In this document: positions 1 to 63,911 of the stretch, in pieces
How the letters are laid out: every line of letters starts with the position of its first letter
Position numbering within the stretch: position 1 is the first letter of the stretch
Assembly: GCF_900102145.1 (NCBI RefSeq)
Contig: NZ_FNBC01000010.1
Coordinates: 1-63,911, forward strand
Length of the DNA stretch: 63,911 nt
Direction: 5' to 3'
From: Thermus arciformis
GTDB taxonomy: Bacteria > Deinococcota > Deinococci > Deinococcales > Thermaceae
Position numbers and translations under genes: made by a program
The notes under the pieces: model-generated
Seen by the model: only the letters and a program-made list of their open reading frames with translations
What the model was told of the DNA's origin: nothing
Database searches by the model: none

Positions 1-294
1 TCGGGGGCCTTCCTGCGGTTCTACGGGTACCCCAAGGTGCTTTGGCCGTACTTGCGGAGCACCAACCTGATGGAGCGGTTTATCCGGGAAGTGCGGCGTG
101 GGACGAAGGTGCGGGACCACAAGTTTCCCAAGGCGGAGGCGGTATACAAGCTCCTTTACCTGGAGTCAGAGAGGCAAGAGGGGAGGTGGGCAGAACGGAA
201 ACTAAAGGGGTTCTCGGAGGTGAAGGAGGTGCTGGAGAAGATGCTTCAGGAGCGGTATGCCCCCCGTACACAGACTCTTACACATAACTCTTGA
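1..294 (+). CDS. IS256-family transposase, C-terminal fragment (5' end outside window)
   Basis: The frame is open from base 1 and gives about 97 residues ending in a TGA stop. The stretch SGAFLRFYGYP, then LRSTNLMERF and IREVRRGTKV, matches the region around and after the last acidic residue of the DDE domain in IS256/Mutator transposases, where a STN-x-ME-R-x-N/F motif precedes the C-terminal helix. The end of the protein is short and basic as expected. Only the C-terminal quarter or so is visible; whether the rest is intact is unknown. It would cut and paste or copy the element between its terminal repeats. Confidence 0.85.
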   Translation, partial: SGAFLRFYGYPKVLWPYLRSTNLMERFIREVRRGTKVRDHKFPKAEAVYKLLYLESERQEGRWAERKLKGFSEVKEVLEKMLQERYAPRTQTLTHNS

Positions 295-302
295 CACGAC
301 CC
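1..302 (+). mobile_element. Right end of an IS256-type (Mutator) insertion sequence
   Basis: The segment holds the C-terminal end of a Mutator-type transposase followed directly by the motif TTACACATAACTCTTGACAC at 279-298. A tail of the general form TTACACA-N-TTGACAC straight after the transposase stop is typical of the right terminal repeat of IS256 elements. The outer boundary is estimated near base 300, because an unrelated membrane-protein reading frame on the minus strand opens right there. The left end lies outside the window, so the repeat pair and target duplication cannot be checked. Confidence 0.8.
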
Positions 303-656
303 GGCGGGGGAAAGGCCCTGGGGGTTGGGCTGGAAGAGGAGCTGGTAGCTCAGGGTGGAGAGGAGGTAGGAGGCGACGAGGGCGTGGGCGGTGGGGATGG
401 CCCATCGGGCCGAGGAAGGAAGGCGCCAAAGGAGAAGGGCGAGGAGGAGGAAGCCTATCCCCATCAGGGGCAGGAAGACCCGGTCCACGGGGTCCACGCC
501 CCCCGGCCTCGAGGCCCAGTAGGCTACCCCCGCGAGGAGGGCTCCCAGGGGGAGAAGCCAAAGGGCCATCCGCCGCCGAAGCGGGTTCAAGGGGTCCAGG
601 AGCTCGAGGGTGGGGTGCAAACTCCTTTCAGTGTACCTCACTCCCCCGGAGGCCAT
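299..656 (-). pseudogene. Membrane protein, N-terminal part, truncated by the IS insertion
   Basis: Reading leftwards from an ATG at 656, the frame encodes a short hydrophilic leader, then about three hydrophobic segments (MALWLLPLGALLAGVAYW, VFLPLMGIGFLLLALLLW and ALVASYLLSTLSYQLLF), and is still open when it runs into the insertion-sequence terminus near base 299. The 15 or so residues that follow come from the IS and are unrelated. The start is uncertain: GTG at about 641 and TTG near 620 (after AAAGGAG) are alternatives. The layout resembles the membrane part of a sensor or diguanylate cyclase, but no catalytic domain is visible here, so the function is not assigned. Confidence 0.65.
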
Positions 657-749
657 GGGCGCATTTTCCCCGGGCCCCCCTTAACCGGGGCTTAACGGCC
701 TAAGGGCCCAACCCAGGGGTCCCTTGCGGCCCAATCCACGGCTAGGCCC

Positions 750-2642
750 TCAGTCCTCGAGGTAGGTGTACCCCTGGAGCTCCCGGGCGTACCGCTCCAA
801 AAAAGCCCCCTTCTCCGCGGGGGAGAGGCGGCTTTGCCGCACCAGGCGCTCCACCCCCAGGGTCAGCTCCCTGGCGGTGAAGCCCATCTTCTCAATGACC
901 TTCTCGGCGGTCTCCCCGGGGACGAAGCGCTCTATGGCGAAGCCCTCCTCGTCCACCCGCACGTGGGCCTCCCCCACCTGGCCGAAGAGGTTGTGGTTGC
1001 TCCCCAGGACGTCCTGGTAGGCCCCCACCAGGAAGACCCCCAGGTAGTAGGGCTCCCCGGGGCGCACGGCGTGGACGGGGAGGGTCTGGCGCACGTCGTG
1101 GAGGTCAATGAAGCGGTCTATCTTGCCGTCCGAGTCGCAGGAGATGTCCACCAGGGTGGCCTGGCGGGTGGGGGGCTCGTGGAGGCGGCTTAGGGGCACG
1201 ATGGGGAAGAGCTGGTGGATGGCCCAGGCGTCGGGGAGGCTTTGGAAGATGGAGAAGTTGCACACGAGCTTGTCGGCGAGGAGCTTCTCCAGGTCCTCAA
1301 ACTCGTCGGGGGCGTAGGGGAGCTCCCCTACCAGGGCGTAGACCTTGCGGGCGATGTGGTAGAAGATCTCCTCCGCCAGGGCGCGGTCCTTTAGGGACAC
1401 GAGCCCGAGGTCGTAGAGGGTCTGGAGGGTCTCCTTGTCCGCGAAGGCGTCGTGGTAGACCTCGCGGAAGTTCTTGGGGCCGAGGCTTAAAAGCCCTTCC
1501 CAAAGCTCCTTGACCAGGGGGTGGGCCTCCTCGGGAGGGGCCGGGGGCTTCTTCTCCCCGGGCGGGGTGATGACGTCAATGACCTCCAGGACCAGGACCT
1601 CGTGGTAGGCGGTGACGGCCCGGCCCGACTCCGTGACCAGGATGGGGTGGGGCTCCCCGTGCCCTTCCACCACCTCCTTGGTCACGTAGACCAGGTCCTC
1701 GGCGTACTCGGAGAGGGTGTAGTTGGCCGAGGCGTAGAAGTTGGTCTTGGAGCCGTCGTAGTCCACGGCCAGGCCCCCGCCCAGGTTGAGGTAGCGGAGG
1801 GGAGCCCCGAGCTTCCTGAGCTGCACGTAGGTCTGGGCGGCCTCCCGCACCGCCGCCTTGATCCTGCGGATGTCCGTGACCTGGCTGCCGATGTGGGCGT
1901 GGACCATGACCAGGGCGTCTAAGAGGTCCGCCTCCTTGAGGATTTCCACCGCCTGCACGATCTCCGGGGTGGTGAGGCCGAACTTGGCGTTTTCGCCCCC
2001 AGAGGCCTCCCACTGCCCCGCCCCCTTGGCCTTGAGCTTGTAGCGGATGCCCAGAAGGGGCTTCACGCCGAGCTCCCGGGAGAGGCGGACCACCCGGGAG
2101 AGCTCGGCGAACTTCTCCAGGGTGATCACCACGTTCCGGCCGAGCTTCCTCCCCATGAGGGCCAGGCGGATGAAGTCGTCGTCCTTGAAGCCGTTGGTGG
2201 TGATGAGGGCCTCCTCGGAGAGGTCCTGGGCCAGGATGAGGGCGAGCTCGGGTTTGCTCCCCGCCTCGAGGCCGTAGTGGTAGGCCTTCCCCGCCTTGGC
2301 CACCGTCTCCAGCACCAGGCGGCGCTGGTTCACCTTCACCGGGTAGACCCCCCGGTAGGCGCCCTGGTAGCCGTACTTGGCCATGGCCTCCCGGAAGGCC
2401 TCGTTGAGGGCCCGGATCCGGGCCTCGAGGATCTGGGGAAAGCGGAGCACCAGGGGCAGGGGCCTCCCCTCGTCCCTCAGGGCCTCCACGATCTCCAGGA
2501 GGGAGGCCGAAGGCCCCCCGGGGCCCAGGGGGGTCACCTCCATCTCCCCGTCCCGCCCCACGCGGAAAAACCCCGCGCTCCAGTGGGGCACCAGGTAGAT
2601 CTCCTCCGCCTCCTTGGGGGTGAAGCGCTTGGCCGTTCGCAA
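750..2642 (-). CDS. speA: Biosynthetic arginine decarboxylase (SpeA type)
   Basis: A 630-residue PLP enzyme of the SpeA type, the normal length for the family. It converts arginine to agmatine, the first step of the Thermus polyamine route through aminopropylagmatine to spermidine. The fold-III decarboxylase signature is clear: YRGVYPVKVNQ places the PLP lysine near residue 103, YHYGLEAGSKPEL follows, and VHAHIGSQV lies near residue 248. The start is a TTG preceded by GGAGGT at nine bases, so translation initiation looks moderate. It lies 16 bases after a DUF72 gene and is probably the last gene of the minus-strand operon that begins with the M24 peptidase. No clear terminator follows before base 656. 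Confidence 0.93.
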   Translation of the reverse strand: MRTAKRFTPKEAEEIYLVPHWSAGFFRVGRDGEMEVTPLGPGGPSASLLEIVEALRDEGRPLPLVLRFPQILEARIRALNEAFREAMAKYGYQGAYRGVYPVKVNQRRLVLETVAKAGKAYHYGLEAGSKPELALILAQDLSEEALITTNGFKDDDFIRLALMGRKLGRNVVITLEKFAELSRVVRLSRELGVKPLLGIRYKLKAKGAGQWEASGGENAKFGLTTPEIVQAVEILKEADLLDALVMVHAHIGSQVTDIRRIKAAVREAAQTYVQLRKLGAPLRYLNLGGGLAVDYDGSKTNFYASANYTLSEYAEDLVYVTKEVVEGHGEPHPILVTESGRAVTAYHEVLVLEVIDVITPPGEKKPPAPPEEAHPLVKELWEGLLSLGPKNFREVYHDAFADKETLQTLYDLGLVSLKDRALAEEIFYHIARKVYALVGELPYAPDEFEDLEKLLADKLVCNFSIFQSLPDAWAIHQLFPIVPLSRLHEPPTRQATLVDISCDSDGKIDRFIDLHDVRQTLPVHAVRPGEPYYLGVFLVGAYQDVLGSNHNLFGQVGEAHVRVDEEGFAIERFVPGETAEKVIEKMGFTARELTLGVERLVRQSRLSPAEKGAFLERYARELQGYTYLED

Positions 2643-2658
2643 CCCGGGTCAACCTCCG

Positions 2659-3192
2659 CTATGAGTGTAGGGCGGATGCCTCCTCTTGGGAAGGGTGGCT
2701 TCGGTAAAGGTACCCCTCCCCCTCGGGAACCTCCGCCGGGTCCACCAGGTAGAGGAAAGGCCCCCCGCCTTCGTTGACCAGGACATGGCCCCGGGAGCGC
2801 AGGAGGGGCTTTAGGTCCCCGGGGGCCTGGAAGGCCAGGGGGACGGGGCCCACCTCCTTTAGCACCTCCTCCAGAAGGTCAAGCCAGGCGGCGAAGGCCT
2901 CGGGAGCCACCTCGGGCACCAGGAGGCGGACCGCCCCCGCTTTGTCCCCGAAGCGCCGGAACCTCCTCAGGAAGCGGCGCAGGGTGCGCCGCTCTTCCCC
3001 GGTGGGGCAGAAGGTGAGGTGCTTGTGGCCCACCACGCTGAAGCGGAACCCCTCCGGGGCCAAGGCCCTTAGGCGGCTTATGGTCCTTAAGTCCCCCACC
3101 CGGTGCCACCAGGAAAGCTCCACCGTGGGGAAGGCCTTGCGGTAGGCCTTGAACCCCCCGGGGAAGCCCCGGTAGCCCTTTAGCCCCACCAA
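2659..3192 (-). CDS. DUF72 (YecE-like) family protein, short form
   Basis: About 177 residues. The opening VGLKGYRGFPGGF followed by a run of aromatic residues (VELSWWHRVG) and the later RFSVVGHKHLTF match the TIM-barrel-like DUF72/YecE family of unknown biochemical function. Typical members are about 230-280 residues, so this copy is short and appears to lack the C-terminal strand set. The upstream TTG at 3216 would overlap the hydrolase gene; the TTG at 3192 sits just after GGGAAGGGA and yields the usual N-terminus, so it is preferred. It lies between an alpha/beta hydrolase and speA in one operon, which does not explain its role. Confidence 0.75.
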   Translation of the reverse strand: MVGLKGYRGFPGGFKAYRKAFPTVELSWWHRVGDLRTISRLRALAPEGFRFSVVGHKHLTFCPTGEERRTLRRFLRRFRRFGDKAGAVRLLVPEVAPEAFAAWLDLLEEVLKEVGPVPLAFQAPGDLKPLLRSRGHVLVNEGGGPFLYLVDPAEVPEGEGYLYRSHPSQEEASALHS

Positions 3193-3202
3193 GATCCCTT
3201 CC

Positions 3203-3916
3203 CTAGCGGGCTTCAAGCCAGTGCTCCAAGAAGGCCAGGCCCACCCGGGCCATGAGGGGGGTGAGGGTGTGCCCCGCCCCCTCCTCCACGAAGCGGGCCA
3301 GGCGGCCTTCGGGGTAGTGGGGCCTCAGGGCCTCCAAGGTCTTCTCCATCCGCTCCAGGGGGACGATGAGGTCCTTGGTGCCGTGGAGGTGGAGGAGGGG
3401 CACGCCCCCGTAGGCCTCTCCCCGGAGGGCGGGCGGCCTCTCGTAGAGCGCCTGGACCCTGGGGTCTTCCACCTTTTGGCCCTGGGGGAGCTTCATGGGA
3501 AAGCCCGAGCCGATGAAGGCGAGGGCCCCTCGAGGCCGGAAGCCCTCGGAAAGGAGGAGGTGGGCCACGAAGGCCCCCAGGCTCCCCCCGGCGAGGAAGA
3601 GGGGGAGGCCGAAGCGCCTCTCTGCCTCCTCCGCCACCCTCCGGGCCTCCTCGGCGAAGCCCAAGGCCACCTGGTAGACCTCCTCCACGTACCGGGGGCT
3701 CTTAGAGGAGGGGGGAGGGCCCTCCCTTTCCCCGTGCCTTGGGGCGTCAAAGGCGAGGAGGAGGAAGCCCCGTTCCGCGTAGCCGGGAAGGAGGGAGAGG
3801 ATGTGCTCCTTGGAGCCTTGAAGGCCGTGGAGGGCGAGGAGGAGGGCTTTGGGCGCCTCGGAGGTCCGGGCGAGGACGGAAAGCCCCGCCAAGGTGAGCC
3901 GCTCGGTCCGCATCAT
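3203..3916 (-). CDS. Alpha/beta hydrolase (esterase-like)
   Basis: A 237-residue serine hydrolase with a complete catalytic triad. LLALHGLQGSKE supplies the oxyanion region, GGSLGA at 110-115 is the nucleophile elbow (Ser112), GTKDLIVP gives Asp182, and GAGHTL gives His216. There is no signal peptide, so it is cytoplasmic. From memory it is very close to the structurally solved T. thermophilus hydrolase TT1662, whose substrate was not defined; this could not be checked here. The ATG follows the prs stop codon immediately (TAG-ATG), so the two genes are translationally close. The natural substrate is unknown; a short-chain ester is a reasonable guess. Confidence 0.88.
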   Translation of the reverse strand: MMRTERLTLAGLSVLARTSEAPKALLLALHGLQGSKEHILSLLPGYAERGFLLLAFDAPRHGEREGPPPSSKSPRYVEEVYQVALGFAEEARRVAEEAERRFGLPLFLAGGSLGAFVAHLLLSEGFRPRGALAFIGSGFPMKLPQGQKVEDPRVQALYERPPALRGEAYGGVPLLHLHGTKDLIVPLERMEKTLEALRPHYPEGRLARFVEEGAGHTLTPLMARVGLAFLEHWLEAR

Positions 3917-4849
3917 CTAGGTAAAAAGGCTGGACACCGACTCCCCCCTATGGATCCGCCAGATGGCCTCGGCGAAGAGGGGGGCCACGGTGAGGGTCTT
4001 GAGCTTGGGGCCTTCCTTGGGGGGGCAGGTGTCCGTGGCGGCCACCTCCTTCACGGGGCTTTTGGCGATCCTCTCCAGGGCCGGGCCCACGTAGACCCCG
4101 TGGGTGGCGGCGGCGTAGACCTCCCTGGCCCCGGCCTGCAGGAGGGCCTCCACCGCCTCCACCAGGCTTCCCGCGGTGGAGATCTCGTCGTCCACGATGA
4201 GGGCCGTCTTCCCCTTCACCTCCCCCACCAGCATCCGCACCCGCACCTCCGTGTCGGAGACCCGCTCCTTGTCTATGAAGGCCAGGGGCAGGTGGAGGCG
4301 GCGGGCGAGGGAGCTCGCCCGCTTGAGGTCCCCCGCGTCCGGGGCCACCACCACGGCGTTTTCCAGGTCCACCCGGGTGGCGAAGTGGTTGGCGATCACC
4401 GGTTCGGCGGAGAGGTGGTCCACGGGGATCTTGAAGAAGCCGTGGACCTGGGGGGAGTGGAGGGTCATGGTGAGGACCCGGTCGGCCCCCGCCGTCTGCA
4501 GGAGGTCGGCGACGAGCCGCGCGGTGATGGAGATGCGGGGGGCGTCCTTTTTGTCGCTTCGGGCGTAGGAGAAGTAGGGGATGACGGCGGTGACCCGGGC
4601 GGCGCTCGCCCCCTTGGCGGCGTCAATCATCATGAGGAGCTCCATCAGGTGGTCCTGCACCGGCGGGGTGAGGGACTGGACGATGAAGACGTCGCCTTCC
4701 CGGAGGCTTTCCTCGTAGCGCACGAAGAGGTTGTCGTTGGCGAAGCGCAAGGTGGTGCTCTTCCCCAAGGGGAGGCCAAGGGCCTCGGCGATGGCCTGGG
4801 CCAAAGCGCGGTTGGACTGGCCGGAGAAGATCAGGAGGGGGCGGTCCAT
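3917..4849 (-). CDS. prs: Ribose-phosphate pyrophosphokinase (PRPP synthetase)
   Basis: A 310-residue class I PRPP synthetase that makes PRPP from ribose 5-phosphate and ATP for purine, pyrimidine, His, Trp and NAD synthesis. [16 protein letters not shown] is the N-terminal substrate loop, [11 protein letters not shown] the ATP-contact region, [14 protein letters not shown] the metal-binding segment, and [11 protein letters not shown] the PRPP-binding loop (DDxIxTAG). The ATG at 4849 follows GGGGGA at four bases; an in-frame TTG four codons upstream has no ribosome-binding site and is rejected. It sits between the M24 peptidase and the alpha/beta hydrolase in a compact minus-strand operon. 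Confidence 0.95.
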
Positions 4850-4875
4850 GCCGTCCCCCAAGATACCACGCCCCC

Positions 4876-6006
4876 CTAAAGGGGGGTGATGGCCTCCTGA
4901 AGGGGGGTGGTGACCTCGAGGCCCGTGGGGTGGAGGTAGACATTCACCTCGGTGCGCACGCCGAAGCCTTCCAGGTACACCCCGGGCTCCACGGTGAAGG
5001 CCAATCCCGGCACCAAGGGGCGGAAGTCGTGGGTTTCCAGGTCGTCCAGGTGGGGCCCAGAGCCGTGGACCTCCTCCCCCAGGTTGTGCCCGGTGCGGTG
5101 GCGGACGTAGGGGCCGTAGCCCTCCTCCTCCAGGACCTTGCGGGCCAGGCGATCCACCTCAAAGCCCTTAGGGTAGCGGCCTTCCCGGTAGGCCTTTTCC
5201 ACGAAGGCGATGGCCTCGTCCCGCGCCCGGGCCACCGCCCGGAAGGCCCGGTGGGCCGCCTCCGGGGGCCTTTTCCCCGCCATCCAGGTGAGGTCGGCGT
5301 AGACCCCCCCGGGGGCCTTGGCCCAGAGGTCCAAAAGGACCACCTCCCCCTCCTCCAAGGGCTTATCCGTGGGTTCGTGGTGGGGGTTGGCGGCGTTTCG
5401 CCCGAAGGCCACCATGGGGGGGTGGTCAAAGACGAGCCCCTCCGCCTCCAGGGCCCGCACGAGCACCCCCTGGACCTCCCGTTCCCTCGCCCTGGGGTTT
5501 TGGCGCAGGAACTCCAGGGCCAGGTCCTTGGCCCGGGCGAGGCCCGCCGCCGCCTTGCGGTGGCTTTGCAGCTTCCCTTCGTCCCAGGTCTGGAAGAGGA
5601 GGAGGAGGGGCCAGGAGGAGGCCACCTCCACCCCCATCCCCCGGAGGAGGTCCAGGGTGCCCCCGTCCACCCGGGAGAGGTAGGGGATCTGCCCCCCCGG
5701 GACGTACTCCAAGGCCACGCGCCGAAGCCCCGAAAGGGTTTCGGAAAGGCTCTCCACGAAGCCCCGCCAGGTGTGGTAGGTCCTCCGGTTTCCGGGGAGG
5801 GGAGGGAAGAGGCTTGCCTCAATGGCGTGGCTGAGGAGGGTGGGCGCCCCTTCCCGGGGGATGAGGTAGGCGAAGCGGCGGGTGAGGTGGAGGGAGGAAA
5901 GGCCCAGGACCTCGAGGGCCAGGGGGTTGCTCCTTCCGAAGGAGAGGAGGAGCCAGCCCTCGAGGCCTTCCTCCTTCAAGACTTCCTGCACGCGGGGAAG
6001 GTCCAT
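4876..6006 (-). CDS. M24-family metallopeptidase (Xaa-Pro aminopeptidase/dipeptidase)
   Basis: A 376-residue cytoplasmic protein with a creatinase-type N-terminal domain (about 1-150) and a pita-bread catalytic domain. All five dinuclear metal ligands are visible: Asp in VVLLDLWA, Asp in VYADLTWM, His in HRTGHNLG, Glu in FTVEPGVY and Glu in VRTEVNV. It would release N-terminal residues before proline or split X-Pro dipeptides. The ATG at 6006 has no Shine-Dalgarno sequence but follows a weak -10-like TACCAT at six bases, consistent with a leaderless message. It is the first gene of the five-gene minus-strand set ending with speA. Confidence 0.9.
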
Positions 6007-6088
6007 GCCCCCATGGTATCCCGAGTGGGCGTCGCCTCACCTTTCCCTACCCCTGCCGTGCTAGGCTTACGGGTAGGGAGGGAGGAGC

Positions 6089-6469
6089 ATGGTAGAGGCA
6101 CAGGAGGCGGTCATCCGCATCACCCCCCTGGCGGCGGAGAAGGCCAAGGAGATCCTCGCCCGCTACGGCAAGGAAGGCGCGGCCATTCGCGTCTACATCA
6201 AGTCTGGAGGGTGCTCGGGCTTCCAGTACGGCATGGCCGTGGACGAGAGGGAGCTCGAGGGGGACACCTTCGTGGAGATGCACGGGGTGCGGCTCGTGGT
6301 GGACCCCATGTCCTTGCCCTACCTGGTGGGCTCGGAGATTGACTGGGTGGAGAGCCTCATGGGGGGCGGGTTCACGGTTCACAACCCAAACGCCGCCAGC
6401 ACCTGCGGCTGCGGCCACTCCTTCCGCACCAAGGACCAGGAAGGGGAAGCCCGCGCCTGCGGCCATTAA
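6089..6469 (+). CDS. A-type Fe-S cluster carrier (IscA/SufA/ErpA family)
   Basis: A 126-residue HesB-family protein with the three conserved cysteines in GGCSGFQY (Cys42) and STCGCGHSF (Cys106 and Cys108); the 63-residue spacing is that of IscA/ErpA proteins. It would carry and insert Fe-S clusters into apoproteins in the cytoplasm. A fourth cysteine (Cys124) lies in a short C-terminal tail. GGAGGAG sits one base before the ATG at the predicted start, so ribosome binding may use its upstream part GGGAGG. The gene stands alone between a divergent peptidase gene and a terminator at 6486. Confidence 0.92.
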
Positions 6470-6485
6470 ACCCCGGTTCCTTCGG

Positions 6486-6517
6486 GGGGCCCTGCCTGAG
6501 GGCCCCTTTAGCTTTTT
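6486..6517 (+). terminator. Rho-independent terminator after the IscA-type gene
   Basis: GGGGCCC at 6486-6492 pairs with GGGCCCC at 6500-6506 across a seven-base loop, followed by TTTAGCTTTTT. It separates the Fe-S carrier gene from the promoter of the transporter operon only a few bases on. Confidence 0.85.
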
Positions 6518-6522
6518 CCCGG

Positions 6523-6550
6523 TTGACCTTAACCCGGCGGGTCGTATAAT
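6523..6550 (+). promoter_or_regulatory. Strong sigma-A promoter for the peptide-type ABC transporter
   Basis: TTGACC at 6523-6528 and a perfect TATAAT at 6545-6550 are 16 bases apart. Transcription should begin near 6557, leaving a leader of about 33 bases with AAAGGAGG at 6578-6585 before the ATG at 6590. It is among the best promoters in the window and suits an abundant binding protein. Confidence 0.88.
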
Positions 6551-6589
6551 GGCCTCGGCCACTTAGACGGTGCCACGAAAGGAGGCGGT

Positions 6590-8458
6590 ATGCAGAAGGT
6601 AGGCAAGCTGGCTGTACTCGGTATAACTGCCTTGGGCCTGGCCCTGGCGGGGCCTCAGGACAACAGCCTGGTGATCGGGGCTTCCCAGGAGCCCAGGGTG
6701 CTGGCGGGGGACTTCCTCAGCGTCATCTCCAACCAGTCCATCAAGAGCGAGATTGAGCAGTACCTCTTCGCGCCCCTCATCGGCTTCAACGCCAACAGCG
6801 AGAACTTCCCCGTTTTGGCCACGCAGGTGCCCACCCAGCAAAACGGCCGCCTGCGGGTTACGGACATCGGCGGGGGCAAGAAGCGCCTAGAGATGGACCT
6901 CACCATCCGCCCCGATGCCCGCTGGTCCGACGGCAAGCCCATCACCACGGAGGACGTCCAGTTCTACTTTGAGGTGGGCAAGGCCAAGGGGATGCCCGTG
7001 CTGAACCCCGACTACTGGGAGCGGGTGAACCTCCGCGTTAAGGACGCCCGCAACTTTACCGTGATCTTTGAGCCCGCCTACTACTACGACACCTACGGCT
7101 CCCCCATCGGCTACGCCCCCAAGCACATCATGGGGCCCGAGTGGGAGAAGGTGAAGGCCGCGGCCCGGGGCCTGGACTCCGACAAGGACGCGGAGAAGCT
7201 CAACGAGCTCTACCGCAACTTCTTCCTCAAGTTCGCCACCCCCCAGGCGCTGAACCGCGGGGCCATGGTCTACTCCGGGCCCTTCAAGCTGAAGCGCTGG
7301 GTGCCGGGGAACTCCATTGAGATGGAGCGGAACCCCAACTTCCCCATCAAGCCCGAGGGCGGGGAGAGCAAGTACGTGCAGAAGGTGGTCTACCGCTTCA
7401 TCCAGAACACCAACTCCCTCCTGGTGGCGGTGATCGGCGGCTCCATTGACGCCACCTCCAGCGTCTCCCTCACCTTTGACCAGGCCCGGTCCAAGCAGCT
7501 CACCTCCCGCGCCCCCGGCCGCTTTGACATCTGGTTCGTGCCCGGGGCCATTTGGGAGCACATTGACATCAACAAGTTTGAGAACTGCCAGACGGTGCGC
7601 GATCTCGGCCTGAACGACAAGCGCACCCGCCAGGCCATCCTCCACGCCCTGAACCGGGAGGGCCTGGTGAAGGCCTTCTTTGACGGCCTCCAGCCCGTGG
7701 CCCACACCTGGATTGCCCCCGTCAACCCCCTCTTCAACCCCAACGTGAAGAAGTACGAGTTTGACCTGAAGAAGGCCGAGGCCCTCCTGGCGGAGATGGG
7801 CTGGAGGAAGGGGCCGGACGGCATCCTCCAGCGCACCGTGGGCGGGCGCACCGTGCGCTTTGAGATTGAGTACGTCACCACCGCCGGCAACGCCATCCGC
7901 GAGCGCACCCAGCAGTTCTTCGCCGAGGACCTCAAGAAGATCGGCATCGCCGTCAAGATCAACAACGCTCCCTCCGCCGTGGTCTTCGCCGACGACTACA
8001 TCCAGCGGGCCAGCGAGTGCAAGTGGACCGGGATGTTTGAGTTCGCCTGGGTCTCCAACCTGCAGGAGGACGGTGGCCTCTTCCAGTACAAGAACCTGAA
8101 CACCGGGGCCATCATGGTCCCCACCAAGGAGAACAACTACCAGGGCCAGAACATCGGCGGCTGGCGGAACGACGAGTTTGACCGCCTGACGAGCCAGGCC
8201 GTCCTGGAGTTTGACGAGGCCAAGCGCAAGGCCCTCTTCGCCCGCGCCCAGGAGATCTGGGCCGAGGAGCTTCCCGCGCTTCCCCTCTACTTCCGCGCCA
8301 ACCCCTACGTGGTGCGGAAGGGCCTCGTGAACTACGTGGCCAGCGCCTACTCCGGCGGCTACGGCTACCCCGGCTGGAACGCCTGGGAGATCGGCTGGGA
8401 GAGCCGCGGGGCCGTGAAGAAGTGGGACCAGGCGAAGTACGCCCTTTCCGTCAAGTAG
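6590..8458 (+). CDS. ABC transporter substrate-binding protein, family 5 (peptide/oligopeptide type)
   Basis: A 622-residue exported solute-binding protein with a signal peptide of about 20 residues (KLAVLGITALGLALAG; no lipobox cysteine). The family-5 (OppA/DppA/NikA) signature is present: RPDARWSDGKPITTEDVQFY near residues 103-122, and C-terminal ALFARAQEIWAEELPALPLY. It would capture peptides or a related solute in the periplasm and deliver it to the two permeases downstream. A strong promoter and a 12-bp hairpin with T-run just after the gene suggest it is made in excess over the permeases. Substrate specificity cannot be read from the sequence. No ATPase gene is present in this operon. 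Confidence 0.93.
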   Translation: MQKVGKLAVLGITALGLALAGPQDNSLVIGASQEPRVLAGDFLSVISNQSIKSEIEQYLFAPLIGFNANSENFPVLATQVPTQQNGRLRVTDIGGGKKRLEMDLTIRPDARWSDGKPITTEDVQFYFEVGKAKGMPVLNPDYWERVNLRVKDARNFTVIFEPAYYYDTYGSPIGYAPKHIMGPEWEKVKAAARGLDSDKDAEKLNELYRNFFLKFATPQALNRGAMVYSGPFKLKRWVPGNSIEMERNPNFPIKPEGGESKYVQKVVYRFIQNTNSLLVAVIGGSIDATSSVSLTFDQARSKQLTSRAPGRFDIWFVPGAIWEHIDINKFENCQTVRDLGLNDKRTRQAILHALNREGLVKAFFDGLQPVAHTWIAPVNPLFNPNVKKYEFDLKKAEALLAEMGWRKGPDGILQRTVGGRTVRFEIEYVTTAGNAIRERTQQFFAEDLKKIGIAVKINNAPSAVVFADDYIQRASECKWTGMFEFAWVSNLQEDGGLFQYKNLNTGAIMVPTKENNYQGQNIGGWRNDEFDRLTSQAVLEFDEAKRKALFARAQEIWAEELPALPLYFRANPYVVRKGLVNYVASAYSGGYGYPGWNAWEIGWESRGAVKKWDQAKYALSVK

Positions 8459-8476
8459 CCTGGGTGGTATAGTGGG

Positions 8477-8507
8477 GCCCGCTGGGCTAAAGCCCAGCGG
8501 GCTTTTT
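8477..8507 (+). terminator. Intra-operon terminator/attenuator hairpin
   Basis: GCCCGCTGGGCT at 8477-8488 pairs perfectly with 8491-8502 over a two-base loop and is followed by TTTTT. It lies between the binding-protein gene and the first permease gene, where partial termination or 3' end protection would give the usual high ratio of binding protein to permease. Confidence 0.85.
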
Positions 8508-8533
8508 GAGTGCCATAAACGGGAGGTACAAGA

Positions 8534-9544
8534 GTGTTCGCCTACACGGTGCGCCGGCTTTTGCAGATGATCCCCCTTCTCCTTGCGGCCAGCGTGGTCA
8601 TCTACGCCCTCCTGGCCCTGCAACCGGGGGATCCCCTGGACGAGCTCAGGCGGCAGAATCCCCGCATCACCGCCGAGCAGTTTGAGGCTTTGAAGCGGGC
8701 CTACGGCCTGGACCAGCCCCTCCACATCCGCTACTTCAAGTGGCTTTCCCGGGCGGTCCAGGGGGACTTGGGCTATAGCCGCACCTACGGGATCCCCGCG
8801 GCGGAGTACATCTTCGTGCAACGCCTGCCCAAGACCCTCCTCCTTTCGGGCCTGGCCCTTACCCTGGCCCTTGTGGTGGCCATCCCCGTGGGGGTCTTCT
8901 CCGCCGTGCGGCAGTACTCCCTGGCCGACTACGCCATCACCTTCCTCTCCTTCGTGGGCTTCTCCATGCCGGTCTTCTTCCTGGGGATCCTCCTCCTCTA
9001 CCTCTTCGCCATTTGGCTTCCCGACCACATCCCGGGCTTCCCCCGTTTCCCCACCGGGGGGGTGCCCGGGGTGCTCTGGGAGGACGTGCGCTCGGGGGCG
9101 ATAAGCTTTTGGTACTTCCTGGGGCAATGGGCCTGGCACCTCATCCTGCCGGTCATCGCCCTTTCCTCCTTGCAGATGGCGGAGTGGACCCGGTTCATGC
9201 GGGCTTCCTTGCTGGAGGTGCTTTCCCAGGACTACATCCGCACCGCCCGGGCCAAGGGGCTTTCGGAGCGGGTGGTCCTTTACAAGCACGCGCTGAGGAA
9301 CGCCCTTATCCCCATCGTGACCCTGGTGGGTCTGGCCATTCCCGGGGTATTGGGCGGGGCCACCATCACCGAAACCATCTTCAGCTACCCCGGGATGGGC
9401 CGGGCCATCTTTGACGCCTTGGTGGAGAAGGACTACAACGTGGCCATGGCGGCCCTGGCCTTCTTGGCCCTCATGACCGCCCTTTTCAACCTCCTGGCGG
9501 ACCTGGCCTACGCGGTGGTGGATCCCCGGATCCGTTACAGCTAG
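8534..9544 (+). CDS. ABC transporter permease, DppB/OppB type
   Basis: A 336-residue inner-membrane protein with six predicted segments. The first is LLQMIPLLLAASVVIYALLAL, and the N-terminal TVRRLLQMIP and QPGDPLDELRR are characteristic of DppB/OppB proteins. The cytoplasmic EAA loop is seen as RTARAKGLSERVVLYKHALR, the contact site for the ATPase. The GTG start follows GGGAGG at seven bases. It forms the translocation pore with the DppC-type protein encoded nine bases downstream, receiving solute from the family-5 binding protein. The cognate ATPases must be encoded elsewhere. Confidence 0.93.
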   Translation: MFAYTVRRLLQMIPLLLAASVVIYALLALQPGDPLDELRRQNPRITAEQFEALKRAYGLDQPLHIRYFKWLSRAVQGDLGYSRTYGIPAAEYIFVQRLPKTLLLSGLALTLALVVAIPVGVFSAVRQYSLADYAITFLSFVGFSMPVFFLGILLLYLFAIWLPDHIPGFPRFPTGGVPGVLWEDVRSGAISFWYFLGQWAWHLILPVIALSSLQMAEWTRFMRASLLEVLSQDYIRTARAKGLSERVVLYKHALRNALIPIVTLVGLAIPGVLGGATITETIFSYPGMGRAIFDALVEKDYNVAMAALAFLALMTALFNLLADLAYAVVDPRIRYS

Positions 9545-9553
9545 AGGTGTCTT

Positions 9554-10735
9554 ATGGCGACCGCATCCCCTAAGCCCCGAACCTTCTTCAGCCTCTTCTG
9601 GCGCCGTCTCCGGCGGCACAAGATGGCCATGGCGAGCCTGGTGGTCATCGTTCTCCTCGTCCTCATGGCCCTGTTTGCTCCATGGATCGCCCCCTACGAC
9701 CCCACGGCCCAGCCCACGGGCGAGGACGTGGGGGCCTACTACTTCCTGCCCCCTTCCCCCGAGCACCCCCTGGGCACGGACGACCTGGGGCGGGACGTGC
9801 TTTCCCGCATCATCTATGGCTCCCGCATCTCCTTGCTGGTGGGCTTTGCCGTGGCCTTTTCCAGCGTGATTCTGGGGACCATCATGGGGACGCTGGCGGG
9901 GTACTTCTCCGGGCGCCCCTTGAGATTTTACCTGGGCCCCTTGCGCCGGGAGCGGGAGGGGTTTTACCCTTGGAGCTTCGCCCTGTGGCGGGTATTTTCC
10001 TGGTTCCTCTACTACGGGGTGCTCTACCTGGCCCTTTCCATCGCCTGGGCCCTGGCCAAGGATGGGATCCAGGCGGGAAGCCCGGGGAGCTACCTGGGGT
10101 TTGGCCTGACCCTGGCCCTGGTGCTTTGGGCCGCTTGGTTTGGGCTTAAGGGGGAGATCCGCCTGGACCTGGACGTGGCCATTAGCCGCCTCATTGACTT
10201 CATGCTCACCATCCCCACCCTGCCCCTTCTCCTGGTGCTCTCGGCCCTCCTGCGGGACCCCGGAGTCAAGGTGGGCCAGTGGGCCCAGGGGGTGTTTGGG
10301 GATGCGGCCAGCGTCTTCATCATCATCGCCATCCTGGTCCTCTTCGGCTGGTTGGGCACCGCCCGGCTGGTGCGGGGGAACATCCTTTCCTTAAGGGAGC
10401 AGGACTACGTCACCGCCGCCCAGGCCCTGGGGGCCACGGACGCCCGCATCATGTTCCGCCACCTGGTCCCGAACACCTTGGCCCCCCTGATCGTCCAGGC
10501 CACCTTGCAGATTGGCGGGGCCATCCTCACCGAGGCTGCCCTTTCCTTCCTGGGCTTTGGCATCCAGCCCCCGGTGGCCACCTGGGGGAACATGCTCACC
10601 AACGCCCAGGAGTACATCTTCACCGCCCCTTGGCTCGCCCTGCCGCCGGGCTTCATGATCTTCATCACGGTTCTGGCCTTCAACTACCTGGGGGACGGGC
10701 TTAGGGACGCCTTGGACCCAAGGAGCCGCCTTTAA
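9554..10735 (+). CDS. ABC transporter permease, DppC/OppC type, with an extra membrane hairpin
   Basis: A 393-residue partner of the DppB-type permease. Typical DppC proteins are about 280-300 residues. The N-terminal LFWRRLRRHKMAMASLVV and HPLGTDDLGRDVLSRI, and the EAA loop AAQALGATDARIMFRHLVPN, are standard. The extra length lies at about residues 123-205, between GTLAGYFSGR and DVAISRLIDF, and contains two additional hydrophobic segments (FSWFLYYGVLYLALSIAWAL and YLGFGLTLALVLWAAWFGL). The reading frame is continuous with normal codon use, so it is a real insertion rather than a sequencing artefact. GAGGTG precedes the ATG at six bases. A strong terminator follows. Confidence 0.92.
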   Translation: MATASPKPRTFFSLFWRRLRRHKMAMASLVVIVLLVLMALFAPWIAPYDPTAQPTGEDVGAYYFLPPSPEHPLGTDDLGRDVLSRIIYGSRISLLVGFAVAFSSVILGTIMGTLAGYFSGRPLRFYLGPLRREREGFYPWSFALWRVFSWFLYYGVLYLALSIAWALAKDGIQAGSPGSYLGFGLTLALVLWAAWFGLKGEIRLDLDVAISRLIDFMLTIPTLPLLLVLSALLRDPGVKVGQWAQGVFGDAASVFIIIAILVLFGWLGTARLVRGNILSLREQDYVTAAQALGATDARIMFRHLVPNTLAPLIVQATLQIGGAILTEAALSFLGFGIQPPVATWGNMLTNAQEYIFTAPWLALPPGFMIFITVLAFNYLGDGLRDALDPRSRL

Positions 10736-10740
10736 GGCCA

Positions 10741-10774
10741 CTCCTGTGCGGGCTTAAGCCCGCACAGGAGTTTT
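10741..10774 (+). terminator. Rho-independent terminator of the transporter operon
   Basis: A perfect 30-base palindrome at 10741-10770 (arm CTCCTGTGCGGGCTT) ends in TTTT. It lies between convergent operons, so it may also stop transcription from truA. Confidence 0.88.
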
Positions 10775-10784
10775 GGCTAGGGGC

Positions 10785-11546
10785 TTAGGGGCTGAGCTTC
10801 TCCTCCGGGTAGGCGGCCTCCACGAAGTAGAGGCCGTGGGCCGGGGCGGTGGGGCCCGCCAGGCGGCGGTCCCCCGTCTCCAGGATGGCCTTAAGGCTTT
10901 CTGGAGGCCGCTTTCCTAGCCCCACTTCCAAAAGGGTGCCCACCATGCCCCGCACCTGCCCCCGGAGGAAGCTTCGCCCCTTGAAGGTGAAGTGGACCTC
11001 GAGCCCCCCTTCTCCCTCCGCCTCCTCCACCCTGGCCTCCAAGAGCTCCCGGGTGCCCTCCCGGGTCTCCTCCTTGGCGAAGCCCAGGAAGTTGTGCCGC
11101 CCGAGGAGAAGGGGAAGGGCCTCCCGGATGGCGAGGAGGTCCAAAGGCCTCCTTACCCAAAGCGCCCGGTGGCGGAGGAGGGGAGAAGGGTAGGGCCTCA
11201 CCAAGACCCGGTAGCGGTAGGCCCGCCAGAGGGCGTCCTTGCGGGCGTGGAGGTCCTGGGCCACCTCCCTCGCCCCCACCACCTTGAGGTCCTCGGGGAG
11301 GAGGCGGTTTAGGGCCTCGGGCACCTTCGCCACGGGGATCCTCCCCTCGAGGTCCACGTGGAAGGGCATGGCCAGGGCGTGCACCCCGGCGTCCGTGCGC
11401 CCCGCGGCCACGGCCTTGGGGAGGGCGCCGATTTGGGGCAGGACCCTTTCCAGCTCGCCCTGCACGGTGCGGAGGCCCTCCCGCTGCCGCTGGAGCCCGG
11501 CGAAGCGGGTGCCGTCGTATTCCGTGAGGAGGAGGATGCGGCGCAC
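10785..11546 (-). CDS. truA: tRNA pseudouridine synthase A
   Basis: A 253-residue TruA that isomerises uridines 38-40 in the tRNA anticodon arm. [16 protein letters not shown] is the N-terminal family motif and [11 protein letters not shown] carries the catalytic aspartate. The length is normal. The GTG at 11546 is preferred to the TTG at 11552: it gives the usual start [12 protein letters not shown], and TAAGCT at 11553-11558 lies six bases upstream as a -10 box, implying a leaderless message. That -10 sits at the edge of the tandem repeat. The gene follows the repeat and the iron transporter ATPase on the same strand. Confidence 0.92.
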
Positions 11547-11554
11547 GCCCAAAG

Positions 11555-11762
11555 CTTAAGTGCCCCCGCCTTGATTTCGCCACAGGGGACGCCGGAGGTC
11601 AGGCTTTGCGAAGCCTCTCTTGGGGCCCCCGCTCTGGCACAAGCCAGAGCGGGATACTTAAGTGGTTGCACGTTGATTTCGCAACACGGATTGCCCGAAA
11701 TAAGGCTCGGGGAGGTTCTTTTGGGGCCCCCACCGCGGCGAAAGCCGCGGTGGGGCACTTAA
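11555..11762 (-). repeat. Tandem pair of a dispersed hairpin repeat, period 102 bp
   Basis: Two copies follow the ABC ATPase gene. Seen on the plus strand each copy has CTTAAG, ten bases, TTGATTTCGC-ACA, a variable centre, TTGGGGCCCCC, and a hairpin. The arms are CCCGCTCTGGC 11628-11638 with 11643-11653, and CCCCACCGCGGC 11728-11739 with 11744-11755. The arms differ between copies but each stays paired, a sign of selection on structure. The last ACTTA provides the ATPase stop codon (TAA, 11761-11759). Related single copies occur at 19326, 24511, 41918 and as a remnant at 44795. Confidence 0.85.
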
Positions 11763-12808
11763 TCCGCGCCCACGGGGGCCTTGGAGGGGTGGCCCTCCAG
11801 GGCCACCCCCTCCCCCACCACCCTAAGCCCTACCCGGTCCCCCACCCGGTAGGGGGCCCCGGGGCTTTCCTGCACCAGCACCTCCCGGTCCACGGGTCCT
11901 AAGAGGCGCACCCGGTAGGTGAGGTCGTGCCCCTTGAACTCCCGGGCCACCACCTCCCCCAAGGGGCCTTCCCCCGGGGGAGCGAGCCTCAAGGCCTCGG
12001 GGCGCAGGGAGAGGAGGAGGGGCCCGAAGGCGGGCTCGGCCAGGGGCACCGGGCCCAGGCAGGTTTCCGCATACCCCCCCTTGCCCTCCCCGGGAAGGAG
12101 GTTGGTGCGGCCCAGGAACTGGGCCACGAAGGGGGTCCTGGGCCGCAGGTAGACCTCCTCGGGGGTGCCCACCTGCAAAAGCTCCCCCCCGCGCATCACC
12201 CCCAGGCGGTCGGCGAAGGAGAGGGCCTCCTCCTGGTCGTGGGTGACCAGGAGGGCGGTGGTGCCCGTCTCCTTCAGGACCTTGCGCACCTCTTCCCGGG
12301 TGGCGGCCCTAAGCCCCGCGTCCAGGCTGGAGAAGGGCTCGTCCAGGAGCACCAGCTTGGGCCCCGGGGCCAGGGCCCGGGCCAGGGCGATGCGCTGTTG
12401 CTGCCCGCCGGAAAGCTCGTGGGGCTTGCGGTTTTGGAAGAGGGTCATGCCCACCCGCTCCAGGGCCTTTTGCGCCCTTTGGAGGCGGTCCTTCCCCTTG
12501 AGGCCGAAGGCCACATTGCCCAAGGCGCTGAGGTGGGGGAAGAGGGCGTAGTCCTGGAAGACGAAGCCCACGCCCCGCCTTTCCGGGGGAAGGAGGGTGA
12601 CGTCTTGCCCCTGGAGGAGGACCCGGCCGGCGTCGGGGGCTTCCAGCCCGGCGATGACCCTGAGGAGGGTGGTCTTGCCGCAGCCCGAAGGCCCCAAGAG
12701 GGCCAGGATCTCCCCGGGGTAGACCCGGAGGTCCACCCCCTTCAGCACCTCGAGGCCACCGAAGCGCTTGCGGATCCCCTGGAGTTCTAGAAGCGGCGCT
12801 CGCTCCAA
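11759..12808 (-). CDS. Iron(III)-type ABC transporter ATP-binding protein
   Basis: A 349-residue ATPase with Walker A GPSGCGKTT, Q-loop in FVFQDYALFPHL, signature ELSGGQQQRIALARA, Walker B LVLLDEPFSSLD and H-loop LLVTHDQEEAL, followed by a C-terminal TOBE-like regulatory domain (about 240-349). This architecture is that of the FbpC/PotA/CysA group; the neighbouring fused permease and Tyr-rich binding protein favour iron(III). The TTG at 12808, after GGGGGTG, overlaps the permease gene end by 22 bases, and longer upstream frames are only antisense-like low-complexity sequence. The stop codon lies inside the tandem repeat. Confidence 0.88.
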   Translation of the reverse strand: MERAPLLELQGIRKRFGGLEVLKGVDLRVYPGEILALLGPSGCGKTTLLRVIAGLEAPDAGRVLLQGQDVTLLPPERRGVGFVFQDYALFPHLSALGNVAFGLKGKDRLQRAQKALERVGMTLFQNRKPHELSGGQQQRIALARALAPGPKLVLLDEPFSSLDAGLRAATREEVRKVLKETGTTALLVTHDQEEALSFADRLGVMRGGELLQVGTPEEVYLRPRTPFVAQFLGRTNLLPGEGKGGYAETCLGPVPLAEPAFGPLLLSLRPEALRLAPPGEGPLGEVVAREFKGHDLTYRVRLLGPVDREVLVQESPGAPYRVGDRVGLRVVGEGVALEGHPSKAPVGAD

Positions 12809-14334
12809 AGCAACACCCCCACGAAGGCCGCCGAGAGGAGGGCGATGAGGAGGGCGAAGGGGGCGGCCTCGGCGAACATGGCCTCCTGAGTGTAGCCGAA
12901 AACCCGGGTGGAAAGGGTGCTGTAGCCCATGGGGGCGAGGAGCAGGGTGATGGGAAGCTCCTTCACCGCCCCCATGAAGGCCAAGGCCCCCCCCGCCGCC
13001 ACCCCCCGCCAAAGGAGGGGGAAGGTGACGCGGAAGAAGGCCCGGGTGGGGGTCTCCCCCAGGGTCCTCGCCGCCTCCTCGAGCCTCCTCGGCACCTGGC
13101 GCAGGGCGCTGCGGATGGGGCCCAGGGTCTCCGCCAGAAGGTGGAAGGCCAGGACCAGGACCAGGAGGGCCAGGCTCCCGTAGAGGAAGGGGAGGCTCCG
13201 CAGGCTGAAGAAAATCCAGGCCAGGGCGAAGGCCAAGGGGGGGATGGCGTAGCCCAGGTAGGCCAGGCGCTCCAGGAAGGAGGCGGCGAAGGAGGGGTAG
13301 CGCACCCCCAGGTAGGCCAGGGGCAGGGCCATGCCCACGGCCAGCAAGGCGGCGGGAAAGGCGGCCAGGGCGGAGTGGAAGAGGGCCTCGTAAAGCCCCC
13401 CTAGGCCTTCCCGGGGGAAGCGGCTCGCCAGGTGGAAAAGGGCGTAAAAGGGGAGGGCCAGGCCTAAAAGGACGGGCGCCAGGGCCAGGAGGTAGGCGAG
13501 GGGGGCCCAGGGCCCGAGGCGCACGGGCTTAGCCTGGCGGCTTGAGCCCTTGCCCGTGCGGGCCAGGGCGAGGCGGCGGAGGAGAAGGCCTTCCAGGAGG
13601 AGGAGCCCCCCCGTGAGGAGGAGGAGGAAGAGGGCGAGCCAGGCGGCGTACACCCGGTCAAAGGCGGCGTTGTACTGCAGGTAGATGGCGTAGGAGAAGG
13701 TCTCGTACTTCAGGAGGCTCACCGTGCCGAACTCCCCCAGGACGTGGAGCCCCACCAGGAGGTGGCCGGAGAGGAGGGCGGGGAGGAGCTGGGGCAGGGT
13801 GACCTTGAAGAAGGCCTGAAGGGGGGTCTGGCCCAGGCTCCGGGCCGCCTCTTCCAAGGAGGGGTCCAGGCCCAGGAAGGCGGCCCGCAGGGAGAGGAAA
13901 AGGTAGGGGTAGGTGATGAAGGAGAGGACCAGAAGCGCCCCCCAGTACCCCTCCAGCCGGGGCAGGGGCAGCACCCCCCCGGGCCCCGTGGCCGCCAGGA
14001 GCACGAAGGCCCCCACGTACCCGGGAAGGGCCAGGGGCAGGGCGAGGAGGAGGGCCAGGAGGCGCTTGCCCTTGAGGTCCGTGCGGGTGGTGAGGAAGGC
14101 CAGGGGCAGGGCGAGGAGGGTGGTGAGGAGGAGGACCCCGAGGAGAAGGGCCAGGGTGTTCCAAAGAAGCTCCAGGTTCTTGGGCCGGAGGAGGATCTCC
14201 CGAAGGGCCAGGGGGTCGGCCTCGAGGGCCCGGAGGACCAGGTAGACCAGGGGCAGGGCCACCCCACCCCCCGTGAGGAGGGCGGGGAGGAGGAAGGGGA
14301 GAAGCCCTGGGAGGTGGGGAAGCCTTAGGGTCAT
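12787..14334 (-). CDS. Iron(III)-type ABC transporter permease, fused two-domain
   Basis: A 515-residue inner-membrane protein with about twelve hydrophobic segments, made of two permease domains in tandem as in FbpB/SfuB-type iron permeases. Each half has an EAA loop: AARSLGQTPLQAFFKVTLPQ near residues 187-206 and AARTLGETPTRAFFRVTFPL in the second half. The gene starts one base after the binding-protein stop and overlaps the ATPase start. It would move iron(III), with or without a chelator, from the periplasm into the cytoplasm. Confidence 0.9.
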   Translation of the reverse strand: MTLRLPHLPGLLPFLLPALLTGGGVALPLVYLVLRALEADPLALREILLRPKNLELLWNTLALLLGVLLLTTLLALPLAFLTTRTDLKGKRLLALLLALPLALPGYVGAFVLLAATGPGGVLPLPRLEGYWGALLVLSFITYPYLFLSLRAAFLGLDPSLEEAARSLGQTPLQAFFKVTLPQLLPALLSGHLLVGLHVLGEFGTVSLLKYETFSYAIYLQYNAAFDRVYAAWLALFLLLLTGGLLLLEGLLLRRLALARTGKGSSRQAKPVRLGPWAPLAYLLALAPVLLGLALPFYALFHLASRFPREGLGGLYEALFHSALAAFPAALLAVGMALPLAYLGVRYPSFAASFLERLAYLGYAIPPLAFALAWIFFSLRSLPFLYGSLALLVLVLAFHLLAETLGPIRSALRQVPRRLEEAARTLGETPTRAFFRVTFPLLWRGVAAGGALAFMGAVKELPITLLLAPMGYSTLSTRVFGYTQEAMFAEAAPFALLIALLSAAFVGVLLWSERRF

Positions 14335-14335
14335 G

Positions 14336-15313
14336 CTAGAGGATGCCGAGCTCCCGGAGAAGCCTCAGGGCCTGCTCCAGGGGAAGCTTCTCAAAGTCCA
14401 GCCTGGGGCTTTTGGCCAGGGCCTCCTCCAGGGGCAGGAGGTTGGGGTCCAGCACCACCCCCTTCACCAGGGGGTACTCCCCGATGTTGCCCACGAAGTA
14501 CTGCTGGGCCTTGGGGGAGAGGAGGTAGGTGAGGAAGCGGGTGGCCGCGGCGAGGTTCTTGCTCGTCTTCAGGATGCCTGCCCCCGTCACCAGGGCCAGG
14601 TTGCCCACGTCCCCCTCCTTGAAGTGGTGCAGGCCCAGGTTGTACCCCGCCCGGCGGAAGCGCACCACGTAGTAGTGGTTGGTGGAGCCGAGGTCTATCT
14701 CCCCGGCCCGGATGGCGTCCAGCATGGCCGGGTTGGAGGGGTAGGCCTTGGGGGCGAGGGCCTTCATGGCGAGGAGCCACTCCCGGGCCTTGGCCTCCCC
14801 GTGGAGGGCGAGGATCCCGGCCACCATGTCCTGGAAGCTGGAGTAGGTGGGGGTCCAGCCCACCCGAAGCCCCTTCTCCCGGGCGAAGCGGGGAAGGTCC
14901 AGGAGGCTTTGGGGAAGCTCCTCGGCCTTGACCTTATTGGGGTTGTAGGCCAGCACCCGGAGCCGCATCGTGACCGGTACCCAGGCCTTGGAGCCGGGGA
15001 CGAAGCCCAGGGGCTTTCCCAAAAGGCTTTCCCCCAAAGGCCGAAGGAGCCCCTTGGCCGCCGCCTGGCCCAGGGCCCCGGAGGTGTTGAGCCAAAGCAC
15101 GTCCGCCGGGGAGCGGTTTCCCTCCTCCTGGAGGGCGGCGAGGATCTGGGCGTCGGTGCCGTAGCGCACCTGTACCCGGAGGCCGGTTTCCGCCTCAAAC
15201 CCCTTGACCAGGGGCTCCACCAGGCTCTGCCCCCGCCCGGAGTAGACCGTGAGGGTCTGGGCCAAGGCGCCTAGGGCCGAGAAAGCTGCCAGGGTGAGGA
15301 AGAGTCGCTTCAC
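14336..15313 (-). CDS. Iron(III)-type periplasmic binding protein (FbpA/FutA-like)
   Basis: A 325-residue exported protein; the signal peptide is LFLTLAAFSALGALAQ and the mature protein begins with LTVYSGRGQSLVEPLVKGFE, a standard start for family-1 iron-binding proteins. TNHYYVVRFRRAGYN contains the adjacent tyrosines typical of ferric-ion coordination. The GTG start follows AAGGAGGT well spaced. Upstream are a good promoter (15385 to 15357) and a 14-bp palindrome at the expected transcription start. It leads the three-gene transporter operon. Other anions remain possible substrates, since relatives bind sulfate or thiamine. Confidence 0.87.
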   Translation of the reverse strand: MKRLFLTLAAFSALGALAQTLTVYSGRGQSLVEPLVKGFEAETGLRVQVRYGTDAQILAALQEEGNRSPADVLWLNTSGALGQAAAKGLLRPLGESLLGKPLGFVPGSKAWVPVTMRLRVLAYNPNKVKAEELPQSLLDLPRFAREKGLRVGWTPTYSSFQDMVAGILALHGEAKAREWLLAMKALAPKAYPSNPAMLDAIRAGEIDLGSTNHYYVVRFRRAGYNLGLHHFKEGDVGNLALVTGAGILKTSKNLAAATRFLTYLLSPKAQQYFVGNIGEYPLVKGVVLDPNLLPLEEALAKSPRLDFEKLPLEQALRLLRELGIL

Positions 15314-15334
15314 CGGATACCTCCTTCGTCTTCA

Positions 15335-15348
15335 GGAGAGGCCTCTCC
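15335..15348. promoter_or_regulatory. 14-bp perfect palindrome at the iron-transporter transcription start
   Basis: GGAGAGGCCTCTCC is fully self-complementary and begins nine bases downstream of the -10 box of the transporter promoter, so it would cover the start point or the first bases of the transcript. That is a common operator position. The cognate regulator is unknown; an AT-rich CGATAATCG near 15415 is a further possible site upstream. Confidence 0.45.
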
Positions 15349-15356
15349 CGGGAAGG

Positions 15357-15385
15357 AGGGTACCCCGGGGCGGGGAGAAAGTCAA
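15357..15385 (-). promoter_or_regulatory. Promoter of the iron(III)-type transporter operon
   Basis: On the minus strand TTGACT (15385-15380) and TACCCT (15362-15357) are exactly 17 bases apart. The -35 box overlaps the stop codon of the upstream phosphatase-like gene, so the operon has its own promoter. The leader would be about 35 bases. Confidence 0.7.
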
Positions 15386-16161
15386 GTATTCCGGTCGGAT
15401 TTATGGACTTTAGAAGCGATAATCGTTTGCAACCAGGGGAAGACCCCCGTGAGGTCCCCGGGCGGGGGAGGGAGGGGGTTTCCCGTGTAGACCAGGGGCA
15501 CGGGGTTTCGGGTGTGGTGGGGATGCCAGGGCTCCTCGGCGTTGCCGTGGTCCGAGGCCAGGAGGAGGACGCCGCCTTCGGCGAGAAAGCCCTGGAGGAA
15601 AAGGGTGAGCTCCCGGAAGCGCTCGCGAAGGCTTTCGGGGTGGCGGTGGGCGGCGAGGTCCAGGGCCCAGTACTCCAAGACCACGAGGTCAAAGGCCCGG
15701 GCTAAGGCCGCCGCCTTGGCCCCCGCCCCGTAGGGGTCCTCCCAGAAGCCGGGGGGAAGGGCCAGGGGGTGGCCCAGGGGAAGGAGGGGAAGGCCCGCCA
15801 GGCGGGCGGCCTGGGCGAAGGCGGAGAGGAGAAGCCGCCTTCCCCCCGTGGCCCTTTGCAGGTACTCCGGGCGGTAGCCGTTGGCGTGGAGGACCCTTAG
15901 GCCCTTTCCCTTGGCCCAGGCGTAGAGACCTTGCGCCAGGAGGGGCCGAAGCCTCGGGCTTGGGAAGGGGCCCTGGTGGTGGCCGAGGAGCCTCGCGGCG
16001 TTTTCCCCGGTGAGGAGGGCGGTCTGCCCCGTGCCCGACTGGGGCAGGCCCTCCACCCCCAAGGTGGCGTCCAGGGGGTGGGGGGAAAGCTCCAGAAGGA
16101 GGGGGAAGAGCCTTTCCAACGCCTCTCCCAGGCCCAGGCCGTCCACGAAGAGGAAGAGCAC
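15382..16161 (-). CDS. Alkaline-phosphatase-superfamily metalloenzyme (phosphomutase-like)
   Basis: A 259-residue protein of the alkaline phosphatase/phosphoglyceromutase superfamily. FLFVDGLGLGE supplies the first metal-binding Asp, GLPQSGTGQTALLTG the nucleophilic Ser/Thr region and LLASDHGNAEEPWHPHHT the remaining Asp/His ligands. It is compact compared with iPGM or phosphopentomutase (about 390-520 residues) and lacks an obvious cap domain of normal size. No signal peptide is evident. The GTG start has an -10-like CAGACT six bases upstream. The last 15 residues lie in an AT-richer stretch. The substrate is unknown. Confidence 0.75.
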   Translation of the reverse strand: MLFLFVDGLGLGEALERLFPLLLELSPHPLDATLGVEGLPQSGTGQTALLTGENAARLLGHHQGPFPSPRLRPLLAQGLYAWAKGKGLRVLHANGYRPEYLQRATGGRRLLLSAFAQAARLAGLPLLPLGHPLALPPGFWEDPYGAGAKAAALARAFDLVVLEYWALDLAAHRHPESLRERFRELTLFLQGFLAEGGVLLLASDHGNAEEPWHPHHTRNPVPLVYTGNPLPPPPGDLTGVFPWLQTIIASKVHKSDRNT

Positions 16162-16253
16162 CCCCTTAGTCTGCCCCCAAGCGGGGCGGGGAAGGTGGCG
16201 GGGTTTGCAAAGGGACGGGAAGGCCCGGGTATCCTGAGGAAGGAGGTGTCCTT

Positions 16254-16682
16254 ATGCCGGTGAGGAAGGCCAAGGCGGTATGGGAAGGCGGGTTGCGTTC
16301 GGGCAAAGGGGCGATGAAGCTCGGGAGCCAGGCCTTTGAGGGGCCCTATTCCTACCCTTCCCGGTTTGAGGAGGGGGAGGGGACGAACCCCGAGGAGCTC
16401 ATCGCCGCGGCCCACGCGGGGTGCTTCTCCATGGCCCTGGCGGCCAGCCTGGAGCGGGAGGGCTTTCCCCCGAAGCGGGTCTCCACCGAGGCCCGGGTGC
16501 ACCTGGAGATGGTGGACGGCAAGCCCACCCTCACCCGGATTGAGCTTCTGACCGAGGCGGAGGTGCCGGGGATCAGCCCGGAGAAGTTCCTGGAGATCGC
16601 CGAGGCCGCCAAGGAGGGCTGCCCGGTCTCCCGGGCCCTGGCGGGGGTGAAGGAGATCGCCCTCACGGCCCGCCTGCTTTAG
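16254..16682 (+). CDS. OsmC family peroxiredoxin
   Basis: A 142-residue OsmC-type thiol peroxidase. The two redox cysteines are in AAHAGCFSMAL and AKEGCPVSRAL, and TNPEELIAAAHAGC is the core family motif. It would reduce organic hydroperoxides in the cytoplasm using these cysteines. The ATG follows AAGGAGGT at seven bases. Upstream TATCCT (16230) could be a -10 box but has no well-spaced -35. The gene is transcribed alone and converges with the zinc-ribbon gene three bases downstream. Confidence 0.92.
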   Translation: MPVRKAKAVWEGGLRSGKGAMKLGSQAFEGPYSYPSRFEEGEGTNPEELIAAAHAGCFSMALAASLEREGFPPKRVSTEARVHLEMVDGKPTLTRIELLTEAEVPGISPEKFLEIAEAAKEGCPVSRALAGVKEIALTARLL

Positions 16683-16685
16683 GGG

Positions 16686-17405
16686 CTATTCCCCTTTCCA
16701 GAGGAGGCGGCCGCAGGAGGGGCAGCGGGTGAGCTGCCCCTGGACCACCTTCTGGGCCACGTGGGTGGGCAGGACTACGTTGCACCCCTCGCAGCGGAAG
16801 ACCTGGCCCTGGCGGAGCATGCGCACCACGCCCGTGCCCTTGCGGGCCCGGCGGATGGCCTCGTACTCCTTGAGCACGGGGGCGGGGATGCCCTGGGCCA
16901 TGGCCTCCCGCTCCTCCTTTAGCCTCAGGATCTCCTCTTCCAGGGCCTCCACCCTCTTGGCGTTTTCCTGGAAGAGCTCCTCTAAACGGGGCCTTAGGCC
17001 CGCCAGGGCCTCCTCCACCCGGGCGATCTCGGCCTCCACCTCCTCCATGGCCTCCATGATGGGGGTGGAGAGCTCCAGGAGTTCCCGGATGCGGTCCTTG
17101 ATCTGCTGGATGCGGTTTTCGTACTGGGTCTGCTCCCGGGCGCTTTGGGCCTGGCGCTGCTCCGCTTCCGCCTGCTTCTCCTTGGCGGTGAGGTCCTCTA
17201 TGTCCAGGCTGTGCCGGGTGTAGCTCTTGCGCAGCTCCGCCTGCCGCTCCAAGAGGTCGGCGAGCTCGGCCTCCAGGGCCTCCACCTGGGACCTTACGGA
17301 GACGAGCTCCTCGGGGAGGCTCTCCGCTTCTTTGCGCAATCGGTCTATCTCCAGGTCTTTCTCCTGAAGCGCGTAGAGTGCCCTCAGTGCCTCCGCCCCG
17401 TTCAC
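16686..17405 (-). CDS. Coiled-coil protein with C-terminal C4 zinc ribbon (DUF164/CT398 type)
   Basis: About 239 residues. Residues 10-170 are highly charged with heptad-like leucines (for example VRSQVEALEAELADLLERQ), a long coiled coil. The C-terminus has RCEGCNVVLP and LTRCPSCGRLLW, two CxxC knuckles of a zinc ribbon. This is the architecture of the CT398-like family, linked in other bacteria to flagellar or RNA-related roles but undefined here. The GTG at 17405 overlaps the MBL stop as GTGA and lies seven bases after TAGAAT; the ATG at 17414 would sit inside that -10 box but is an alternative start. It may thus be read both from the upstream operon and from its own promoter. Confidence 0.85.
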   Translation of the reverse strand: MNGAEALRALYALQEKDLEIDRLRKEAESLPEELVSVRSQVEALEAELADLLERQAELRKSYTRHSLDIEDLTAKEKQAEAEQRQAQSAREQTQYENRIQQIKDRIRELLELSTPIMEAMEEVEAEIARVEEALAGLRPRLEELFQENAKRVEALEEEILRLKEEREAMAQGIPAPVLKEYEAIRRARKGTGVVRMLRQGQVFRCEGCNVVLPTHVAQKVVQGQLTRCPSCGRLLWKGE

Positions 17406-18025
17406 GCCTCCCATTCTAACCCGGCGAGGAAGGGGTTCGTCCGGGCCTCGAGGCCCAGGGTGGTCCCGGGCCCGTGCCCCGGGTGGACCCGGGTCGTTGG
17501 GGGGAGGGCGAGGAGGCGCTTCAAGGAGCGAAAAAGGGTTTTGGGGTCGGCCCCGGGGAGGTCGTAGCGGCCGACGCTGCCCCGGAAGAGGAGGTCCCCG
17601 GAGAAGACCTGGGCTCCTTCTGGGTCGTAGAAGGCCACGTGGCCGGGGCTGTGACCGGGAAGGTGGAGGACCTGGAAGCCGAAAAGGGCCATGCCCTCCT
17701 CCAAAGGCCGCACGGGAAGGGGAGGCTTGGGGATGGCGAAGCCCCAGGCCCGGGCGGCGAGGTCCGCCCCTTCGTACAGGGGGAGGTCCAGGGGGTGGAG
17801 GTAGACGGGGAGGTCCAGGGCCTCCACCAGGGGGGCCACGGCCCCCACGTGGTCAAAGTGGGCGTGGGTGAGGAGGATGGCTTTGGGGGTGAGGCCCGTA
17901 TTTTGGAAGAGGGCCAAGAGCTTTTCCGGCTCGTCCCCGGGGTCAATGAGAACCGCCCCCTCCCCGGTTTCCACCAGGTAGGCGTTTTCCCCCAAGGGGC
18001 CTAGGGTAAGGGGGAAGACCCTCAT
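17402..18025 (-). CDS. MBL-fold metallo-hydrolase (glyoxalase II-like)
   Basis: A 207-residue metallo-beta-lactamase-fold hydrolase. LTHAHFDHVGA is the HxHxDH metal motif, HLPGHSPGHVAFY supplies the third histidine, and SGDLLFRGSVGRYD the bridging Asp. Small stand-alone members act on thioesters such as S-lactoylglutathione analogues or persulfides. The ATG overlaps the stop of the rhodanese gene upstream (ATGA), so translation is coupled. That partnership with a sulfurtransferase suggests low-molecular-weight thiol or persulfide metabolism, as an inference. Confidence 0.88.
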   Translation of the reverse strand: MRVFPLTLGPLGENAYLVETGEGAVLIDPGDEPEKLLALFQNTGLTPKAILLTHAHFDHVGAVAPLVEALDLPVYLHPLDLPLYEGADLAARAWGFAIPKPPLPVRPLEEGMALFGFQVLHLPGHSPGHVAFYDPEGAQVFSGDLLFRGSVGRYDLPGADPKTLFRSLKRLLALPPTTRVHPGHGPGTTLGLEARTNPFLAGLEWEA

Positions 18026-18714
18026 GGCTCGGTGGGCAGGCCCTCCTGGAGCCACTCGTGCATGGAGCCGAGGTAGTTCCGGGCCTGGACCCCGAGGCTC
18101 CTTAAGACGAAGAAGGCCACGGCGCTCCGGGCCCCGGAGTGGCAGTAGACCCCCACCTCCTGCCCCGGCTGAAGCCCGAGCCTTTCAAGAAGCCCCCCTG
18201 GGCTTAAGAAGAGCTCCAGGGGGGCGTTTTTGCTCCCGGGGATGCGCCCGCCCCGGGGGCAGCAGGGGGGGTGGACCTCCCCCCGGAACTCCTCGGGGCT
18301 CCGCACGTCCAGGAGGAGGGGGTGGCGGGCGGCCTCGTCGGCGGTGAGGAGCCAGTCCCGCCGCAGGCGGGCCACGGTGTCCGTCCGCTCGGGCCTGGGC
18401 TCCTCCCTCTCCGTGGCCTGGGGCTCCCAGCCCTCGGTCCAAAGGGCCACCTCGAGGCCCCCCAGGCCCAGGAAGAAGGCGGTGCGGCAGAGGCGGCTGG
18501 TGAGCCCTTCGTCGTAGAGGACCACGGGGCTTTTGAGGCCCAGGGTCTGGAAGAGCTCCGTGAGCCCCGCTTCCAGGGCCTTAAGCTCCGCCTCCTCCCG
18601 CAGGCGGAGCTTGGGGGCGGAGAGGTCCAGGTGCCGGGCCCCCGGGAGGTGGCCCGCCTCGTAGGCGGACCGGGGGCGGGTGTCCACCAGGACCGCGTCC
18701 CTGGGCAGGTCCAT
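18022..18714 (-). CDS. Two-domain rhodanese (sulfurtransferase)
   Basis: A 230-residue protein with two rhodanese modules. The first (about 1-100, with VLVDTRPRSAYEAGHLPGAR) has Asp in VVLYDEGLTS where the catalytic Cys would be, so it is structural. The second (about 120-230) has LLLDVRSPEEFRGE and the active loop VYCHSGARSA, whose Cys would carry the persulfide. It fits thiosulfate or 3-mercaptopyruvate sulfurtransferases. A TATAAT ends seven bases before the ATG, so the message is probably leaderless; a longer upstream reading has no support. It overlaps the MBL gene. Confidence 0.9.
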   Translation of the reverse strand: MDLPRDAVLVDTRPRSAYEAGHLPGARHLDLSAPKLRLREEAELKALEAGLTELFQTLGLKSPVVLYDEGLTSRLCRTAFFLGLGGLEVALWTEGWEPQATEREEPRPERTDTVARLRRDWLLTADEAARHPLLLDVRSPEEFRGEVHPPCCPRGGRIPGSKNAPLELFLSPGGLLERLGLQPGQEVGVYCHSGARSAVAFFVLRSLGVQARNYLGSMHEWLQEGLPTEP

Positions 18715-18721
18715 GGGCCTG

Positions 18722-18727
18722 ATTATA
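18722..18727 (-). promoter_or_regulatory. -10 box for a leaderless rhodanese transcript
   Basis: A perfect TATAAT on the minus strand ends seven bases before the ATG at 18714, so transcription should begin at or near the start codon. The -35 is weak. It is divergent from the Hsp20 promoter 37 bases away. Confidence 0.7.
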
Positions 18728-18763
18728 AGGGGCGCATGGGTAAGCGGGAAGAAGTGAGGGTAC

Positions 18764-18792
18764 TTGACAAAAGGGCGCGCAGATGTTATAAG
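18764..18792 (+). promoter_or_regulatory. Sigma-A promoter of the Hsp20 gene
   Basis: TTGACA at 18764-18769 and TATAAG at 18787-18792 are 17 bases apart. The GGAGGTG ribosome-binding site begins eight bases after the -10. No CIRCE-type inverted repeat is visible, so heat control, if any, is by other means. Confidence 0.85.
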
Positions 18793-18812
18793 TGTATCTG
18801 GAGGTGATGGAT

Positions 18813-19280
18813 ATGGCTCTGGTGCGCAGGGACGCACGCCCCACGGAGATCACCCCCTTCCGGACCTGGGGACCCCTTTCCCTTCTGGAGGAGGCCAACC
18901 GGCTCTTTGAGGAGGTGATGGGCGAGTTCGCCCGGCCCCTCGCCACCGCCTACGTGGCCCCGGCGGACCTCTACGAGACGGACGAAGCCCTGGTCCTGGA
19001 GATGGCCGTGCCCGGCCTCTCCCCTGAGGACCTGGAGGTGAGCCTCGAGGGCACCAAGCTCACCGTCCGGGGCCAGGTGAAGCCCCAGGAGGACGCCAAG
19101 GCCCGCCGCTACTACCTCCAGGAGATCCCCCACGGCTCCTTCGTGCGCACCTTCACCCTGCCCGTGGAGGTGAAGGCGGACGAGGCCAAGGCGGAGTTCC
19201 GCCACGGCATCCTCCGGCTCACCCTGCCCAAGGTGGCCGAGGCCCGGGCCAAGCGGATCCCCATTGAGGTGGTCCAGTAG
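18813..19280 (+). CDS. Small heat shock protein, Hsp20 family
   Basis: A 155-residue alpha-crystallin-type chaperone that holds unfolding proteins in large oligomers. The N-terminal arm (1-50) is followed by the crystallin domain (about 50-140: LVLEMAVPGLSPEDLEVSLE, then HGSFVRTFTLP), and the tail RIPIEVV contains the I-x-I motif that docks onto neighbouring dimers. The ATG at 18813 is seven bases after GGAGGT; the ATG at 18807 is too close to it and the GTG at 18792 lies in the -10 box. The gene has its own strong promoter and terminator. Confidence 0.93.
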   Translation: MALVRRDARPTEITPFRTWGPLSLLEEANRLFEEVMGEFARPLATAYVAPADLYETDEALVLEMAVPGLSPEDLEVSLEGTKLTVRGQVKPQEDAKARRYYLQEIPHGSFVRTFTLPVEVKADEAKAEFRHGILRLTLPKVAEARAKRIPIEVVQ

Positions 19281-19290
19281 CCTCGCCCTG

Positions 19291-19325
19291 AAAACCCCCC
19301 TGGGTCTTCCCAGGGGGGTTTTCTT
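19291..19325 (+). terminator. Terminator after hsp20, possibly bidirectional
   Basis: AAAACCCCCCTGGG at 19291-19304 pairs with 19309-19322 over a four-base loop and runs into TTTTCTT. The AAAA on the left arm would act as a U-run for the convergent aminotransferase gene. Confidence 0.88.
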
Positions 19326-19366
19326 GTGCCACCCCGGGCTGGCCCAAGCCAGCCTGGAGGCCCCGG
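19326..19366 (+). repeat. Partial copy of the dispersed hairpin repeat
   Basis: GTGCCACCCC is followed by the hairpin GGCTGGC (19337-19343) with GCCAGCC (19348-19354) and then GAGGCCCC, matching the shared form CCACCCC-hairpin-GGGGCCCC. The convergent aminotransferase gene ends in ACTTA at 19405-19409, again using the TTA as its TAA stop. Confidence 0.6.
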
Positions 19367-19406
19367 CAAAGGGTCCTCGGGCCAGCCGGGCGAAGGAATG
19401 GGGTAC

Positions 19407-20480
19407 TTATCGGCTTTGGCTTAGGGCCCCTTGGAGCCTCCTCAGGGCCTCCTCCAACACCTCGGGGTAGGTGGCGAAGTTGAGGCGCACGTGGCGGTCG
19501 TACCCCTCCCCGAAGGTCTCCCCCGGGTTCAGGGCCACCCGGGCCTCCCGGAGGAGGTAGGCCGCCGCCTTGGGGATGGGGGTTTTGAGCCAGGCCAGGT
19601 AGGTGCCCTCCGGGGGGAAGTGGCCGAGGCCCACCTCCTTGGCCCAGGCCGCCACCCGGTCCCGGTTGGCCTTAAGCCGCTCCAGGGTGGCCTTCAGCCA
19701 GGGCCCCCCTTCCCTCAGAGCCGCCTTCCAGGCGGCCATGGCCAAGACGTTGGGGAAGGTGTGGGGGAGGTGGCGCTTTAAGGCCTCCACCAGGGGCTTG
19801 GGCCCCACCACCGCCCCTATGGGCAGGCCCGCCAGGTTGTAGGCCTTGCCCGGCCCCAGGAGGGTGAGGGTGCGCTCGGGGAGGAACCGGGCCAGGGGGA
19901 CGTGGGGCCTTTCGTAGGTGAGGGGGGCGTGGAGCTCGTCGGAGACCACGATGAGGTCGTGCTTGCGGGCGATGGCCGCCACCCCCTCTAGCTCCTCCTC
20001 GGTGAAGACCCGGCCCGTGGGGTTTTGGGGGTGGCAGAAGAGGAGAAGCCTTGTGGCGAAGGCCAGGCGCTCCAAGCCCGGGAGGTCCAGCCGGTAGCCC
20101 TCCTCCGTTTCCCGCAAGGGGTTGGCCAGGAGGGTGCGCCTCTGCTCGCGGATGGCGGCGAGGAAGGGGGGGTAGACGGGCACCTGGGTCAAGACCCCCT
20201 GCCCGGGGGCGGTGAAGGCGGCCACGGCGGCGTAAAGCCCCACCACCACCCCGGGCATGAAGGCCACCTCCCCCTCGAGGCCCACCCCCTCCAGGAGGAG
20301 GGCTTTGAGCTCCGGGTCCCCTTCCCGGGGCGGGTAGCCCAAAAACCCCTCCGCCCGCTCGCGGATGGCCCGGCGCACGGGCTCCGCCACCGGGAAGTCC
20401 ATGTCCGCCACCCAAAGGGGCAGCACGTCCTCCGGGTAGGCGCTCCACTTCAGGGAGTCTTGGCGGGGCGGAAGCTCCAT
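19407..20480 (-). CDS. PatB/MalY-type PLP enzyme (aminotransferase / C-S lyase)
   Basis: A 357-residue fold-type I PLP protein. [16 protein letters not shown] at the N-terminus is the hallmark of the PatB/MalY group, [11 protein letters not shown] and [10 protein letters not shown] are the PLP-contact motifs, and [11 protein letters not shown] carries the Schiff-base lysine. Relatives are cystathionine beta-lyases or aminotransferases. Typical members are about 385-395 residues, so it is slightly short. A TAAGAT -10 box ends six bases before the ATG, indicating a leaderless transcript. The stop codon lies within a repeat-like ACTTA. Confidence 0.9.
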
Positions 20481-20484
20481 GGGG

Positions 20485-21327
20485 TTATCTTACCCCCCGG
20501 CCCAGGCGCCTCAGCATGTAGAGGGAAAGGAGGACGAGGAAAACGCTCACCACCTGGGTGGCGGTGAAGAGGCCGATGCCGAGCTCCTCGTTCCGGTAAA
20601 CGGGAAGCCACAAGGGGTTCAGCCGGAAGGGCTCTTCCAGGACGGAGCGGAGGACGCTGTACCAGAGGAGGAAGTTCCAGAAGGCGTAGCCGTAGAAGGG
20701 CTTCTTCCTTAGCCAGTAGAAGGAGAGGGGAAGGAGGATGAGCCCCACCAGGGCCCCGTAGACCTGGGTGAGGTGCACGGGGCCCCGGAGGAGCTCGGCG
20801 CACCGGTAGACCTGGGAGATGTCGTCTATGCCCGGGCAGACCCCCGGGAAGCCCTTGGCCCACTCCGGCCAGGTGAAGCCGATGGGCAAGGAGGTGAGGC
20901 GGCCCGCGGTGTCGGAGCCGTTCATGAGGTTGCCGATCCTCCCGGCCACGATGCCCAAGGCCACCCCCGGGGTGGCGGCGTCCAGGTAGGGCCACAAGGG
21001 GTAACCCCGCTTCCGGTGGAAGTAGTAGAAGGTGAGCGCCCCCCCCAGCACGGCCCCGTGGAAGGAGAGCCCCCCGTGCCAGATGTAGAAGACCTCCATG
21101 GGGTTTTCCAGGAAGTAACCGGGGGAGGTGAGGACGTACCCGAGCCTCGCCCCCACCACCCCCCACACCACGGCCCAGAAGGCCACGGTCTCAAAGCGCT
21201 CCGTGTCCAGCCCCCAGGCCTTGAGCCGCCTTTTGGCGAGCTCAAAGCCGATGAAGATGGCCAGGGTGAGGAGAAAGCCGTACCACTGGACCCTCAAGGG
21301 GCCGATTTGGATCATGGTGGGGCTCAT
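20485..21327 (-). CDS. lgt: Prolipoprotein diacylglyceryl transferase
   Basis: A 280-residue seven-helix inner-membrane enzyme that transfers diacylglycerol from phosphatidylglycerol to the lipobox cysteine of prolipoproteins. [13 protein letters not shown] contains the essential histidine, and [20 protein letters not shown] corresponds to the Lgt signature, though the usual NGE is NGS here. The ATG at 21327 has GGAGG at six bases and overlaps the glutaredoxin stop (ATGA); an inner ATG at 21315 is possible. The window contains a substrate candidate, the lipoprotein at 57487. Confidence 0.93.
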
Positions 21328-21563
21328 TCCCGGCCTCCAAGAAGCGCCGCCATGCGCTCGGCGAGCTCCTTCTCCCCGAAAGCCCCTTCCAGGAGCACCT
21401 CTTCCCCCCAAAGGAGCACCGGGACGCGGAAGGTGTACCGGGCGAAGAGCTCCGGATCGCGGTCCACGTCCCGGCGCACGTAGGGCACCCCCAGGGTCCA
21501 GAGGGCCCTTTCCGCCTTCTCGCAAAGCCCGCACCCTTCCCGGGTGACGAAGACGAGCTCCAT
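21324..21563 (-). CDS. Glutaredoxin-like protein
   Basis: A 79-residue thioredoxin-fold protein. [16 protein letters not shown] has the CxxC redox pair near the N-terminus and [16 protein letters not shown] the cis-proline loop. It would handle disulfide exchange in the cytoplasm. The ATG giving [12 protein letters not shown] is preferred; a longer start adds 16 residues without family support. It is coupled to lgt by a four-base overlap. Confidence 0.87.
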
Positions 21564-21583
21564 GGGGGAAAGCATACCCTGGC

Positions 21584-22063
21584 CTAGGGGAAGATGTGGC
21601 GGAGGACCCAAAGCCCCATGGCCAGGTGGACGAGCACCTTGGCCACCACGCCCCCCATGAGCCCCACCAGGGTGCCCCAGGCCGCCCGTAGGGCCTCCTC
21701 CGGCCGCCTACCCGAGAGGTACTCAAAGAGCCAGGCGAGGAGGAAGGGGAGGGCCAAGACCCCCAAGACCCCAAAGAAGAGGCCCAGGAGCCCCCCTAAA
21801 AAGGCCCCCCAAAGCCCCGCCCGGCCCGCCCCGTAGCGCCTGGCCCCAAAGAGGGCCGCCAGGTTGTCCAGGACCATGGCCAAAAGGGCCAGGGCCCCGA
21901 GGACGGCCCACGCCCCCAGGGAAAGCTCCCGGAAGCCCAGGAGGACCTCATGGAGGAAGGCGGCGAGGAGGATGACCAAGGTGGCGGGCACCAGGGGGAG
22001 GAAGGTGAGGAGGACCCCGAGGAGCCATAGGGCCACGAAGAGCCAGTCCGCGAAGGCGTCCAC
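21584..22063 (-). CDS. DUF456 family membrane protein
   Basis: A 159-residue protein with about five hydrophobic segments, for example [20 protein letters not shown], and a glycine-rich [16 protein letters not shown], which match DUF456. The family's biochemical role is unknown. The GTG start has TAGGCT ending six bases upstream, so it is probably leaderless, and it is divergent from the alanine dehydrogenase gene. It stands 20 bases before the glutaredoxin gene and may share its transcript. Confidence 0.82.
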
Positions 22064-22141
22064 GGGAAAAGCCTAGGGCCTAGGCCCATGAGAAGGGAAA
22101 GGGACATCTGCCTTGGGCGGCTTCCCGTAAGCTTGGGGCGT

Positions 22142-23203
22142 ATGGACATCGGCCTACCTAAGGAGCGCATGACCCTCAAAAACCTCCCCCTCTTCGCGGG
22201 GGAGGTGCGGGAGGGGCGGGTGGCCCTCACCCCCCAAGGGGTGCGGGAGCTTGTGGCGTTGGGCCACCGGGTCTACGTGGAGCGGGGGGCGGGGGAGCGG
22301 GCGGGCTTCCCCGACGAGGCCTACGAGGCGGCGGGGGCCAGGCTGGTGAGCCGGGAGGAGGCCTTTGGCCGCCCCGAGGTGGTGCTCAAGGTGGCCCGCC
22401 CCACCCTCGAGGAGGTGGCCCTCCTCCGCCCCGGGGCCACCCTTTTCGGCTTCCTGCACCTGGCCGTGGCGGAGTCCTCCCTGGTGGAGGCCATGGCCCA
22501 GAAGGGCCTCACCGCCATCGGCTACGAGCTCGTGGGGGAAGGGGAGAGGCGGCCTGTGCTCAAGGCCATGAGCGAGATCGCTGGGCGGCTCGCCCCCCAG
22601 CTCGCCGGGCGGCTCCTCGAGGCCCCCTTGGGCCCCGGGGTGCTCCTCTCGGGCCTGCCCGGCATCCCCCCGGCGGACGTGGTGGTCCTGGGGGCGGGGG
22701 TCTTGGGCCGGGCGGCGGGGAAGGCCTTCCTGGGGGCCGGGGCCTCGGTCTACCTCCTGGACCACGCCCTTCCCGCCCTGGAGGAGGCGGCCCGGGAGGC
22801 CCCGGGGGCCGTCACCGCCCTCGTCACCCAAAGCCGCTTGGAGCGCTACGTGGCCTTCGCCGACGTCCTGGTGGGGGCGGTGGCCGTCCCCGGGGAGCGC
22901 ACCCCCCTTCTCCTCACCCGGGACCTCCTCGCCCGCATGCGCCCGGGAAGCGTCCTCCTGGACTTCGCCATAGACCAGGGGGGCATCGCCGAGACCAGCC
23001 GGGTGGGGGTCTACCAGGAGATGGGGGTCACCCACTTCTGCCTCCCCAACGTCCCCGCCCTCGTCCCCCGCACCGCAAGCCACGCCCTCACCGCCACCCT
23101 CTTGCCCTTCCTGCTGCGGATGGCGGAAGACCCCCTGGCGGTGCCCGAGCTCCGCCAGGGGGCCTACCTCCTCCTGGGCCAGAAAGGAGGCCACCTAGAA
23201 TGA
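22142..23203 (+). CDS. Alanine dehydrogenase (AlaDH/PntA family)
   Basis: A 353-residue NAD-dependent oxidoreductase of the alanine dehydrogenase/transhydrogenase-alpha family. GRVALTPQGVREL holds the substrate arginine, EVVLKVARPT the lysine, LFGFLHLAVAES the histidine, VVLGAGVLGRAAG the nucleotide-binding glycines and LLDFAIDQGG the aspartate; with all four catalytic residues present, alanine oxidation to pyruvate is more likely than a transhydrogenase subunit. The N-terminus carries a small insertion (MTLKNLPLFAGEVR). The ATG at 22142 has no ribosome-binding site but TAAGCT ends eight bases upstream. Its stop overlaps the CoA-transferase start. Confidence 0.85.
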   Translation: MDIGLPKERMTLKNLPLFAGEVREGRVALTPQGVRELVALGHRVYVERGAGERAGFPDEAYEAAGARLVSREEAFGRPEVVLKVARPTLEEVALLRPGATLFGFLHLAVAESSLVEAMAQKGLTAIGYELVGEGERRPVLKAMSEIAGRLAPQLAGRLLEAPLGPGVLLSGLPGIPPADVVVLGAGVLGRAAGKAFLGAGASVYLLDHALPALEEAAREAPGAVTALVTQSRLERYVAFADVLVGAVAVPGERTPLLLTRDLLARMRPGSVLLDFAIDQGGIAETSRVGVYQEMGVTHFCLPNVPALVPRTASHALTATLLPFLLRMAEDPLAVPELRQGAYLLLGQKGGHLE

Positions 23204-24513
23204 GCTACCGCAAGAAGCTCACCTCCCCCGAGGACGCCGTGGGCCTGATCCGGTCCGGGATGCGGGTCTTCGTCTCCGGCAACGCCGCCACCCCCACCCC
23301 CCTCCTCAAGGCCCTCGCCGCCCGCAAGGACGAGCTGGAAAACGTGGAGCTCGTCCACCTCCTGCAGATGGGGGAAGACCCCTTCGCCTCTTTGGAGATG
23401 GAGGGGCACTTCAGAAGGCGCTCCCTCTTCGTGGGCCCCGCCGACCGGGAGGCGGTGAACCAGGGCCGGGCCGACTACGTGCCCATCATGCTCCACCAGG
23501 TGCCCTGGCTCTTCAAGCGGCGCATCCTCCCCCTGGACGCGGCCATCGTCCAGGTGTCCCCTCCGGACGAGCACGGCTTCTGCTCCTTGGGGGTGGAGGT
23601 CATCGCCACGAAGGCGGCGGTGGAGACCGCCCCCATCGTTATCGCCATGGTAAACCCCAGGATGCCGAGAACCCTGGGGGACACCTTCGTCCACGTCTCC
23701 CGCCTCACGGCCATCGTGGAGCTGGACTGGCCCCTGCCGGAGCTCAAGCGGGAGGGGTTTGGCGAGGTGGAGCGGAGGATCGGGGAGCACGTGGCGGGCC
23801 TCATTGAGGACGGGGCCACCCTGCAGATGGGCATCGGGGCCATCCCCGACGCGGTCTTGGCGAGCCTGGAGGGCCGCAAGGACCTCGGGGTGCACACGGA
23901 GATGATCTCCGACGGGGTCCTCGAGGCCTGGGAAAAGGGCCTCATCACCGGGGCGAAAAAGTCCCTCCACCCCGGGAAGATCGTGGGCACCTTCGTCCTG
24001 GGTTCGGAGCGGCTCTACCGCTTCGTCCACGACAACCCCCTCTTTGAGCTCCACCCCGCCGACTACGTGAACGACCCCTTCGTCATCGCCCAAAACCGCA
24101 AGATGGTGGCCATCAACTCGGCCATTGAGGTGGACCTCACGGGCCAGGTGGTGGCGGACTCCATCGGCACCCGCATCTACTCGGGCTTCGGCGGCCAGCT
24201 GGACTTCATCCGGGGGGCGGCAAGGAGCGAGGGAGGAAAGCCCATCATCGCCCTGCCCTCCACGGCCAAGGGGCATAGCCGCATCGTCCCCTACCTCAAG
24301 CCGGGGGCGGGGGTGGTCACCACCCGGGCGGACGTGCACTACGTGGTCACGGAGTGGGGCGTGGCTGAGCTCTTCGGCCGCTCCTTGAGGGAGCGGGCCT
24401 TGGCCCTCATCGGGGTGGCCCACCCCGACTTCCGGGAAGAGCTTCTAAAGGCCGCCTGGGAGCGGAGGCTTCTCCCCCGGAGCTACCCTGGGGTGGGCCT
24501 CCAGGGGGGCTAA
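23200..24513 (+). CDS. Acetyl-CoA hydrolase/transferase family protein
   Basis: A 437-residue enzyme of the acetyl-CoA hydrolase / 4-hydroxybutyrate CoA-transferase family. LGVHTEMISDGVLE contains the active-site glutamate that forms the acyl anhydride with CoA, and GTRIYSGFGGQLDFIRGAAR and HYVVTEWGVAELFG are the family signatures. It may hydrolyse acyl-CoA or swap CoA between acids. It starts inside the alanine dehydrogenase stop (ATGA), so alanine-derived carbon and acyl-CoA balance may be linked, as an inference. The stop codon opens a hairpin repeat that fills the gap to the convergent surface-protein gene. Confidence 0.9.
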   Translation: MSYRKKLTSPEDAVGLIRSGMRVFVSGNAATPTPLLKALAARKDELENVELVHLLQMGEDPFASLEMEGHFRRRSLFVGPADREAVNQGRADYVPIMLHQVPWLFKRRILPLDAAIVQVSPPDEHGFCSLGVEVIATKAAVETAPIVIAMVNPRMPRTLGDTFVHVSRLTAIVELDWPLPELKREGFGEVERRIGEHVAGLIEDGATLQMGIGAIPDAVLASLEGRKDLGVHTEMISDGVLEAWEKGLITGAKKSLHPGKIVGTFVLGSERLYRFVHDNPLFELHPADYVNDPFVIAQNRKMVAINSAIEVDLTGQVVADSIGTRIYSGFGGQLDFIRGAARSEGGKPIIALPSTAKGHSRIVPYLKPGAGVVTTRADVHYVVTEWGVAELFGRSLRERALALIGVAHPDFREELLKAAWERRLLPRSYPGVGLQGG

Positions 24514-24557
24514 CACCACCCCATGCTGGCTTGCGCCAGCATGGGGGCCCCAAAAGG
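24511..24557 (+). repeat. Stop-codon hairpin repeat between convergent genes
   Basis: The stop TAA is followed by CACCA and a 12-bp hairpin, CCCCATGCTGGC (24519-24530) with 24535-24546, then GGCCCCAAAAGG. This is the same layout as the copies at 11555 and 41918. It fills the 46-base convergent gap almost exactly and may act as a terminator for both sides, although there is no U-run on the plus strand. Confidence 0.8.
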
Positions 24558-24559
24558 CC

Positions 24560-27547
24560 TTAGCGGATCTGGACCCGGTAGCAGACCTCCCCCGCCTCCC
24601 CCGGGCCCACGTTGCCCACCTCCACCCGCACCACCCCGCCCGAGATCTCCCCGGCGTCGTCCGCTGGGGAGGCGGTGAGGTAGAGGGTGGCGCTTCCGTG
24701 GCTCCAGCGGATGGCCTTCCCCCCGTAGTCGGGCACGGAGGGGAGGGGGTCCGTGAAGAAGGGAATGGGGTCGGTGAGGAGGAACTGGCTCACGGGGGCC
24801 GTGCCCAGGTTGCGGTAGGTCACGCAGTACTCCAGCACCTCCCCCGGCCTCCCCTCCCCCCGGGTGCCGAAGCCCGTGCCCTGGGTGACGTTCCGCACCT
24901 TTTTCTCCAGGCGGACCTCGCCCCCCGAGACCGTGGTGGTGTCGGCGAGGCTCCGGAGGTCCACCACCCCGGGGTTGTTGGCCCAGGCGAGGGCGCCTTG
25001 GAGGAGGGCCACGTCCACGGCCCCCGCGGGCACCCCCGGGGGCACCAGGACCCGGGCCTCCAGGGCGCAGGCCTTCAGACTCCCGTCGGCTTCCCGGGGC
25101 CAGGAGGGGCCCACGGGGAGGGTCTGGGGCAGGGAAGCGAAGCCCTCCCCGGGGTCGTCAAAGTCCCCGTCGCAGTTCCCGTCCACCCGGACCTGGACCG
25201 GCCAGGAGGGGGCGTTGGCCAGGGAGAGGGTGAGGCTTCCCAGGGTGCCCGGGCGGTAGAGGTGGGGGTAGGCCACCACCCCGGGGCTTGCCGCCAGGCC
25301 TGTTTGCGGCGGATAAAAGCGGCTTTCCCGCACCACGCCGAAGTTGCGGGCCACCTCGGTTCCGGCGATGGCCGCCGCGTCCAGGGTGGGGAAGGCGGGG
25401 TTTTGCGCCCCGGCCCAGCTGGGGACCTTGTGGGCCGTGCTCCCGTCGTTCCAGCCCGTGGCCGGGCGCAAGGGGTGGGAGAGGGTGAAGGGGCCGAAGT
25501 TCCAGGGGACGTAGAGGACGTAACGGCCCTGGCCGTCGGTGGTGGCCGAGCGGGCGGCGCTTCCCTGGGCGGTGACCGCCACGCCGGGGACGCCCCTTTC
25601 CCCGCCCGTCTGCCAGGCGTCGTTGGCGGCCCCGCCCCCTTCCCCGTCGTCGTAGAAGACGGTGCCCACGAGCCTCGCCCCGTGGAAGAGGCCGAAGTCC
25701 AGGCCGGAGAGGTCCTGGAACACGCTCACGCTGAGGCTACCCGAGGGGGGGTTGACGAAGAGCCAGCCCGAAGGGGGGGTGGGGGTGGTGTCGGAGGGGT
25801 TATTGTTGTCGTCCAGGAAGAGGGTGTAGCTCCCCGGGGCCACGCCCGTGAAGCTGAAGGCGCCGCTTCCCGGGTCCACCTGGGCCTGGGCCACCACGCT
25901 TCCCCCTTGGAGGAGCTTCACCCAGACCGTGGCCCCGTCGCTCCAGCTCTCCCCGGGGGACTTGAGGCCGTTGGGCTCGAGGTCGTGGTAGACCTGGCCC
26001 GCCAGAGTGAAGCCCACCACCGTGACCGAAGCGCTCACGGTGGCTTCCTTGCTGTAGCTGGTCCCCAGGGTCTGGGCGTTGTAGCTCACCCTGGCGGTGT
26101 TGACGAGGGTGCTGCCCGCGGCCTCGGGGAGGACCTGCACCCGGAAGCGCACCTCCGCCCCTTGCCCGGGGGGGATGAGGCCCCCTTGGCTGGCGTTCGC
26201 CCCGGTGCCGAGCCGGAAGCGCACGCAAGGCCCTCCCCCGGCCTCGGGGCAGCTTGGGCTGTACTCGGCGATGTCGTCACCGGGGGCGTCCGTGAAGGTG
26301 CCGGTGGGCGCCCCCAGAGCGTTTTGCACCACCCGGAGGCTTCCCGGGACGTACTGGGTGCCCGCCGGGATGGGGTCCACCACCACCACGTTGGTGGCCC
26401 CGTCCAGGCCGGTGTTGGTGAAGCTCACGGCGTACTCCAAGAGGTCCCCCACCCGGAGGTCCCCGCCGTTGAGGTCGGAGACGGTCTTGGTGAAGGTGGT
26501 GACGAGGTCGGGGAGGTAAAGGTCCACGGCGAAGGCCATGACCGCGGGGAAGTACACGTCTCCCGAAGAAGAAAACTGGACCGTGGCGGAGGTGGCCCCG
26601 TTGGGGATTTTCCCGGTGGCGTCCACCAGGTCCACGTCCACAGCCATATGGTTCACGAAGTCCGGGGTCTTGTTGGTGAAACGACTTCCCAGGTCAGAGA
26701 TGGAACTATTGAAAAAGTTGTTCACCGGGTTCTGCGCGTCGCTCAAGGCGGAGCTGTTGAGGAGGAGCTGGTCCCCGGTGATGCCCCCCTCTCCCTCGTA
26801 GGCCAAAGCCCCCACCCGGGCGTTCACGGGGCCCACCAAGGGGGTGAGGAAGCCCGAGAGGGTGATGAGCACGTTGTTACCGCTACTAACACTCGCTAGG
26901 CCGTCGTAGACCACCAGATTCTTGAAGGTGGCGCTGGGGTCGCGGTAGACCACCACCAGGCTCCAGCCCGCGTAAAAGCCAATATTAGTATCTGTTCCCG
27001 TCTGCGCCACGATGCCGCCCACCCAGTAAGAGCCACTCCCCGCCGAGCGCACCAGGCCCGTGACGTCGGCGAAGGCCACGTAGGGGCTGGGGGTGGCACC
27101 TGTTATGGTGCCGAGAAGGGAGCCCGTGACGGCCTGGTAGGCCGTGGCCCCCGGGGGCTTGAGGTAGATGGTGTTCCGCCCGGAAGCGCTCTGGCCAGCC
27201 CTAGCTCCCCAGTAGAGGCCCGCCCACAGGACCTGGGCGCCGGGAGGAAGGCTGAGCTGGGCGGCGCTGGAGCCTCCCCTTCCCGCAGGCCAGGTGGGGT
27301 TGGCGGGGTCGGCGTTCAGGAAGATCATATTGAGTGTGTTGTTGAGCGCATTCGGGTTATTCATCGCCGTGGTGTTGCAACCGTACGTTCCTGAGCCCTG
27401 GGCGCACATCAGGGTGTTGCCCACCATGCGGATCTCGCCCCGCTCGTTGGCCTCAAAGCGCTTCGCGAAGGGCCTGACCACCTGAGCCTGGGCGAGGCCC
27501 GGGAGGAGGACCAGGAGGACCAAGATGGCTCTCATCCAGAACTTCAT
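24560..27547 (-). CDS. Large exported DUF11 / SdrB-like surface protein (995 aa)
   Basis: Signal peptide within 1-22 (AILVLLVLLPGLAQAQ). Residues about 25-345 form a beta-rich head with AQVLWAGLYWGARAG and several Asn/Ser-rich loops. Residues about 350-510 are a DUF11 module (GDLLEYAVSFTNTGLDGATN, DPIPAGTQYVPGS). Two SdrB/SpaA-like modules follow (AGQVYHDLEPNGLKSPGES and VGTVFYDDGEGGG), and a further DUF11-like module closes the protein (GEVLEYCVTYRNLGTAP). A calcium-type loop DGNCDGDFDDPGE is present. No LPXTG or transmembrane anchor is seen. Its ATG overlaps the stop of the barrel gene upstream (ATGA). Likely a cell-surface or secreted stalk protein; the exact role is unknown. Confidence 0.85.
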   Translation of the reverse strand: MKFWMRAILVLLVLLPGLAQAQVVRPFAKRFEANERGEIRMVGNTLMCAQGSGTYGCNTTAMNNPNALNNTLNMIFLNADPANPTWPAGRGGSSAAQLSLPPGAQVLWAGLYWGARAGQSASGRNTIYLKPPGATAYQAVTGSLLGTITGATPSPYVAFADVTGLVRSAGSGSYWVGGIVAQTGTDTNIGFYAGWSLVVVYRDPSATFKNLVVYDGLASVSSGNNVLITLSGFLTPLVGPVNARVGALAYEGEGGITGDQLLLNSSALSDAQNPVNNFFNSSISDLGSRFTNKTPDFVNHMAVDVDLVDATGKIPNGATSATVQFSSSGDVYFPAVMAFAVDLYLPDLVTTFTKTVSDLNGGDLRVGDLLEYAVSFTNTGLDGATNVVVVDPIPAGTQYVPGSLRVVQNALGAPTGTFTDAPGDDIAEYSPSCPEAGGGPCVRFRLGTGANASQGGLIPPGQGAEVRFRVQVLPEAAGSTLVNTARVSYNAQTLGTSYSKEATVSASVTVVGFTLAGQVYHDLEPNGLKSPGESWSDGATVWVKLLQGGSVVAQAQVDPGSGAFSFTGVAPGSYTLFLDDNNNPSDTTPTPPSGWLFVNPPSGSLSVSVFQDLSGLDFGLFHGARLVGTVFYDDGEGGGAANDAWQTGGERGVPGVAVTAQGSAARSATTDGQGRYVLYVPWNFGPFTLSHPLRPATGWNDGSTAHKVPSWAGAQNPAFPTLDAAAIAGTEVARNFGVVRESRFYPPQTGLAASPGVVAYPHLYRPGTLGSLTLSLANAPSWPVQVRVDGNCDGDFDDPGEGFASLPQTLPVGPSWPREADGSLKACALEARVLVPPGVPAGAVDVALLQGALAWANNPGVVDLRSLADTTTVSGGEVRLEKKVRNVTQGTGFGTRGEGRPGEVLEYCVTYRNLGTAPVSQFLLTDPIPFFTDPLPSVPDYGGKAIRWSHGSATLYLTASPADDAGEISGGVVRVEVGNVGPGEAGEVCYRVQIR

Positions 27548-30500
27548 CGGCTCCCTCCGAAGACGTCCAGCCTCAGGTAGACCCCCTCGGGGGCGAAGAG
27601 GCTGGGCCCAAACTGGTAGCCCAAGGAGAGCCAGAGGGGGCTAAAGCGCAGGGTGCCCTCCACGGAGAAGCTTAGGCTCCCCGCCCCGGTGGCGGGCTGG
27701 AAGGTGTAGGCGGCCCCGCCCCCGAGGCCCAGAAGCTCCGTGGGGAAGAGGGTGGCGTAAAGCCCGAGGGCGTAGGTGGCCCCCTCTGGGTCAGGGAAGG
27801 GGTAGCGGTAGCCGAAGGCCGGGCGCACGGAGAAGGCGGGGGAAGGGGCGTAGGCGGCGGCAAGCTGCCCCTCCAGAAGGCCCGTCTCCGTGGCGTAGCG
27901 GTGGTAGGTGAGGAGGGAGAGGACCGGGGAGCGGAGGGCGTAGGCCAGGCTGAAGCGCCCCTTCACCTCGGGGAGGAGGGAGAGGGCGAGGTCCAGGCCC
28001 AGGGTGTTCTCGGGGTCCAGGCTCCCCGCCGCCCCGCCCCGGAGGGTGAGCTTGGGGCCGAGGGCCCCTTCCACCCCGAAGGTGGCCACCAGGCCCTCCC
28101 GGGCGTAGCGGAGGCCGAGGCTTCCCCCAAGCTCCCCCTGCCCCCCGGAGAAGGCGTAGAGGGCGTAAAGGCCCAGGTTCGCCGAGAGGTTTTCCGTGAG
28201 GGGAAGGGGGGCCTCCAGGCCGAAGCGGGCGCGGTTCCCCTCCCCGCTCGCCGTGGGGAGCTGGTAGGAGAGGGCCAGGTTGGCGCTCCCCAGGCGCTGG
28301 CGCAGGCCAAAGGCCCCCTGCAGGCCCTCCCCCCAGAGGTAGGCCAGGCTTCCCTCCGCCTCCAGGGCTTCCCCTAAGGGCCAGAGGAGGTCCAGGCGGG
28401 TCTCCTGCCCGCCGGACAGGAGGTAGGCGTGGGAGAGGCCGAAGCGGGCCCGGCCCTCCTGGTAGGCGGCCCGGCCCAGGAGGTAAAGGCTTCCCTCCCG
28501 CCAGGCGTAGCCCGCCCCCAGGCCGAAGCGGAGGCCCTGGGCGAGCTTCGCCTCGTAGACGAGCCCGGTGCGGGCGGGGGTGGTGTGCTCCAGGGCCACC
28601 GCCCCGAAGCCCAGGTCGTAGGCCGCCCGGAAGGCCCCCTGCACCTCCCCGCCCTCCTCGTAGGCCAGGTTGCCCTGGGCCTCGAGGGGCCCCTCTCTCA
28701 GGGCGGCGGAGAGGCCGAAGCGCCACTTCCCCGCGAAGGCGGCCTCGAGGCCCACCCCGCTTCCCCCTTCCCCGTAGGCCAAGGAGGCCCCCAGGGCGTA
28801 GCCCTGGGAGGCGAAGCCCTGGAGGTCCAGGCGCAGGTACCCCCCAAGCCCGAAGCGCCAGGGGCCCGCCTCGTAGGCCGCCTGGGCCCCCAGGGCGAGC
28901 TCCTCCCGGGGGGCGGAGAGGGGGGCGTACTCCGCCACGAGGCGCACCGGGGCGAACCCGGGGGTGAAGGGGGCGAGGGGCCTTGCCAGGACGATCTCCC
29001 CGCTCAGGAACTCGTAGGTGTAGTCCACCCCGGCCTCCAGGGCCCTGGTCCTTCCCCCCTCCACCAGGAAGAGGCGGAGGGAGCCCGGGGCGGGGCTTCC
29101 GGAGAGCCGGTAGAAGGCGGTGCCGTCGGGGACGATCTCCTCCCGCACCTGGCCTTTGGGGAGGAGGGCCAGGAAGGCCTCCACCCTGGCGTCGCCCCGG
29201 GTGGTGAGGCGGAGGGCGGTGGCCTCCCCAAGGCCCGGGGCCAGGGGGCCCCGCTCGTAGGCGAGGGTGTACTCCGGGGTGGTGTAGCGCAAGGCCACGG
29301 GGTCGTCCGAGGCCAGGGGGCGCCTGGCCTCCTCCCCCGAGCCGGTGACGGGGAAGAAGCCCGCCTCGGGGGCCCGGGAAAGCCCCCCCGTGGTGTCCAG
29401 GGCCCCCTGGAGGAAGCCCCCTTCCAGGGGGGTTTCCACGTAGCCCCGGGCGAGGCCGAAGAAGCGGGGCCGCCCCTCCTTGGGGTCGTAGGCCACGCCC
29501 ACGCTCCCCTGGGCGAGCCAAAGGGCCTCCTGGGAGCCCCCGGCGAAGAGGCGGAAGGACCTCTCCAGCTCGTTGAAGCGGGCCCGGAGGCGCACCTCCT
29601 GGGGGGTGAGGAGGGGCTTAAGCATCACCGTCCCCACCCCGTCCCGCAGGAGCACCTGGTAGCCGGGCTCCAGGGGGCTCGCGTCCGGGGCCACGGGCTC
29701 GGGGGTGGCCTCGAGGGTGGCGAAGCCAAAGCCCGTGGGGAGGCCCATCCCGTCCACCGCCTTCAGGCGGAACTCCAGGGGGGTGCGCCCGTCCGCCCTG
29801 AGGCGCACGGGCTCCAGGACGAGGTCCTTTGGGGGCCCGGGCCGGAAGACCTCCACCTTGTCGTAGAAGCCTGGGCCTTCCACCTCCACCACGTTCCTGC
29901 CGGGGAGGAGGGGCACCCCGTAGTAGGCCAGGCGCTGCACCTTGCGCCCCTCGTCGTACTGGGCCTCCCCGAGGAGGCGGCTTTCCACCTCAACGCCGTT
30001 CACCCGCACGGCGATGGGCCCAAGGGGAGCCTCAATCTTCAAGGCCACGGCTTCCTGCTGCACGATGGCCCCGTCCATGGGCTCCTGGATGAGCCCCCTG
30101 CGCTTGGCGGAGAGGGGCTTGGCCCGCTCGTAGTCCCTTAGGCGAAGCTCCCCTTTTAGAGGAAGCTCCCGGTCCAGGCGGAGGAGGGTGAGGGCGGGCT
30201 CGGGGAGGGGCGGCAGGGCCCGGGTGTGGAGGAGGGTGAGGGTCAGGAGGCCTTCCCGGGCGAAGGGGAGGCGCCAGACCAGGGTGCCGTCCGGGAGGAC
30301 CCTCGGCTCCTCCACGGGCCTCCCGTCCAGCCGGGCGGAGCCTGGGCTGTACTCCGCCCCTTCCGGCGGCCTGAAGCCCAGGAGGAGGGCGTCCCCTTCC
30401 CCCTCCACCCGGAAGGGCAGGCGCACCACCGAGACCCGCTCGGGGGCGAGGAGGGGAAGGACGGCCACCTTGGCCTTGACGGGGAAGGCGGCGGGGGTCT

Positions 30501-31941
30501 CCCCGAGGAAGGCGGAAAGCCCGTTTTCCAGCTCGCCCACGGCCTCGGCCCGGAAGGGAAGGGCGAAGGTCCTCTCCTCCCCCGCCTCCAGGGCCACCCG
30601 CTCGCTCCAGGGGTCCATGCCGAGGCCCTGGCCCGGGATGTCCTTGAGCTCCACCTCCACCCGGTGGTCCGCGGGGTTCTTCACCCGGAGGCGGAAGCCC
30701 CCCTGGCTTCCCTCCAGGAGGCGCGGGGGGTCGGCCTCCTTCCCCAGGAGGAGAAGCCGCCTCTCCAGGGCCACCTCCGCCCGCAGGGTCTCCGTGGGGG
30801 TGCGCAGGGTGGCGGCGCAGGTGCCCTCCGCCTCGGGCCCCAGGAGGACCCGGGCCCGGTAGGTGTGGAGGGCCCCTTCCCCGGGCTTGAGGTAGCCCTC
30901 AAAGCGGGCGGGCCCCAGGGGGCTCAGCCAGTCGGGGCAGGCGTCCTCCAGGACGTAGCGCATGGGGGCCTCGCCCCGGTTCTCCACCCGGAGGGCGAGG
31001 GCCACCTCCTCCCCGGGCAGGTAAATCCGGTGGGGGAGGCTCCGCTCCAGGTGGGCCTTGGGCCTGAGGACCCGCACCTCCGCCTCGGCCTTTTCCCCGG
31101 TGGAAAGCTCGGCCCGGTTCACCAGGGTCCCTTGGGCCTCGAGGGGCACGGGGAAGGCGAACTCGTAGCTCCGCCCCTCCTTGGCCTTCAGGAAGACCTC
31201 CCGCCGCTCCTCCCCTCCCAGGAAGCGGTCCAGGAGGAGGGCCCTCCCCTCCTCGTCCCCCTCGTTCACCACGGTGACGCGGAAGCGGGCCACTCCCCCC
31301 GCCTCCACCTCGGGGGTGAGGGCCTCCTTGGTGAGGCGGAAGGTGGCGGGGCGGACCACCACCACCCTTCCCTCCGCCCTAAGCTCCCAGGGGGCGAGGA
31401 GGCCTTGGAGGGCGTAGGTCCCCTCCTTCTCCGCCAGGAAGCGCACCTTGAGGGGGAAGGGGCGGTCCTTGGTGAGGGGCCCTTGGGCCCTGGGGGCGCC
31501 CAGGGGGGCGAGCCCTTCCGGCAGGGCCAAGGAGAGCTCGGCGGGGAGGAGGCCCGGGTAAGGGGTGGTGGCGGTGAGGACCACCTCCCCCTCCTCGCCC
31601 ACCCGCAGGTAGACCTCCTCGGGGGCGAGGCTCAGGGCCACCTCCGGCAGGAGGCGCACCAGGACCTCCTGCCGCTTTCCGGGGAGGACCTCCACCTCCT
31701 TGGGGGCCTCCACCCGGGCCCCTTCGGCGAGCACGGCCAGGGGGTAGCGGCCCTGGGGCAGGGCCAGGGTCTTTTCCCCGTCCACGGGGGCCTCGAGGTC
31801 CCCAAGGCGGAGGATCACCCGGGTAGGGGCTTCCCCACCTGGAAAGACCACCACCGCCCGGATGTGCACCTCCCCCGTAGGACCTCCGGTTTGGGCCAGG
31901 GCGGAAAACAAGAGGAGGAAAAGGGCCAAAATGCGCTTCAT
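27544..31941 (-). CDS. Giant exported protein with C-terminal outer-membrane-barrel-like region (1465 aa)
   Basis: Signal peptide MKRILALFLLLFSALAQ. The first 600 residues read as repeated Ig-like modules (LSLAPEEVYLRVGEEGEVVL, PATFRLTKEALTPEVEAGG). Residues about 640-900 contain VRVNGVEVESRL, RPLASDDPVALRYTTPEY and, later, YEFLSGEIVLARPL, a phrase common to large outer-membrane assembly or adhesin proteins. The last 470 or so residues alternate aromatic/hydrophobic with small polar residues and glycine turns (WRFGLGGYLRLDL, GLRFGLGAGYAW), the pattern of a many-stranded beta-barrel, ending LRLDVFGGSR. It overlaps both neighbours by four bases. It may anchor or export the DUF11 proteins. Confidence 0.82.
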   Translation of the reverse strand: MKRILALFLLLFSALAQTGGPTGEVHIRAVVVFPGGEAPTRVILRLGDLEAPVDGEKTLALPQGRYPLAVLAEGARVEAPKEVEVLPGKRQEVLVRLLPEVALSLAPEEVYLRVGEEGEVVLTATTPYPGLLPAELSLALPEGLAPLGAPRAQGPLTKDRPFPLKVRFLAEKEGTYALQGLLAPWELRAEGRVVVVRPATFRLTKEALTPEVEAGGVARFRVTVVNEGDEEGRALLLDRFLGGEERREVFLKAKEGRSYEFAFPVPLEAQGTLVNRAELSTGEKAEAEVRVLRPKAHLERSLPHRIYLPGEEVALALRVENRGEAPMRYVLEDACPDWLSPLGPARFEGYLKPGEGALHTYRARVLLGPEAEGTCAATLRTPTETLRAEVALERRLLLLGKEADPPRLLEGSQGGFRLRVKNPADHRVEVELKDIPGQGLGMDPWSERVALEAGEERTFALPFRAEAVGELENGLSAFLGETPAAFPVKAKVAVLPLLAPERVSVVRLPFRVEGEGDALLLGFRPPEGAEYSPGSARLDGRPVEEPRVLPDGTLVWRLPFAREGLLTLTLLHTRALPPLPEPALTLLRLDRELPLKGELRLRDYERAKPLSAKRRGLIQEPMDGAIVQQEAVALKIEAPLGPIAVRVNGVEVESRLLGEAQYDEGRKVQRLAYYGVPLLPGRNVVEVEGPGFYDKVEVFRPGPPKDLVLEPVRLRADGRTPLEFRLKAVDGMGLPTGFGFATLEATPEPVAPDASPLEPGYQVLLRDGVGTVMLKPLLTPQEVRLRARFNELERSFRLFAGGSQEALWLAQGSVGVAYDPKEGRPRFFGLARGYVETPLEGGFLQGALDTTGGLSRAPEAGFFPVTGSGEEARRPLASDDPVALRYTTPEYTLAYERGPLAPGLGEATALRLTTRGDARVEAFLALLPKGQVREEIVPDGTAFYRLSGSPAPGSLRLFLVEGGRTRALEAGVDYTYEFLSGEIVLARPLAPFTPGFAPVRLVAEYAPLSAPREELALGAQAAYEAGPWRFGLGGYLRLDLQGFASQGYALGASLAYGEGGSGVGLEAAFAGKWRFGLSAALREGPLEAQGNLAYEEGGEVQGAFRAAYDLGFGAVALEHTTPARTGLVYEAKLAQGLRFGLGAGYAWREGSLYLLGRAAYQEGRARFGLSHAYLLSGGQETRLDLLWPLGEALEAEGSLAYLWGEGLQGAFGLRQRLGSANLALSYQLPTASGEGNRARFGLEAPLPLTENLSANLGLYALYAFSGGQGELGGSLGLRYAREGLVATFGVEGALGPKLTLRGGAAGSLDPENTLGLDLALSLLPEVKGRFSLAYALRSPVLSLLTYHRYATETGLLEGQLAAAYAPSPAFSVRPAFGYRYPFPDPEGATYALGLYATLFPTELLGLGGGAAYTFQPATGAGSLSFSVEGTLRFSPLWLSLGYQFGPSLFAPEGVYLRLDVFGGSR

Positions 31942-34640
31942 GGGTACCTCCAGCGCACCTCGGGGTCGGACATGAAGGGCCTGTCCAGGGTGTACTCGTA
32001 AAGCAGAACCTCCTCCCCGCCGAACCGGGCGAAGTGGAAGGTCTTCTCCGTGCCGTCGGGCAGAGGGTCGCGCACGGTGAGCTCCTCCAGGGGCTCCTGG
32101 GAGCGGAGGAGGAGGACCACCCGGAAGCCCCCTTCCACGGGAAGGAGGCGCTTTTCCAGGGTGAGGGGTCCGAAGCGCAGGGTGGTCTCCCGGTAGGCCT
32201 CCACGAACCCCTTGGGGGCCTTCAGGGGGAAGTCCGAGACGCTAAGCCCCTGCACCCGCACCCCGTGGCGGTACCCCTCCCCCAGGGCCTCGGGGTGGGG
32301 GAGGGGCGGGAAGGGGGCGGAGGCGGGGTCCAGCATCACCTGCCATATCCCGGGGTCCAGGTCCCGGAAGGCGTAGCGGCCCTCCCGGTCCGTGAGGGCC
32401 TGCCAGCCGTTGGCCAGGACCACCCGGGCCCCGAGCACGGGGATATCGGTTCCGGGCTCGTAGCGCCCGTTCTCGTTCACGTCCAGGTAGACCCGGCCCA
32501 GCAACACCCCCCGCTCCAGGCCCAGGGTTTCAAGCCGCGCCCGCACCTGGGCCCGGGCCTGGACCTGGGCGGTGGCCGCCCCTTGGGCGCTCAGGCCCTG
32601 GGCCTCGGCCACGTTGAGCAAGGTGGCCGGGGCCCCGGGGAGGACCCGCATGCGGTACTCCAGGCAGAAGCTCTCCTTGGGGCCCAGGGTGAGGGTCCAG
32701 CGCAGGGAGGACCCTTCCCTCTCGGGCTCCAGGGGGCCCAGGCTTCCCCCGCACCGCCCTCCCCGGGCGCTTCCCTCCAGGTAGGCCAGGTGGGGGTCGG
32801 GGGTGTCCTTTAGGCGCACCTCCAGGGGGGCGGAGGCGGGGTTGGTGACCCTTAGGGTGTAGGTGAGGACGTCCCCCGGGGCGGCCTCCTCGGGGCGCAC
32901 CCGCTTTTCCAGGGCCAGGTTCACGGAGAGCACGGGGTGGGTCACCTCGTTGGACACCAGGGGGTTAGGGGTGGCCTCGGAGGTGAGGGTGAAGCGGTTC
33001 TGGAGGAGGGTGTCGTCCGGGGTGTCCGCCTTCACCCGCACCCGCACCCACAGGCGGGTCTCCCCCAGGGGCAGGGGGTCCAGGAGGAAGACCACGGCGT
33101 GGCGTTCCGGGTCGTAGCTTCCCCCGCTGGCCTCGAGGAACTCCACCCAGGAAGGCAAGCGGTCCTCCACCCGGGCCTTAAGAGGGGCGAAGCGGTTTTC
33201 CACCACCAGGGTGTAGGTGAGGGTGTCCCCCGCCTTCAGGGTGGTCCCCGGGGCGGGGTCCGCCTCTTTGCGGAGGGAAAGGGCGCCTTGGGGAAGGACC
33301 TCCAGGCGGTCTCTGGTGCGGTTCTCCCCGCCCCCCGCCAGGGAGACCGCCACCAGGGTGGCCTCGAGGACCCCCGCCTCCCTGGGGTCAAAGCAGGCCA
33401 GGAAGTCCAGGCTCTCCCCCGGGCCCAGGGGGATGGGCTCGGGGAGGGGTGTCCCCTGGAGGCTGAGGAGGCGCACCGGGGCGCCCTCCACCCGGATGCG
33501 GTAGCCGTCCTGGGCGGTGCCCTCGTTGAGGAGGGTGTGGCGGAAGCAGTAGGGCTGGCCCGCAAGCCCCCGGGCCTCCTGCAGGTCGTCCCCGCTCCCC
33601 TCCCCGCCTGGCAGGGCCTTGGGGTTTCCCCCGGGGCCCAGGTGGTGGAGGTAGAGGGGAAGCACCTCCACCACCGCCACCCCTTCCGCCGGCCCCCCAG
33701 GGCCTTCCGCCAGGGCCCGGTTCTCCCGGGGCCCCGGGGAGGCGGTGGGAAGGGCCTCCACCCCGAAGGAGAGGGTGGCCTCCTCCCCGGGGAGGAGCCT
33801 CTCCAGCCGGAGCCGGACCCCGAGGGGGGAAGGGGGCTCCTCGGGGCGCCAGGCCGCGCCGTCAAAGAACTCCAGAGTCCCCTTGGGGGCCCGGGCGCTT
33901 CCCGGCACGTAGCGGAAGCCCTCCAGCCCCGCGAAGAGGTCGGTGAGGAGGATGGGCCCCCCGGCCTCCCCGCTTCCCAAGTTCCTCAGGGTGAGGGTGA
34001 AGGTGGCCCGCTCCCCGGGGAGGAGGGCGGCGGGGCTTACGGCCTTGGTGAGGGAAAGGCTGGGCTCCAGGATGGGGGAGGCCTCCACCCGGGCATAGTT
34101 CTCCCCATCGCGTTCCCCCCCGGGGCAGGTGGCCACGGGGCTGATGAAGAGGCTTCCCGAGGCGGTGGCGGGCACCTTCAGGGCCAGGACCAGGGCCACC
34201 TCCTCTCCCATATCCAGGGCCACCTCGGCCACCTCGGGCTCCCCGGGGTCGGGGAGGGCGTTGCCGTTTAGGTCCAGGTGGAAGCGCACCCCCTCAGGGT
34301 TCCAGGAGGAGGTCCGGTGGACGGCGTGGTCCAGGGCGAAGGTGTAGGGGGCGTTTCCCCCGTTCTTAAGGCGGTAGGGGAGGTAGACCCAGCCCCCCGG
34401 GGCGGCGCTCGCCCTCAGGCCCGGGGCCTCCGGGGTCCCGTCGGGAGAGAGGAGAGGGCGGCAGACCGCCTGAACCCGGGTTTCCGCCACGTTGGAGAGG
34501 TAGCGCTCCCCCGAGGCCTCCGCCACCGCCTGGTTGCGGATCACCGTGCCCGCGGGGGTGAGGGCGAGGGCGAAGGAAAGGAGGAGGGAAAGGGCGAAGG
34601 TCCTTCCCCAGATGCCTCTCCTTTCCCCTTGCGTCCTCAT
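31938..34640 (-). CDS. Exported DUF11 repeat surface protein (900 aa)
   Basis: Signal peptide about 12-26 (TFALSLLLSFALA). The mature start LTPAGTVIRNQAVAEA is clearly paralogous to MTPAGTAIQNQASASY in the 888-aa protein next door. DUF11 modules recur with phrases such as PGERATFTLTLRNLGSGEA, AGDTLTYTLVVENRF and PGDVLTYTLRVTNPASAPLE. Near residues 740-800 GRVYLDVNENGRYEPGTD is an SdrB-like collagen-binding-B fold, followed by FRDLDPGIWQVML. Strongly charged compared with its Thr/Ser-rich paralogue. GGAGAGGAAGG precedes the ATG. The motif GGTTTTCACAGG lies 28 bases upstream. Probable surface filament or matrix protein. Confidence 0.83.
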   Translation of the reverse strand: MRTQGERRGIWGRTFALSLLLSFALALTPAGTVIRNQAVAEASGERYLSNVAETRVQAVCRPLLSPDGTPEAPGLRASAAPGGWVYLPYRLKNGGNAPYTFALDHAVHRTSSWNPEGVRFHLDLNGNALPDPGEPEVAEVALDMGEEVALVLALKVPATASGSLFISPVATCPGGERDGENYARVEASPILEPSLSLTKAVSPAALLPGERATFTLTLRNLGSGEAGGPILLTDLFAGLEGFRYVPGSARAPKGTLEFFDGAAWRPEEPPSPLGVRLRLERLLPGEEATLSFGVEALPTASPGPRENRALAEGPGGPAEGVAVVEVLPLYLHHLGPGGNPKALPGGEGSGDDLQEARGLAGQPYCFRHTLLNEGTAQDGYRIRVEGAPVRLLSLQGTPLPEPIPLGPGESLDFLACFDPREAGVLEATLVAVSLAGGGENRTRDRLEVLPQGALSLRKEADPAPGTTLKAGDTLTYTLVVENRFAPLKARVEDRLPSWVEFLEASGGSYDPERHAVVFLLDPLPLGETRLWVRVRVKADTPDDTLLQNRFTLTSEATPNPLVSNEVTHPVLSVNLALEKRVRPEEAAPGDVLTYTLRVTNPASAPLEVRLKDTPDPHLAYLEGSARGGRCGGSLGPLEPEREGSSLRWTLTLGPKESFCLEYRMRVLPGAPATLLNVAEAQGLSAQGAATAQVQARAQVRARLETLGLERGVLLGRVYLDVNENGRYEPGTDIPVLGARVVLANGWQALTDREGRYAFRDLDPGIWQVMLDPASAPFPPLPHPEALGEGYRHGVRVQGLSVSDFPLKAPKGFVEAYRETTLRFGPLTLEKRLLPVEGGFRVVLLLRSQEPLEELTVRDPLPDGTEKTFHFARFGGEEVLLYEYTLDRPFMSDPEVRWRYP

Positions 34641-34667
34641 CCTTCCTCTCCTCCATCCTTCGCCTTC

Positions 34668-34679
34668 CCTGTGAAAACC
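34668..34679 (-). promoter_or_regulatory. Shared 12-bp motif GGTTTTCACAGG upstream of the 900-aa DUF11 gene
   Basis: The identical 12 bases occur at 37989-38000 ahead of the first gene of the same locus, and close variants lie at 41889 (upstream of VanW) and 49054. The position, about 30 bases before the start, suits a regulator site or upstream promoter element; no clear -10 box is seen here. Confidence 0.35.
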
Positions 34680-34739
34680 TCGTCAAAAAGCGCCTCTAAA
34701 AAGCCCTTCTTCCTTTTTTGCCTTCCCCCCTAGGGGGGC

Positions 34740-34765
34740 CCGCCCCGGGGAAGCCCCCGGGGCGG
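34740..34765 (-). terminator. Strong inverted repeat after the 888-aa DUF11 gene
   Basis: CCGCCCCGGGG (34740-34750) pairs with 34755-34765 over a four-base loop, and a second palindrome CCCCCCTAGGGGGG adjoins it at 34726-34739. On the minus-strand transcript it is followed by an A-rich rather than U-rich run, so it is either an atypical terminator or a processing and stability hairpin separating two parts of the locus. Confidence 0.5.
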
Positions 34766-34775
34766 GGCTTGGGGC

Positions 34776-37442
34776 CTACTGCACCTGCACCCGGAGGGTG
34801 ATGGTGATCCTGGCGGCCGGGGGCATGAGGTCGGCGTCGGTGATGTTGCCGTCCCCGTTCGTGTCCACGCCCACGTAGACCGAGCCGCCCGTGGGCACGG
34901 AGGTGGGGGCGCTCGTGCTCCAGGTGACGCCGTCCGTGGAGTAGAGGACGGTGTAGGTGCCGCTGAAGCCCGTGGCCGTGGCGGAGACACTCACGAAGGT
35001 GGTGTAGGCGGGGATGGGGTCGGCGACGATCACCTTCTTGAGGTCCCCGGTGCCGATGTTCTCGGCGACGATGGTGTAGGTGAGGGTCTCCCCGGGGTAG
35101 GCCGTGAGCTTGTCCACGGACTTCTGGAGCCTGAGCTCCCCGCCCACGATGGTGGTGGTCTCCGTGGCGGCGTCCGTGGCCTCGTAGTCGTTGTCGGGGC
35201 TCCCCGTGGTCACGTCGCACCGGGCGGTCACCGTGTTCACGTCCACCCGCCCCACGGGCTCCCCGGCGGGCACCAGGACGCGGACGTAGATGGTCTGGGT
35301 GCCGCCGTTGGGGACCGCGTAAACGTCGGCCAGGGCGCTGTACCAGCTGGTGCCGTCCGTGGAGTACTGGTAGGTCCAGCCGTGGCTCCCGCCGTCCCCG
35401 GAGATGTCGCAGTAGGCCGGGGCGTTGGAGTTGTTGATGAGGGTGTGGGTGTAGGTGAGGGTGCCCGGGCTCGTCACGGTGCCGGAGCGGTCGGGGTCCA
35501 GCTGGACCTGGGCCAGGAGGTTCACGTTGACCGTGGAGCTGATGGTGTCGGAGACCGTGCCCACCGTGGTGCTGGTGGCGGTGAAGGACACGGGGTTAGC
35601 CCCGGGAGCAGTCCCGCTAGGCACGCTCACCGCCGCCACGAAGCAACGCTTCTGGTTGGGGTTGATCACGCCCGTGTTGGTCACGGGAGCGCTGTCGGGC
35701 GTGCCGTCGCAGTCCGTGTCCGGGTAGAAGACCGCGCTCCAGCCCGTGGGCACGCTGGCGGTGAGGGTGTAGTTGTCGGCGTTGTTCCCGGCGTTGTAGA
35801 CCTCAACGGGGAAGTAGACCGTCTGGCCGGGGTTGGCGCTCTGGGCAGGCGGGTTATCGTTGGTGGGGTCGCCGTCCCCAGCGAAGCCCCGTTGCGCCAG
35901 GTCCACTGCGTACCCCAGGAGCACCTGGCTCACCGTGTCCGTGGTGGTGTCCTGCTTACTCGGGTCGTTCGCGCTGGTGGCGGTGACGGTGAGGTTCACG
36001 GCCGAAGAGGTGGTGTAGTTCGCCGGGATGGCGCACTTCAGGGCGAAGTCGTAGGTGCCGCCCGCGGGGATGGGGCCCACGGGGCCGGAGATGGGGGTGG
36101 TGAGGTCGTCCGCCACCAGCTGGCAGGCCCAGCCCGAAGGCGCCCCGGAGAAGCTCAGGGTGAAGCTGTCCGCGGCGTTCCCGGTGTTCTTCAGGGTGTG
36201 GCGGAAGACCACCGTGGTGCCGGAGTAGGCGCTGGAGATGGTCTGGGTGTCGCCGCTGCGGGCCACGGTGTAGCCGCCCACGCTGTAGGAGCCGGAAGCC
36301 CCTGCCTCAGGGTACCCGTAGGGCCCCACGGCCACGTTGTAGCTCGCCCCCACGGTGTTGGTGGTGGTGTTGGTGGAGACGGTCTCGCCGGGGTCGTTGG
36401 CGTCCCCGTCGCCGTTGGCGTCAAACTGGACGGTGGCGGAGTTGGCGTAGCTCGTCCCGGCGCTGGCCGTGGAGGGCACCGTGGCGGTGAAGCTGAAGGT
36501 GTACTGGGCCCCCACGGGGAAGAAGGCCCCCGTGCCCTCAATGAGCATGCCGATCTTCACCGTGCCGTTTCCGGTCAGGGGGAGGGCCGAAGCGGTGAGG
36601 GTCTGCCAGCCCGCGCCGCTGTTGTAAATGATCTTCACCGTGCCCGCGCCCGCCGAGCCCGTGGGCATGGTGTTCACGGTGAGGCCCGTGGGGATGGTGT
36701 CGGCGATGAGGATGCCCGTCCTGGGCGTGCTGTCCACCGTCACCGGGATGCCGTAGGCCGCGCTTCCGCCCACGTTCTGGCCGCTGATGGTGTAGGTGAT
36801 GGTGCCTCCGGGGCTTGCGCTGCCCGCGGGGCTTGCCGCCTTGCTGGCGGTGAGGGCGGCGGCGGTGGTGGTCACGGCCCGGGCCCAGTTGTCGTTGTCG
36901 GTGATGGGGCTAGGGGCGGCGTTGGTGCCCGCGAGGTTCAGGTTCCCGTACTGCCCGCTCGTGGCGCTTGTGGGAATCGTGGCCACCACCAGGACGCAGG
37001 CGCTTTGGCCCATGCCCAGGGTGAGGCCCGTGATGGGCGTGTTCTCCCCGGCGTCCAGGGTGCCGTTGCAGTTGGTGTCCCGGTAGATGGTGGGGCTTAA
37101 AAGGTCAAAGTTGTCCGCGGTGCCCTGGACGGTGGAGAGGTTGATGGTGTCGGTGCCGTTGCCGTTGTTGGTCACCACGTAGTTGAAGACCACCTGCCCC
37201 CCGGGAAGGGCGTTTTTGGTCTGGCCCGGGGAAGCCTCGGTGCCGTCTGGCGTGATGGTGAAGGCGTAGACCTGCTGGACGAGGGTGGTCACCAGGTTGG
37301 ACGTGGTGGTGCGGGGCTGGTTCGCCGAGTCAATGTAGCTCGCCGAGGCCTGGTTTTGGATGGCCGTGCCCGCCGGGGTCATGGCGTAGGCCAGCCCCAG
37401 AACCAGGGCTACCAGAAGACCGATAAGACCTGCTCTTTGCAT
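34776..37442 (-). CDS. Exported Thr/Ser-rich DUF11 surface protein with calcium-type loops (888 aa)
   Basis: Signal peptide 1-20 (LIGLLVALVLGLAYA). The mature protein is unusually rich in Thr, Ser, Gly, Asn and Ala and poor in charge, unlike nearly everything else in the window. DUF11 modules are visible at the start (SPGGTITYTISGQNVGGSA) and the end (PGETLTYTIVAENIGTGDL). At least four Asp-rich loops look calcium-binding: DTNCNGTLDAGEN, DANGDGDANDPGE, DTDCDGTPDSA and DTNGDGNITDAD. GGAGGT stands seven bases before the ATG. It lies 14 bases after the 165-aa gene. Composition suits an extended, possibly glycosylated, surface fibre. Confidence 0.85.
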   Translation of the reverse strand: MQRAGLIGLLVALVLGLAYAMTPAGTAIQNQASASYIDSANQPRTTTSNLVTTLVQQVYAFTITPDGTEASPGQTKNALPGGQVVFNYVVTNNGNGTDTINLSTVQGTADNFDLLSPTIYRDTNCNGTLDAGENTPITGLTLGMGQSACVLVVATIPTSATSGQYGNLNLAGTNAAPSPITDNDNWARAVTTTAAALTASKAASPAGSASPGGTITYTISGQNVGGSAAYGIPVTVDSTPRTGILIADTIPTGLTVNTMPTGSAGAGTVKIIYNSGAGWQTLTASALPLTGNGTVKIGMLIEGTGAFFPVGAQYTFSFTATVPSTASAGTSYANSATVQFDANGDGDANDPGETVSTNTTTNTVGASYNVAVGPYGYPEAGASGSYSVGGYTVARSGDTQTISSAYSGTTVVFRHTLKNTGNAADSFTLSFSGAPSGWACQLVADDLTTPISGPVGPIPAGGTYDFALKCAIPANYTTSSAVNLTVTATSANDPSKQDTTTDTVSQVLLGYAVDLAQRGFAGDGDPTNDNPPAQSANPGQTVYFPVEVYNAGNNADNYTLTASVPTGWSAVFYPDTDCDGTPDSAPVTNTGVINPNQKRCFVAAVSVPSGTAPGANPVSFTATSTTVGTVSDTISSTVNVNLLAQVQLDPDRSGTVTSPGTLTYTHTLINNSNAPAYCDISGDGGSHGWTYQYSTDGTSWYSALADVYAVPNGGTQTIYVRVLVPAGEPVGRVDVNTVTARCDVTTGSPDNDYEATDAATETTTIVGGELRLQKSVDKLTAYPGETLTYTIVAENIGTGDLKKVIVADPIPAYTTFVSVSATATGFSGTYTVLYSTDGVTWSTSAPTSVPTGGSVYVGVDTNGDGNITDADLMPPAARITITLRVQVQ

Positions 37443-37456
37443 GCTCTAACCTCCTC

Positions 37457-37954
37457 TTACCTCACGATGGTCCTGAGGCTCACCATAACCTTGATCCCCT
37501 TGGGAAGAAGGGGGATGACCCAGCGCGCGTGGGTGTACTCCTCGGGCTTGACCTCAACCTCCTTCTCCACCTCCTTTCCGTTTTCCACCACCCGGATCCG
37601 CTTCTTGAGGGGGGGCTTGCCGAAGGTCTTCCCCCCGTCAAAGCTGAACTCGGGCGGCACGGCCGTCCCTCCCACCTGCAGGGGCTTGGCGCTCCCCTCC
37701 AGGTAGTAGGTCTCCTTGGGGATGGGGATGACGAGGCCCACCTGGCGGAGGTCGCCCTGGGCGCGGTTTTCCGCCACCAGGCGCCACTCCAGCACGTCCC
37801 CAGGCTTCACCGCCAGGGGGTTCTCCTCGTAGACCTCCTTGCCCTCCGCCACCTTGACCAAGTAGGCCCTCAGGTCCAGGGTGAGGGCCTGGGCCAGGGC
37901 CAAGGAAGCCAGGAGGGCGAGACCGAGGATGCGGATGAAGGCGTTTGCTCTCAT
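37457..37954 (-). CDS. Exported single DUF11-like domain protein (165 aa)
   Basis: Signal peptide LGLALLASLALAQA, then one DUF11-like domain: VKPGDVLEWRLVAENRAQGD, PEFSFDGGKTFGKPP and HARWVIPLLPKGIKV. It is the minimal version of the module repeated in the large proteins downstream and the first gene of the cluster, so it may be a subunit or cap of the same structure. The ATG at 37954 directly follows AGGAG without spacing, while TACAAT at 37970-37965 lies ten bases upstream, so initiation may be leaderless or nearly so. The much longer upstream-open frame is antisense to topA and is discarded. Confidence 0.82.
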   Translation of the reverse strand: MRANAFIRILGLALLASLALAQALTLDLRAYLVKVAEGKEVYEENPLAVKPGDVLEWRLVAENRAQGDLRQVGLVIPIPKETYYLEGSAKPLQVGGTAVPPEFSFDGGKTFGKPPLKKRIRVVENGKEVEKEVEVKPEEYTHARWVIPLLPKGIKVMVSLRTIVR

Positions 37955-37988
37955 CTCCTGGGGGATTGTATTTGGGGCCTGTGAAAGG

Positions 37989-38000
37989 CCTGTGAAAACC
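37989..38000 (-). promoter_or_regulatory. Shared 12-bp motif GGTTTTCACAGG upstream of the DUF11 locus
   Basis: The motif is preceded on its left by a near-copy (TTTCACAGGCC at 37978-37986), giving a short direct repeat in the 105-base divergent region between the DUF11 locus and topA. The same 12 bases recur at 34668. A -10-like TACAAT follows at 37970-37965. Confidence 0.4.
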
Positions 38001-38022
38001 CCCCACCGGGTAAGGGGGGCTC

Positions 38023-38052
38023 TTGACAGGGCGTTCCCAGGGCCCCTAAATA
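38023..38052 (+). promoter_or_regulatory. Promoter of topA, leaderless
   Basis: TTGACA (38023-38028) and TAAATA (38047-38052) are 18 bases apart. The ATG at 38060 is seven bases after the -10, so the transcript should start at the initiation codon. Confidence 0.72.
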
Positions 38053-38059
38053 GGGGGCG

Positions 38060-40528
38060 ATGCCGACCAAGAGGACGGAGGCCGCGGCCGGGAAGCGCCC
38101 CCGGGGAGGGGAAGAGGCCGCCACCTTGGTGGTGGTGGAGTCCCCGGCCAAGGCCAAGAGCATCCAGAAGATGTTGGGGCCCGGCTACGAGGTGCGGGCG
38201 AGCCGGGGCCACGTGGTGGACCTCCCCGAGCGGGAGCTGGGGGTGGACGTGGAGCGGGACTTCGCCCCCACCTACGAGGTGAAAAAGGACAAGAAGCCGG
38301 TGGTGGAGGAGCTCAAGAAGGCCGCCCAGGGCAAGCGGCTCCTCATCGCCACCGACCCCGACCGGGAAGGGGAGGCCATCGGCTGGCACGTGGCGAGGCT
38401 TCTGGGCCGCGACCCCAGGGAGCCCATAAGGGTAGAGTTCCACGAGATCACCCCGAAGGTGGTGCGCCAGGCGGTGGAGAGGCCCAGGCCCATTGACCAG
38501 AACCTGGTGGACGCCCAGCAGGCCCGGCGGGTCCTGGACCGCCTGGTGGGGTACAACCTCTCCCCCCTCCTCTCCTTGGAGTTCCGCAAGCGGGCCCTCT
38601 CCGCAGGCCGCGTGCAGAGCGTGGCCCTCCGGCTTCTGGTGGAGCGGGAGGAGGAGATTGAGGCCTTCCAAAAGGAGGAGTACTGGACCCTGAAGGGGGA
38701 GTTTCGGGTGGAGGGGAAGACCTTCCCCGCCCTCCTCCTCGAGGCCCAGGGGATGCGCCTCTGGACGGGCCAGGGGGAGAAGGAGGGGCGGCTTCACCTC
38801 AAGACCGAGGCCGAGGCCAAGGCCCTGGCGGAGGCCGTGGGCGGGCTCCCTTACCGGGTGGCCCGGGTGGAGGTGCAAAAGCGCCGCAAATCCCCCCCGC
38901 CCCCTTTCACCACCTCCACCCTGCAGCAGGCGGCCTCTAGCCGTCTGGGCTACACCGCAAGCCGCACCATGCGCATCGCCCAGCGCCTCTACGAGGGGGT
39001 GGACCTCCCGGAGGGCACCGTGGGCCTCATCACCTACATGCGCACGGACTCGGTGCGCGTCGCCCCGGAGGCTTTGGCCCTGGCCCGGGAGGTCATCGGG
39101 GAGGTCTTCGGCCCGGAGTACCTGCCGGAGGCCCCCAGGGTCTACAAGAACCGCAAGGAAGGGGTCCAGGACGCCCACGAGGCCATCCGGCCCACGGACC
39201 CGAGGCGCACCCCGGAAAGCGTCCGGCCTTACCTATCCCCGGAGGAGTACCGCCTTTATGAACTCATTTGGCGGCGCTTCCTGGCGAGCCAGATGAAGGA
39301 CGCCCTCTACGAGGTGACCTCCGTTCTCCTCGAGGACGAAGGCGCTCGCTACACCTTCCGCGCCTCGGGCTCGGTGCTCAGGTTTGAGGGCTACCTCAGG
39401 GCCTGGGGCCGGGAGGACGAGGAGGAGGCCCCCCCCGTGCCCGCCGTGCCCGAGGGGGCGCCTGCGGAACTCCTCCGGGCCATCCCCGAGCGGCACTTCA
39501 CCGAGCCCCCGCCCCGCTACACGGACGCCAGCCTGGTGAAGACCATGGAGGAGCTGGGCATCGGCCGCCCCTCCACCTACGCCCCCACCCTGGAAACCCT
39601 GGAGAAGCGGGGCTACATGGAAAGAAAGGGGCGCACCCTCCTCCCCACCCCCCTGGGGCGGCAGGTGACCCACTACCTCAAGGAGCGCTTCCCCCAGGTG
39701 GTGGCCTACGAGTTCACCGCCCGCATGGAGGACCGGCTGGACCAGGTGGAGGAGGGCAAGGCCCCCTGGCCCAAGGTGGTCTGGGAGTTTTACGAGCCCT
39801 TCTTGGGCGAGCTCGCCCAGGTGCCCAAGAAGACCTGCCCCAAGTGCGGTCGTCCGCTGGAGCTCAAGGTAAGCCGCTACGGCCAGTTCCTGGGGTGCAC
39901 GGGCTACCCCGAGTGCACCTACACCGAGCCCCTGGAAAAGCGGGAGGCCGAGCCCATCGGGGAGGCCTGCCCTAAGTGCGGAAGGCCCCTCCTGCGGAAG
40001 ACGGGGCGCTACGGGAGCTTCATCGCCTGCTCGGGCTACCCCGAGTGCGACTACACCCGGGACGACGGCCAGCCCACGGGCCACGCCTGTCCCAAGTGCG
40101 GGGGGCGCGTCCTGGAAAAGCGGAGCAAGCGGGGCAAGCCCTACTACAAGTGCGAGAACAACGCCTGCGACTTCCTCTCCTTCTACCCCCTCCTGGAGGA
40201 GCGCTGCCCTTCTTGCGGCTGGCCCCTGGTGGGCCGGGGAAAGAAGGCCTCCTGCATGAACCCCGCCTGCCCGGACCACGACCCCAGGCTGGTCCCCGCT
40301 AAGGCCCAGCCCAAGGGGAAATCCCGGGGGAAGACCCCCGCCCCGCCCTCGGACTGGGACGAGCTAAAAGCCTTCCTCCCTGGGCTACCCGAGGCCGAAA
40401 GGAAGGCGGTGGAGGCCTTGGCCCAAGGCCAGCCCCTCTCCCAGGAGGAGGCCAGGCTCGCCAAGCGGGCCCTCTTCAAGCTCCGCATGAGGAAGGGCCG
40501 GGCCAAGAAGGAGGTGGCCCGGGCCTAA
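38060..40528 (+). CDS. topA: DNA topoisomerase I (type IA)
   Basis: An 822-residue type IA topoisomerase that relaxes negative supercoils. A Toprim domain starts at VVVESPAKAKSIQKMLG (about 25-40) with the DPDREGEAIG metal motif near 98-107. The active-site tyrosine is in LITYMRTDSVRV near residue 325. Three or four C4 zinc-ribbon modules lie at about 590-745 (TCPKCGRPLELK, ACPKCGRPLLRK, ACPKCGGRVLEK, RCPSCGWPLVGR), then a basic tail. A 20-residue basic N-terminal extension precedes the Toprim fold. The promoter suggests a leaderless message. The stop codon overlaps the start of the cupin-like gene (TAATG). Confidence 0.95.
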   Translation: MPTKRTEAAAGKRPRGGEEAATLVVVESPAKAKSIQKMLGPGYEVRASRGHVVDLPERELGVDVERDFAPTYEVKKDKKPVVEELKKAAQGKRLLIATDPDREGEAIGWHVARLLGRDPREPIRVEFHEITPKVVRQAVERPRPIDQNLVDAQQARRVLDRLVGYNLSPLLSLEFRKRALSAGRVQSVALRLLVEREEEIEAFQKEEYWTLKGEFRVEGKTFPALLLEAQGMRLWTGQGEKEGRLHLKTEAEAKALAEAVGGLPYRVARVEVQKRRKSPPPPFTTSTLQQAASSRLGYTASRTMRIAQRLYEGVDLPEGTVGLITYMRTDSVRVAPEALALAREVIGEVFGPEYLPEAPRVYKNRKEGVQDAHEAIRPTDPRRTPESVRPYLSPEEYRLYELIWRRFLASQMKDALYEVTSVLLEDEGARYTFRASGSVLRFEGYLRAWGREDEEEAPPVPAVPEGAPAELLRAIPERHFTEPPPRYTDASLVKTMEELGIGRPSTYAPTLETLEKRGYMERKGRTLLPTPLGRQVTHYLKERFPQVVAYEFTARMEDRLDQVEEGKAPWPKVVWEFYEPFLGELAQVPKKTCPKCGRPLELKVSRYGQFLGCTGYPECTYTEPLEKREAEPIGEACPKCGRPLLRKTGRYGSFIACSGYPECDYTRDDGQPTGHACPKCGGRVLEKRSKRGKPYYKCENNACDFLSFYPLLEERCPSCGWPLVGRGKKASCMNPACPDHDPRLVPAKAQPKGKSRGKTPAPPSDWDELKAFLPGLPEAERKAVEALAQGQPLSQEEARLAKRALFKLRMRKGRAKKEVARA

Positions 40529-40791
40529 TGGAAAGCTTTAAGCTCCACCTCCTGCGCCTGGCCCGGGAAGGCCGGGTGGAGGTGCCGGGCCTCCCCCTTA
40601 GGGCCTACACCCTGAGGGCGGGGGAGGAGCGCGCCCAAGGGGCCTTTTACCTCCTTTTGGAAGGGGAGCTGGTCATTGACCTGCCGGAGGGGCGGTACCT
40701 TCACCTGCGGCGGGGGGAAGGGGCCTGGGTGAAGGAGCCCCACCGCCTCCTTCCCGTGGAGCGGGCGGTCCTCCTGGAGCTTCCGGCTTAG
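40528..40791 (+). CDS. Small cupin-like protein
   Basis: An 87-residue protein. RAYTLRAGEERAQGAFYLLL followed by GELVIDLPEGRYLHLRRGEG has the spacing of a cupin strand pair (gly-rich turn, small barrel), but canonical metal histidines are sparse. The ATG shares one base with the topA stop, so it is likely co-translated with topA. Its last 119 bases are antisense to the convergent VanW gene, whose C-terminal tail there is low-complexity. Function is unknown. Confidence 0.65.
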   Translation: MESFKLHLLRLAREGRVEVPGLPLRAYTLRAGEERAQGAFYLLLEGELVIDLPEGRYLHLRRGEGAWVKEPHRLLPVERAVLLELPA

Positions 40792-41857
40792 GCCCCACCA
40801 AATAGACCGCCCCCCAGGGGCGGTAGACGCTCACCACCTGGTCCTCCCGCACCTGCCCGTCCCGGTAGCGCACGGTGCGCCGCACCAACACCTTGGCCCC
40901 CTCGGCGGCGAAGTCCACCTGCTTGCGCACCCCCGGGGGCAAGGAGGGGTCCGGGATCTCCCTGGGGGGCAGGGGCGGCTTGCGCTCGGAGGCGAAGGGG
41001 CCTTCCCAGCGCACCTCCCGGTCCTTGGTGCCGAAGAGGTGGAAGCGGAGCCTGGTGCCCACCACGGAGCGCTGGACCAGGAGGTGCCCTGGGGTGTCGT
41101 TCAGGACCTTCAGGTCCTTGTAGGGCTGGAACACCGCCGCGTCCAGCCCCGGGGGCTTGTAGTAGGCCACCTGGTAGCTGTGGGCGTGCCGCTCCAGGAG
41201 GGGAAGCCCGGCGAAGAAGAAGGCCCGGAACAAGGTGGTGGAGACCTGGCAGACCCCGCCCCCCACCCCCTGCTCCGTGCGGTCCCCCACGATGACGAAG
41301 GCCTCCTTGTACCCCTCCTCCTCGGTCACGGGCCCCAGGGCCTCGTTGAAGGAAAAGGGCCCCGGGGGGATGAGGAGGCCGTCCAGCTTGGCCGAGGCCA
41401 GGAGGAGGTTGTGCCTCCGCTCGGGGCTCGAGCCCCTAAAGTCCGTCTCCCCCGTGGCCAGGTGTTCCCGCACCCCCAGGGCGTGGAGCTCCCGCAGGCT
41501 CGGGCTTGGGGGGAGGTAGCGCACGGGGAGGCGGAAGCTCTTCTTCCCCTGCGCCCGGGCCTCCCGGTAGGCGGCGAGGGCCTCCTTCTCCTCAAAGGCC
41601 AGGCCCTTCTTCTCCACCCCCCGCCATTTCCCCTCTTGGAAGACAAACCGGGGGGGACGGGGTTCGCGGGCGAGCTTCTTGAGGAGGGCCTTGAGCTCCC
41701 CTTCCGAGGCCACGGGGTAGCGCTGGACCCCGGTGTAGGTGCGGAGTTCCCCCTCCTCTATGACCTCCTCCTGAAGCACAAGGAGCGCCTCCAGGGCCGG
41801 AGGGCCGCCTTGCGCCAGGGAAAGGCCCAGGAGGAGGGCGAGGCTTAGCCGTTTCAT
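40673..41857 (-). CDS. VanW family exported protein with G5-like domain
   Basis: A 394-residue protein with signal peptide LSLALLLGLSLAQ. GPFSFNEALGPVTEEEGYKE, GGGVCQVSTTLFRAFFFAGL and HSYQVAYYKPPGLDAAVF are the strong VanW motifs. Residues about 300-350 (VRRTVRYRDGQV) resemble a G5 domain. The final 40 residues are Pro/Gly-rich and overlap the cupin-like gene in antisense, so the tail may be a recent extension beyond an ancestral stop. VanW proteins are linked to peptidoglycan but have no proven activity. TACCCT lies six bases before the ATG and a GTTTTTCACA motif at about 41890 lies further upstream. Confidence 0.87.
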   Translation of the reverse strand: MKRLSLALLLGLSLAQGGPPALEALLVLQEEVIEEGELRTYTGVQRYPVASEGELKALLKKLAREPRPPRFVFQEGKWRGVEKKGLAFEEKEALAAYREARAQGKKSFRLPVRYLPPSPSLRELHALGVREHLATGETDFRGSSPERRHNLLLASAKLDGLLIPPGPFSFNEALGPVTEEEGYKEAFVIVGDRTEQGVGGGVCQVSTTLFRAFFFAGLPLLERHAHSYQVAYYKPPGLDAAVFQPYKDLKVLNDTPGHLLVQRSVVGTRLRFHLFGTKDREVRWEGPFASERKPPLPPREIPDPSLPPGVRKQVDFAAEGAKVLVRRTVRYRDGQVREDQVVSVYRPWGAVYLVGPKPEAPGGPPAPREGGGGAPSPRPLPPAAGEGTAPPAGQ

Positions 41858-41917
41858 GGGGCGAGGGTACCACGGCTTGAGTCAAAGGGGTGTGAAAAAC
41901 CCCGAGCCCCTACACCT

Positions 41918-42036
41918 TGCGTTTGCAACATGGTATGGCCTGGCCAAGGCCCTCAAGGGGTTGCGCCTTCACAAGGGGTGCCGGGGGTAGGGCTTTTGGG
42001 GCTCCTGCTCTGGCCTGCGCCAGGGCATGGCACTTA
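41918..42036 (-). repeat. Full copy of the dispersed hairpin repeat after rsuA
   Basis: Read along the minus strand from the rsuA stop: TAAGTGCC, a hairpin (CCTGGCGCAGGCCAGAG region, 42009-42026), GGAGCCCCAAAAG, a GC-rich centre and TGTTGCAAACGCAA. This matches the copies at 11555-11762 element by element, with about 25 extra bases in the centre. The ACTTA at 42032-42036 supplies the rsuA stop codon. It occupies most of the 176-base gap to the VanW gene. Confidence 0.75.
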
Positions 42037-42744
42037 GGGGCGAAGCCCCACCGCCCGGTAGAGGGCCCCTTCCTCCGCCTCCGTGAGGGGGCGGGCCTCC
42101 CCCAAGGGGAGGTCGCCAAGCTCCAGGGGGCCCAGGGCCAGGCGCTTGAGGTAGAGGACCCGGTTCCCCCGGGCCTGGAACATGCGCTTCACCTGGTGGA
42201 AGCGCCCCTCCTTAAGCACCACCTCGGCCCAGGTGGGGTCTTCCAAGGGGTGTAGCTCGGCGGGGAGGGTCCTCTTGCCGTCTAGGATTAGGCCCTCCAG
42301 GAAGGCCTCCTGATCCCTAGGCTCCACGGGCCTTTCCAGGTGCACCAGGTAGCGCTTTTCCACCTTGTGCCGGGGGTGGGTGAGGCGGTGGAGGAGGAGG
42401 CCGTCCGTGGTGAAGAGCAAAAGCCCCTCGGCGTCCTTGTCCAGGCGGCCTACCGGGGAGAGGGCCCGGGTGGGGAAGCCCTGGAGGAGGGCGTAGACGG
42501 AAGGCCCCTCGGTCCGGCTCGTCACGAAGCCCCGCGGCTTGTGCAGGAGGACGTGGAGGTGGCGGCGCACCTCCAGGGGCCTTCCCTCCACCTCCAGGGA
42601 GGCCCCTTCCGGCACGTGGAAGCCGGGGTCCCGCACCACCTGGCCCAGGACCCGCACCCCCCCTCGGCGCACCAGCCGGGCCACCTCCTTGCGGCTTCCC
42701 AGGCCCAGCCGGGCGAGGAGCCTGTCCAGCCTTTCCCCTTTCAT
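42034..42744 (-). CDS. 16S rRNA pseudouridine synthase (RsuA/RluB family)
   Basis: A 236-residue enzyme with an N-terminal S4 RNA-binding domain (ERLDRLLARLGLGSRKEVAR) and a pseudouridine synthase domain. LSPVGRLDKDAEGLLLFTTDG contains the catalytic aspartate and GRFHQVKRMFQARGNRVLYL the C-terminal family motif. The size and motifs fit RsuA more than RluB, but the target uridine cannot be read from the sequence. The ATG overlaps the stop of a 46-codon ORF upstream (ATGA), and the stop lies in a repeat element. Confidence 0.88.
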   Translation of the reverse strand: MKGERLDRLLARLGLGSRKEVARLVRRGGVRVLGQVVRDPGFHVPEGASLEVEGRPLEVRRHLHVLLHKPRGFVTSRTEGPSVYALLQGFPTRALSPVGRLDKDAEGLLLFTTDGLLLHRLTHPRHKVEKRYLVHLERPVEPRDQEAFLEGLILDGKRTLPAELHPLEDPTWAEVVLKEGRFHQVKRMFQARGNRVLYLKRLALGPLELGDLPLGEARPLTEAEEGALYRAVGLRP

Positions 42745-42881
42745 AGCTCCAAGGCTCCTTCCAGCCACCAGAGGGCGCCTTTGGCCTTCAGCCGGGCGAA
42801 CTCCTCGGGGGTGAGCCCCCGGGCCTCCCCCAAGGCTTCCCGCACCCACCTGGCGAACTCCTCCCGGTCCAAGGGCGCCAC
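42741..42881 (-). CDS. Small hypothetical protein (46 aa) coupled to rsuA
   Basis: A short frame encoding a 46-residue acidic, helical protein, MAPLDREEFARWVREALG at the start and ALWWLEGALEL at the end. The codon bias is the same GC-rich type as the neighbours. The stop overlaps the rsuA ATG as ATGA, with GGAAGG just upstream, and the GTG start lies seven bases after a TAGGAT -10 box that is shared with the divergent AlaX-type gene. The repeated EEFAR suggests a small helical hairpin. It matches no family I recognise; a leader peptide coupling transcription to rsuA translation is one option. Confidence 0.6.
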   Translation of the reverse strand: MAPLDREEFARWVREALGEARGLTPEEFARLKAKGALWWLEGALEL

Positions 42882-42887
42882 CCTTCT

Positions 42888-42894
42888 TATCCTA
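42888..42894. promoter_or_regulatory. Symmetric bidirectional -10 element
   Basis: TATCCT (plus, 42888-42893) and TAGGAT (minus, 42894-42889) are read from the same seven bases. The plus-strand ATG at 42901 and the minus-strand GTG at 42881 are each seven bases away, so both transcripts would be leaderless and start from a single melted region. Confidence 0.6.
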
Positions 42895-42900
42895 AAGGGC

Positions 42901-44022
42901 ATGAGGCTTTACCAGCTGGACAGCTACGCCACCCGCTTCCAGGCCCGGGTGGAACGGGCCTGGACGGACGAAAAGGGGCACTACGCGGTGCTCTCCCAGA
43001 CCCTCTTCTACCCCGAGTCCGGGGGGCAGCCCGCGGACCGAGGGGTCCTCAGGGGGCCTTTCGGCGAGGTCCAGGTCCTCCACGCCTACGAGGAGGAGAA
43101 GGCCTTCGGGGACGTAGTCCACGTGCTCTCCGCTCCCGTCCCCGAGGGCGTGGAGGTGGAGGGGGAGATTGACTGGCCGAGGCGCTTCCGCCACATGCAG
43201 CGCCACACCGCCCAGCACCTCCTCTCCCAGGCCCTCCTCCGGGCCGGGGGCTACCACACCGTGGCCGTGAGCCTGGACTCCCCGGTGTGCACCGTGGACA
43301 TCGAGGAGGAGGCCGAGGAAGCGGGGGTCCTAAAGGCCGAGGCCCTCGCCAACTTCGCCGTCTACGCCGACTACCCGGTGGAGGCCTTTTACGTCTCCGA
43401 GGAGGAGCTCGCCCACTACCCCTTAAGGCGCCCCCCCAAGGTCCGGGGCAAGGTGCGCCTGGTGCGGATCGGCGACTTTGACCTCGCCGCCTGCGGGGGG
43501 ACCCACCTCAAGACCAGCGCCCAGGCAGGGCCCATCAAGGTCCTCAAGTGGGAGCGGTACAAGGGCGGCACGCGGGTTTACTTCACCGCCGGCTGGGAGG
43601 CCCTGGAGGACTACCACGCCAAGCACGCCCTCCTTGCCCGCCTGGCCCTCGCCTTCTCCACGAACCCCCTGGAGCTGGAAAAGCCCATAAGGAAGCTCCA
43701 GGAGGAGCTTTACGCCCTAAAGGGGGAAAACCAGGCCTTGAAGGAGGCCCTGGTGAAGGCCCTTCTGGCCCGGGCCCTGGAGGAGGGGGCCCTTCTGGTG
43801 CCGGACCCCGTCTTGGGGGAGCTGGCCAAGGCCCTCCTCGCCTGGGGGGAAAAGACCTTCCTCCTGGTCTCCCCGGAGGGCCGGTTCGCCCTCCTCGGAC
43901 CCAGGAGGCAGGAGGTTCTGGAGCGGCTTAGGGCCCTGGGGGCCAAGGGGGGCGGCAAGGAGGTGGTCCAGGGGGCCTTGCCCAAGGAGCGGGTGGTGGA
44001 GGCCCTGGGGCTTTTAAGCTAG
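42901..44022 (+). CDS. Alanyl-tRNA editing protein (AlaX-L type, with DHHA1-like tail)
   Basis: A 373-residue stand-alone relative of the AlaRS editing domain that deacylates mischarged Ser- or Gly-tRNA(Ala). [29 protein letters not shown] (HxxxH zinc ligands) and [11 protein letters not shown] (Cys and His ligands) are all present. Residues about 240-290 form a coiled coil and the C-terminal part resembles DHHA1, making this the long AlaX class. The start is MRLYQLDSY, seven bases after TATCCT, so the mRNA is probably leaderless. It is divergent from the 46-aa ORF and rsuA. Confidence 0.9.
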
Positions 44023-44026
44023 GGGC

Positions 44027-44797
44027 ATGGGGCTCTTTGAGGGCAAAGGGGTCTTGGTCACGGGGGGGGCGAGGGGCATCGGCCGGGCCGTGGCCTTGGC
44101 CTTCGCCCGGGAGGGGGCCATGGTGGCCCTGTGCGACCTCCTTCCCGAGGGCAAGGAGGTGGCGGAGGCCATCGGTGGGTTTTTCGTCCAGGCGGACCTC
44201 GCCGAGGAGAAGGACCGGGTGCGCTTCGTGGAGGAGGCGGCCCACGCCTTGGGGCGGGTGGACGTCCTGGTGAACAACGCCGCCATCTCCGCCCCGGGCT
44301 CGGCCCTCAGGGTGCCCCTTCCCGAGTGGCGGAGGGTGCTGGAGGTGAACCTCACCGCCCCCATGCACCTTTCCGCCCTGGCCGCCCGAAAGATGCAGAA
44401 GGTGGGGGGCGGGGCCATCGTCAACGTGGCCAGCGTGCAGGGGCTTTTCGCCGAGCAGGAAAACGCCGCCTACAACGCCTCCAAGGGGGGGCTTGTGAAC
44501 CTCACCCGCTCCCTGGCCCTGGACCTCGCCCCCTTGGGCATCCGGGTGAACGCCGTGGCCCCGGGGGCCATCGCCACGGAGGCGGTCTTGGAGGCCATTC
44601 TCCTCTCCGAGGACCCGGAGAAGACCCGTAGGGACTGGGAGGACCTCCACGCCCTGAGGCGCCTGGGAAGGCCCGAGGAGGTGGCCGAGGCCGTGCTCTT
44701 CCTGGCCTCCCCCAAGGCCAGCTTCATCACCGGGGCCATCCTCCCCGTGGACGGGGGGATGACGGCGAGCTTCATGATGGCGGGGCGGCCCGTATGA
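44027..44797 (+). CDS. Short-chain dehydrogenase/reductase
   Basis: A 256-residue classical [18 protein letters not shown] is the TGxxxGxG cofactor motif, LVNNAAIS the NNAG-type motif, IVNVASVQG holds the catalytic serine and [10 protein letters not shown] the YxxxK pair. LCDLLPEG after the second strand, with an acidic residue, favours NAD. The substrate is unknown. TAAGCT ends six bases before the ATG. The gene converges with a flavoprotein gene, with a repeat remnant between. Confidence 0.92.
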
Positions 44798-44823
44798 GCC
44801 ACCCCGTGCTGGCCCCGGAAAGC
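44795..44823 (+). repeat. Degenerate remnant of the stop-codon hairpin repeat
   Basis: The stop TGA is followed by GCCACCCCGTGCTGG and CCCCGGAAAG. This aligns with the copy at 24511 if one hairpin arm has been deleted. It fills the 26-base convergent gap. Confidence 0.45.
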
Positions 44824-45366
44824 CTACTTGGCGTGGTCCTTGTAGGGCTCCCCCCGGAGGTCGGAGACGAGGTGCACGGCCACGTAGGCCCCGTCCCCGG
44901 CGCTGATGATGGCGTGGCCTGGCACCTTGCCCCGGGCCACCCCGGCGGCGTAGACCCGGGGGTAGCTGGTGCGCCCCCCCTCGTCGGTGTCCACGTAGGT
45001 GCCTCGCCGCGCAAGGCCCAGGAGGGAGGGCAGGGTGGGGTCCTTGTGGGTGCAGAGGAGGAGCCTTTCCGCCTCCTCCACCCCGTTTTCCGTTTCCACC
45101 TCAAAGACCCCGCCCATGTCCCGCACCCCCTTCACCACCCCGGGGCGGACCTCGGCCCCGTAGCGGCGGGCGTGCTCCCGAAGGCGCTCCAGAAGGGCTT
45201 CCCCGGAGGGCTCGTCCAAAAGCCCCGGGTAGTTGGGCACCCGGCTCACCTCTCGGACCTTGGAGCGGCCCCCGTCCAGGACCAGGACCCTTAGGCCCGC
45301 CCGGGCCAGGAAAAGGGCGGCGGAAAGCCCGCTTGGCCCCCCGCCCACCACGAGAACGTCCCACAT
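44824..45366 (-). CDS. Single-domain FAD-binding protein related to thioredoxin reductase
   Basis: A 180-residue flavoprotein. VLVVGGGPSGLSAALFLARA binds the FAD ADP moiety, and TSYPRVYAAGVARGKVPGHA with AAGDGAYVAVHL near the end is the second FAD motif of TrxR-like enzymes. The NADPH-binding domain and its redox-active CxxC, which normally interrupt the FAD domain, are absent: the frame passes directly from the first to the second half. The full-length family is about 310-330 residues. It could be an electron carrier or use a separate reductant. GAGGTG precedes the ATG, with TATACT upstream. Confidence 0.8.
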   Translation of the reverse strand: MWDVLVVGGGPSGLSAALFLARAGLRVLVLDGGRSKVREVSRVPNYPGLLDEPSGEALLERLREHARRYGAEVRPGVVKGVRDMGGVFEVETENGVEEAERLLLCTHKDPTLPSLLGLARRGTYVDTDEGGRTSYPRVYAAGVARGKVPGHAIISAGDGAYVAVHLVSDLRGEPYKDHAK

Positions 45367-45398
45367 AGCACCTCAAAGTATAGGCGAGGAAGGCCCGG

Positions 45399-45404
45399 TA
45401 TAAT
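45399..45404 (+). promoter_or_regulatory. -10 box of the PASTA-protein gene
   Basis: A perfect TATAAT ends nine bases before the ATG at 45414; the -35 region is weak. TATACT on the opposite strand (45383-45378) probably serves the divergent flavoprotein gene. Confidence 0.65.
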
Positions 45405-45413
45405 GGGCGGCGC

Positions 45414-46742
45414 ATGCTCTTGGACGACCGCTACCCCGTTCTGGAGACGCTGGAGCGCCGGGACGGGGTGACCCTCTACCGGGTGGAGGGGGGATGGGTC
45501 TTCTTCTTTGACGTGAAGACCCCCGAGGACAAGGAGCGCTTTTACCGCTTCCGGGCCGCGGTGCGGCGCCTCCAGGAGCTTGGGCTTTTGGAGGCCCAGG
45601 TCTCGGCCAAGCCGGGGCGCCACTACGCCTTCTTCCCGGAAAAGCCCCTGGCCCGCAAGCCCCCGCCCAAGGAAGCCCTCGAGGCCCTGCTCCCCCTGGG
45701 CTTCGGCCGGGAGCACCTGGCCATGGCCCCGGACGGGGTGGCCTACCTCTCCCCCTGGCCCCTTAGGGGAGGGCCTTCTAGGGCCTCTAGGCCTAGGGGC
45801 GGAAGGCTTTGGGGGGTGGCCCCGGGCCTTCTCCTCCTCGCCTTGGGGCTTTGGCTTCTCGGCCAGGGGCTTTACCGCTACTTCAACCCCCCGGAGTACC
45901 CCGTGCCCGATCTGGTGGGCAAAAGCGCCCGCGAGGCCTTTCTCCTCCTCAAGGGCACCGGGCTTCGCCTCGAGGTGGAGGAGGGGAACGACCCCGCCAA
46001 GCCCAAGGAGGTGGTCCTGGCCCAAGACCCCCCGCCCGGGACCCGCCTTCGGGAGGGGCGGGCGGTGCGGCTCGTGCTGAACCAGGCCCGCCTGAACCCC
46101 TTGCCCTCCCTGGAGGGCCTGCGGGAGGGGGAGGCCGAGGCCAGGCTCGCGGAGCTCGGCTTCGCCGTGGCGGGGAAGGCCTACCTGCCAAGCCCCGAGC
46201 CCTTGGGGGTGGTCCTGGCCACGGACCCCGCCCCCGGCACCCCCCTTCCCCCGGGGGGCGGGGTACGCCTTCTCCTCTCCCAGGGGGCGAGGGAGGAGGC
46301 TTCGGTCCCCCTGCCCAGGCTCACGGGGCTTTCCCGGGAGGAGGCCCTCTTCCTCCTGAACGCCGCGGGCCTCCAGGCCCAGGTGGAAGAGGTCCCTGCG
46401 GGGGCCCCCGAGGGGACGGTGCTGGCCCAAGACCCCGCCCCCGGCACCCCCCTTCCCCCAGGCGGCGGGGTCCGCCTCCGGGTGGCGGTGCGGGGGGAGG
46501 TGCTTTTGCCCCCTGCGCCCCCTGAGCCGAGGGCGCGGACGGTGAGCCTGGCCTTGGACCTCCCCCCGGAGGCGGAGGGCAAGGAGGTGCGCCTGGTCCT
46601 CCTGGACGAGCGGGGGGAGCAGGTGCTTTACGAGGGGCCGGGGCAGGAGGGCTTGAGGCTTTCCGGCACCTACCAGGCCGAGGGGGAGGCCCGCTTCCGC
46701 CTCTACCTGGACGGGGAGCTTTACCAGGAGTGGGCGCCTTGA
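45414..46742 (+). CDS. Membrane PASTA-domain protein with vestigial kinase-like N-lobe
   Basis: A 442-residue protein. Residues 1-80 ([40 protein letters not shown]) look like the start of a PknB-type kinase, strands b1-b3 and helix C, but there is no glycine loop, HRD or DFG. A hydrophobic segment at about 133-156 ([20 protein letters not shown]) crosses the membrane. Three PASTA domains follow (about 164-230, 232-296 and 298-365), each ending in [11 protein letters not shown] or a close variant, then a beta-rich tail. PASTA domains bind muropeptides or lipid II, so it may be an envelope sensor or scaffold without kinase activity. Confidence 0.85.
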
Positions 46743-47068
46743 GGGGGAGGTGGGCCGAGGAGGAGGCCCTGCGCTTTCTCCTGGGGAAGGGCTACCGCCT
46801 CCTTTGGAGGAACCGCCGCACCCCCTTCGGCGAGGTGGACCTCTTCCTGGAGAAGGACGGGGTCTACGTGGTGGTGGAGGTGAAGCAGCGGGCCTCCAGC
46901 CGCTTCGGCACCCCCCTGGAGGCCATCACCCCGGGGAAGGTGCGGAGGCTTCTCCAAAGCGCCCGCTTCCTCCTGGGCCGGGACGACCTGCCGGTGCGCC
47001 TCGAGGCCGTCCTCGTCCACGGCCCCCCGGAGGACTTCCGCCTGGAGCACCTTGTGCTGGAGCTCTAG
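46739..47068 (+). CDS. YraN/UPF0102 family endonuclease-like protein
   Basis: A 109-residue protein with the restriction-nuclease-like core [20 protein letters not shown], containing the ExD...ExK residues typical of UPF0102. The family is thought to act on nucleic acid, with little functional proof. The TTG at 46739 overlaps the PASTA-protein stop (TTGA) and has AGGAG eight bases upstream, which is better than the GTG at 46730 that overlaps AGGAG itself. It is co-transcribed with the PASTA gene. Confidence 0.85.
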
Positions 47069-47082
47069 GGGTAAGCTTAGGC

Positions 47083-48876
47083 GTGTTTAGGAACCTCAGG
47101 GCCTACCTCGAGGCCTTGGAACGCCGGGGGGAGCTCCACCGGGTGAGGGTCCCGGTGAGCGCCGAGCTGGAGATCGCCGAGATCGCGGACCGGGTGGTGA
47201 AAGGGGAAGGCCCCGCCCTCCTCTTTGAGCGGGTGGTGGGGAAGGACTTCCCCGTGGCCATCGGGCTTTTCGGCACGAGGGCGCGCACGGCCTTCGCCCT
47301 AGGGGTGGAGGACCTGGACGAGCTTTCGGGGAAGGTGGAGCGCCTCCTCGCCCTGGAGCCGGGGAAGGGGGGGCTTTCCGCCCTCCTGGGCCTCCTCCCC
47401 AAGCTTCCCCTCCTTCGGGGCTTCTTCCCCAGGCGGGTGCGGAAGGCCCCGGTGCAGGAGGTGGTGTGGCGGGGGGAGGAGGTGGACCTCTTCCGCCTTC
47501 CCGTCCTCAAGACCTGGCCCCTGGACGGGGGGCCCTTCCTCACCCTGCCCCTCGTCATCACCAAGGACCCCGAGACCGGGGAGCTCAACCTCGGCATGTA
47601 CCGCATGCAGGTCCTGGACAAAAGGAGCACCGCCATGCACTGGCAATGGCACAAGGTGGGCCGCCGCCACCTGGAGAAGGCGAAGAGGCTGGGGAGGAGG
47701 CTGGAGGTGGCCGTGGCCCTGGGGGGGGACCCGGTCCTCACCTACGCCGCCACCGCGCCCCTCCCTCCCTTGCCGGGGGTGAGCGAGTTCCACCTGGCGG
47801 GCTTCCTCCGGGGAGCCCCCATTGAGCTCGCCAAGGGGGTGACCGTGGACCTCCCCGTGCCCGCGGAGGCGGAGTTCGTCCTCGAGGGCTACATTGACCC
47901 CGAGGAGCCCCTGGTGGAGGAGGGGCCTTTTGGCGACCACACGGGCTTCTACACCCCCGTGGACCTCTACCCCCGCTTCCACGTGACCGCCCTTACCCAC
48001 CGGAAGGGGGCCATCTACCCCGCCACCCTCGTGGGCGTTCCCCCCATGGAGGACGCCTACCTCATTGAGGCCACGGAGAGGCTCTTCCTCCCCGCCCTCC
48101 GCCTGGTGCTCCCCGAGGTGGTGGACTACCACATGCCCCCCGAGGGGGTGGCCCACAACTGGGTGAACGTGGCTTTGCGCAAGGAGTACCCGGGGCAGGC
48201 CTACAAGGTGGCCTACGGGATGCTGGGCCTGGGGCAGATGATGTTCGCCAAGGTCCTCGTGGCCGTGGACGCGGACGTCCCGGTCAAGCCCGGGTTTGCT
48301 GCCCTGCTTGAGGCCCTCAAGCACGCCCTTCCCGGGCGGGACACCCTCCTCCTAAGGGGCCCCGTGGACGTCCTGGACCACAGCTCCCGGGCCTTCGCCT
48401 TCGGGGGGAAGCTCGTCATTGACGGCACGCGGAAGCTTCCCGAGGAGGGGGGAGAGGCGCCCTTTATTCCCAAGGCCCACCCCACGCTTCCCGAAGACCC
48501 CGAGGTCCTGGCCCAGAGGCAGTGGCCGGGCCTCTGGGGGGTGGTGCTGGCGAAGCGCCGCCCCCACCAGGCCTGGGAGGTGGCGGAGAGGCTCCTCGGC
48601 ACCCCGCAAAGCGCCGGGATCCGGCTCCTTCTCCTCGCCGACGAGGACACGGCCCTCACCCCAGAGGAACTCCTCTGGTACGTCCTCAACAACATAGACC
48701 CCGAGCGGGACGCCCGGGTGATGCCGGGGGTGGAGGGGCCGGTTTTGGTCCTGGACGGCACGCGGAAGCTCCCCGAGGAGGGTTTCCAAAGGGTCTGGCC
48801 CGAGAGGGTCCGGATGGACCCCAGGGTGAAGGCCCTGGTGGACGCCCGCTGGGAGGAGTACGGCTTCAGGCCCTGA
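47083..48876 (+). CDS. UbiD family decarboxylase (prenylated-flavin dependent)
   Basis: A 597-residue UbiD-type decarboxylase. MHWQWHKVGRRH, LAKGVTVDLPVPAEAEFVLE and EGPFGDHTGFYTPVDLYPRF carry the conserved Arg/Glu residues that bind prenylated FMN and metal. Thermus makes menaquinone through futalosine, and a UbiD homologue is expected to decarboxylate the naphthoate intermediate, which is the most likely role here. The GTG at 47083 starts the family N-terminus MFRNLRAYLEAL; the much longer open frame upstream is antisense-like. TAAGCT ends five bases before it. Confidence 0.87.
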   Translation: MFRNLRAYLEALERRGELHRVRVPVSAELEIAEIADRVVKGEGPALLFERVVGKDFPVAIGLFGTRARTAFALGVEDLDELSGKVERLLALEPGKGGLSALLGLLPKLPLLRGFFPRRVRKAPVQEVVWRGEEVDLFRLPVLKTWPLDGGPFLTLPLVITKDPETGELNLGMYRMQVLDKRSTAMHWQWHKVGRRHLEKAKRLGRRLEVAVALGGDPVLTYAATAPLPPLPGVSEFHLAGFLRGAPIELAKGVTVDLPVPAEAEFVLEGYIDPEEPLVEEGPFGDHTGFYTPVDLYPRFHVTALTHRKGAIYPATLVGVPPMEDAYLIEATERLFLPALRLVLPEVVDYHMPPEGVAHNWVNVALRKEYPGQAYKVAYGMLGLGQMMFAKVLVAVDADVPVKPGFAALLEALKHALPGRDTLLLRGPVDVLDHSSRAFAFGGKLVIDGTRKLPEEGGEAPFIPKAHPTLPEDPEVLAQRQWPGLWGVVLAKRRPHQAWEVAERLLGTPQSAGIRLLLLADEDTALTPEELLWYVLNNIDPERDARVMPGVEGPVLVLDGTRKLPEEGFQRVWPERVRMDPRVKALVDARWEEYGFRP

Positions 48877-49050
48877 GGAGGCGGTTTCGCAAAAGCCCCG
48901 ACCGGAAGGCCCGCACCCGCTCCAAATGCCCCTTCACCCGGAGGCGGAGCTCGGCGAGGTCCACGGGCCGGTTGAGGAAGTCGTCGGCCCCCGCTTCTGT
49001 GCCCTTTAGGCGCACCTCGTAAAACGCAAGGTACGCCCCCCCTTTGAAAA
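48866..49050 (-). pseudogene. Remnant of a response-regulator receiver domain
   Basis: The minus strand carries TEAGADDFLNRPVDLAELRL and VKGHLERVRAFRSGLLRN before a TGA at 48866-48868. EAGADDF-x-x-(K/R)P is the conserved end of the CheY-like receiver domain (here Arg replaces the usual Lys before Pro). About 50 residues are recognisable; upstream the frame remains open but has no receiver features and runs into the trmB promoter and gene, so the phosphorylation site and output domain are gone. It overlaps the ubiD 3' end by 11 bases. A degraded gene is the simplest reading. Confidence 0.7.
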
Positions 49051-49072
49051 GGGTGTGAAAACTCCCTATAAT
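49044..49072 (+). promoter_or_regulatory. Promoter of trmB, leaderless
   Basis: TTGAAA (49044-49049) and TATAAT (49067-49072) are exactly 17 bases apart and the GTG at 49081 is eight bases after the -10. A GTGTGAAAAC motif (49053-49062) lies between the boxes. Confidence 0.82.
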
Positions 49073-49080
49073 CCCTCCTC

Positions 49081-50031
49081 GTGCTGGTGTGCCCCGCCCT
49101 CCTGCCCGCCTGGCCCCCGGCCCTAAAGGACCTCTTCGGGCGGGAAGGCCCTTTGGTGCTGGAGATCGGCTTCGGGGACGGGCGCTTCACCGCGGGGCTT
49201 GCCAAGGAGCACCCCGACTGGCTCGTCCTGGGGGCGGAGGTCTCCGCGGCGAGCGTCCTTAGGGCCTACCGGCGGATGAAGCGGGAGGGGGTGGAAAACG
49301 TCCGCCTCTACCACGGGGAGGGGCCTTTCGCCCTCAGGAACCTGGTGCCCCCAGGGAGCCTCCACCGGGTCATCGTGAACTTCCCCGACCCCTGGCCCAA
49401 GAAGCGCCACCAGGGAAGGCGCCTCCTCCAGGAGGCCTTTTTCCGGAGGCTTTCCACGAGGCTTGGGGAAGGGGGGGCTCTCCTCCTCACCACGGACCAC
49501 GAGGAGTATTTCGGCTTCGCCCTGGAGGAAGCGGAGCGCACCGGGCTCTACCGCATAGAGGTGGGGCCACCCCCCGAGGCCCACCTGAAGACCAAGTACG
49601 CCCTCAAGTGGAAGGAGGCGGGAAGGGCCTTCTTCCACGCGGTCTTCACCAAGGTGGCCGAGGACCCCACCCCTTGGCCCCCCATAAGGAGGTACGCTGT
49701 GGCCCACGCCCTGCTCAAAGGAGAGCTCCCGGAAACCCTTTCCCTGGAGAAGACCCCGGTGCCCGTTCCCGGGGGTGTGGCCGTCTTTTTGGAGGTGGCC
49801 CGGGGGAAGGAGGGGTTTTACGTCCTCACCCACCTGGAGGAGGAGGACCTCACCCAGGACCTCCTCCTGGAGGTGCGCAGAAGCGCCCGCGGGGTCTACG
49901 CCGGGGTGAGCCGCTTCGGGAGCCCCCTCATCACCGAGGGGGTCAAGGGGGCGGTGGCGGCCTTGGCGCGCTTTCTGGAAACCCTCGGGCTTGAGGTGGC
50001 CCAGGACCACACCGGGGAGGGGCTAAGATAG
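49081..50031 (+). CDS. trmB: tRNA (guanine-N7-)-methyltransferase, long thermophile form
   Basis: A 316-residue SAM-dependent enzyme making m7G46 in t[23 protein letters not shown] binds SAM, and [19 protein letters not shown] is the PDPWxKxxHxxRR TrmB signature. Typical bacterial TrmB is about 210-240 residues; the additional C-terminal region (about 210-316: [20 protein letters not shown] onward) is characteristic of heat-loving bacteria, where it is reported to support stability at high temperature. The GTG start sits eight bases after a perfect -10 box, so the message should be leaderless. It probably leads into glmU five bases downstream. Confidence 0.92.
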
Positions 50032-50035
50032 CCTT

Positions 50036-51403
50036 ATGCACGCCCACGTGATCCTGGCCGCGGGGCAGGGGACGAGGATGCGCTCCCGCCTGCCCAAAGT
50101 GCTCCACCCCCTTTTGGGGAAGCCCATGCTCCTCTACGCGGTGGAGACCGCCTTGGCCCTCAAGCCGGAAAGGCTCGTGGTGGTGGTGGGCCACGGGGGG
50201 GAGGCCGTGGCCGAGGCCCTAAAGGGCCACCCCGTGGAGGTGGCGTGGCAAAAGGAACAGCTCGGCACCGCCCACGCCCTTCTCCAGGCGGAAGGCCTCC
50301 TCCGGGGCTTCCCCGGGCCCTTCCTCGTGACCCAGGGGGACACCCCCCTCCTTTCCCCGAAGACCCTCGAGGCCCTCCTCCAGAGGGTGCGGGAGGGGGC
50401 GGGGATGGCCCTCCTCACCGTGGAGCTCCCTGATCCCACAGGCTACGGCCGCATCCTCCGCGAGGGGGAGGAGGTCTTGGGGAACGTGGAGGAGAAGGAC
50501 GCGCCTCCTGAGGTCCGGGCCATCCGGGAGGTAAACGCCGGGGCCTACGCCTTTGACGGCCTCCTCTTCCAGGCCCTTAAAGAAGTGAGGAACGAAAACG
50601 CCGCCCGGGAGTACTACCTCCCGGACCTCGTGGCCATCTACCGCGCCCACGGCAAGAAGGTGGTGGCGGTGCGGGGGGTGGCGGAGGAGGCCCTTGGCGT
50701 GAACACCCGGGAGGAGCTCGCCCGGGTGGAGGGGGTGCTCCTTGGGCGGCTTCGCGCCGAGTGGATGGGGAAGGGGGTGCGGATGGTCCTCCCCGAGACC
50801 ATCTACCTGGAGCCTTCCGTGGAGCTCGCCCCTGACGTCACCCTCTGGCCCGGGGCGGTCCTCAAGGGGAGGACCCGGATCGGCGAGGGGTGCGAGGTGG
50901 GGCCTTACGCCGTCCTCGAGGACACGGTGCTGGAACCCGGGGCCAGGGTCCTCGCCCACACCGTGGCCCAGGGGGCCCACCTCCACCCCGGGGCCTCCGC
51001 CGGGCCCTTCGCCAGGCTCCGCCCGGGGGCGGTCCTCATGGAGGAGGTCCACGTGGGGAACTTCGTGGAGGTGAAGAATAGCCTCCTCCACAAGGGGGTG
51101 AAGGCGGGCCACCTCGCCTACCTGGGGGACGCCGAGGTGGGGGAGGGGGCGAACATCGGGGCCGGGGTCATCACCGCGAACTACGACGGCAAAAGGAAGC
51201 ACAAGACGGAGATCGGCAAAAGGGCCTTCATCGGCTCCAACAGCGTCCTGGTGGCCCCGGTGCGGGTGGGGGAGCGCGCTTTGGTGGGGGCGGGGAGCGT
51301 CATCACCCAGGACGTGCCCGAGGGGGCCTTGGCCGTGGCCCGGGGGAGGCAGAAGAACCTCGAGGGCTACGCCCTGAGAAAGCTCGGGGAGGAGGAGGGG
51401 TAG
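50036..51403 (+). CDS. glmU: Bifunctional UDP-N-acetylglucosamine pyrophosphorylase / glucosamine-1-phosphate acetyltransferase
   Basis: A 455-residue enzyme of normal length that acetylates glucosamine-1-phosphate and uridylylates it to UDP-GlcNAc for peptidoglycan. The N-terminal domain has LAAGQGTRMRSRLPKVLHPL, QLGTAHAL and TQGDTPLL; the C-terminal half is a left-handed beta-helix of hexapeptides containing GPFARLRPGAVL, VKNSLLHKGVKAGHLAYLGD and ANIGAGVITANYDGKRKHKT. The ATG has TAAGAT six bases upstream but also a GGGAGG further back, so it may be read from the trmB transcript or its own start. Confidence 0.95.
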   Translation: MHAHVILAAGQGTRMRSRLPKVLHPLLGKPMLLYAVETALALKPERLVVVVGHGGEAVAEALKGHPVEVAWQKEQLGTAHALLQAEGLLRGFPGPFLVTQGDTPLLSPKTLEALLQRVREGAGMALLTVELPDPTGYGRILREGEEVLGNVEEKDAPPEVRAIREVNAGAYAFDGLLFQALKEVRNENAAREYYLPDLVAIYRAHGKKVVAVRGVAEEALGVNTREELARVEGVLLGRLRAEWMGKGVRMVLPETIYLEPSVELAPDVTLWPGAVLKGRTRIGEGCEVGPYAVLEDTVLEPGARVLAHTVAQGAHLHPGASAGPFARLRPGAVLMEEVHVGNFVEVKNSLLHKGVKAGHLAYLGDAEVGEGANIGAGVITANYDGKRKHKTEIGKRAFIGSNSVLVAPVRVGERALVGAGSVITQDVPEGALAVARGRQKNLEGYALRKLGEEEG

Positions 51404-51448
51404 GCCGTTTCACCCTCCCTTCATCCCCCGGGTGGTAGACTGAAGGGC

Positions 51449-51667
51449 ATGAACCTGGGCATGCCGGAAATCCTGGTGATCCTGGTGGTGGCCCTCCTCA
51501 TCTTCGGGCCCAAGAAGCTCCCCGAGCTCGGCCGCTCCTTGGGCCAGAGCATCCGCGAGTTCAAGCGGGGGGCCCAGGAGATCCGCGAGGAGCTGGAGAA
51601 GAGCGTGGAGGTGAGGGACGAGAAGCCTGCGCCGGGGCCTAAGCCCCAGGAGGAGCCCAAGGCTTGA
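51449..51667 (+). CDS. tatA: Twin-arginine translocase subunit TatA
   Basis: A 72-residue protein: one N-terminal membrane helix (EILVILVVALLIF), the hinge FGPKKLPELG, an amphipathic helix (SLGQSIREFKRGAQEI) and a short charged tail. It forms the pore of the Tat system that exports folded proteins. GAAGGG lies just upstream of the ATG. There is no tatB nearby, so this looks like a minimal TatA/TatC system in which TatA does both jobs. It overlaps tatC. Confidence 0.93.
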   Translation: MNLGMPEILVILVVALLIFGPKKLPELGRSLGQSIREFKRGAQEIREELEKSVEVRDEKPAPGPKPQEEPKA

Positions 51668-52404
51668 AGGAAGCCCCCCTGGTAGAGCACCTCGAGGAGC
51701 TCCGCGCCCGCATCCTCTGGTCCCTCCTGGCCTGGGCCGTGGGCACGGGGGTGGCCTGGACCTTCAGGGTCCAGCTTTTGGAGTGGCTGAGGCGGCCCTT
51801 GGACCTGGCGGCCAAGCAGAACGGCATCCAGGTGAACCTCATCGTCCTGGACATCACCGAGCCCTTCCTCGTCTCCCTGAAGGTGGCGGCCTTCGGGGGG
51901 CTTGTGCTCGCCCTCCCCTTCATCGTCTACCAGGTCTGGGCCTTCATCGCCCCCGGGCTCTACGAGCACGAAAAGCGCCTGGCCGTGCCCTTCCTCCTGG
52001 GGGCGGGGTTCAGCTTCGCCCTGGGAGCCCTTTTCGCCTACTACGGCTTCCTGCCCTTCGCCATCCCCTTCCTCCTGGGCTTCTTGGGGGACGTGATCAC
52101 CCCCCAGATCTCCATCGGCCGCTACATGGGCCAGGTGCTTATGATGATGTCCGTCATGGGTCTGGTCTTTGAGATGCCGGTGGTGAGCTACCTCCTGGCC
52201 CGCCTGGGGATCCTCTCCTCGGCCTTCCTCGCCCGCAACTGGCGCATCGCCGTGGTCCTCCTCCTCGCCCTGGCCGCGGTCATCACCCCCACGGTGGACG
52301 TGGTCTCCCTCGCCATCGTCACCGGGCCCCTCCTCGTGCTCTACTGGGTTTCCGTCCTGGTGGCCCGCCTGGCGGAAAGGCAAAGGCCCCAGGAGGCCGC
52401 TTGA
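51664..52404 (+). CDS. tatC: Twin-arginine translocase subunit TatC
   Basis: A 246-residue six-helix protein that recognises twin-arginine signal peptides. PLVEHLEELRARILW contains the essential N-terminal glutamate motif, and LDITEPFLVSLKVAAFGGLV and FIVYQVWAFIAPGLYEHEKR are conserved loops and helices. The TTG start overlaps the tatA stop as TTGA. With TatA it would serve Thermus cofactor-containing exported enzymes. Confidence 0.95.
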   Translation: MKEAPLVEHLEELRARILWSLLAWAVGTGVAWTFRVQLLEWLRRPLDLAAKQNGIQVNLIVLDITEPFLVSLKVAAFGGLVLALPFIVYQVWAFIAPGLYEHEKRLAVPFLLGAGFSFALGALFAYYGFLPFAIPFLLGFLGDVITPQISIGRYMGQVLMMMSVMGLVFEMPVVSYLLARLGILSSAFLARNWRIAVVLLLALAAVITPTVDVVSLAIVTGPLLVLYWVSVLVARLAERQRPQEAA

Positions 52405-52432
52405 CACCCTAAGGGGCTTTGCCCCCTAAAAT
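52401..52432 (+). promoter_or_regulatory. Possible promoter of the aroG-type gene
   Basis: TTGACA (52401-52406) and TAAAAT (52427-52432) are 20 bases apart, longer than ideal. A small hairpin, GGGGCTTTGCCCC, lies between the boxes and could affect promoter geometry. The ATG is five bases after the -10. Confidence 0.4.
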
Positions 52433-52437
52433 AGCCC

Positions 52438-53505
52438 ATGGACGAGCGCATCCTGGCCCTCCGCAAAGAGGTGGACCGGGTGAACCGGGAGCTCCTGCGC
52501 CTCCTCTCCGAGAGGGGGAGGCTGGTGCAGGAGATCGGCCGCATCCAGACGGAGCTCGGCTTCCCCCACTACGACCCTAAGCGGGAGGAGGAGATGCTGG
52601 CCTACCTCACCGCGGAAAACCCCGGGCCCTTCCCCGACGAGACCATAAGGAAGCTCTTCAAGGAGATCTTCCAGGCGAGCCTGGACCTCGAGGAGCGCCA
52701 GGACCAGAAGAAGTTCCTCTACTCCAGGAAGCACAAGCCCGAGCCCACGAGGGTGCGGGTCAAGGACGTGGTCTTTGGGGAAAAGCCCCTCCTCATCGCC
52801 GGGCCCTGCTCCATTGAGAGCGAGGAGCAGATGATGGAAACCGCCCGCTTCCTCGCGGCCCGGGGGGTGAGGGTCTTGCGGGGCGGGGCCTTCAAGCCCA
52901 GGACGAGCCCCTACGGCTTCCAGGGCCTCGGGGTGGAGGGGCTTAAGCTTGGCCGCAAGGCGGCGGACGCCTTCGGCATGGTCTTCGTCACCGAGGTCAT
53001 GGACACCCGGGACGTGGAGGTGGTGGCGGAGTACGCCGACATCCTCCAGATCGGGGCCCGGAACATGCAGAACTTCGCCCTCCTCAAGGAGGTGGGGAAG
53101 GCCCGGCGCCCCGTCCTCTTAAAGCGGGGGCTTTCCGCCACCATGGAGGAGTGGTTCTACGCCGCCGAGTACATCCTCGCCCAGGGGAACGAGCAGGTGA
53201 TCCTGGCGGAGAGGGGGATCCGCACCTTTGAGCGCTGGACCCGGAACACCCTGGACCTCTCCGCCGTGGCCCTCGCCAAGCAGGAGACCCACCTCCCCGT
53301 GGTCGTGGACGTGACCCATGCCGCCGGGCGCACGGACCTCCTCGCCCCCCTGGCCCGCGCCGCCTTGGCCGTGGGGGCGGACGGGGTGCACGTGGAGGTC
53401 CACCCCAACCCCAAGGTGGCCCTCTCCGACAACCAGCAGCAGATGGACTTCGCCCAGTTCGCGCGCTTCCTGGAGGCCATAAGGGACCTCCTCCCCGAGG
53501 GGTAA
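52438..53505 (+). CDS. Bifunctional chorismate mutase / DAHP synthase
   Basis: A 355-residue fusion. Residues 1-85 are an AroQ-type chorismate mutase helix bundle (ILALRKEVDRVNRELLRLLS). Residues about 95-355 are a type Ib DAHP synthase: LLIAGPCSIES, GAFKPRTSPYGFQG, GARNMQNFALL, LSATMEEWFYAAEYI and NPKVALSDNQQQM. It catalyses the first step of aromatic amino acid synthesis; the fused mutase is likely the feedback-sensing module, as known in Bacillus-type enzymes. The stop overlaps the ATG of the Fe-S gene (TAATG). Confidence 0.94.
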   Translation: MDERILALRKEVDRVNRELLRLLSERGRLVQEIGRIQTELGFPHYDPKREEEMLAYLTAENPGPFPDETIRKLFKEIFQASLDLEERQDQKKFLYSRKHKPEPTRVRVKDVVFGEKPLLIAGPCSIESEEQMMETARFLAARGVRVLRGGAFKPRTSPYGFQGLGVEGLKLGRKAADAFGMVFVTEVMDTRDVEVVAEYADILQIGARNMQNFALLKEVGKARRPVLLKRGLSATMEEWFYAAEYILAQGNEQVILAERGIRTFERWTRNTLDLSAVALAKQETHLPVVVDVTHAAGRTDLLAPLARAALAVGADGVHVEVHPNPKVALSDNQQQMDFAQFARFLEAIRDLLPEG

Positions 53506-54449
53506 TGGGCCTTTTGGACAACCTCCTGAACGCCTTCCTCAAGGCCACGGACCCGAGGCCCCGCTACACCGAGGCCCGCTGCCTCCTCTACAAGAACAGC
53601 GTGGGGGGGTGCGACAGGTGCTATGGGGTCTGCCCCAAGGGGGCGGTGCGTCTCGAGGGGTGGCGGGTGGAGCTGGACGAGGTCTTGTGCACGGGGTGCG
53701 GCCTCTGCACCGGGGTCTGCCCCGGCCTCGCCCTGGAGTACCCCTTGGGGGGCATCCAGGAGGCCCTGATCCGGGGAAAGGGGAAGCTTAGGTGCTCCAA
53801 GGCCGAGGGGAAGGGGGAGGAGGTGCTGTGCCTGGGCCGCCTCACCCCGGGGCTATTGGCCGAGGCGGGAAGCCGCTTCGGCAAGGTGGTCCTCGCCCGG
53901 GGGGCGTGCGGGGCCTGCCGGATCGGGGGGCCGGAGGTCCCCGAGCGCCTCGCGCGGATGGCCGAGGAGGCGAGGCGCTACTTCCCCGTGGAGGTGGAGG
54001 TGGTGGAGGGAGAACTCCCAGGGGAGAGGGTGGGAAGGCGGGAGCTTTTCCAGGCCCTCCTGGGAAGCGCCAAGCGCACCGCCGCCGACCTCGTCCCCGA
54101 GCTTCCCCTCGCCGTTTCCGAAGAGAAGGAGGGGGAGCTTCCCGCCGAGCTCCGCCTTAGGCGCCTCGCCGCAAGCCGGGCCCCGGAGGTCCGCTGGCCC
54201 CGGATCCGGGTGGAGGAGGGGTGCACCCTCTGCCCCGTCTGCACCAACGTCTGCCCCACGGAGGCGGTGAGGCGGGTGAGGGAGGGGGAGGAGTACGTCC
54301 TCTACCTCCAGGTGGCGGCCTGCACGGGGTGCGGGGCCTGCGTGGAAAGCTGCCCGCCCCAGGTGATCCGGCTGGAGGAAGCCCCTAAGGAGGAGGTGGG
54401 GCAGGAGCTGGAGCTCTTCCGGGGCAAGCCCCCTTGGTACGACCTTTGA
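53505..54449 (+). CDS. Multi-cluster 4Fe-4S ferredoxin-type protein
   Basis: A 314-residue cytoplasmic electron carrier. The N-terminal pair of clusters is GGCDRCYGVCPKGA (with Cys26 nearby) and LCTGCGLCTGVCPG; a middle section has further Cys in RGACGACRIGG; the C-terminal pair is GCTLCPVCTNVCPTEA and CTGCGACVESCPPQ. That allows four 4Fe-4S clusters or more. I do not recognise a specific named family. The start overlaps the DAHP synthase stop, while the flavoprotein downstream has its own promoter; the arrangement suggests electron transfer to that flavoenzyme, as an inference. Confidence 0.82.
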   Translation: MGLLDNLLNAFLKATDPRPRYTEARCLLYKNSVGGCDRCYGVCPKGAVRLEGWRVELDEVLCTGCGLCTGVCPGLALEYPLGGIQEALIRGKGKLRCSKAEGKGEEVLCLGRLTPGLLAEAGSRFGKVVLARGACGACRIGGPEVPERLARMAEEARRYFPVEVEVVEGELPGERVGRRELFQALLGSAKRTAADLVPELPLAVSEEKEGELPAELRLRRLAASRAPEVRWPRIRVEEGCTLCPVCTNVCPTEAVRRVREGEEYVLYLQVAACTGCGACVESCPPQVIRLEEAPKEEVGQELELFRGKPPWYDL

Positions 54450-54455
54450 ACCGGG

Positions 54456-54461
54456 TATAAT
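54456..54461 (+). promoter_or_regulatory. -10 box of the KstD-like flavoprotein gene
   Basis: A perfect TATAAT ends eleven bases before the ATG at 54473, leaving a leader of only a few bases and no ribosome-binding site. The upstream -35 is not obvious. Confidence 0.6.
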
Positions 54462-54472
54462 GTCCCCAACCT

Positions 54473-56110
54473 ATGGACGCCGACCTCGTGGTGGTGGGCG
54501 GGGGCCTTTCTGGCCTTGTGGTGGCCACGGAGGTGGCCCAAAGGGGCAAGCGGGTCCTCCTCCTGGAGCAGGAGCCTTACCTCGGCGGGCAGGCCTTCTG
54601 GTCCTTCGGGGGGCTTTTCCTGGTGGACTCCCCCGAGCAAAGGCGCCTGGGGGTCCGGGACTCGGTGGAGCTCGCCTTCCAGGACTGGATGGGGGCGGCG
54701 GGCTACGACCGAGAGGAGGACTATTGGGGAAGGCGGTTCGCCGAGGCCTACCTGGAGTTCGCTGCGGGGGAGAAGCGGGCCTGGCTCGCCTCCTTGGGGG
54801 TGCGCTTCTTCCCGGTGGTGGGTTGGGCGGAGCGGGGCGGGGGCCTGGCCACGGGCCACGGGAACTCCGTCCCCCGCTTCCACATCGTCTGGGGGACGGG
54901 GCCTGGGCTTTTAGCCCCTTTTCTCCGCAAGGTGGAGGCCCTTAAGGCGGAGGGCACCCTCCGGGTCCTCCTCCGCCACCGGGTGGAGGAGGTCCTGGTG
55001 GAGGGGGAGAAGGCGGTGGGGGTGGCCGGGGTGGTCCTGGAGGAGGATCCCAAGCCCCGGGGGGCGCCCACGGGCCGCAAGGCGGTGGGGGGCTTCCGCT
55101 TCTTGGCCCAGGCGGTGGTCCTGGCCACGGGAGGGATCGGGGCCAACCTGGACCTGGTGCGGCGCTTTTGGCCAGCGCGCATGGGAAGGCCCCCGGAGAA
55201 AATGCTCTCCGGCGTTCCCGACCACGTGGACGGAAGCGGCCTCTTCCTCGCCGAGCGGGCGGGGGCCCGCCTGGTGAACCTGGACCGGATGTGGCACTAC
55301 CCCGAGGGGGTGGAGAACCACACCCCCATCTGGACGGGCCACGGGATCCGCATCCTCCCCGGGCCCTCCCCCCTCTGGGTGGACGTCACGGGGAAGAGGC
55401 TTCCCCCGCCCCTTTTTCCCGGCTTTGACGCCTTGGAGAGCCTGCGCTACCTGAGGAATACCGGTTTTGACTGGAGTTGGTTCATCCTGGACCTCCCCAC
55501 CCTGAAGAGAGAGTTCGCCCTCTCGGGCTCGGAGCAGAACCCGGACCTCACGGGGAAAAGCTGGCTCGGCGTGGTGAGCAACCGCCTCCTGGGCTCCGCG
55601 GCCCCCGTCCGGGCCTTCTTGGAGCGGGGGAAGGACTTCCTCGTGGCCCAGGACCTCTCCGAGCTCATGCGCAAGATGGAGGCCCTGGCCCCCGGGGTCC
55701 TGGACCCGGGGAGGCTGGAGCGGGAGGTGAGGGCCCGGGACCGGGAACTCCTCAACCCCTTCGCCAAGGACGGCCAGGTCCTCATGGTCCACGCCTTCCG
55801 CCGCTATGTGGGGGACCGACTTTTCCGCGTGGCCAAGCCCCACCCCTTCCTCGCGGGAAAGGGGCCCTTGGTGGCGGTGAGGCTTTGGACCCTCACCCGC
55901 AAGACCCTGGGGGGAATCCAGACGGACCTCAAGGGGAGGGCCCTTAGGCCCTCGGGAGAGCCCTTGCCGGGCCTTTTCGCCGTGGGGGAGGCGGCGGGGT
56001 TTGGGGGCGGGGCCTTCCACGGGTACAAGGCCCTCGAGGGCACCTTCCTGGGGGGGTGCCTCTTCAGCGGGCTCCAGGCGGCCAAGGGGGTCCTGGAAGG
56101 GCTAGAATAG
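54473..56110 (+). CDS. FAD-binding dehydrogenase (3-ketosteroid dehydrogenase-like)
   Basis: A 545-residue flavoprotein of the fumarate-reductase/KstD superfamily. DLVVVGGGLSGLVVATEVAQ binds FAD, LGGQAFWSFGGLFLVDSPEQ and FVLATGG-type AVVLATGGIGANLDLV follow, and the C-terminal GLFAVGEAAGFGGGAFHGYK with LEGTFLGGCLFSGLQA closes the FAD fold. This subgroup often stands beside ferredoxin-like genes, as here. The physiological substrate is unknown; steroid substrates are unlikely in Thermus. No ribosome-binding site precedes the ATG, in keeping with a near-leaderless transcript. Confidence 0.87.
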   Translation: MDADLVVVGGGLSGLVVATEVAQRGKRVLLLEQEPYLGGQAFWSFGGLFLVDSPEQRRLGVRDSVELAFQDWMGAAGYDREEDYWGRRFAEAYLEFAAGEKRAWLASLGVRFFPVVGWAERGGGLATGHGNSVPRFHIVWGTGPGLLAPFLRKVEALKAEGTLRVLLRHRVEEVLVEGEKAVGVAGVVLEEDPKPRGAPTGRKAVGGFRFLAQAVVLATGGIGANLDLVRRFWPARMGRPPEKMLSGVPDHVDGSGLFLAERAGARLVNLDRMWHYPEGVENHTPIWTGHGIRILPGPSPLWVDVTGKRLPPPLFPGFDALESLRYLRNTGFDWSWFILDLPTLKREFALSGSEQNPDLTGKSWLGVVSNRLLGSAAPVRAFLERGKDFLVAQDLSELMRKMEALAPGVLDPGRLEREVRARDRELLNPFAKDGQVLMVHAFRRYVGDRLFRVAKPHPFLAGKGPLVAVRLWTLTRKTLGGIQTDLKGRALRPSGEPLPGLFAVGEAAGFGGGAFHGYKALEGTFLGGCLFSGLQAAKGVLEGLE

Positions 56111-56114
56111 CCCC

Positions 56115-56507
56115 ATGCGGCTCCACCACGTGGGCATCGCCGTGGAGGACCTGGAGGAGGCCAAGGCCCGCTACCAAAGCCTAGGCTTCCGGGTGGTGGC
56201 GGAAGGGGAGGTGGCCCACCAGGGGGTGCGGGTGGCCCTGCTTCAGGGCGAGGGGGAAGCCCTCCTTGAGCTCCTTTCCCCCTTGGGCCCCGAGACCCCC
56301 GTGGGCCGCTTCCTCGCCAAAAGGGGCCCCGGCCTCCACCACCTGGCCTTCGCCACGCCCCGGATAGAGGAGGACCTCGCCCGGCTTAGGGCGGAAGGGG
56401 CGAGGCTTATAGATGAGGCCCCCAGGCCCGGCTTCGGGGGGCACCGGGTGGCCTTCCTCCACCCAAGCTTCGGCCTCGGGGTGCTCTGGGAGCTGGTGGA
56501 AGTCTAG
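56115..56507 (+). CDS. mce: Methylmalonyl-CoA epimerase (VOC family)
   Basis: A 130-residue vicinal-oxygen-chelate protein. The four metal ligands are visible: His in RLHHVGIAVEDL, Glu/His in the first module ALLELLSPLG, His in GLHHLAFATP and Glu in LWELVEV. The length and arrangement fit methylmalonyl-CoA epimerase, which interconverts the (2R) and (2S) forms in propionyl-CoA breakdown. TAGAAT ends six bases before the ATG, overlapping the flavoprotein stop, so a separate leaderless message is possible. Other VOC enzymes cannot be excluded. Confidence 0.85.
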   Translation: MRLHHVGIAVEDLEEAKARYQSLGFRVVAEGEVAHQGVRVALLQGEGEALLELLSPLGPETPVGRFLAKRGPGLHHLAFATPRIEEDLARLRAEGARLIDEAPRPGFGGHRVAFLHPSFGLGVLWELVEV

Positions 56508-56845
56508 TGCGCCCCTTTTACCTTCTCCTCGCCCTCCTGTGGATGGGGGTCCTCTGGTGGTTTTCCGACAGGCCCGCCACGGGCGCCGGGCTTCCCCATC
56601 CTTGGGACAAGCTCGCCCACTTCCTCGCCTACGCCCTCCTCGGGGCCCTTTGGCGGCGGGGCCTTGGGCGGTTCCTCCCCGCCTTCCTCCTCGCCGCCTT
56701 TTACGGGGTGGTGGACGAGGCGCACCAAAGCCTTGTGCCCGGGCGGGAGGCCTTCGGCCTGGACCTGGTGGCCGACTTCCTCGGGGCTTACGCGGGGGCT
56801 AGAGGGGCGGGTAGATGGGAAGCTCAAGAAGCCTCCCGCCCCTAG
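56507..56845 (+). CDS. VanZ-like membrane protein
   Basis: A 112-residue protein with hydrophobic segments FYLLLALLWMGVLWWF, LAHFLAYALLGALW and FLPAFLLAAFYGVVDEAHQS; the phrase WDKLAHFLAYALLG and DEAHQSLVPGREA are VanZ signatures. The family is linked to teicoplanin resistance in enterococci and to envelope functions elsewhere. The GTG shares a base with the epimerase stop (TAGTG). Its last 47 bases overlap the convergent SDR gene. Confidence 0.86.
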   Translation: MRPFYLLLALLWMGVLWWFSDRPATGAGLPHPWDKLAHFLAYALLGALWRRGLGRFLPAFLLAAFYGVVDEAHQSLVPGREAFGLDLVADFLGAYAGARGAGRWEAQEASRP

Positions 56846-57482
56846 CCCCCGCCGCCTCCACCACCGCCCTGGCCACGAGCTCGGGGGCGATCCAGCGGGA
56901 GAAATCCGCCTCGGGCATGGCCTTGCGGTTGGCCTCGGTGTCCAGGGTGCCCATGGGGTAGACCACCAAAAAGCGCACCCCCTCCACCTCTCCCTGCAAG
57001 GACCTCAGGAGGCTCGCCAGGGCGGTCTTGGCCATGGTGTAGAGGGCCCTTCCCGGTCCCGCCCCCGTCCAGGCGGGCCCGGCGGCGAAGGCGGCGAAGA
57101 AGCCTTCCCCCCGCTTTTCCATGTAGGGGAGGACGGCCCTGAGGAGGTTGTAGGTGGTGCGGAGGTTCAGGTCCAGGATCCAGTCGTAAAGCCCGGGGTC
57201 GGCGTCCAAAAACCGCCCGGCGGCGAAGCCCCCCACGGTGTGCACCACCCCGTAAAGGGGGGCTTCCCGCTCCACGAAGCGGGCCAAGGCCAGGGCGTCC
57301 TCCAGCCGGGTGAGGTCGGCCACGAAGGTCTTGGCCCCCACGGCCTGCGCCCGCTCCTCCATGCGCTCTGGGCGGGGGTCGGAGAGGAAGAGCCTGGCCC
57401 CCGCCCGGTGGAAGGCGGGGATGAGGGCCCGGCTTAGGGCCCCTCCGGCCCCGGTGACGAGAAAGGCCTTCCCTTGGAGCAT
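56799..57482 (-). CDS. Divergent short-chain dehydrogenase-like protein
   Basis: A 227-residue SDR-fold protein. VTGAGGALSRALIPAF is a cofactor motif with Ser replacing the last glycine, and LYTMAKTAL retains the YxxxK pair. However, the catalytic serine normally about 13 residues before the tyrosine is missing (FAAGPAWTGAGPG occupies that place), so activity may be altered or absent. TAGAAT ends six bases before the ATG, suggesting a leaderless message. The 3' end overlaps VanZ in antisense by 47 bases. Confidence 0.82.
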   Translation of the reverse strand: MLQGKAFLVTGAGGALSRALIPAFHRAGARLFLSDPRPERMEERAQAVGAKTFVADLTRLEDALALARFVEREAPLYGVVHTVGGFAAGRFLDADPGLYDWILDLNLRTTYNLLRAVLPYMEKRGEGFFAAFAAGPAWTGAGPGRALYTMAKTALASLLRSLQGEVEGVRFLVVYPMGTLDTEANRKAMPEADFSRWIAPELVARAVVEAAGARGGRLLELPIYPPL

Positions 57483-57486
57483 GCCC

Positions 57487-58467
57487 CTATTCTACGGGGA
57501 GGAAGGCCAGGGCCTTGGGGGCGAAGCCCAAGGAGGGGGTGGCCACCCTTTGGGGCGGGGAGGGGACGAGGTCGTAGACGTAGAGGAGGCTTCCCGAGGC
57601 CAGGTACAGGTACCCGTCTTGGCCTACGGCCCCTGCGGCGAAGTCGGTGTAGGCCTCCTGGACCGAAGAGGCCCTGGGCTCCAGGACTTGGAAGCCCCGG
57701 CCGTAGACCACAACCGGGTCCAGGGCGAGGCGGGGGGCGCCGAAGAAGTCCCCCAGGACCTCCTGGCTTCCCAGGGCCTCGCCCTGGAGGGTGTAGAGGC
57801 GGGCCTTTAGGCCCGCCCTCCCCAGGCCGAGAAGCCTTCCCCTGGCGGCGTCTATCCGGAGGTCAAAGGGGTCGGCGTCCAAGGGGGGGCTAAGGGGCTT
57901 TTCCAGGGAAGGGGTCCCCTGGGGGTCCTGGGCCGGGCGGTAGCCTAGGGCGCTTCGGGTGAGGTAGGCCAGGAGGTCCAGGCTCCCCTGGGGGAGGAGG
58001 GCGAGGCGGGCGGCGGGGTCCAGGCCCGTGAGGTCGGCCTCCTCCAGGTTTCCGCTCCCGTCCAAGGGCCAGAGGAAGGCCCGGGCCACGGCGGGGCAGT
58101 GGAGGAGGAGGGCGCCTTGCCCGAGGCGGAGGTACCCCCCCGTGCAGTCCACCCCTGGGGGCAAGCCCTGGTCCGCGGGGGTGCCCTTCGGGACAGAGGT
58201 TTCGCTGAAGCCCGAGGCGTCGTAGGCCTCCACCCGGTCGGGGAAGAGGAGGTAGAGCTTCTGGAAGGTGGGGCTGTAGGCCAGGTCCTGGAGGCCCGGG
58301 GTCGTCCACGTCTTCACCAGGGTTCCGGTCCCCCTTTGGAGGTCTTGGGCCCGGTAGAAGCGTACCCCGTCCTCTCCCCCCGCCGCCAGGAGGGCGGGAA
58401 GGGGGGGCTCCTGGCTTCCTGTGCAGGCGGTGAGGAGGAGAAGGAGGAGAAACCCAAGCCGCGTCAC
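57487..58467 (-). CDS. Lipoprotein with beta-propeller-like repeats, unknown function
   Basis: A 326-residue lipoprotein: the signal LGFLLLLLLTAC ends in the lipobox L-T-A-C, so Cys is lipidated by Lgt. The mature part repeats short strand-turn units (GVRFYRAQDLQ, LQDLAYSPTFQKLYLLF, DGYLYLASGSLLYVYDL), like a beta-propeller. The GTG overlaps the stop of the LptD-like gene (GTGA), placing it in the same operon; it may be the small periplasmic partner of the barrel, comparable in position though not in sequence to LptE, which is an inference. Confidence 0.78.
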   Translation of the reverse strand: MTRLGFLLLLLLTACTGSQEPPLPALLAAGGEDGVRFYRAQDLQRGTGTLVKTWTTPGLQDLAYSPTFQKLYLLFPDRVEAYDASGFSETSVPKGTPADQGLPPGVDCTGGYLRLGQGALLLHCPAVARAFLWPLDGSGNLEEADLTGLDPAARLALLPQGSLDLLAYLTRSALGYRPAQDPQGTPSLEKPLSPPLDADPFDLRIDAARGRLLGLGRAGLKARLYTLQGEALGSQEVLGDFFGAPRLALDPVVVYGRGFQVLEPRASSVQEAYTDFAAGAVGQDGYLYLASGSLLYVYDLVPSPPQRVATPSLGFAPKALAFLPVE

Positions 58468-60941
58468 GGCAGACCTCCCAAGCGCACGCCTTCCTCGTCC
58501 ATGAGCACCTCCGCCGCCTGCCCCCCGTAGAGGAAGGCGAGGCGCACCTCGCTCTTGGCCGCGTCCAGGGTGAAGCGCATGGCCCAGCAGCACCGGTCCA
58601 GGACCAGGACGAAGCGGGGCTTTAGGGGTTCCCCAGGGAGGTTCTGGCTGAGGAGGGCGGCGAGGTGGAGCCGGGTGTTCTCCCGGCCGAGGAAGGTGAG
58701 GGTAGGGCCGAAGTTCCGGAGGGCGAGGGCGTAGCCTTCGGGGCTTGAGGGCCTTCGGGTGTAGGTGAGGCTTCCCGAGAGGGAAAGCCCGGGGAGGGCG
58801 TTTTCCCCCGAGGCGTCAGGGGGCGAAGGCGGCCAAAGCTCCAGGCCCCCGCTAAAGGCGAGGTCCTTGAGGTAGACCCCCCCGTCCTCCACCTCCGGCA
58901 GGTGGAGGTTGGCCGTGAGGCGGAAGGCCACCTCGGGGAGGGCCTGGGTGAGGCCGAGGCGGAGGTTCGTCCCCCGGAAGCCCTCCTGGTACCGCCCGGA
59001 GAGGAGGAGGTCTAGAAGGGGCCCCGGGGCGCTTCCCGAGCGGAAGCCCGCCTGGTAGGCGAGGGCGGTGGGGTCCAGGGTGGCCTGGAGGGAGAGGCTT
59101 TGGGGGCCGAAGATGGCCTGCCCCGAGGCCTGGAGGGCGTCCTTGGGCCAGTCCCTCCGGGCCTGGAGGGTGTAGGCCTCCTGGCCTTCCCGGTAGGCCA
59201 GGGTGAGGCTCGTCTCCAGGGGCCCTTCCCCGTTCAGGCCGTGGCGGTGGGCGAGGTTTAGGCTTCCTGCGGGGAGGGCGTAGGCCCCCTGGAGGAGGAG
59301 GGGGTCAAAGAGGGCCTTTGGGTGGTCGTAGCGGAGGCTTGCCCGCAAGGAGAAGGGGTAGGGGGTGAGGCTACCCTCCAGGCGGGTCTCCAGGGGGCCT
59401 TCCTCCAGGCCCCGCTTGTGGTAGAGGAGGAGGCTGTACCCCTGGTCCTGGAGCCTCCCCTCGCCCTCCAGGGGGAGGTAGCCCGTCTTTTCCAGATCCC
59501 ACCCTCCCTTCAGGCTCAGGGCCAGGGGCCTTTCCTGGAAGGCGAGAGCCAAGGTGGCCTGGTGGGTCCTCCGCTGGGGCAAGGCGTCAAAGCGGAAGGG
59601 GCTTTCCCCCTCCTGGACGCTCCTCAGGTAGCCCGCCTCGAGGCTGAGGCCCCCGAAGGTTTGGCGCAGGGCGGCCCGGGTGGTCCAGTCCACCTGGCGC
59701 TCGGGCTCCCCGTCGGGGTTCTGGGTGGTGTAGTAGAAGCCCCGGAAGCGGTTTTCCGCCTGGAGGCTGGCCCCGGGCCAGGGGACGAGGACGAGGCTTT
59801 CCGTGTGGGTGAGGAGAAGCCTGCCCGCCTCGGCGTAGGGGCCGAGGGCCCGGGCGGAGCGGTTTAGGGGGTTGGTCTCCGCCAGGTAGCGCCCGAGCTG
59901 AAGCCCCGCCTGCAGGCTGAAGGGGCCCTGGCGGAGGGTGGGGCTTTGCGCCTCCAGCTCGGGGAGGCGCTGGAGGGTGCGGGGCGGGGGGGTGGAGGGG
60001 TCGTGGTCCAGGAAGCCCTCGAGCCGCAAGGCGTAGCGCCAGTCCTGGGGGGCGGGGGTGCCGGGGAGGAGGGCCTCGAGGCGGAAGCGGGTGAGCTTCT
60101 CCCGGGTGTCGTCCCGCTCTATGAGGGCCGAGACCGAAAACTCCTGGCGCTTTAGGCCGTACTCCCCTCGGTACTGGAAGGTGTCGGGGGGGGTGTGGAG
60201 GAAGAAGTAGCGCTCCTTGGCCTCCCCGGTGCCGTAGTGGTCCAGGCCGAAGCCGTAGCCCCGGCCCTGGTAGTAGCGGAGGAGGGTGTAGCCGAGGCCG
60301 AAGGCGGCCACGTAGGGGAGGTCGGCCTTCACATAGAGGCCCCCCTCGTCCTGGCCCACCTCGAGGCGGGGCCGCCTCTCCGAGAGGTAGAGGAGGAGGA
60401 CGGGCAGGGTGAGGACGGGCTTCTCCTGGACCAGGAGGGTCACGTCCCGGGCCACCACCCGGTCCCCGGGGTAGAGGACCACTTCCCGGGCGCGGAAGGC
60501 GTAGTCCGGCACCTCCTGGCCGCAGGAGGCGCACGGGGTGGCGTAGCCCTCCTCCAGGAGGATCGCCCCCGCCGCCCGCTGGCAGAGGGGGCCGGTGAGG
60601 AGGAGGTTCTCGGCCTCTATGCGGACCTCGAGGGCGTCAAAGCCCTCGTCCTCGAGGTCCACCTGGAGCTCCTCGGCCTCAATGAGGCGCCCCTCCCGGT
60701 CCCGGTAGCGCACCTTCCCCGAGAAGAAAAGAAGCCTCTTTCCCCGCAGGTAGACCACCCGCTCCGCCTCCAAGGCCTCCCCGTCCCGCTCCAGGCGCAC
60801 CGGGCTTCCCACGAGCACCAAGACCTCCTCCCCCCCCTCCTCCCTTAGCTCCAGCCTCTCCGCCTCCAGCACCCGGATCACCCGCTCCTGGGCCAGGGCG
60901 GGAAGGAGGAGAAGGAGGAGGAGGAGGGGAAGCCACCTCAC
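58464..60941 (-). CDS. LptD/OstA-like outer-membrane protein
   Basis: An 825-residue exported protein with signal MRWLPLLLLLLLLPALAQ. Residues about 20-120 (RVIRVLEAERLELREEGG, RVVYLRGKRLLFFSGKVRYR) are an OstA/LptA-type beta-jellyroll. CASCGQEVPDYAFRAREVVL is followed by a long beta-barrel region with alternating strands such as GFGLDHYGTGEAKERYFFL. The conserved Cys pairs of LptD are reduced to scattered Cys (CQRAAG, CASCG and CC near the C-terminus). The GTG overlaps the lptG stop (GTGA). The usual substrate, LPS, is not known in Thermus. Confidence 0.82.
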   Translation of the reverse strand: MRWLPLLLLLLLLPALAQERVIRVLEAERLELREEGGEEVLVLVGSPVRLERDGEALEAERVVYLRGKRLLFFSGKVRYRDREGRLIEAEELQVDLEDEGFDALEVRIEAENLLLTGPLCQRAAGAILLEEGYATPCASCGQEVPDYAFRAREVVLYPGDRVVARDVTLLVQEKPVLTLPVLLLYLSERRPRLEVGQDEGGLYVKADLPYVAAFGLGYTLLRYYQGRGYGFGLDHYGTGEAKERYFFLHTPPDTFQYRGEYGLKRQEFSVSALIERDDTREKLTRFRLEALLPGTPAPQDWRYALRLEGFLDHDPSTPPPRTLQRLPELEAQSPTLRQGPFSLQAGLQLGRYLAETNPLNRSARALGPYAEAGRLLLTHTESLVLVPWPGASLQAENRFRGFYYTTQNPDGEPERQVDWTTRAALRQTFGGLSLEAGYLRSVQEGESPFRFDALPQRRTHQATLALAFQERPLALSLKGGWDLEKTGYLPLEGEGRLQDQGYSLLLYHKRGLEEGPLETRLEGSLTPYPFSLRASLRYDHPKALFDPLLLQGAYALPAGSLNLAHRHGLNGEGPLETSLTLAYREGQEAYTLQARRDWPKDALQASGQAIFGPQSLSLQATLDPTALAYQAGFRSGSAPGPLLDLLLSGRYQEGFRGTNLRLGLTQALPEVAFRLTANLHLPEVEDGGVYLKDLAFSGGLELWPPSPPDASGENALPGLSLSGSLTYTRRPSSPEGYALALRNFGPTLTFLGRENTRLHLAALLSQNLPGEPLKPRFVLVLDRCCWAMRFTLDAAKSEVRLAFLYGGQAAEVLMDEEGVRLGGLP

Positions 60942-61981
60942 CGGCGCCCTCCCAGGAAGAGGAGAAGGCCCAAGGCCCCGTAGAGGAGGTTGGGCCCCCA
61001 GGCGGCGAGGATGGGGTTTAGGGCGTTTTGCTCCCCCATGATCCGCCCCACGCTCCAGGTGGCGTAGTAGAAGAAGGTGAGGACGGCCACCCCCACAAGC
61101 CCAAGGCTCCGGCTTCCCCCGAGGAGGTAGAAGGCGAGGCCCACGGCGAAGAGGGCGAAGACCAGGGCCGAGGCGGGCTCGGCGAAGCGGCGGTAGTAGG
61201 TGGTGGCCTCGAGGCCCGCCTTCACCCCTAGGGCCCTGAGCCTGGCCACCTCCTCCCTAAGCTCGGCGAGGCCCATGCGGTTCGCCGGGTTCTGCCAGGG
61301 CTCAAAGGTGAGGTCCTTGAGGTAAAGCTCCCCCCTTTGGAAGCGGGTCAGGGTGCGGGGGCGGTCCCCCTCGTAGGTGGCCCTTAGGCCCTCCTCCACC
61401 CGCAAGACCCCTCCCTGGAAGCGCCCCCTTTGGGCCAGGAGGACCTCCTCCCGGGAGAGCACCCGGAGCTCCCCGATCTCCTCCCCCTTCACCTCCCCCA
61501 CGTAGACCACCCGGCCCCTGGCGTCCTGAAAGGTGGCCCCCGGGGTGAGGAGGGCCCGGGGGCGCTCCAGGACCTGCCGCCTCAGGAGGTCCTGCCCCTG
61601 GGCCAAGGACCGGGGCACCAGGCTCTCCCCCAGGAGGAAGGCGAAGAGGGCGATGCCGCTTCCCAAGAGGAGGAAGGGCCAAAGGACCCGCTCCCGCCGC
61701 ACCCCCAGGGCCAGGAGGGCCTTGAGCTCGGCGTCTTCGGCCATGCGGGAGAGGAGGAGGAGGAGGGCGAAGAGGTAGGCCACCGGGGCCCCCCGCACCA
61801 CGGCCTCGGGGGTGCGGTAGAGGAGGTAGAGGAGGAGGGTGTAGGGGTCGGCCCCTTTGGCCACCAGGGGGGCCAGGACCTCGTAGACCGCCCCCGCCAG
61901 GAAGAGGAGGACCAAGACGGCAAGCCCCCCGGCGAAGAGGTCCAGGGCTTCCCTCAGGAGGTAGCGGTCCAGGGTCTTCAC
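60938..61981 (-). CDS. LptF/LptG (YjgP/YjgQ) family permease
   Basis: A 347-residue inner-membrane protein. KTLDRYLLREALDLFAGGLA is the family's N-terminal amphipathic start and first helix; TPEAVVRGAPVAYLFALLLL and MAEDAELKALLALGVRRERV contain the second helix pair and coupling region. A periplasmic beta-jellyroll occupies about 120-245, and three helices end the protein (VGLAFYLLGGSRSLGLVGVA). It pairs with the protein encoded upstream as LptG with LptF. The GTG at 61981 overlaps its stop (GTGA). Confidence 0.87.
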   Translation of the reverse strand: MKTLDRYLLREALDLFAGGLAVLVLLFLAGAVYEVLAPLVAKGADPYTLLLYLLYRTPEAVVRGAPVAYLFALLLLLSRMAEDAELKALLALGVRRERVLWPFLLLGSGIALFAFLLGESLVPRSLAQGQDLLRRQVLERPRALLTPGATFQDARGRVVYVGEVKGEEIGELRVLSREEVLLAQRGRFQGGVLRVEEGLRATYEGDRPRTLTRFQRGELYLKDLTFEPWQNPANRMGLAELREEVARLRALGVKAGLEATTYYRRFAEPASALVFALFAVGLAFYLLGGSRSLGLVGVAVLTFFYYATWSVGRIMGEQNALNPILAAWGPNLLYGALGLLLFLGGRR

Positions 61982-62988
61982 CTTAGCCTCCAGGCCAGAA
62001 AAGAGGCCAAAGCCCCGTAGAAGAGGTCGGGGAGGTAGGCGAGGAGGGGGCTCACGTCGTAGCGGGCGAGCTGGGCCGTGAGGGTCCAGAGGACGTAGTA
62101 GCCGAAGATGAGGAGCACCACCCCCAAAAAGGCCCAGGAGGCCTCCTTGAGGGAGAGGCCCAAAAGGGCGGCGCTCACCCCCAAAAGGAAGCCCCCCAGG
62201 GCGTCGGCCAGGCGGCGGTGGAAGGCGAAGCGGGCCCCCGCCTCCACCTGGCCCCGGGCCCAAAGCTCCCTGAGGGTGCTGGTGTCGTAGGGGTCCCGGG
62301 AGCCCAGGCTCTCCTTGGGGCGGAAGAGGGCGGGGAAGGGGAGGAGGCCTTGGAAGGGTTTGGGCCTGTCCCCTTCCAGCACGTACCCCGTAAACCGCCA
62401 CCCCTCCCGGTCCCAGATCCCTTCGGCGGCGCTGTAGATGTGGCCCTCCTCGTCCACCACCCGGACGCCGAAGAGGCGGTTTCGCCCCTCCTCGGGGCGC
62501 ACCTCCTCGGCGTAGTAGACCCCCAGGCCCTCGAGGGCGTAGAGCTGTTGCCGGAGGGTGCCGCTCGGGGTCCCTTCCCCGTAGAGGAGGCGGGAGAGGG
62601 CCCCGTCGTAGGCCTCCAGGGCCTTGGGCCTGAGCTCGGCCAGGTTGTAGAGGTTGAGGAGGCCCACCAGGAGGGAGAGGAGGAGGAGGGGACGGAGGAG
62701 GGCCAAAGGCGGCACCCCGGCGGCGTAGGCCGCCTTCAGCTCCGACTGGCGGATGAGGCGGGCGAGGCCCACCAGGATGGCGAAGACCAGGCCCAAGGGC
62801 AGGGCCAGGCTTAGGGTCCAGGGAAGGCGGTAGAGGATCAGGGAGGCGATCTCCCTCACCCCCGCCCCCCGGCTCAGGAGCACCCCGGAGAGGCTGGAGA
62901 GGAGGTCAAAGGTGAGGAGGGCCACGAAGAGGAGGACCCCCACCAGATAAGGGACGAGGACCTCCCGGAGGACGTAGCGCCCCAGCAC
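61978..62988 (-). CDS. LptF/LptG (YjgP/YjgQ) family permease, first gene of operon
   Basis: A 336-residue paralogue of the following gene: GRYVLREVLVPYLVGVLLFV, LPWTLSLALPLGLVFAILVG and RQSELKAAYAAGVPPLALLR match the same family, with a periplasmic domain (about 130-230) and three C-terminal helices. With the partner it would extract a lipid from the inner membrane and pass it to the OstA/LptD-like protein. No LptB ATPase gene is present here. The GTG at 62988 lies six bases after TATACT, so the operon mRNA is likely leaderless. Confidence 0.87.
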   Translation of the reverse strand: MLGRYVLREVLVPYLVGVLLFVALLTFDLLSSLSGVLLSRGAGVREIASLILYRLPWTLSLALPLGLVFAILVGLARLIRQSELKAAYAAGVPPLALLRPLLLLSLLVGLLNLYNLAELRPKALEAYDGALSRLLYGEGTPSGTLRQQLYALEGLGVYYAEEVRPEEGRNRLFGVRVVDEEGHIYSAAEGIWDREGWRFTGYVLEGDRPKPFQGLLPFPALFRPKESLGSRDPYDTSTLRELWARGQVEAGARFAFHRRLADALGGFLLGVSAALLGLSLKEASWAFLGVVLLIFGYYVLWTLTAQLARYDVSPLLAYLPDLFYGALASFLAWRLR

Positions 62989-62994
62989 GGGGGA

Positions 62995-63000
62995 AGTATA
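62995..63000 (-). promoter_or_regulatory. -10 box of the lptF-lptG-lptD operon
   Basis: TATACT on the minus strand ends six bases before the GTG at 62988, with no ribosome-binding site between. A good -35 is not evident. Confidence 0.6.
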
Positions 63001-63016
63001 CGCAAGGCGGATGAGA

Positions 63017-63045
63017 AAACGAGGAAGCCCCGCCGCGGGGGGCTT
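63017..63045 (-). terminator. Terminator hairpin after the Usp-like gene
   Basis: On the minus strand AAGCCCC pairs with GGGGCTT across a GC-rich loop (63025-63045), followed by a T-rich CGTTTTCTC. It overlaps the stop codon of the Usp-like gene and precedes the lptF promoter. Confidence 0.6.
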
Positions 63046-63460
63046 AGGCGGCCTGGGCGATCACGTGGATCACCGGGAGGCCGAAGCGCTCCGCCTGGGT
63101 GTGGACATCCAGCCTAAGCCACCGGGAAAGCCCTGGGGGCAGGGTGGAGAGGACGATGGCCTGGTAGGCCCCGGGGTGGGCGAGGAGCTCCTCCTCTATG
63201 GCGAGGAGGGGGGAGATGTCCCCCGCCTTGGCCTCCTCCACGGGGATGCCTTGGGCCTCGAGGGCCCGCTTGGCCGCTTCCGCCTCCTCCTCGGCCCGGC
63301 GCCGCACCTCGTTCTCCTCGTAGACCCACCCGGGAGGGGGGACCGCCGGGACCAGGAGGACGAAGCGGGCCTTTGGGTCTTGGGCCAAAAGCTCCTTGAG
63401 CTTGGCGGCCAGCTCCGGGCTCTTGGCCGTGCGGTGGGCCACCACCAGGTACCGGGCCAT
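63044..63460 (-). CDS. Universal-stress-protein-like nucleotide-binding fold protein
   Basis: A 138-residue soluble protein. RYLVVAHRTAKSPELAAKLK, RFVLLVPAVPPPG and YQAIVLSTLPPGLSRWLRLD, with a central charged helix (RRRAEEEAEAAKRALEAQ), have the beta-alpha order of UspA-like domains, including a phosphate-loop-like STLPPGLSRWL. Similar stand-alone proteins in actinobacteria are uncharacterised. AAAGGAGGT is well spaced before the ATG, and TATACT lies 24 bases upstream. Function is not known. Confidence 0.72.
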   Translation of the reverse strand: MARYLVVAHRTAKSPELAAKLKELLAQDPKARFVLLVPAVPPPGWVYEENEVRRRAEEEAEAAKRALEAQGIPVEEAKAGDISPLLAIEEELLAHPGAYQAIVLSTLPPGLSRWLRLDVHTQAERFGLPVIHVIAQAA

Positions 63461-63484
63461 GCCGCACCTCCTTTCCGTGGTTCC

Positions 63485-63490
63485 AGTATA
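63485..63490 (-). promoter_or_regulatory. -10 box of the Usp-like gene
   Basis: TATACT on the minus strand, 24 bases before the ATG, leaves room for AAAGGAGGT. It is one of the few genes here with both a leader and a strong ribosome-binding site. No clear -35 is seen. Confidence 0.5.
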
Positions 63491-63596
63491 GCGCCGGATT
63501 TAATGTATTTGTTCCAGTAAAGGCCAAGGGGCCGCCGGAAAACCCCGTAGGGCCTGAGGTTTTTTGCATACCCCTTTGCAAGAGCGAAACCCGTGG

Positions 63597-63602
63597 TATA
63601 AT
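63597..63602 (+). promoter_or_regulatory. -10 box at the edge of the right-hand insertion sequence
   Basis: TATAAT with a possible TTTGCA/TTGCAA -35 15-16 bases upstream (63575-63581). It reads into the transposase gene. It sits at or just outside the presumed left boundary of the element, so part of the promoter may be contributed by the target. Confidence 0.5.
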
Positions 63603-63643
63603 AACCCAAGTTGCTACCTATCCCCTGGATCTGAAAAAATAGT

Positions 63644-63678
63644 GGCCGCTATGCTTTCCCGTCTCATAGCGGCCTTTT
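63644..63678 (+). terminator. Hairpin plus T-run covering the transposase start codon
   Basis: GGCCGCTATG (63644-63653) pairs with CATAGCGGCC (63665-63674), followed by TTTT. The transposase ATG is in the left arm. Such a structure can stop transcription arriving from outside the element and can hide the start codon in read-through RNA, as known for other insertion sequences. Confidence 0.65.
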
Positions 63679-63911
63679 GCATTATAGACGACGCCCTGCA
63701 AGCCATGGGCTACAAGGATGACCCCCAAGCCAAAACGCCCGCCTCCGCCATCCTCACCCTCGCCCTCCTTGCCGCCCTAGAGTTCGGCGGCAAGCACAAC
63801 AAGGCCCTGGCCCTCGCCAAAGACCTCGGCCTCTTCACCCACGTCCCCTCCCCAAGCCGCTTCAACCGCAGGCTCCACGCCCTCTACCCCCTCCTTCTCC
63901 CCCTCCTCCAC
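63651..63911 (+). CDS. Transposase, N-terminal fragment (3' end outside window)
   Basis: An 87-residue open frame runs to the window edge. It reads FCIIDDALQAMGYKDDPQAK, then LLAALEFGGKHNKALALAKD and VPSPSRFNRRLHALYPLLLP. The FC-x-x-DD opening and the Ser-Pro-Ser-x-Phe-x-Arg-Arg region resemble IS982-type transposases, common in Thermus plasmids and chromosomes. No catalytic DDE residues are within the visible part, so the family call is tentative. The ATG lies inside a hairpin; a later ATG at QAMGYKDD is an alternative. Confidence 0.65.
   Translation, partial: MLSRLIAAFCIIDDALQAMGYKDDPQAKTPASAILTLALLAALEFGGKHNKALALAKDLGLFTHVPSPSRFNRRLHALYPLLLPLLH

Follow-up and report, generated by a model that had tools for sequence, protein, structure and literature searches.

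Isopeptide domains have been split by engineering, as in SpyTag/SpyCatcher, which derives from CnaB and closes spontaneously between two chains. The DUF11 domain, renamed CLIPPER, carries such a bond within a single chain, since in the crystal structure 9IFR an intramolecular isopeptide bond joins Lys715 to Asn806, with Asp748 as the catalyst (PMC12617251). DUF11 domains arranged as beads on a string form the surface filaments of the grappling hooks GhpA of Aureispira and GhlA of Litorilinea (PMC13319060), and in the outer membrane the T9SS translocon SprA is an example of a giant single-chain barrel (PMC10994853). Here, we describe a locus of Thermus arciformis in which DUF11 proteins are encoded together with a predicted outer-membrane barrel. 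In our reading, to which we give a probability of about 0.7, the operon encodes an outer-membrane-anchored CLIPPER chain assembled by natural split-domain complementation, with a covalent bond expected between subunits.

Gene organisation and distribution

The window, the whole stretch of DNA that was analysed, is 63,911 nucleotides long, and the features discussed here all lie on its minus strand, at positions 24560-37954, where five adjacent genes each start with a signal-peptide-like stretch. Numbered in the order of transcription, they are gene 1 (P0005, 165 aa, 37457..37954), gene 2 (P0004, 888 aa, 34776..37442), gene 3 (P0003, 900 aa, 31938..34640), gene 4 (P0002, 1465 aa, 27544..31941) and gene 5 (P0001, 995 aa, 24560..27547). 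An earlier note on this DNA had described five consecutive minus-strand genes with signal peptides, and its lengths, order and overlaps agree with ours, the four-base overlaps that it reported for the last three genes being exact, at 31938-31941 and 27544-27547. Genes 1 and 2 are separated by 14 bases, and genes 2 and 3 by 135 bases. A hairpin between genes 2 and 3 (34690-34780) was considered as a terminator and discarded, its folding being no better than that of shuffled sequences (z -0.69).

Gene 1 encodes a signal peptide followed by a single truncated DUF11 domain. The product of gene 2 has an N-terminal segment that we call the head, several DUF11-like domains and a truncated DUF11 domain at the C-terminus, the tail. 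Gene 3 encodes a head, DUF11 domains, SdrD_B and a conserved C-terminal end (TDPxVRWRYP), gene 4 an Ig-like N-terminal part and the predicted barrel, and gene 5 a DUF3344-like N-terminal domain, DUF11, SdrD_B and a truncated tail, with no head. In Pfam/NCBIfam searches DUF11 was above the cut-off in the 888-, 900- and 995-aa proteins, SdrD_B was matched in gene 5 and below threshold in gene 3, DUF3344 was weakly matched in gene 5, and none of the profiles matched gene 4. The 165-aa protein, previously taken for a DUF11-like domain, stays below threshold in these libraries, whereas its orthologs do match the DUF11 model built here, with E-values of ~1e-7 to 1e-13.

Whether the five genes occur together outside this genome had been proposed as a check, and the same order was indeed found in Thermus, Meiothermus, Calidithermus, Trueperaceae and other groups. 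The order 1-2-3-4-5 is kept across five family-level groups of Deinococcota, one family has a rotated order with gene 5 ahead of gene 1 (loci L063 and L064), and four-base overlaps are typical of the gene 3/4 and 4/5 junctions across Deinococcota loci. Relatives of gene 4 are present in 61 of 111 Deinococcota genomes, and those of the remaining four genes in 55 to 73 of the 111. Among the 27 Thermus genomes, 15 have the complete set, 10 have none of it and two have remnants: in one (G060) gene 1 is kept and an insertion-element-like foreign sequence begins a few codons into gene 2, and in the other (G045) just ~205 final codons of gene 5 are kept. Thermus thermophilus HB8, a standard laboratory strain, has the intact operon (TTH_RS10905 to TTH_RS10925) on megaplasmid pTT27, annotated as hypothetical and DUF11 proteins, and we found no literature on these genes (~TTHB179-183, the numbers being deduced from the adjacent exonuclease gene TTHB178); in strain HB27 only a truncated gene 3 and gene 4 are left. 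Across the loci compared, no conserved neighbours besides the five genes were found. The smallest unit that recurs is the pair of genes 3 and 4, of which some genomes have a second, longer copy (L071-L077). The T. arciformis genome has one other DUF11 gene, on contig C9; it was considered as a partner and rejected, as its product is a predicted lipoprotein in which the domains are complete and a head is absent.

A contig scan with the closer subset of the alignment retrieved 26 loci, all from Deinococcota, and distant versions were found on Deinococcus, cyanobacterial, alpha- and gammaproteobacterial plasmids; as these were retrieved from a plasmid collection, they do not indicate that plasmids are preferred. 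The D. gobiensis version has genes 3 and 4 fused into one protein, at the N-terminus of which lies the head. In the alphaproteobacterium Pacificitalea, Lys and Asp are missing from the counterpart of gene 1, that of gene 2 bears a head as well as a tail, and genes 3 and 4 are joined into a protein of 2032 aa, which begins with TPAGTVIRN and has an outer-membrane-barrel-like C-terminal end. In Acinetobacter haemolyticus the fused 3+4 protein is accompanied by a gene-5-like protein and a gene of the OmpA family, and the gene-2-like part is fragmented; Synechococcus sp. NIES-970 has five separate genes with a looser Lys/Asp/Asn triad.

An apparently divided DUF11 domain and its putative isopeptide residues

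The TPAGTxIxNQA mature start that had been pointed out in the 888- and 900-aa proteins is present straight after the signal peptide in both, and these mature N-termini (TPAGTxIxNQAxAxY) resemble the final strands of a DUF11 domain. The head of gene 2 comprises residues 22-60 (TPAGTAIQNQASASY...; 37263..37379) and that of gene 3 residues 28-66 (TPAGTVIRNQA...; 34443..34559), each a putative donor hairpin, with Asn30 and Asn36, respectively. In order to place heads and tails in a common register we used an HMM of 131 positions, for which only the intact internal DUF11 domains of these proteins, 114 in all, were taken, with the terminal parts excluded. With few exceptions the tails of genes 1, 2 and 5, from 85 orthologs, stop at position 93 or 94 of this model, and that of T. 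arciformis gene 1 stops at position 93. The exceptional tail ends are mostly fragments or short local alignments. In the heads of genes 2 and 3 the third residue matches position 98, which corresponds to a start at position 96, as in the T. arciformis gene 2 head, in 45 of 46 sequences; in the remaining one the match starts one residue later and the register is unchanged. Because orthologs share ancestry, the 46 heads and 85 tails represent conservation and not independent trials.

Shuffled heads reached at least 2 bits in that register in 31 of 2000 cases. The Pfam DUF11 model covers positions 2-67 with the gene 2 tail alone and 2-98 when the gene 2 head is added to it, and addition of the gene 5 N-terminus as a control did not change the match. 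The gain in Pfam score obtained by adding the head is small (42.2 to 44.0 bits), and the register is stronger evidence for a split domain than this gain. The register fixes the position of the split, and on this sequence evidence a DUF11 (CLIPPER) domain appears to be split over two proteins, the first part at the C-terminus of one and the remainder at the N-terminus of the other. The internal DUF11 domains are whole, and the terminal domains of genes 1, 2 and 5 are without the Asn-bearing hairpin, which is supplied by the heads of genes 2 and 3, so that a head and a tail occur together in gene 2, a head alone in gene 3, and a tail alone in genes 1 and 5.

Docking of the head on the tail is also predicted by structural modelling. 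In one of the loci (L044) a single codon separates genes 2 and 3, which share a reading frame, and read-through of the natural DNA gives a chain composed of tail, signal-peptide linker and head. With this artificial in-frame chain, its flexible linker and an alignment of 43 sequences as input, AlphaFold2 gave a pLDDT of 98 for the tail, 55 for the linker and 97 for the head core, with a pTM of 0.85, and in the model the head docks on the tail of the truncated DUF11. A Foldseek comparison of the docking model with 9IFR gave a TM of 0.71 over 189 alignment columns, which necessarily span the linker, and matches were also obtained to the isopeptide pilins BcpA, RrgB and SpaD. TTHA1873 of T. thermophilus resembles the docked domain in structure and was set aside, having no sequence match to gene 1.

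The profile of the internal domains matches 9IFR (E 1.4e-10) with Lys, Asp and Asn in register, and in the intact internal domains Lys is present in 112, Asp in 112 and Asn in all of the 114. The split point lies between Asp and Asn; therefore, the tails hold Lys and Asp and the heads hold Asn, and the bond would link two subunits. In T. arciformis the gene 2 tail (residues 767-888, 34779..35144) has Lys774 and Asp808, and the gene 5 tail (residues 861-995, 24563..24967) has Lys882 and Asp926. Among orthologs, the gene 5 tails have Lys in 27/27 and Asp in 26/27, the gene 2 tails have Lys in 26/30 and Asp in 28/30, and Asn is found in all 46 heads of genes 2 and 3 and is retained in 11 of 11 distant heads. 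The same distribution of residues is mostly valid in the D. gobiensis, Pacificitalea and Acinetobacter versions. From these residues we infer a covalent Lys-Asn bond between subunits. The 28 gene 1 orthologs have neither Lys nor Asp (0/28 for each), with Ile, Leu or Val in place of Asp, which suggests that this acceptor acts as a non-covalent chaperone or cap.

The same split domains could also build the same chain without any bond, as in the donor-strand exchange of pili, in which case the triad would be a relic of the intact domain. Neither the position of the split nor the docking needs a bond, and the split fold is kept in gene 1 and in the tails of the cyanobacterial relative, which miss triad residues. 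In the latter Lys is missing from the gene-5-like tail and Asp from the gene-2-like one, the 165-aa-like protein retains Asp, and because of these tails covalent closure cannot be taken as universal. However, over five family-level groups two families of tails are nearly invariant in Lys and Asp and every head has Asn, whereas gene 1 has lost Lys and Asp altogether; this contrast suggests that the chemistry is under selection, and we consider a purely non-covalent chain rather unlikely.

The predicted gene 4 barrel and the proposed assembly

A structure prediction for residues 600-1465 of gene 4, made with 31 relatives, gave a pLDDT of 84 and a pTM of 0.69. The last 467 residues are modelled as beta strands throughout, with ~32 strands from residue 998 on and up to seven more ahead, and the predicted barrel (residues 998-1465, 27547..28950) finishes in a GxYLRLDxF end resembling a beta-signal. 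The best PDB matches of the region are LptD, FimD, SlpA and TonB-dependent barrels, with TM values of 0.1-0.2, a low similarity that is expected if the number of strands in gene 4 is much larger, and several relatives of gene 4 match porin/OMP barrel profiles. The amphipathicity of the strands is high, yet not above that of Ig strands, so that by itself it is no proof of a membrane barrel. The expectation that the 1465-aa protein ends in a barrel is supported by the ~32 predicted amphipathic strands and by outer-membrane barrels as best matches, closure not being visible in the prediction, and we regard this region as a predicted outer-membrane barrel. The relatives that fuse the barrel to the head-bearing base protein point to gene 4 as the anchor.

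We propose that the subunits would reach the periplasm via Sec, and that the gene 4 barrel together with the gene 3 base would present a free N-terminal hairpin, the head. The C-terminus of gene 2, predicted to be the repeating shaft subunit, corresponds to a DUF11 domain minus that hairpin, and head and tail would combine into one complete domain, the completion of which would form a covalent bond between subunits with no sortase involved. The head of gene 2 would then take the next tail, from a further shaft subunit or from gene 5, which is placed as the terminal tip because it has a tail and no head, and is predicted to be a tip or terminal adhesin. Gene 1, with only a tail and neither Lys nor Asp, may occupy heads reversibly and so block premature polymerisation, as a chaperone or cap. 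Gene 3 is predicted to be the base subunit adjoining the barrel, a placement based on the fusion of genes 3 and 4 in D. gobiensis, Pacificitalea and Acinetobacter. We infer that the chain forms a fibre located at the surface, and the polymer length, the direction of growth and the part of gene 1, as chaperone or as cap, are likewise putative. This scheme agrees with the picture drawn in the earlier note, in which the barrel is the anchor, the DUF11 proteins are the fibre and the 165-aa protein is a cap or adaptor, and the checks that the note named on the barrel and on co-occurrence turned out in its favour.

The chain might instead run from the outer membrane to the cell wall as a periplasmic connector. 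In ordinary barrels both ends stay in the periplasm, and by default this would also place there the N-terminal heads of the barrel protein. An OmpA-family gene lies inside the Acinetobacter cluster, and Deinococcus SlpA is such a connector between outer membrane and wall (PMC9388160). In contrast, the relatives of DUF11 chains, GhpA and GhlA, are surface fibres, the architecture of gene 5 is adhesin-like, and a barrel of ~32 strands far exceeds what an anchor needs, which makes a connector rather unlikely in our view; beside the bond-free chain, it is the main competing explanation. Gene 4 might have an exporter role beside that of anchor, but as a dedicated secretion pore for its four neighbours, which would then be released unanchored, it seems quite unlikely: the very large predicted strand number and the almost constant overlap of gene 4 with the upstream gene would suit a pore, whereas the fusions join head-bearing base and barrel in one chain, favouring anchoring, and SprA and the ushers are unmatched by sequence or profile. 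Closure of the gene 2 head on its own tail, to give ring-like monomers beside separate surface adhesins and no polymer, would exploit the presence of both ends in one protein, but is very improbable, as the co-inherited gene 3 with only a head and genes 1 and 5 with only tails require that some pairing be between proteins.

A wider reading, which we put at even odds, is that of a class of surface fibres, widespread among diderms (Deinococcota, Cyanobacteriota and Pseudomonadota), that would combine spontaneous isopeptide polymerisation of split CLIPPER domains, a bond-dead 165-aa mimic as chaperone or cap, and, as anchor, one of the largest single-chain outer-membrane barrels. If true, this would give a function to many genes annotated as 'DUF11 domain-containing' and 'hypothetical' on bacterial megaplasmids, and would explain how Thermus might make boiling-resistant surface structures. 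The head/tail pairs would be thermostable and usable as protein-ligation tags, and gene 4, as a predicted single-chain barrel of very large size, is a target for structural work.

Comparison with known systems

Chaperone-usher pili resemble the proposed chain, for which complementation is predicted from the sequence register and by AlphaFold and the barrel is likewise predicted, in that the N-terminal strand of a neighbour completes an incomplete Ig-like subunit, in having an outer-membrane barrel, and in the presence of one- and two-ended subunits. They differ from it in the donor, here a hairpin completing a CLIPPER domain, in the very large C-terminal barrel and in the predicted covalent sealing. 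Pfam gave no match to the usher family in gene 4 or its 31 relatives, FimD being only a weak structural match (TM 0.15), and no PapD-like chaperone was found among the five genes with Pfam/NCBIfam, nor is there a conserved neighbour gene. The pilins of Gram-positive sortase pili are likewise Ig-like and contain isopeptide bonds, but are polymerised by sortase via sorting signals. The C-terminal sorting signal (motif, hydrophobic stretch and basic tail) is absent from the proteins of this locus, the C-termini of which end in ..RVQV(Q/R) or WRYP. SprA does not match gene 4 by Pfam or by PDB sequence/profile searches, and T9SS cargo signals were not identified. An autotransporter, with its small C-terminal barrel of 12 strands, was ruled out by the ~32 strands predicted over residues 998-1465. 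Judged by these searches and predictions, the locus would belong to none of the chaperone-usher, sortase, T9SS and autotransporter systems.

In GhpA and GhlA each filament is one giant polypeptide, with split joints and a barrel partner not described (PMC13319060), whereas several subunits would be involved here; since GhpA is a single giant chain, a DUF11 filament does not require the joining of multiple subunits. The literature searched, which included few subscription papers, yielded no natural CLIPPER domain split between two proteins, nor any account of natural sortase-free covalent linking of fibre subunits by a split isopeptide domain. We rate the locus as a new kind of assembly system, with parts drawn from known domain families. 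It would share with SpyTag/SpyCatcher the principle of a split isopeptide domain, the present one being natural and CnaA-like. With CLIPPER (9IFR, PMC12617251) it shares the fold and the order and spacing of Lys, Asp and Asn, and the internal copies are ordinary CLIPPER domains; however, the published domains are whole, with an intramolecular bond, whereas here one domain would be divided between two proteins.

Operon setting and gene loss or disruption in relatives

In T. thermophilus HB8, the operon lies on plasmid pTT27 (locus L081, 12963-27319), flanked on one side by reverse gyrase and iron transport genes and on the other by a type I-E CRISPR-cas system, and at the corresponding plasmid locus of HB27 genes 1, 2, and 5, together with most of gene 3, have been lost. 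In another Thermus genome (locus L069, 3550-5060), gene 1 is whole and foreign sequence resembling an insertion element begins a few codons inside gene 2; genes 3-5 were not found in that genome. The frames of gene 3 or gene 2 are apparently broken in some genomes (L048, 3648-6435; L049, 10608-13333; L053, 2873-6791), which reflects either decay or assembly error.

Within the T. arciformis operon, genes 2 and 3 are separated by a GC-rich hairpin of 12 pairs (window 34690-34780, minus strand). This hairpin might reduce the expression of genes 3-5 relative to genes 1-2, but its folding is no better than that of shuffled sequence.

Additional gene pairs and DUF11 proteins

Some genomes carry an additional, distant pair of gene 3 (predicted base subunit) and gene 4 (predicted outer-membrane barrel protein), found at loci L071-L077, in which the gene 3 protein reaches up to about 3500 aa and the gene 4 protein up to about 2900 aa. 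Only one further DUF11 protein was found in the T. arciformis genome (locus L118 on contig C9, 5-3361). It is about 1118 aa long and predicted to be a lipoprotein; its DUF11 domains are complete, and it has neither the N-terminal donor hairpin (head) nor the truncated C-terminal domain (tail).

Structural resemblance to TTHA1873

No sequence match was found between gene 1 and TTHA1873, a T. thermophilus protein that is uncharacterised, has a solved structure, and has a dimer form. The predicted model of the docked tail-head domain has this protein (PDB 7WRK/7WWO) as its best Foldseek match.
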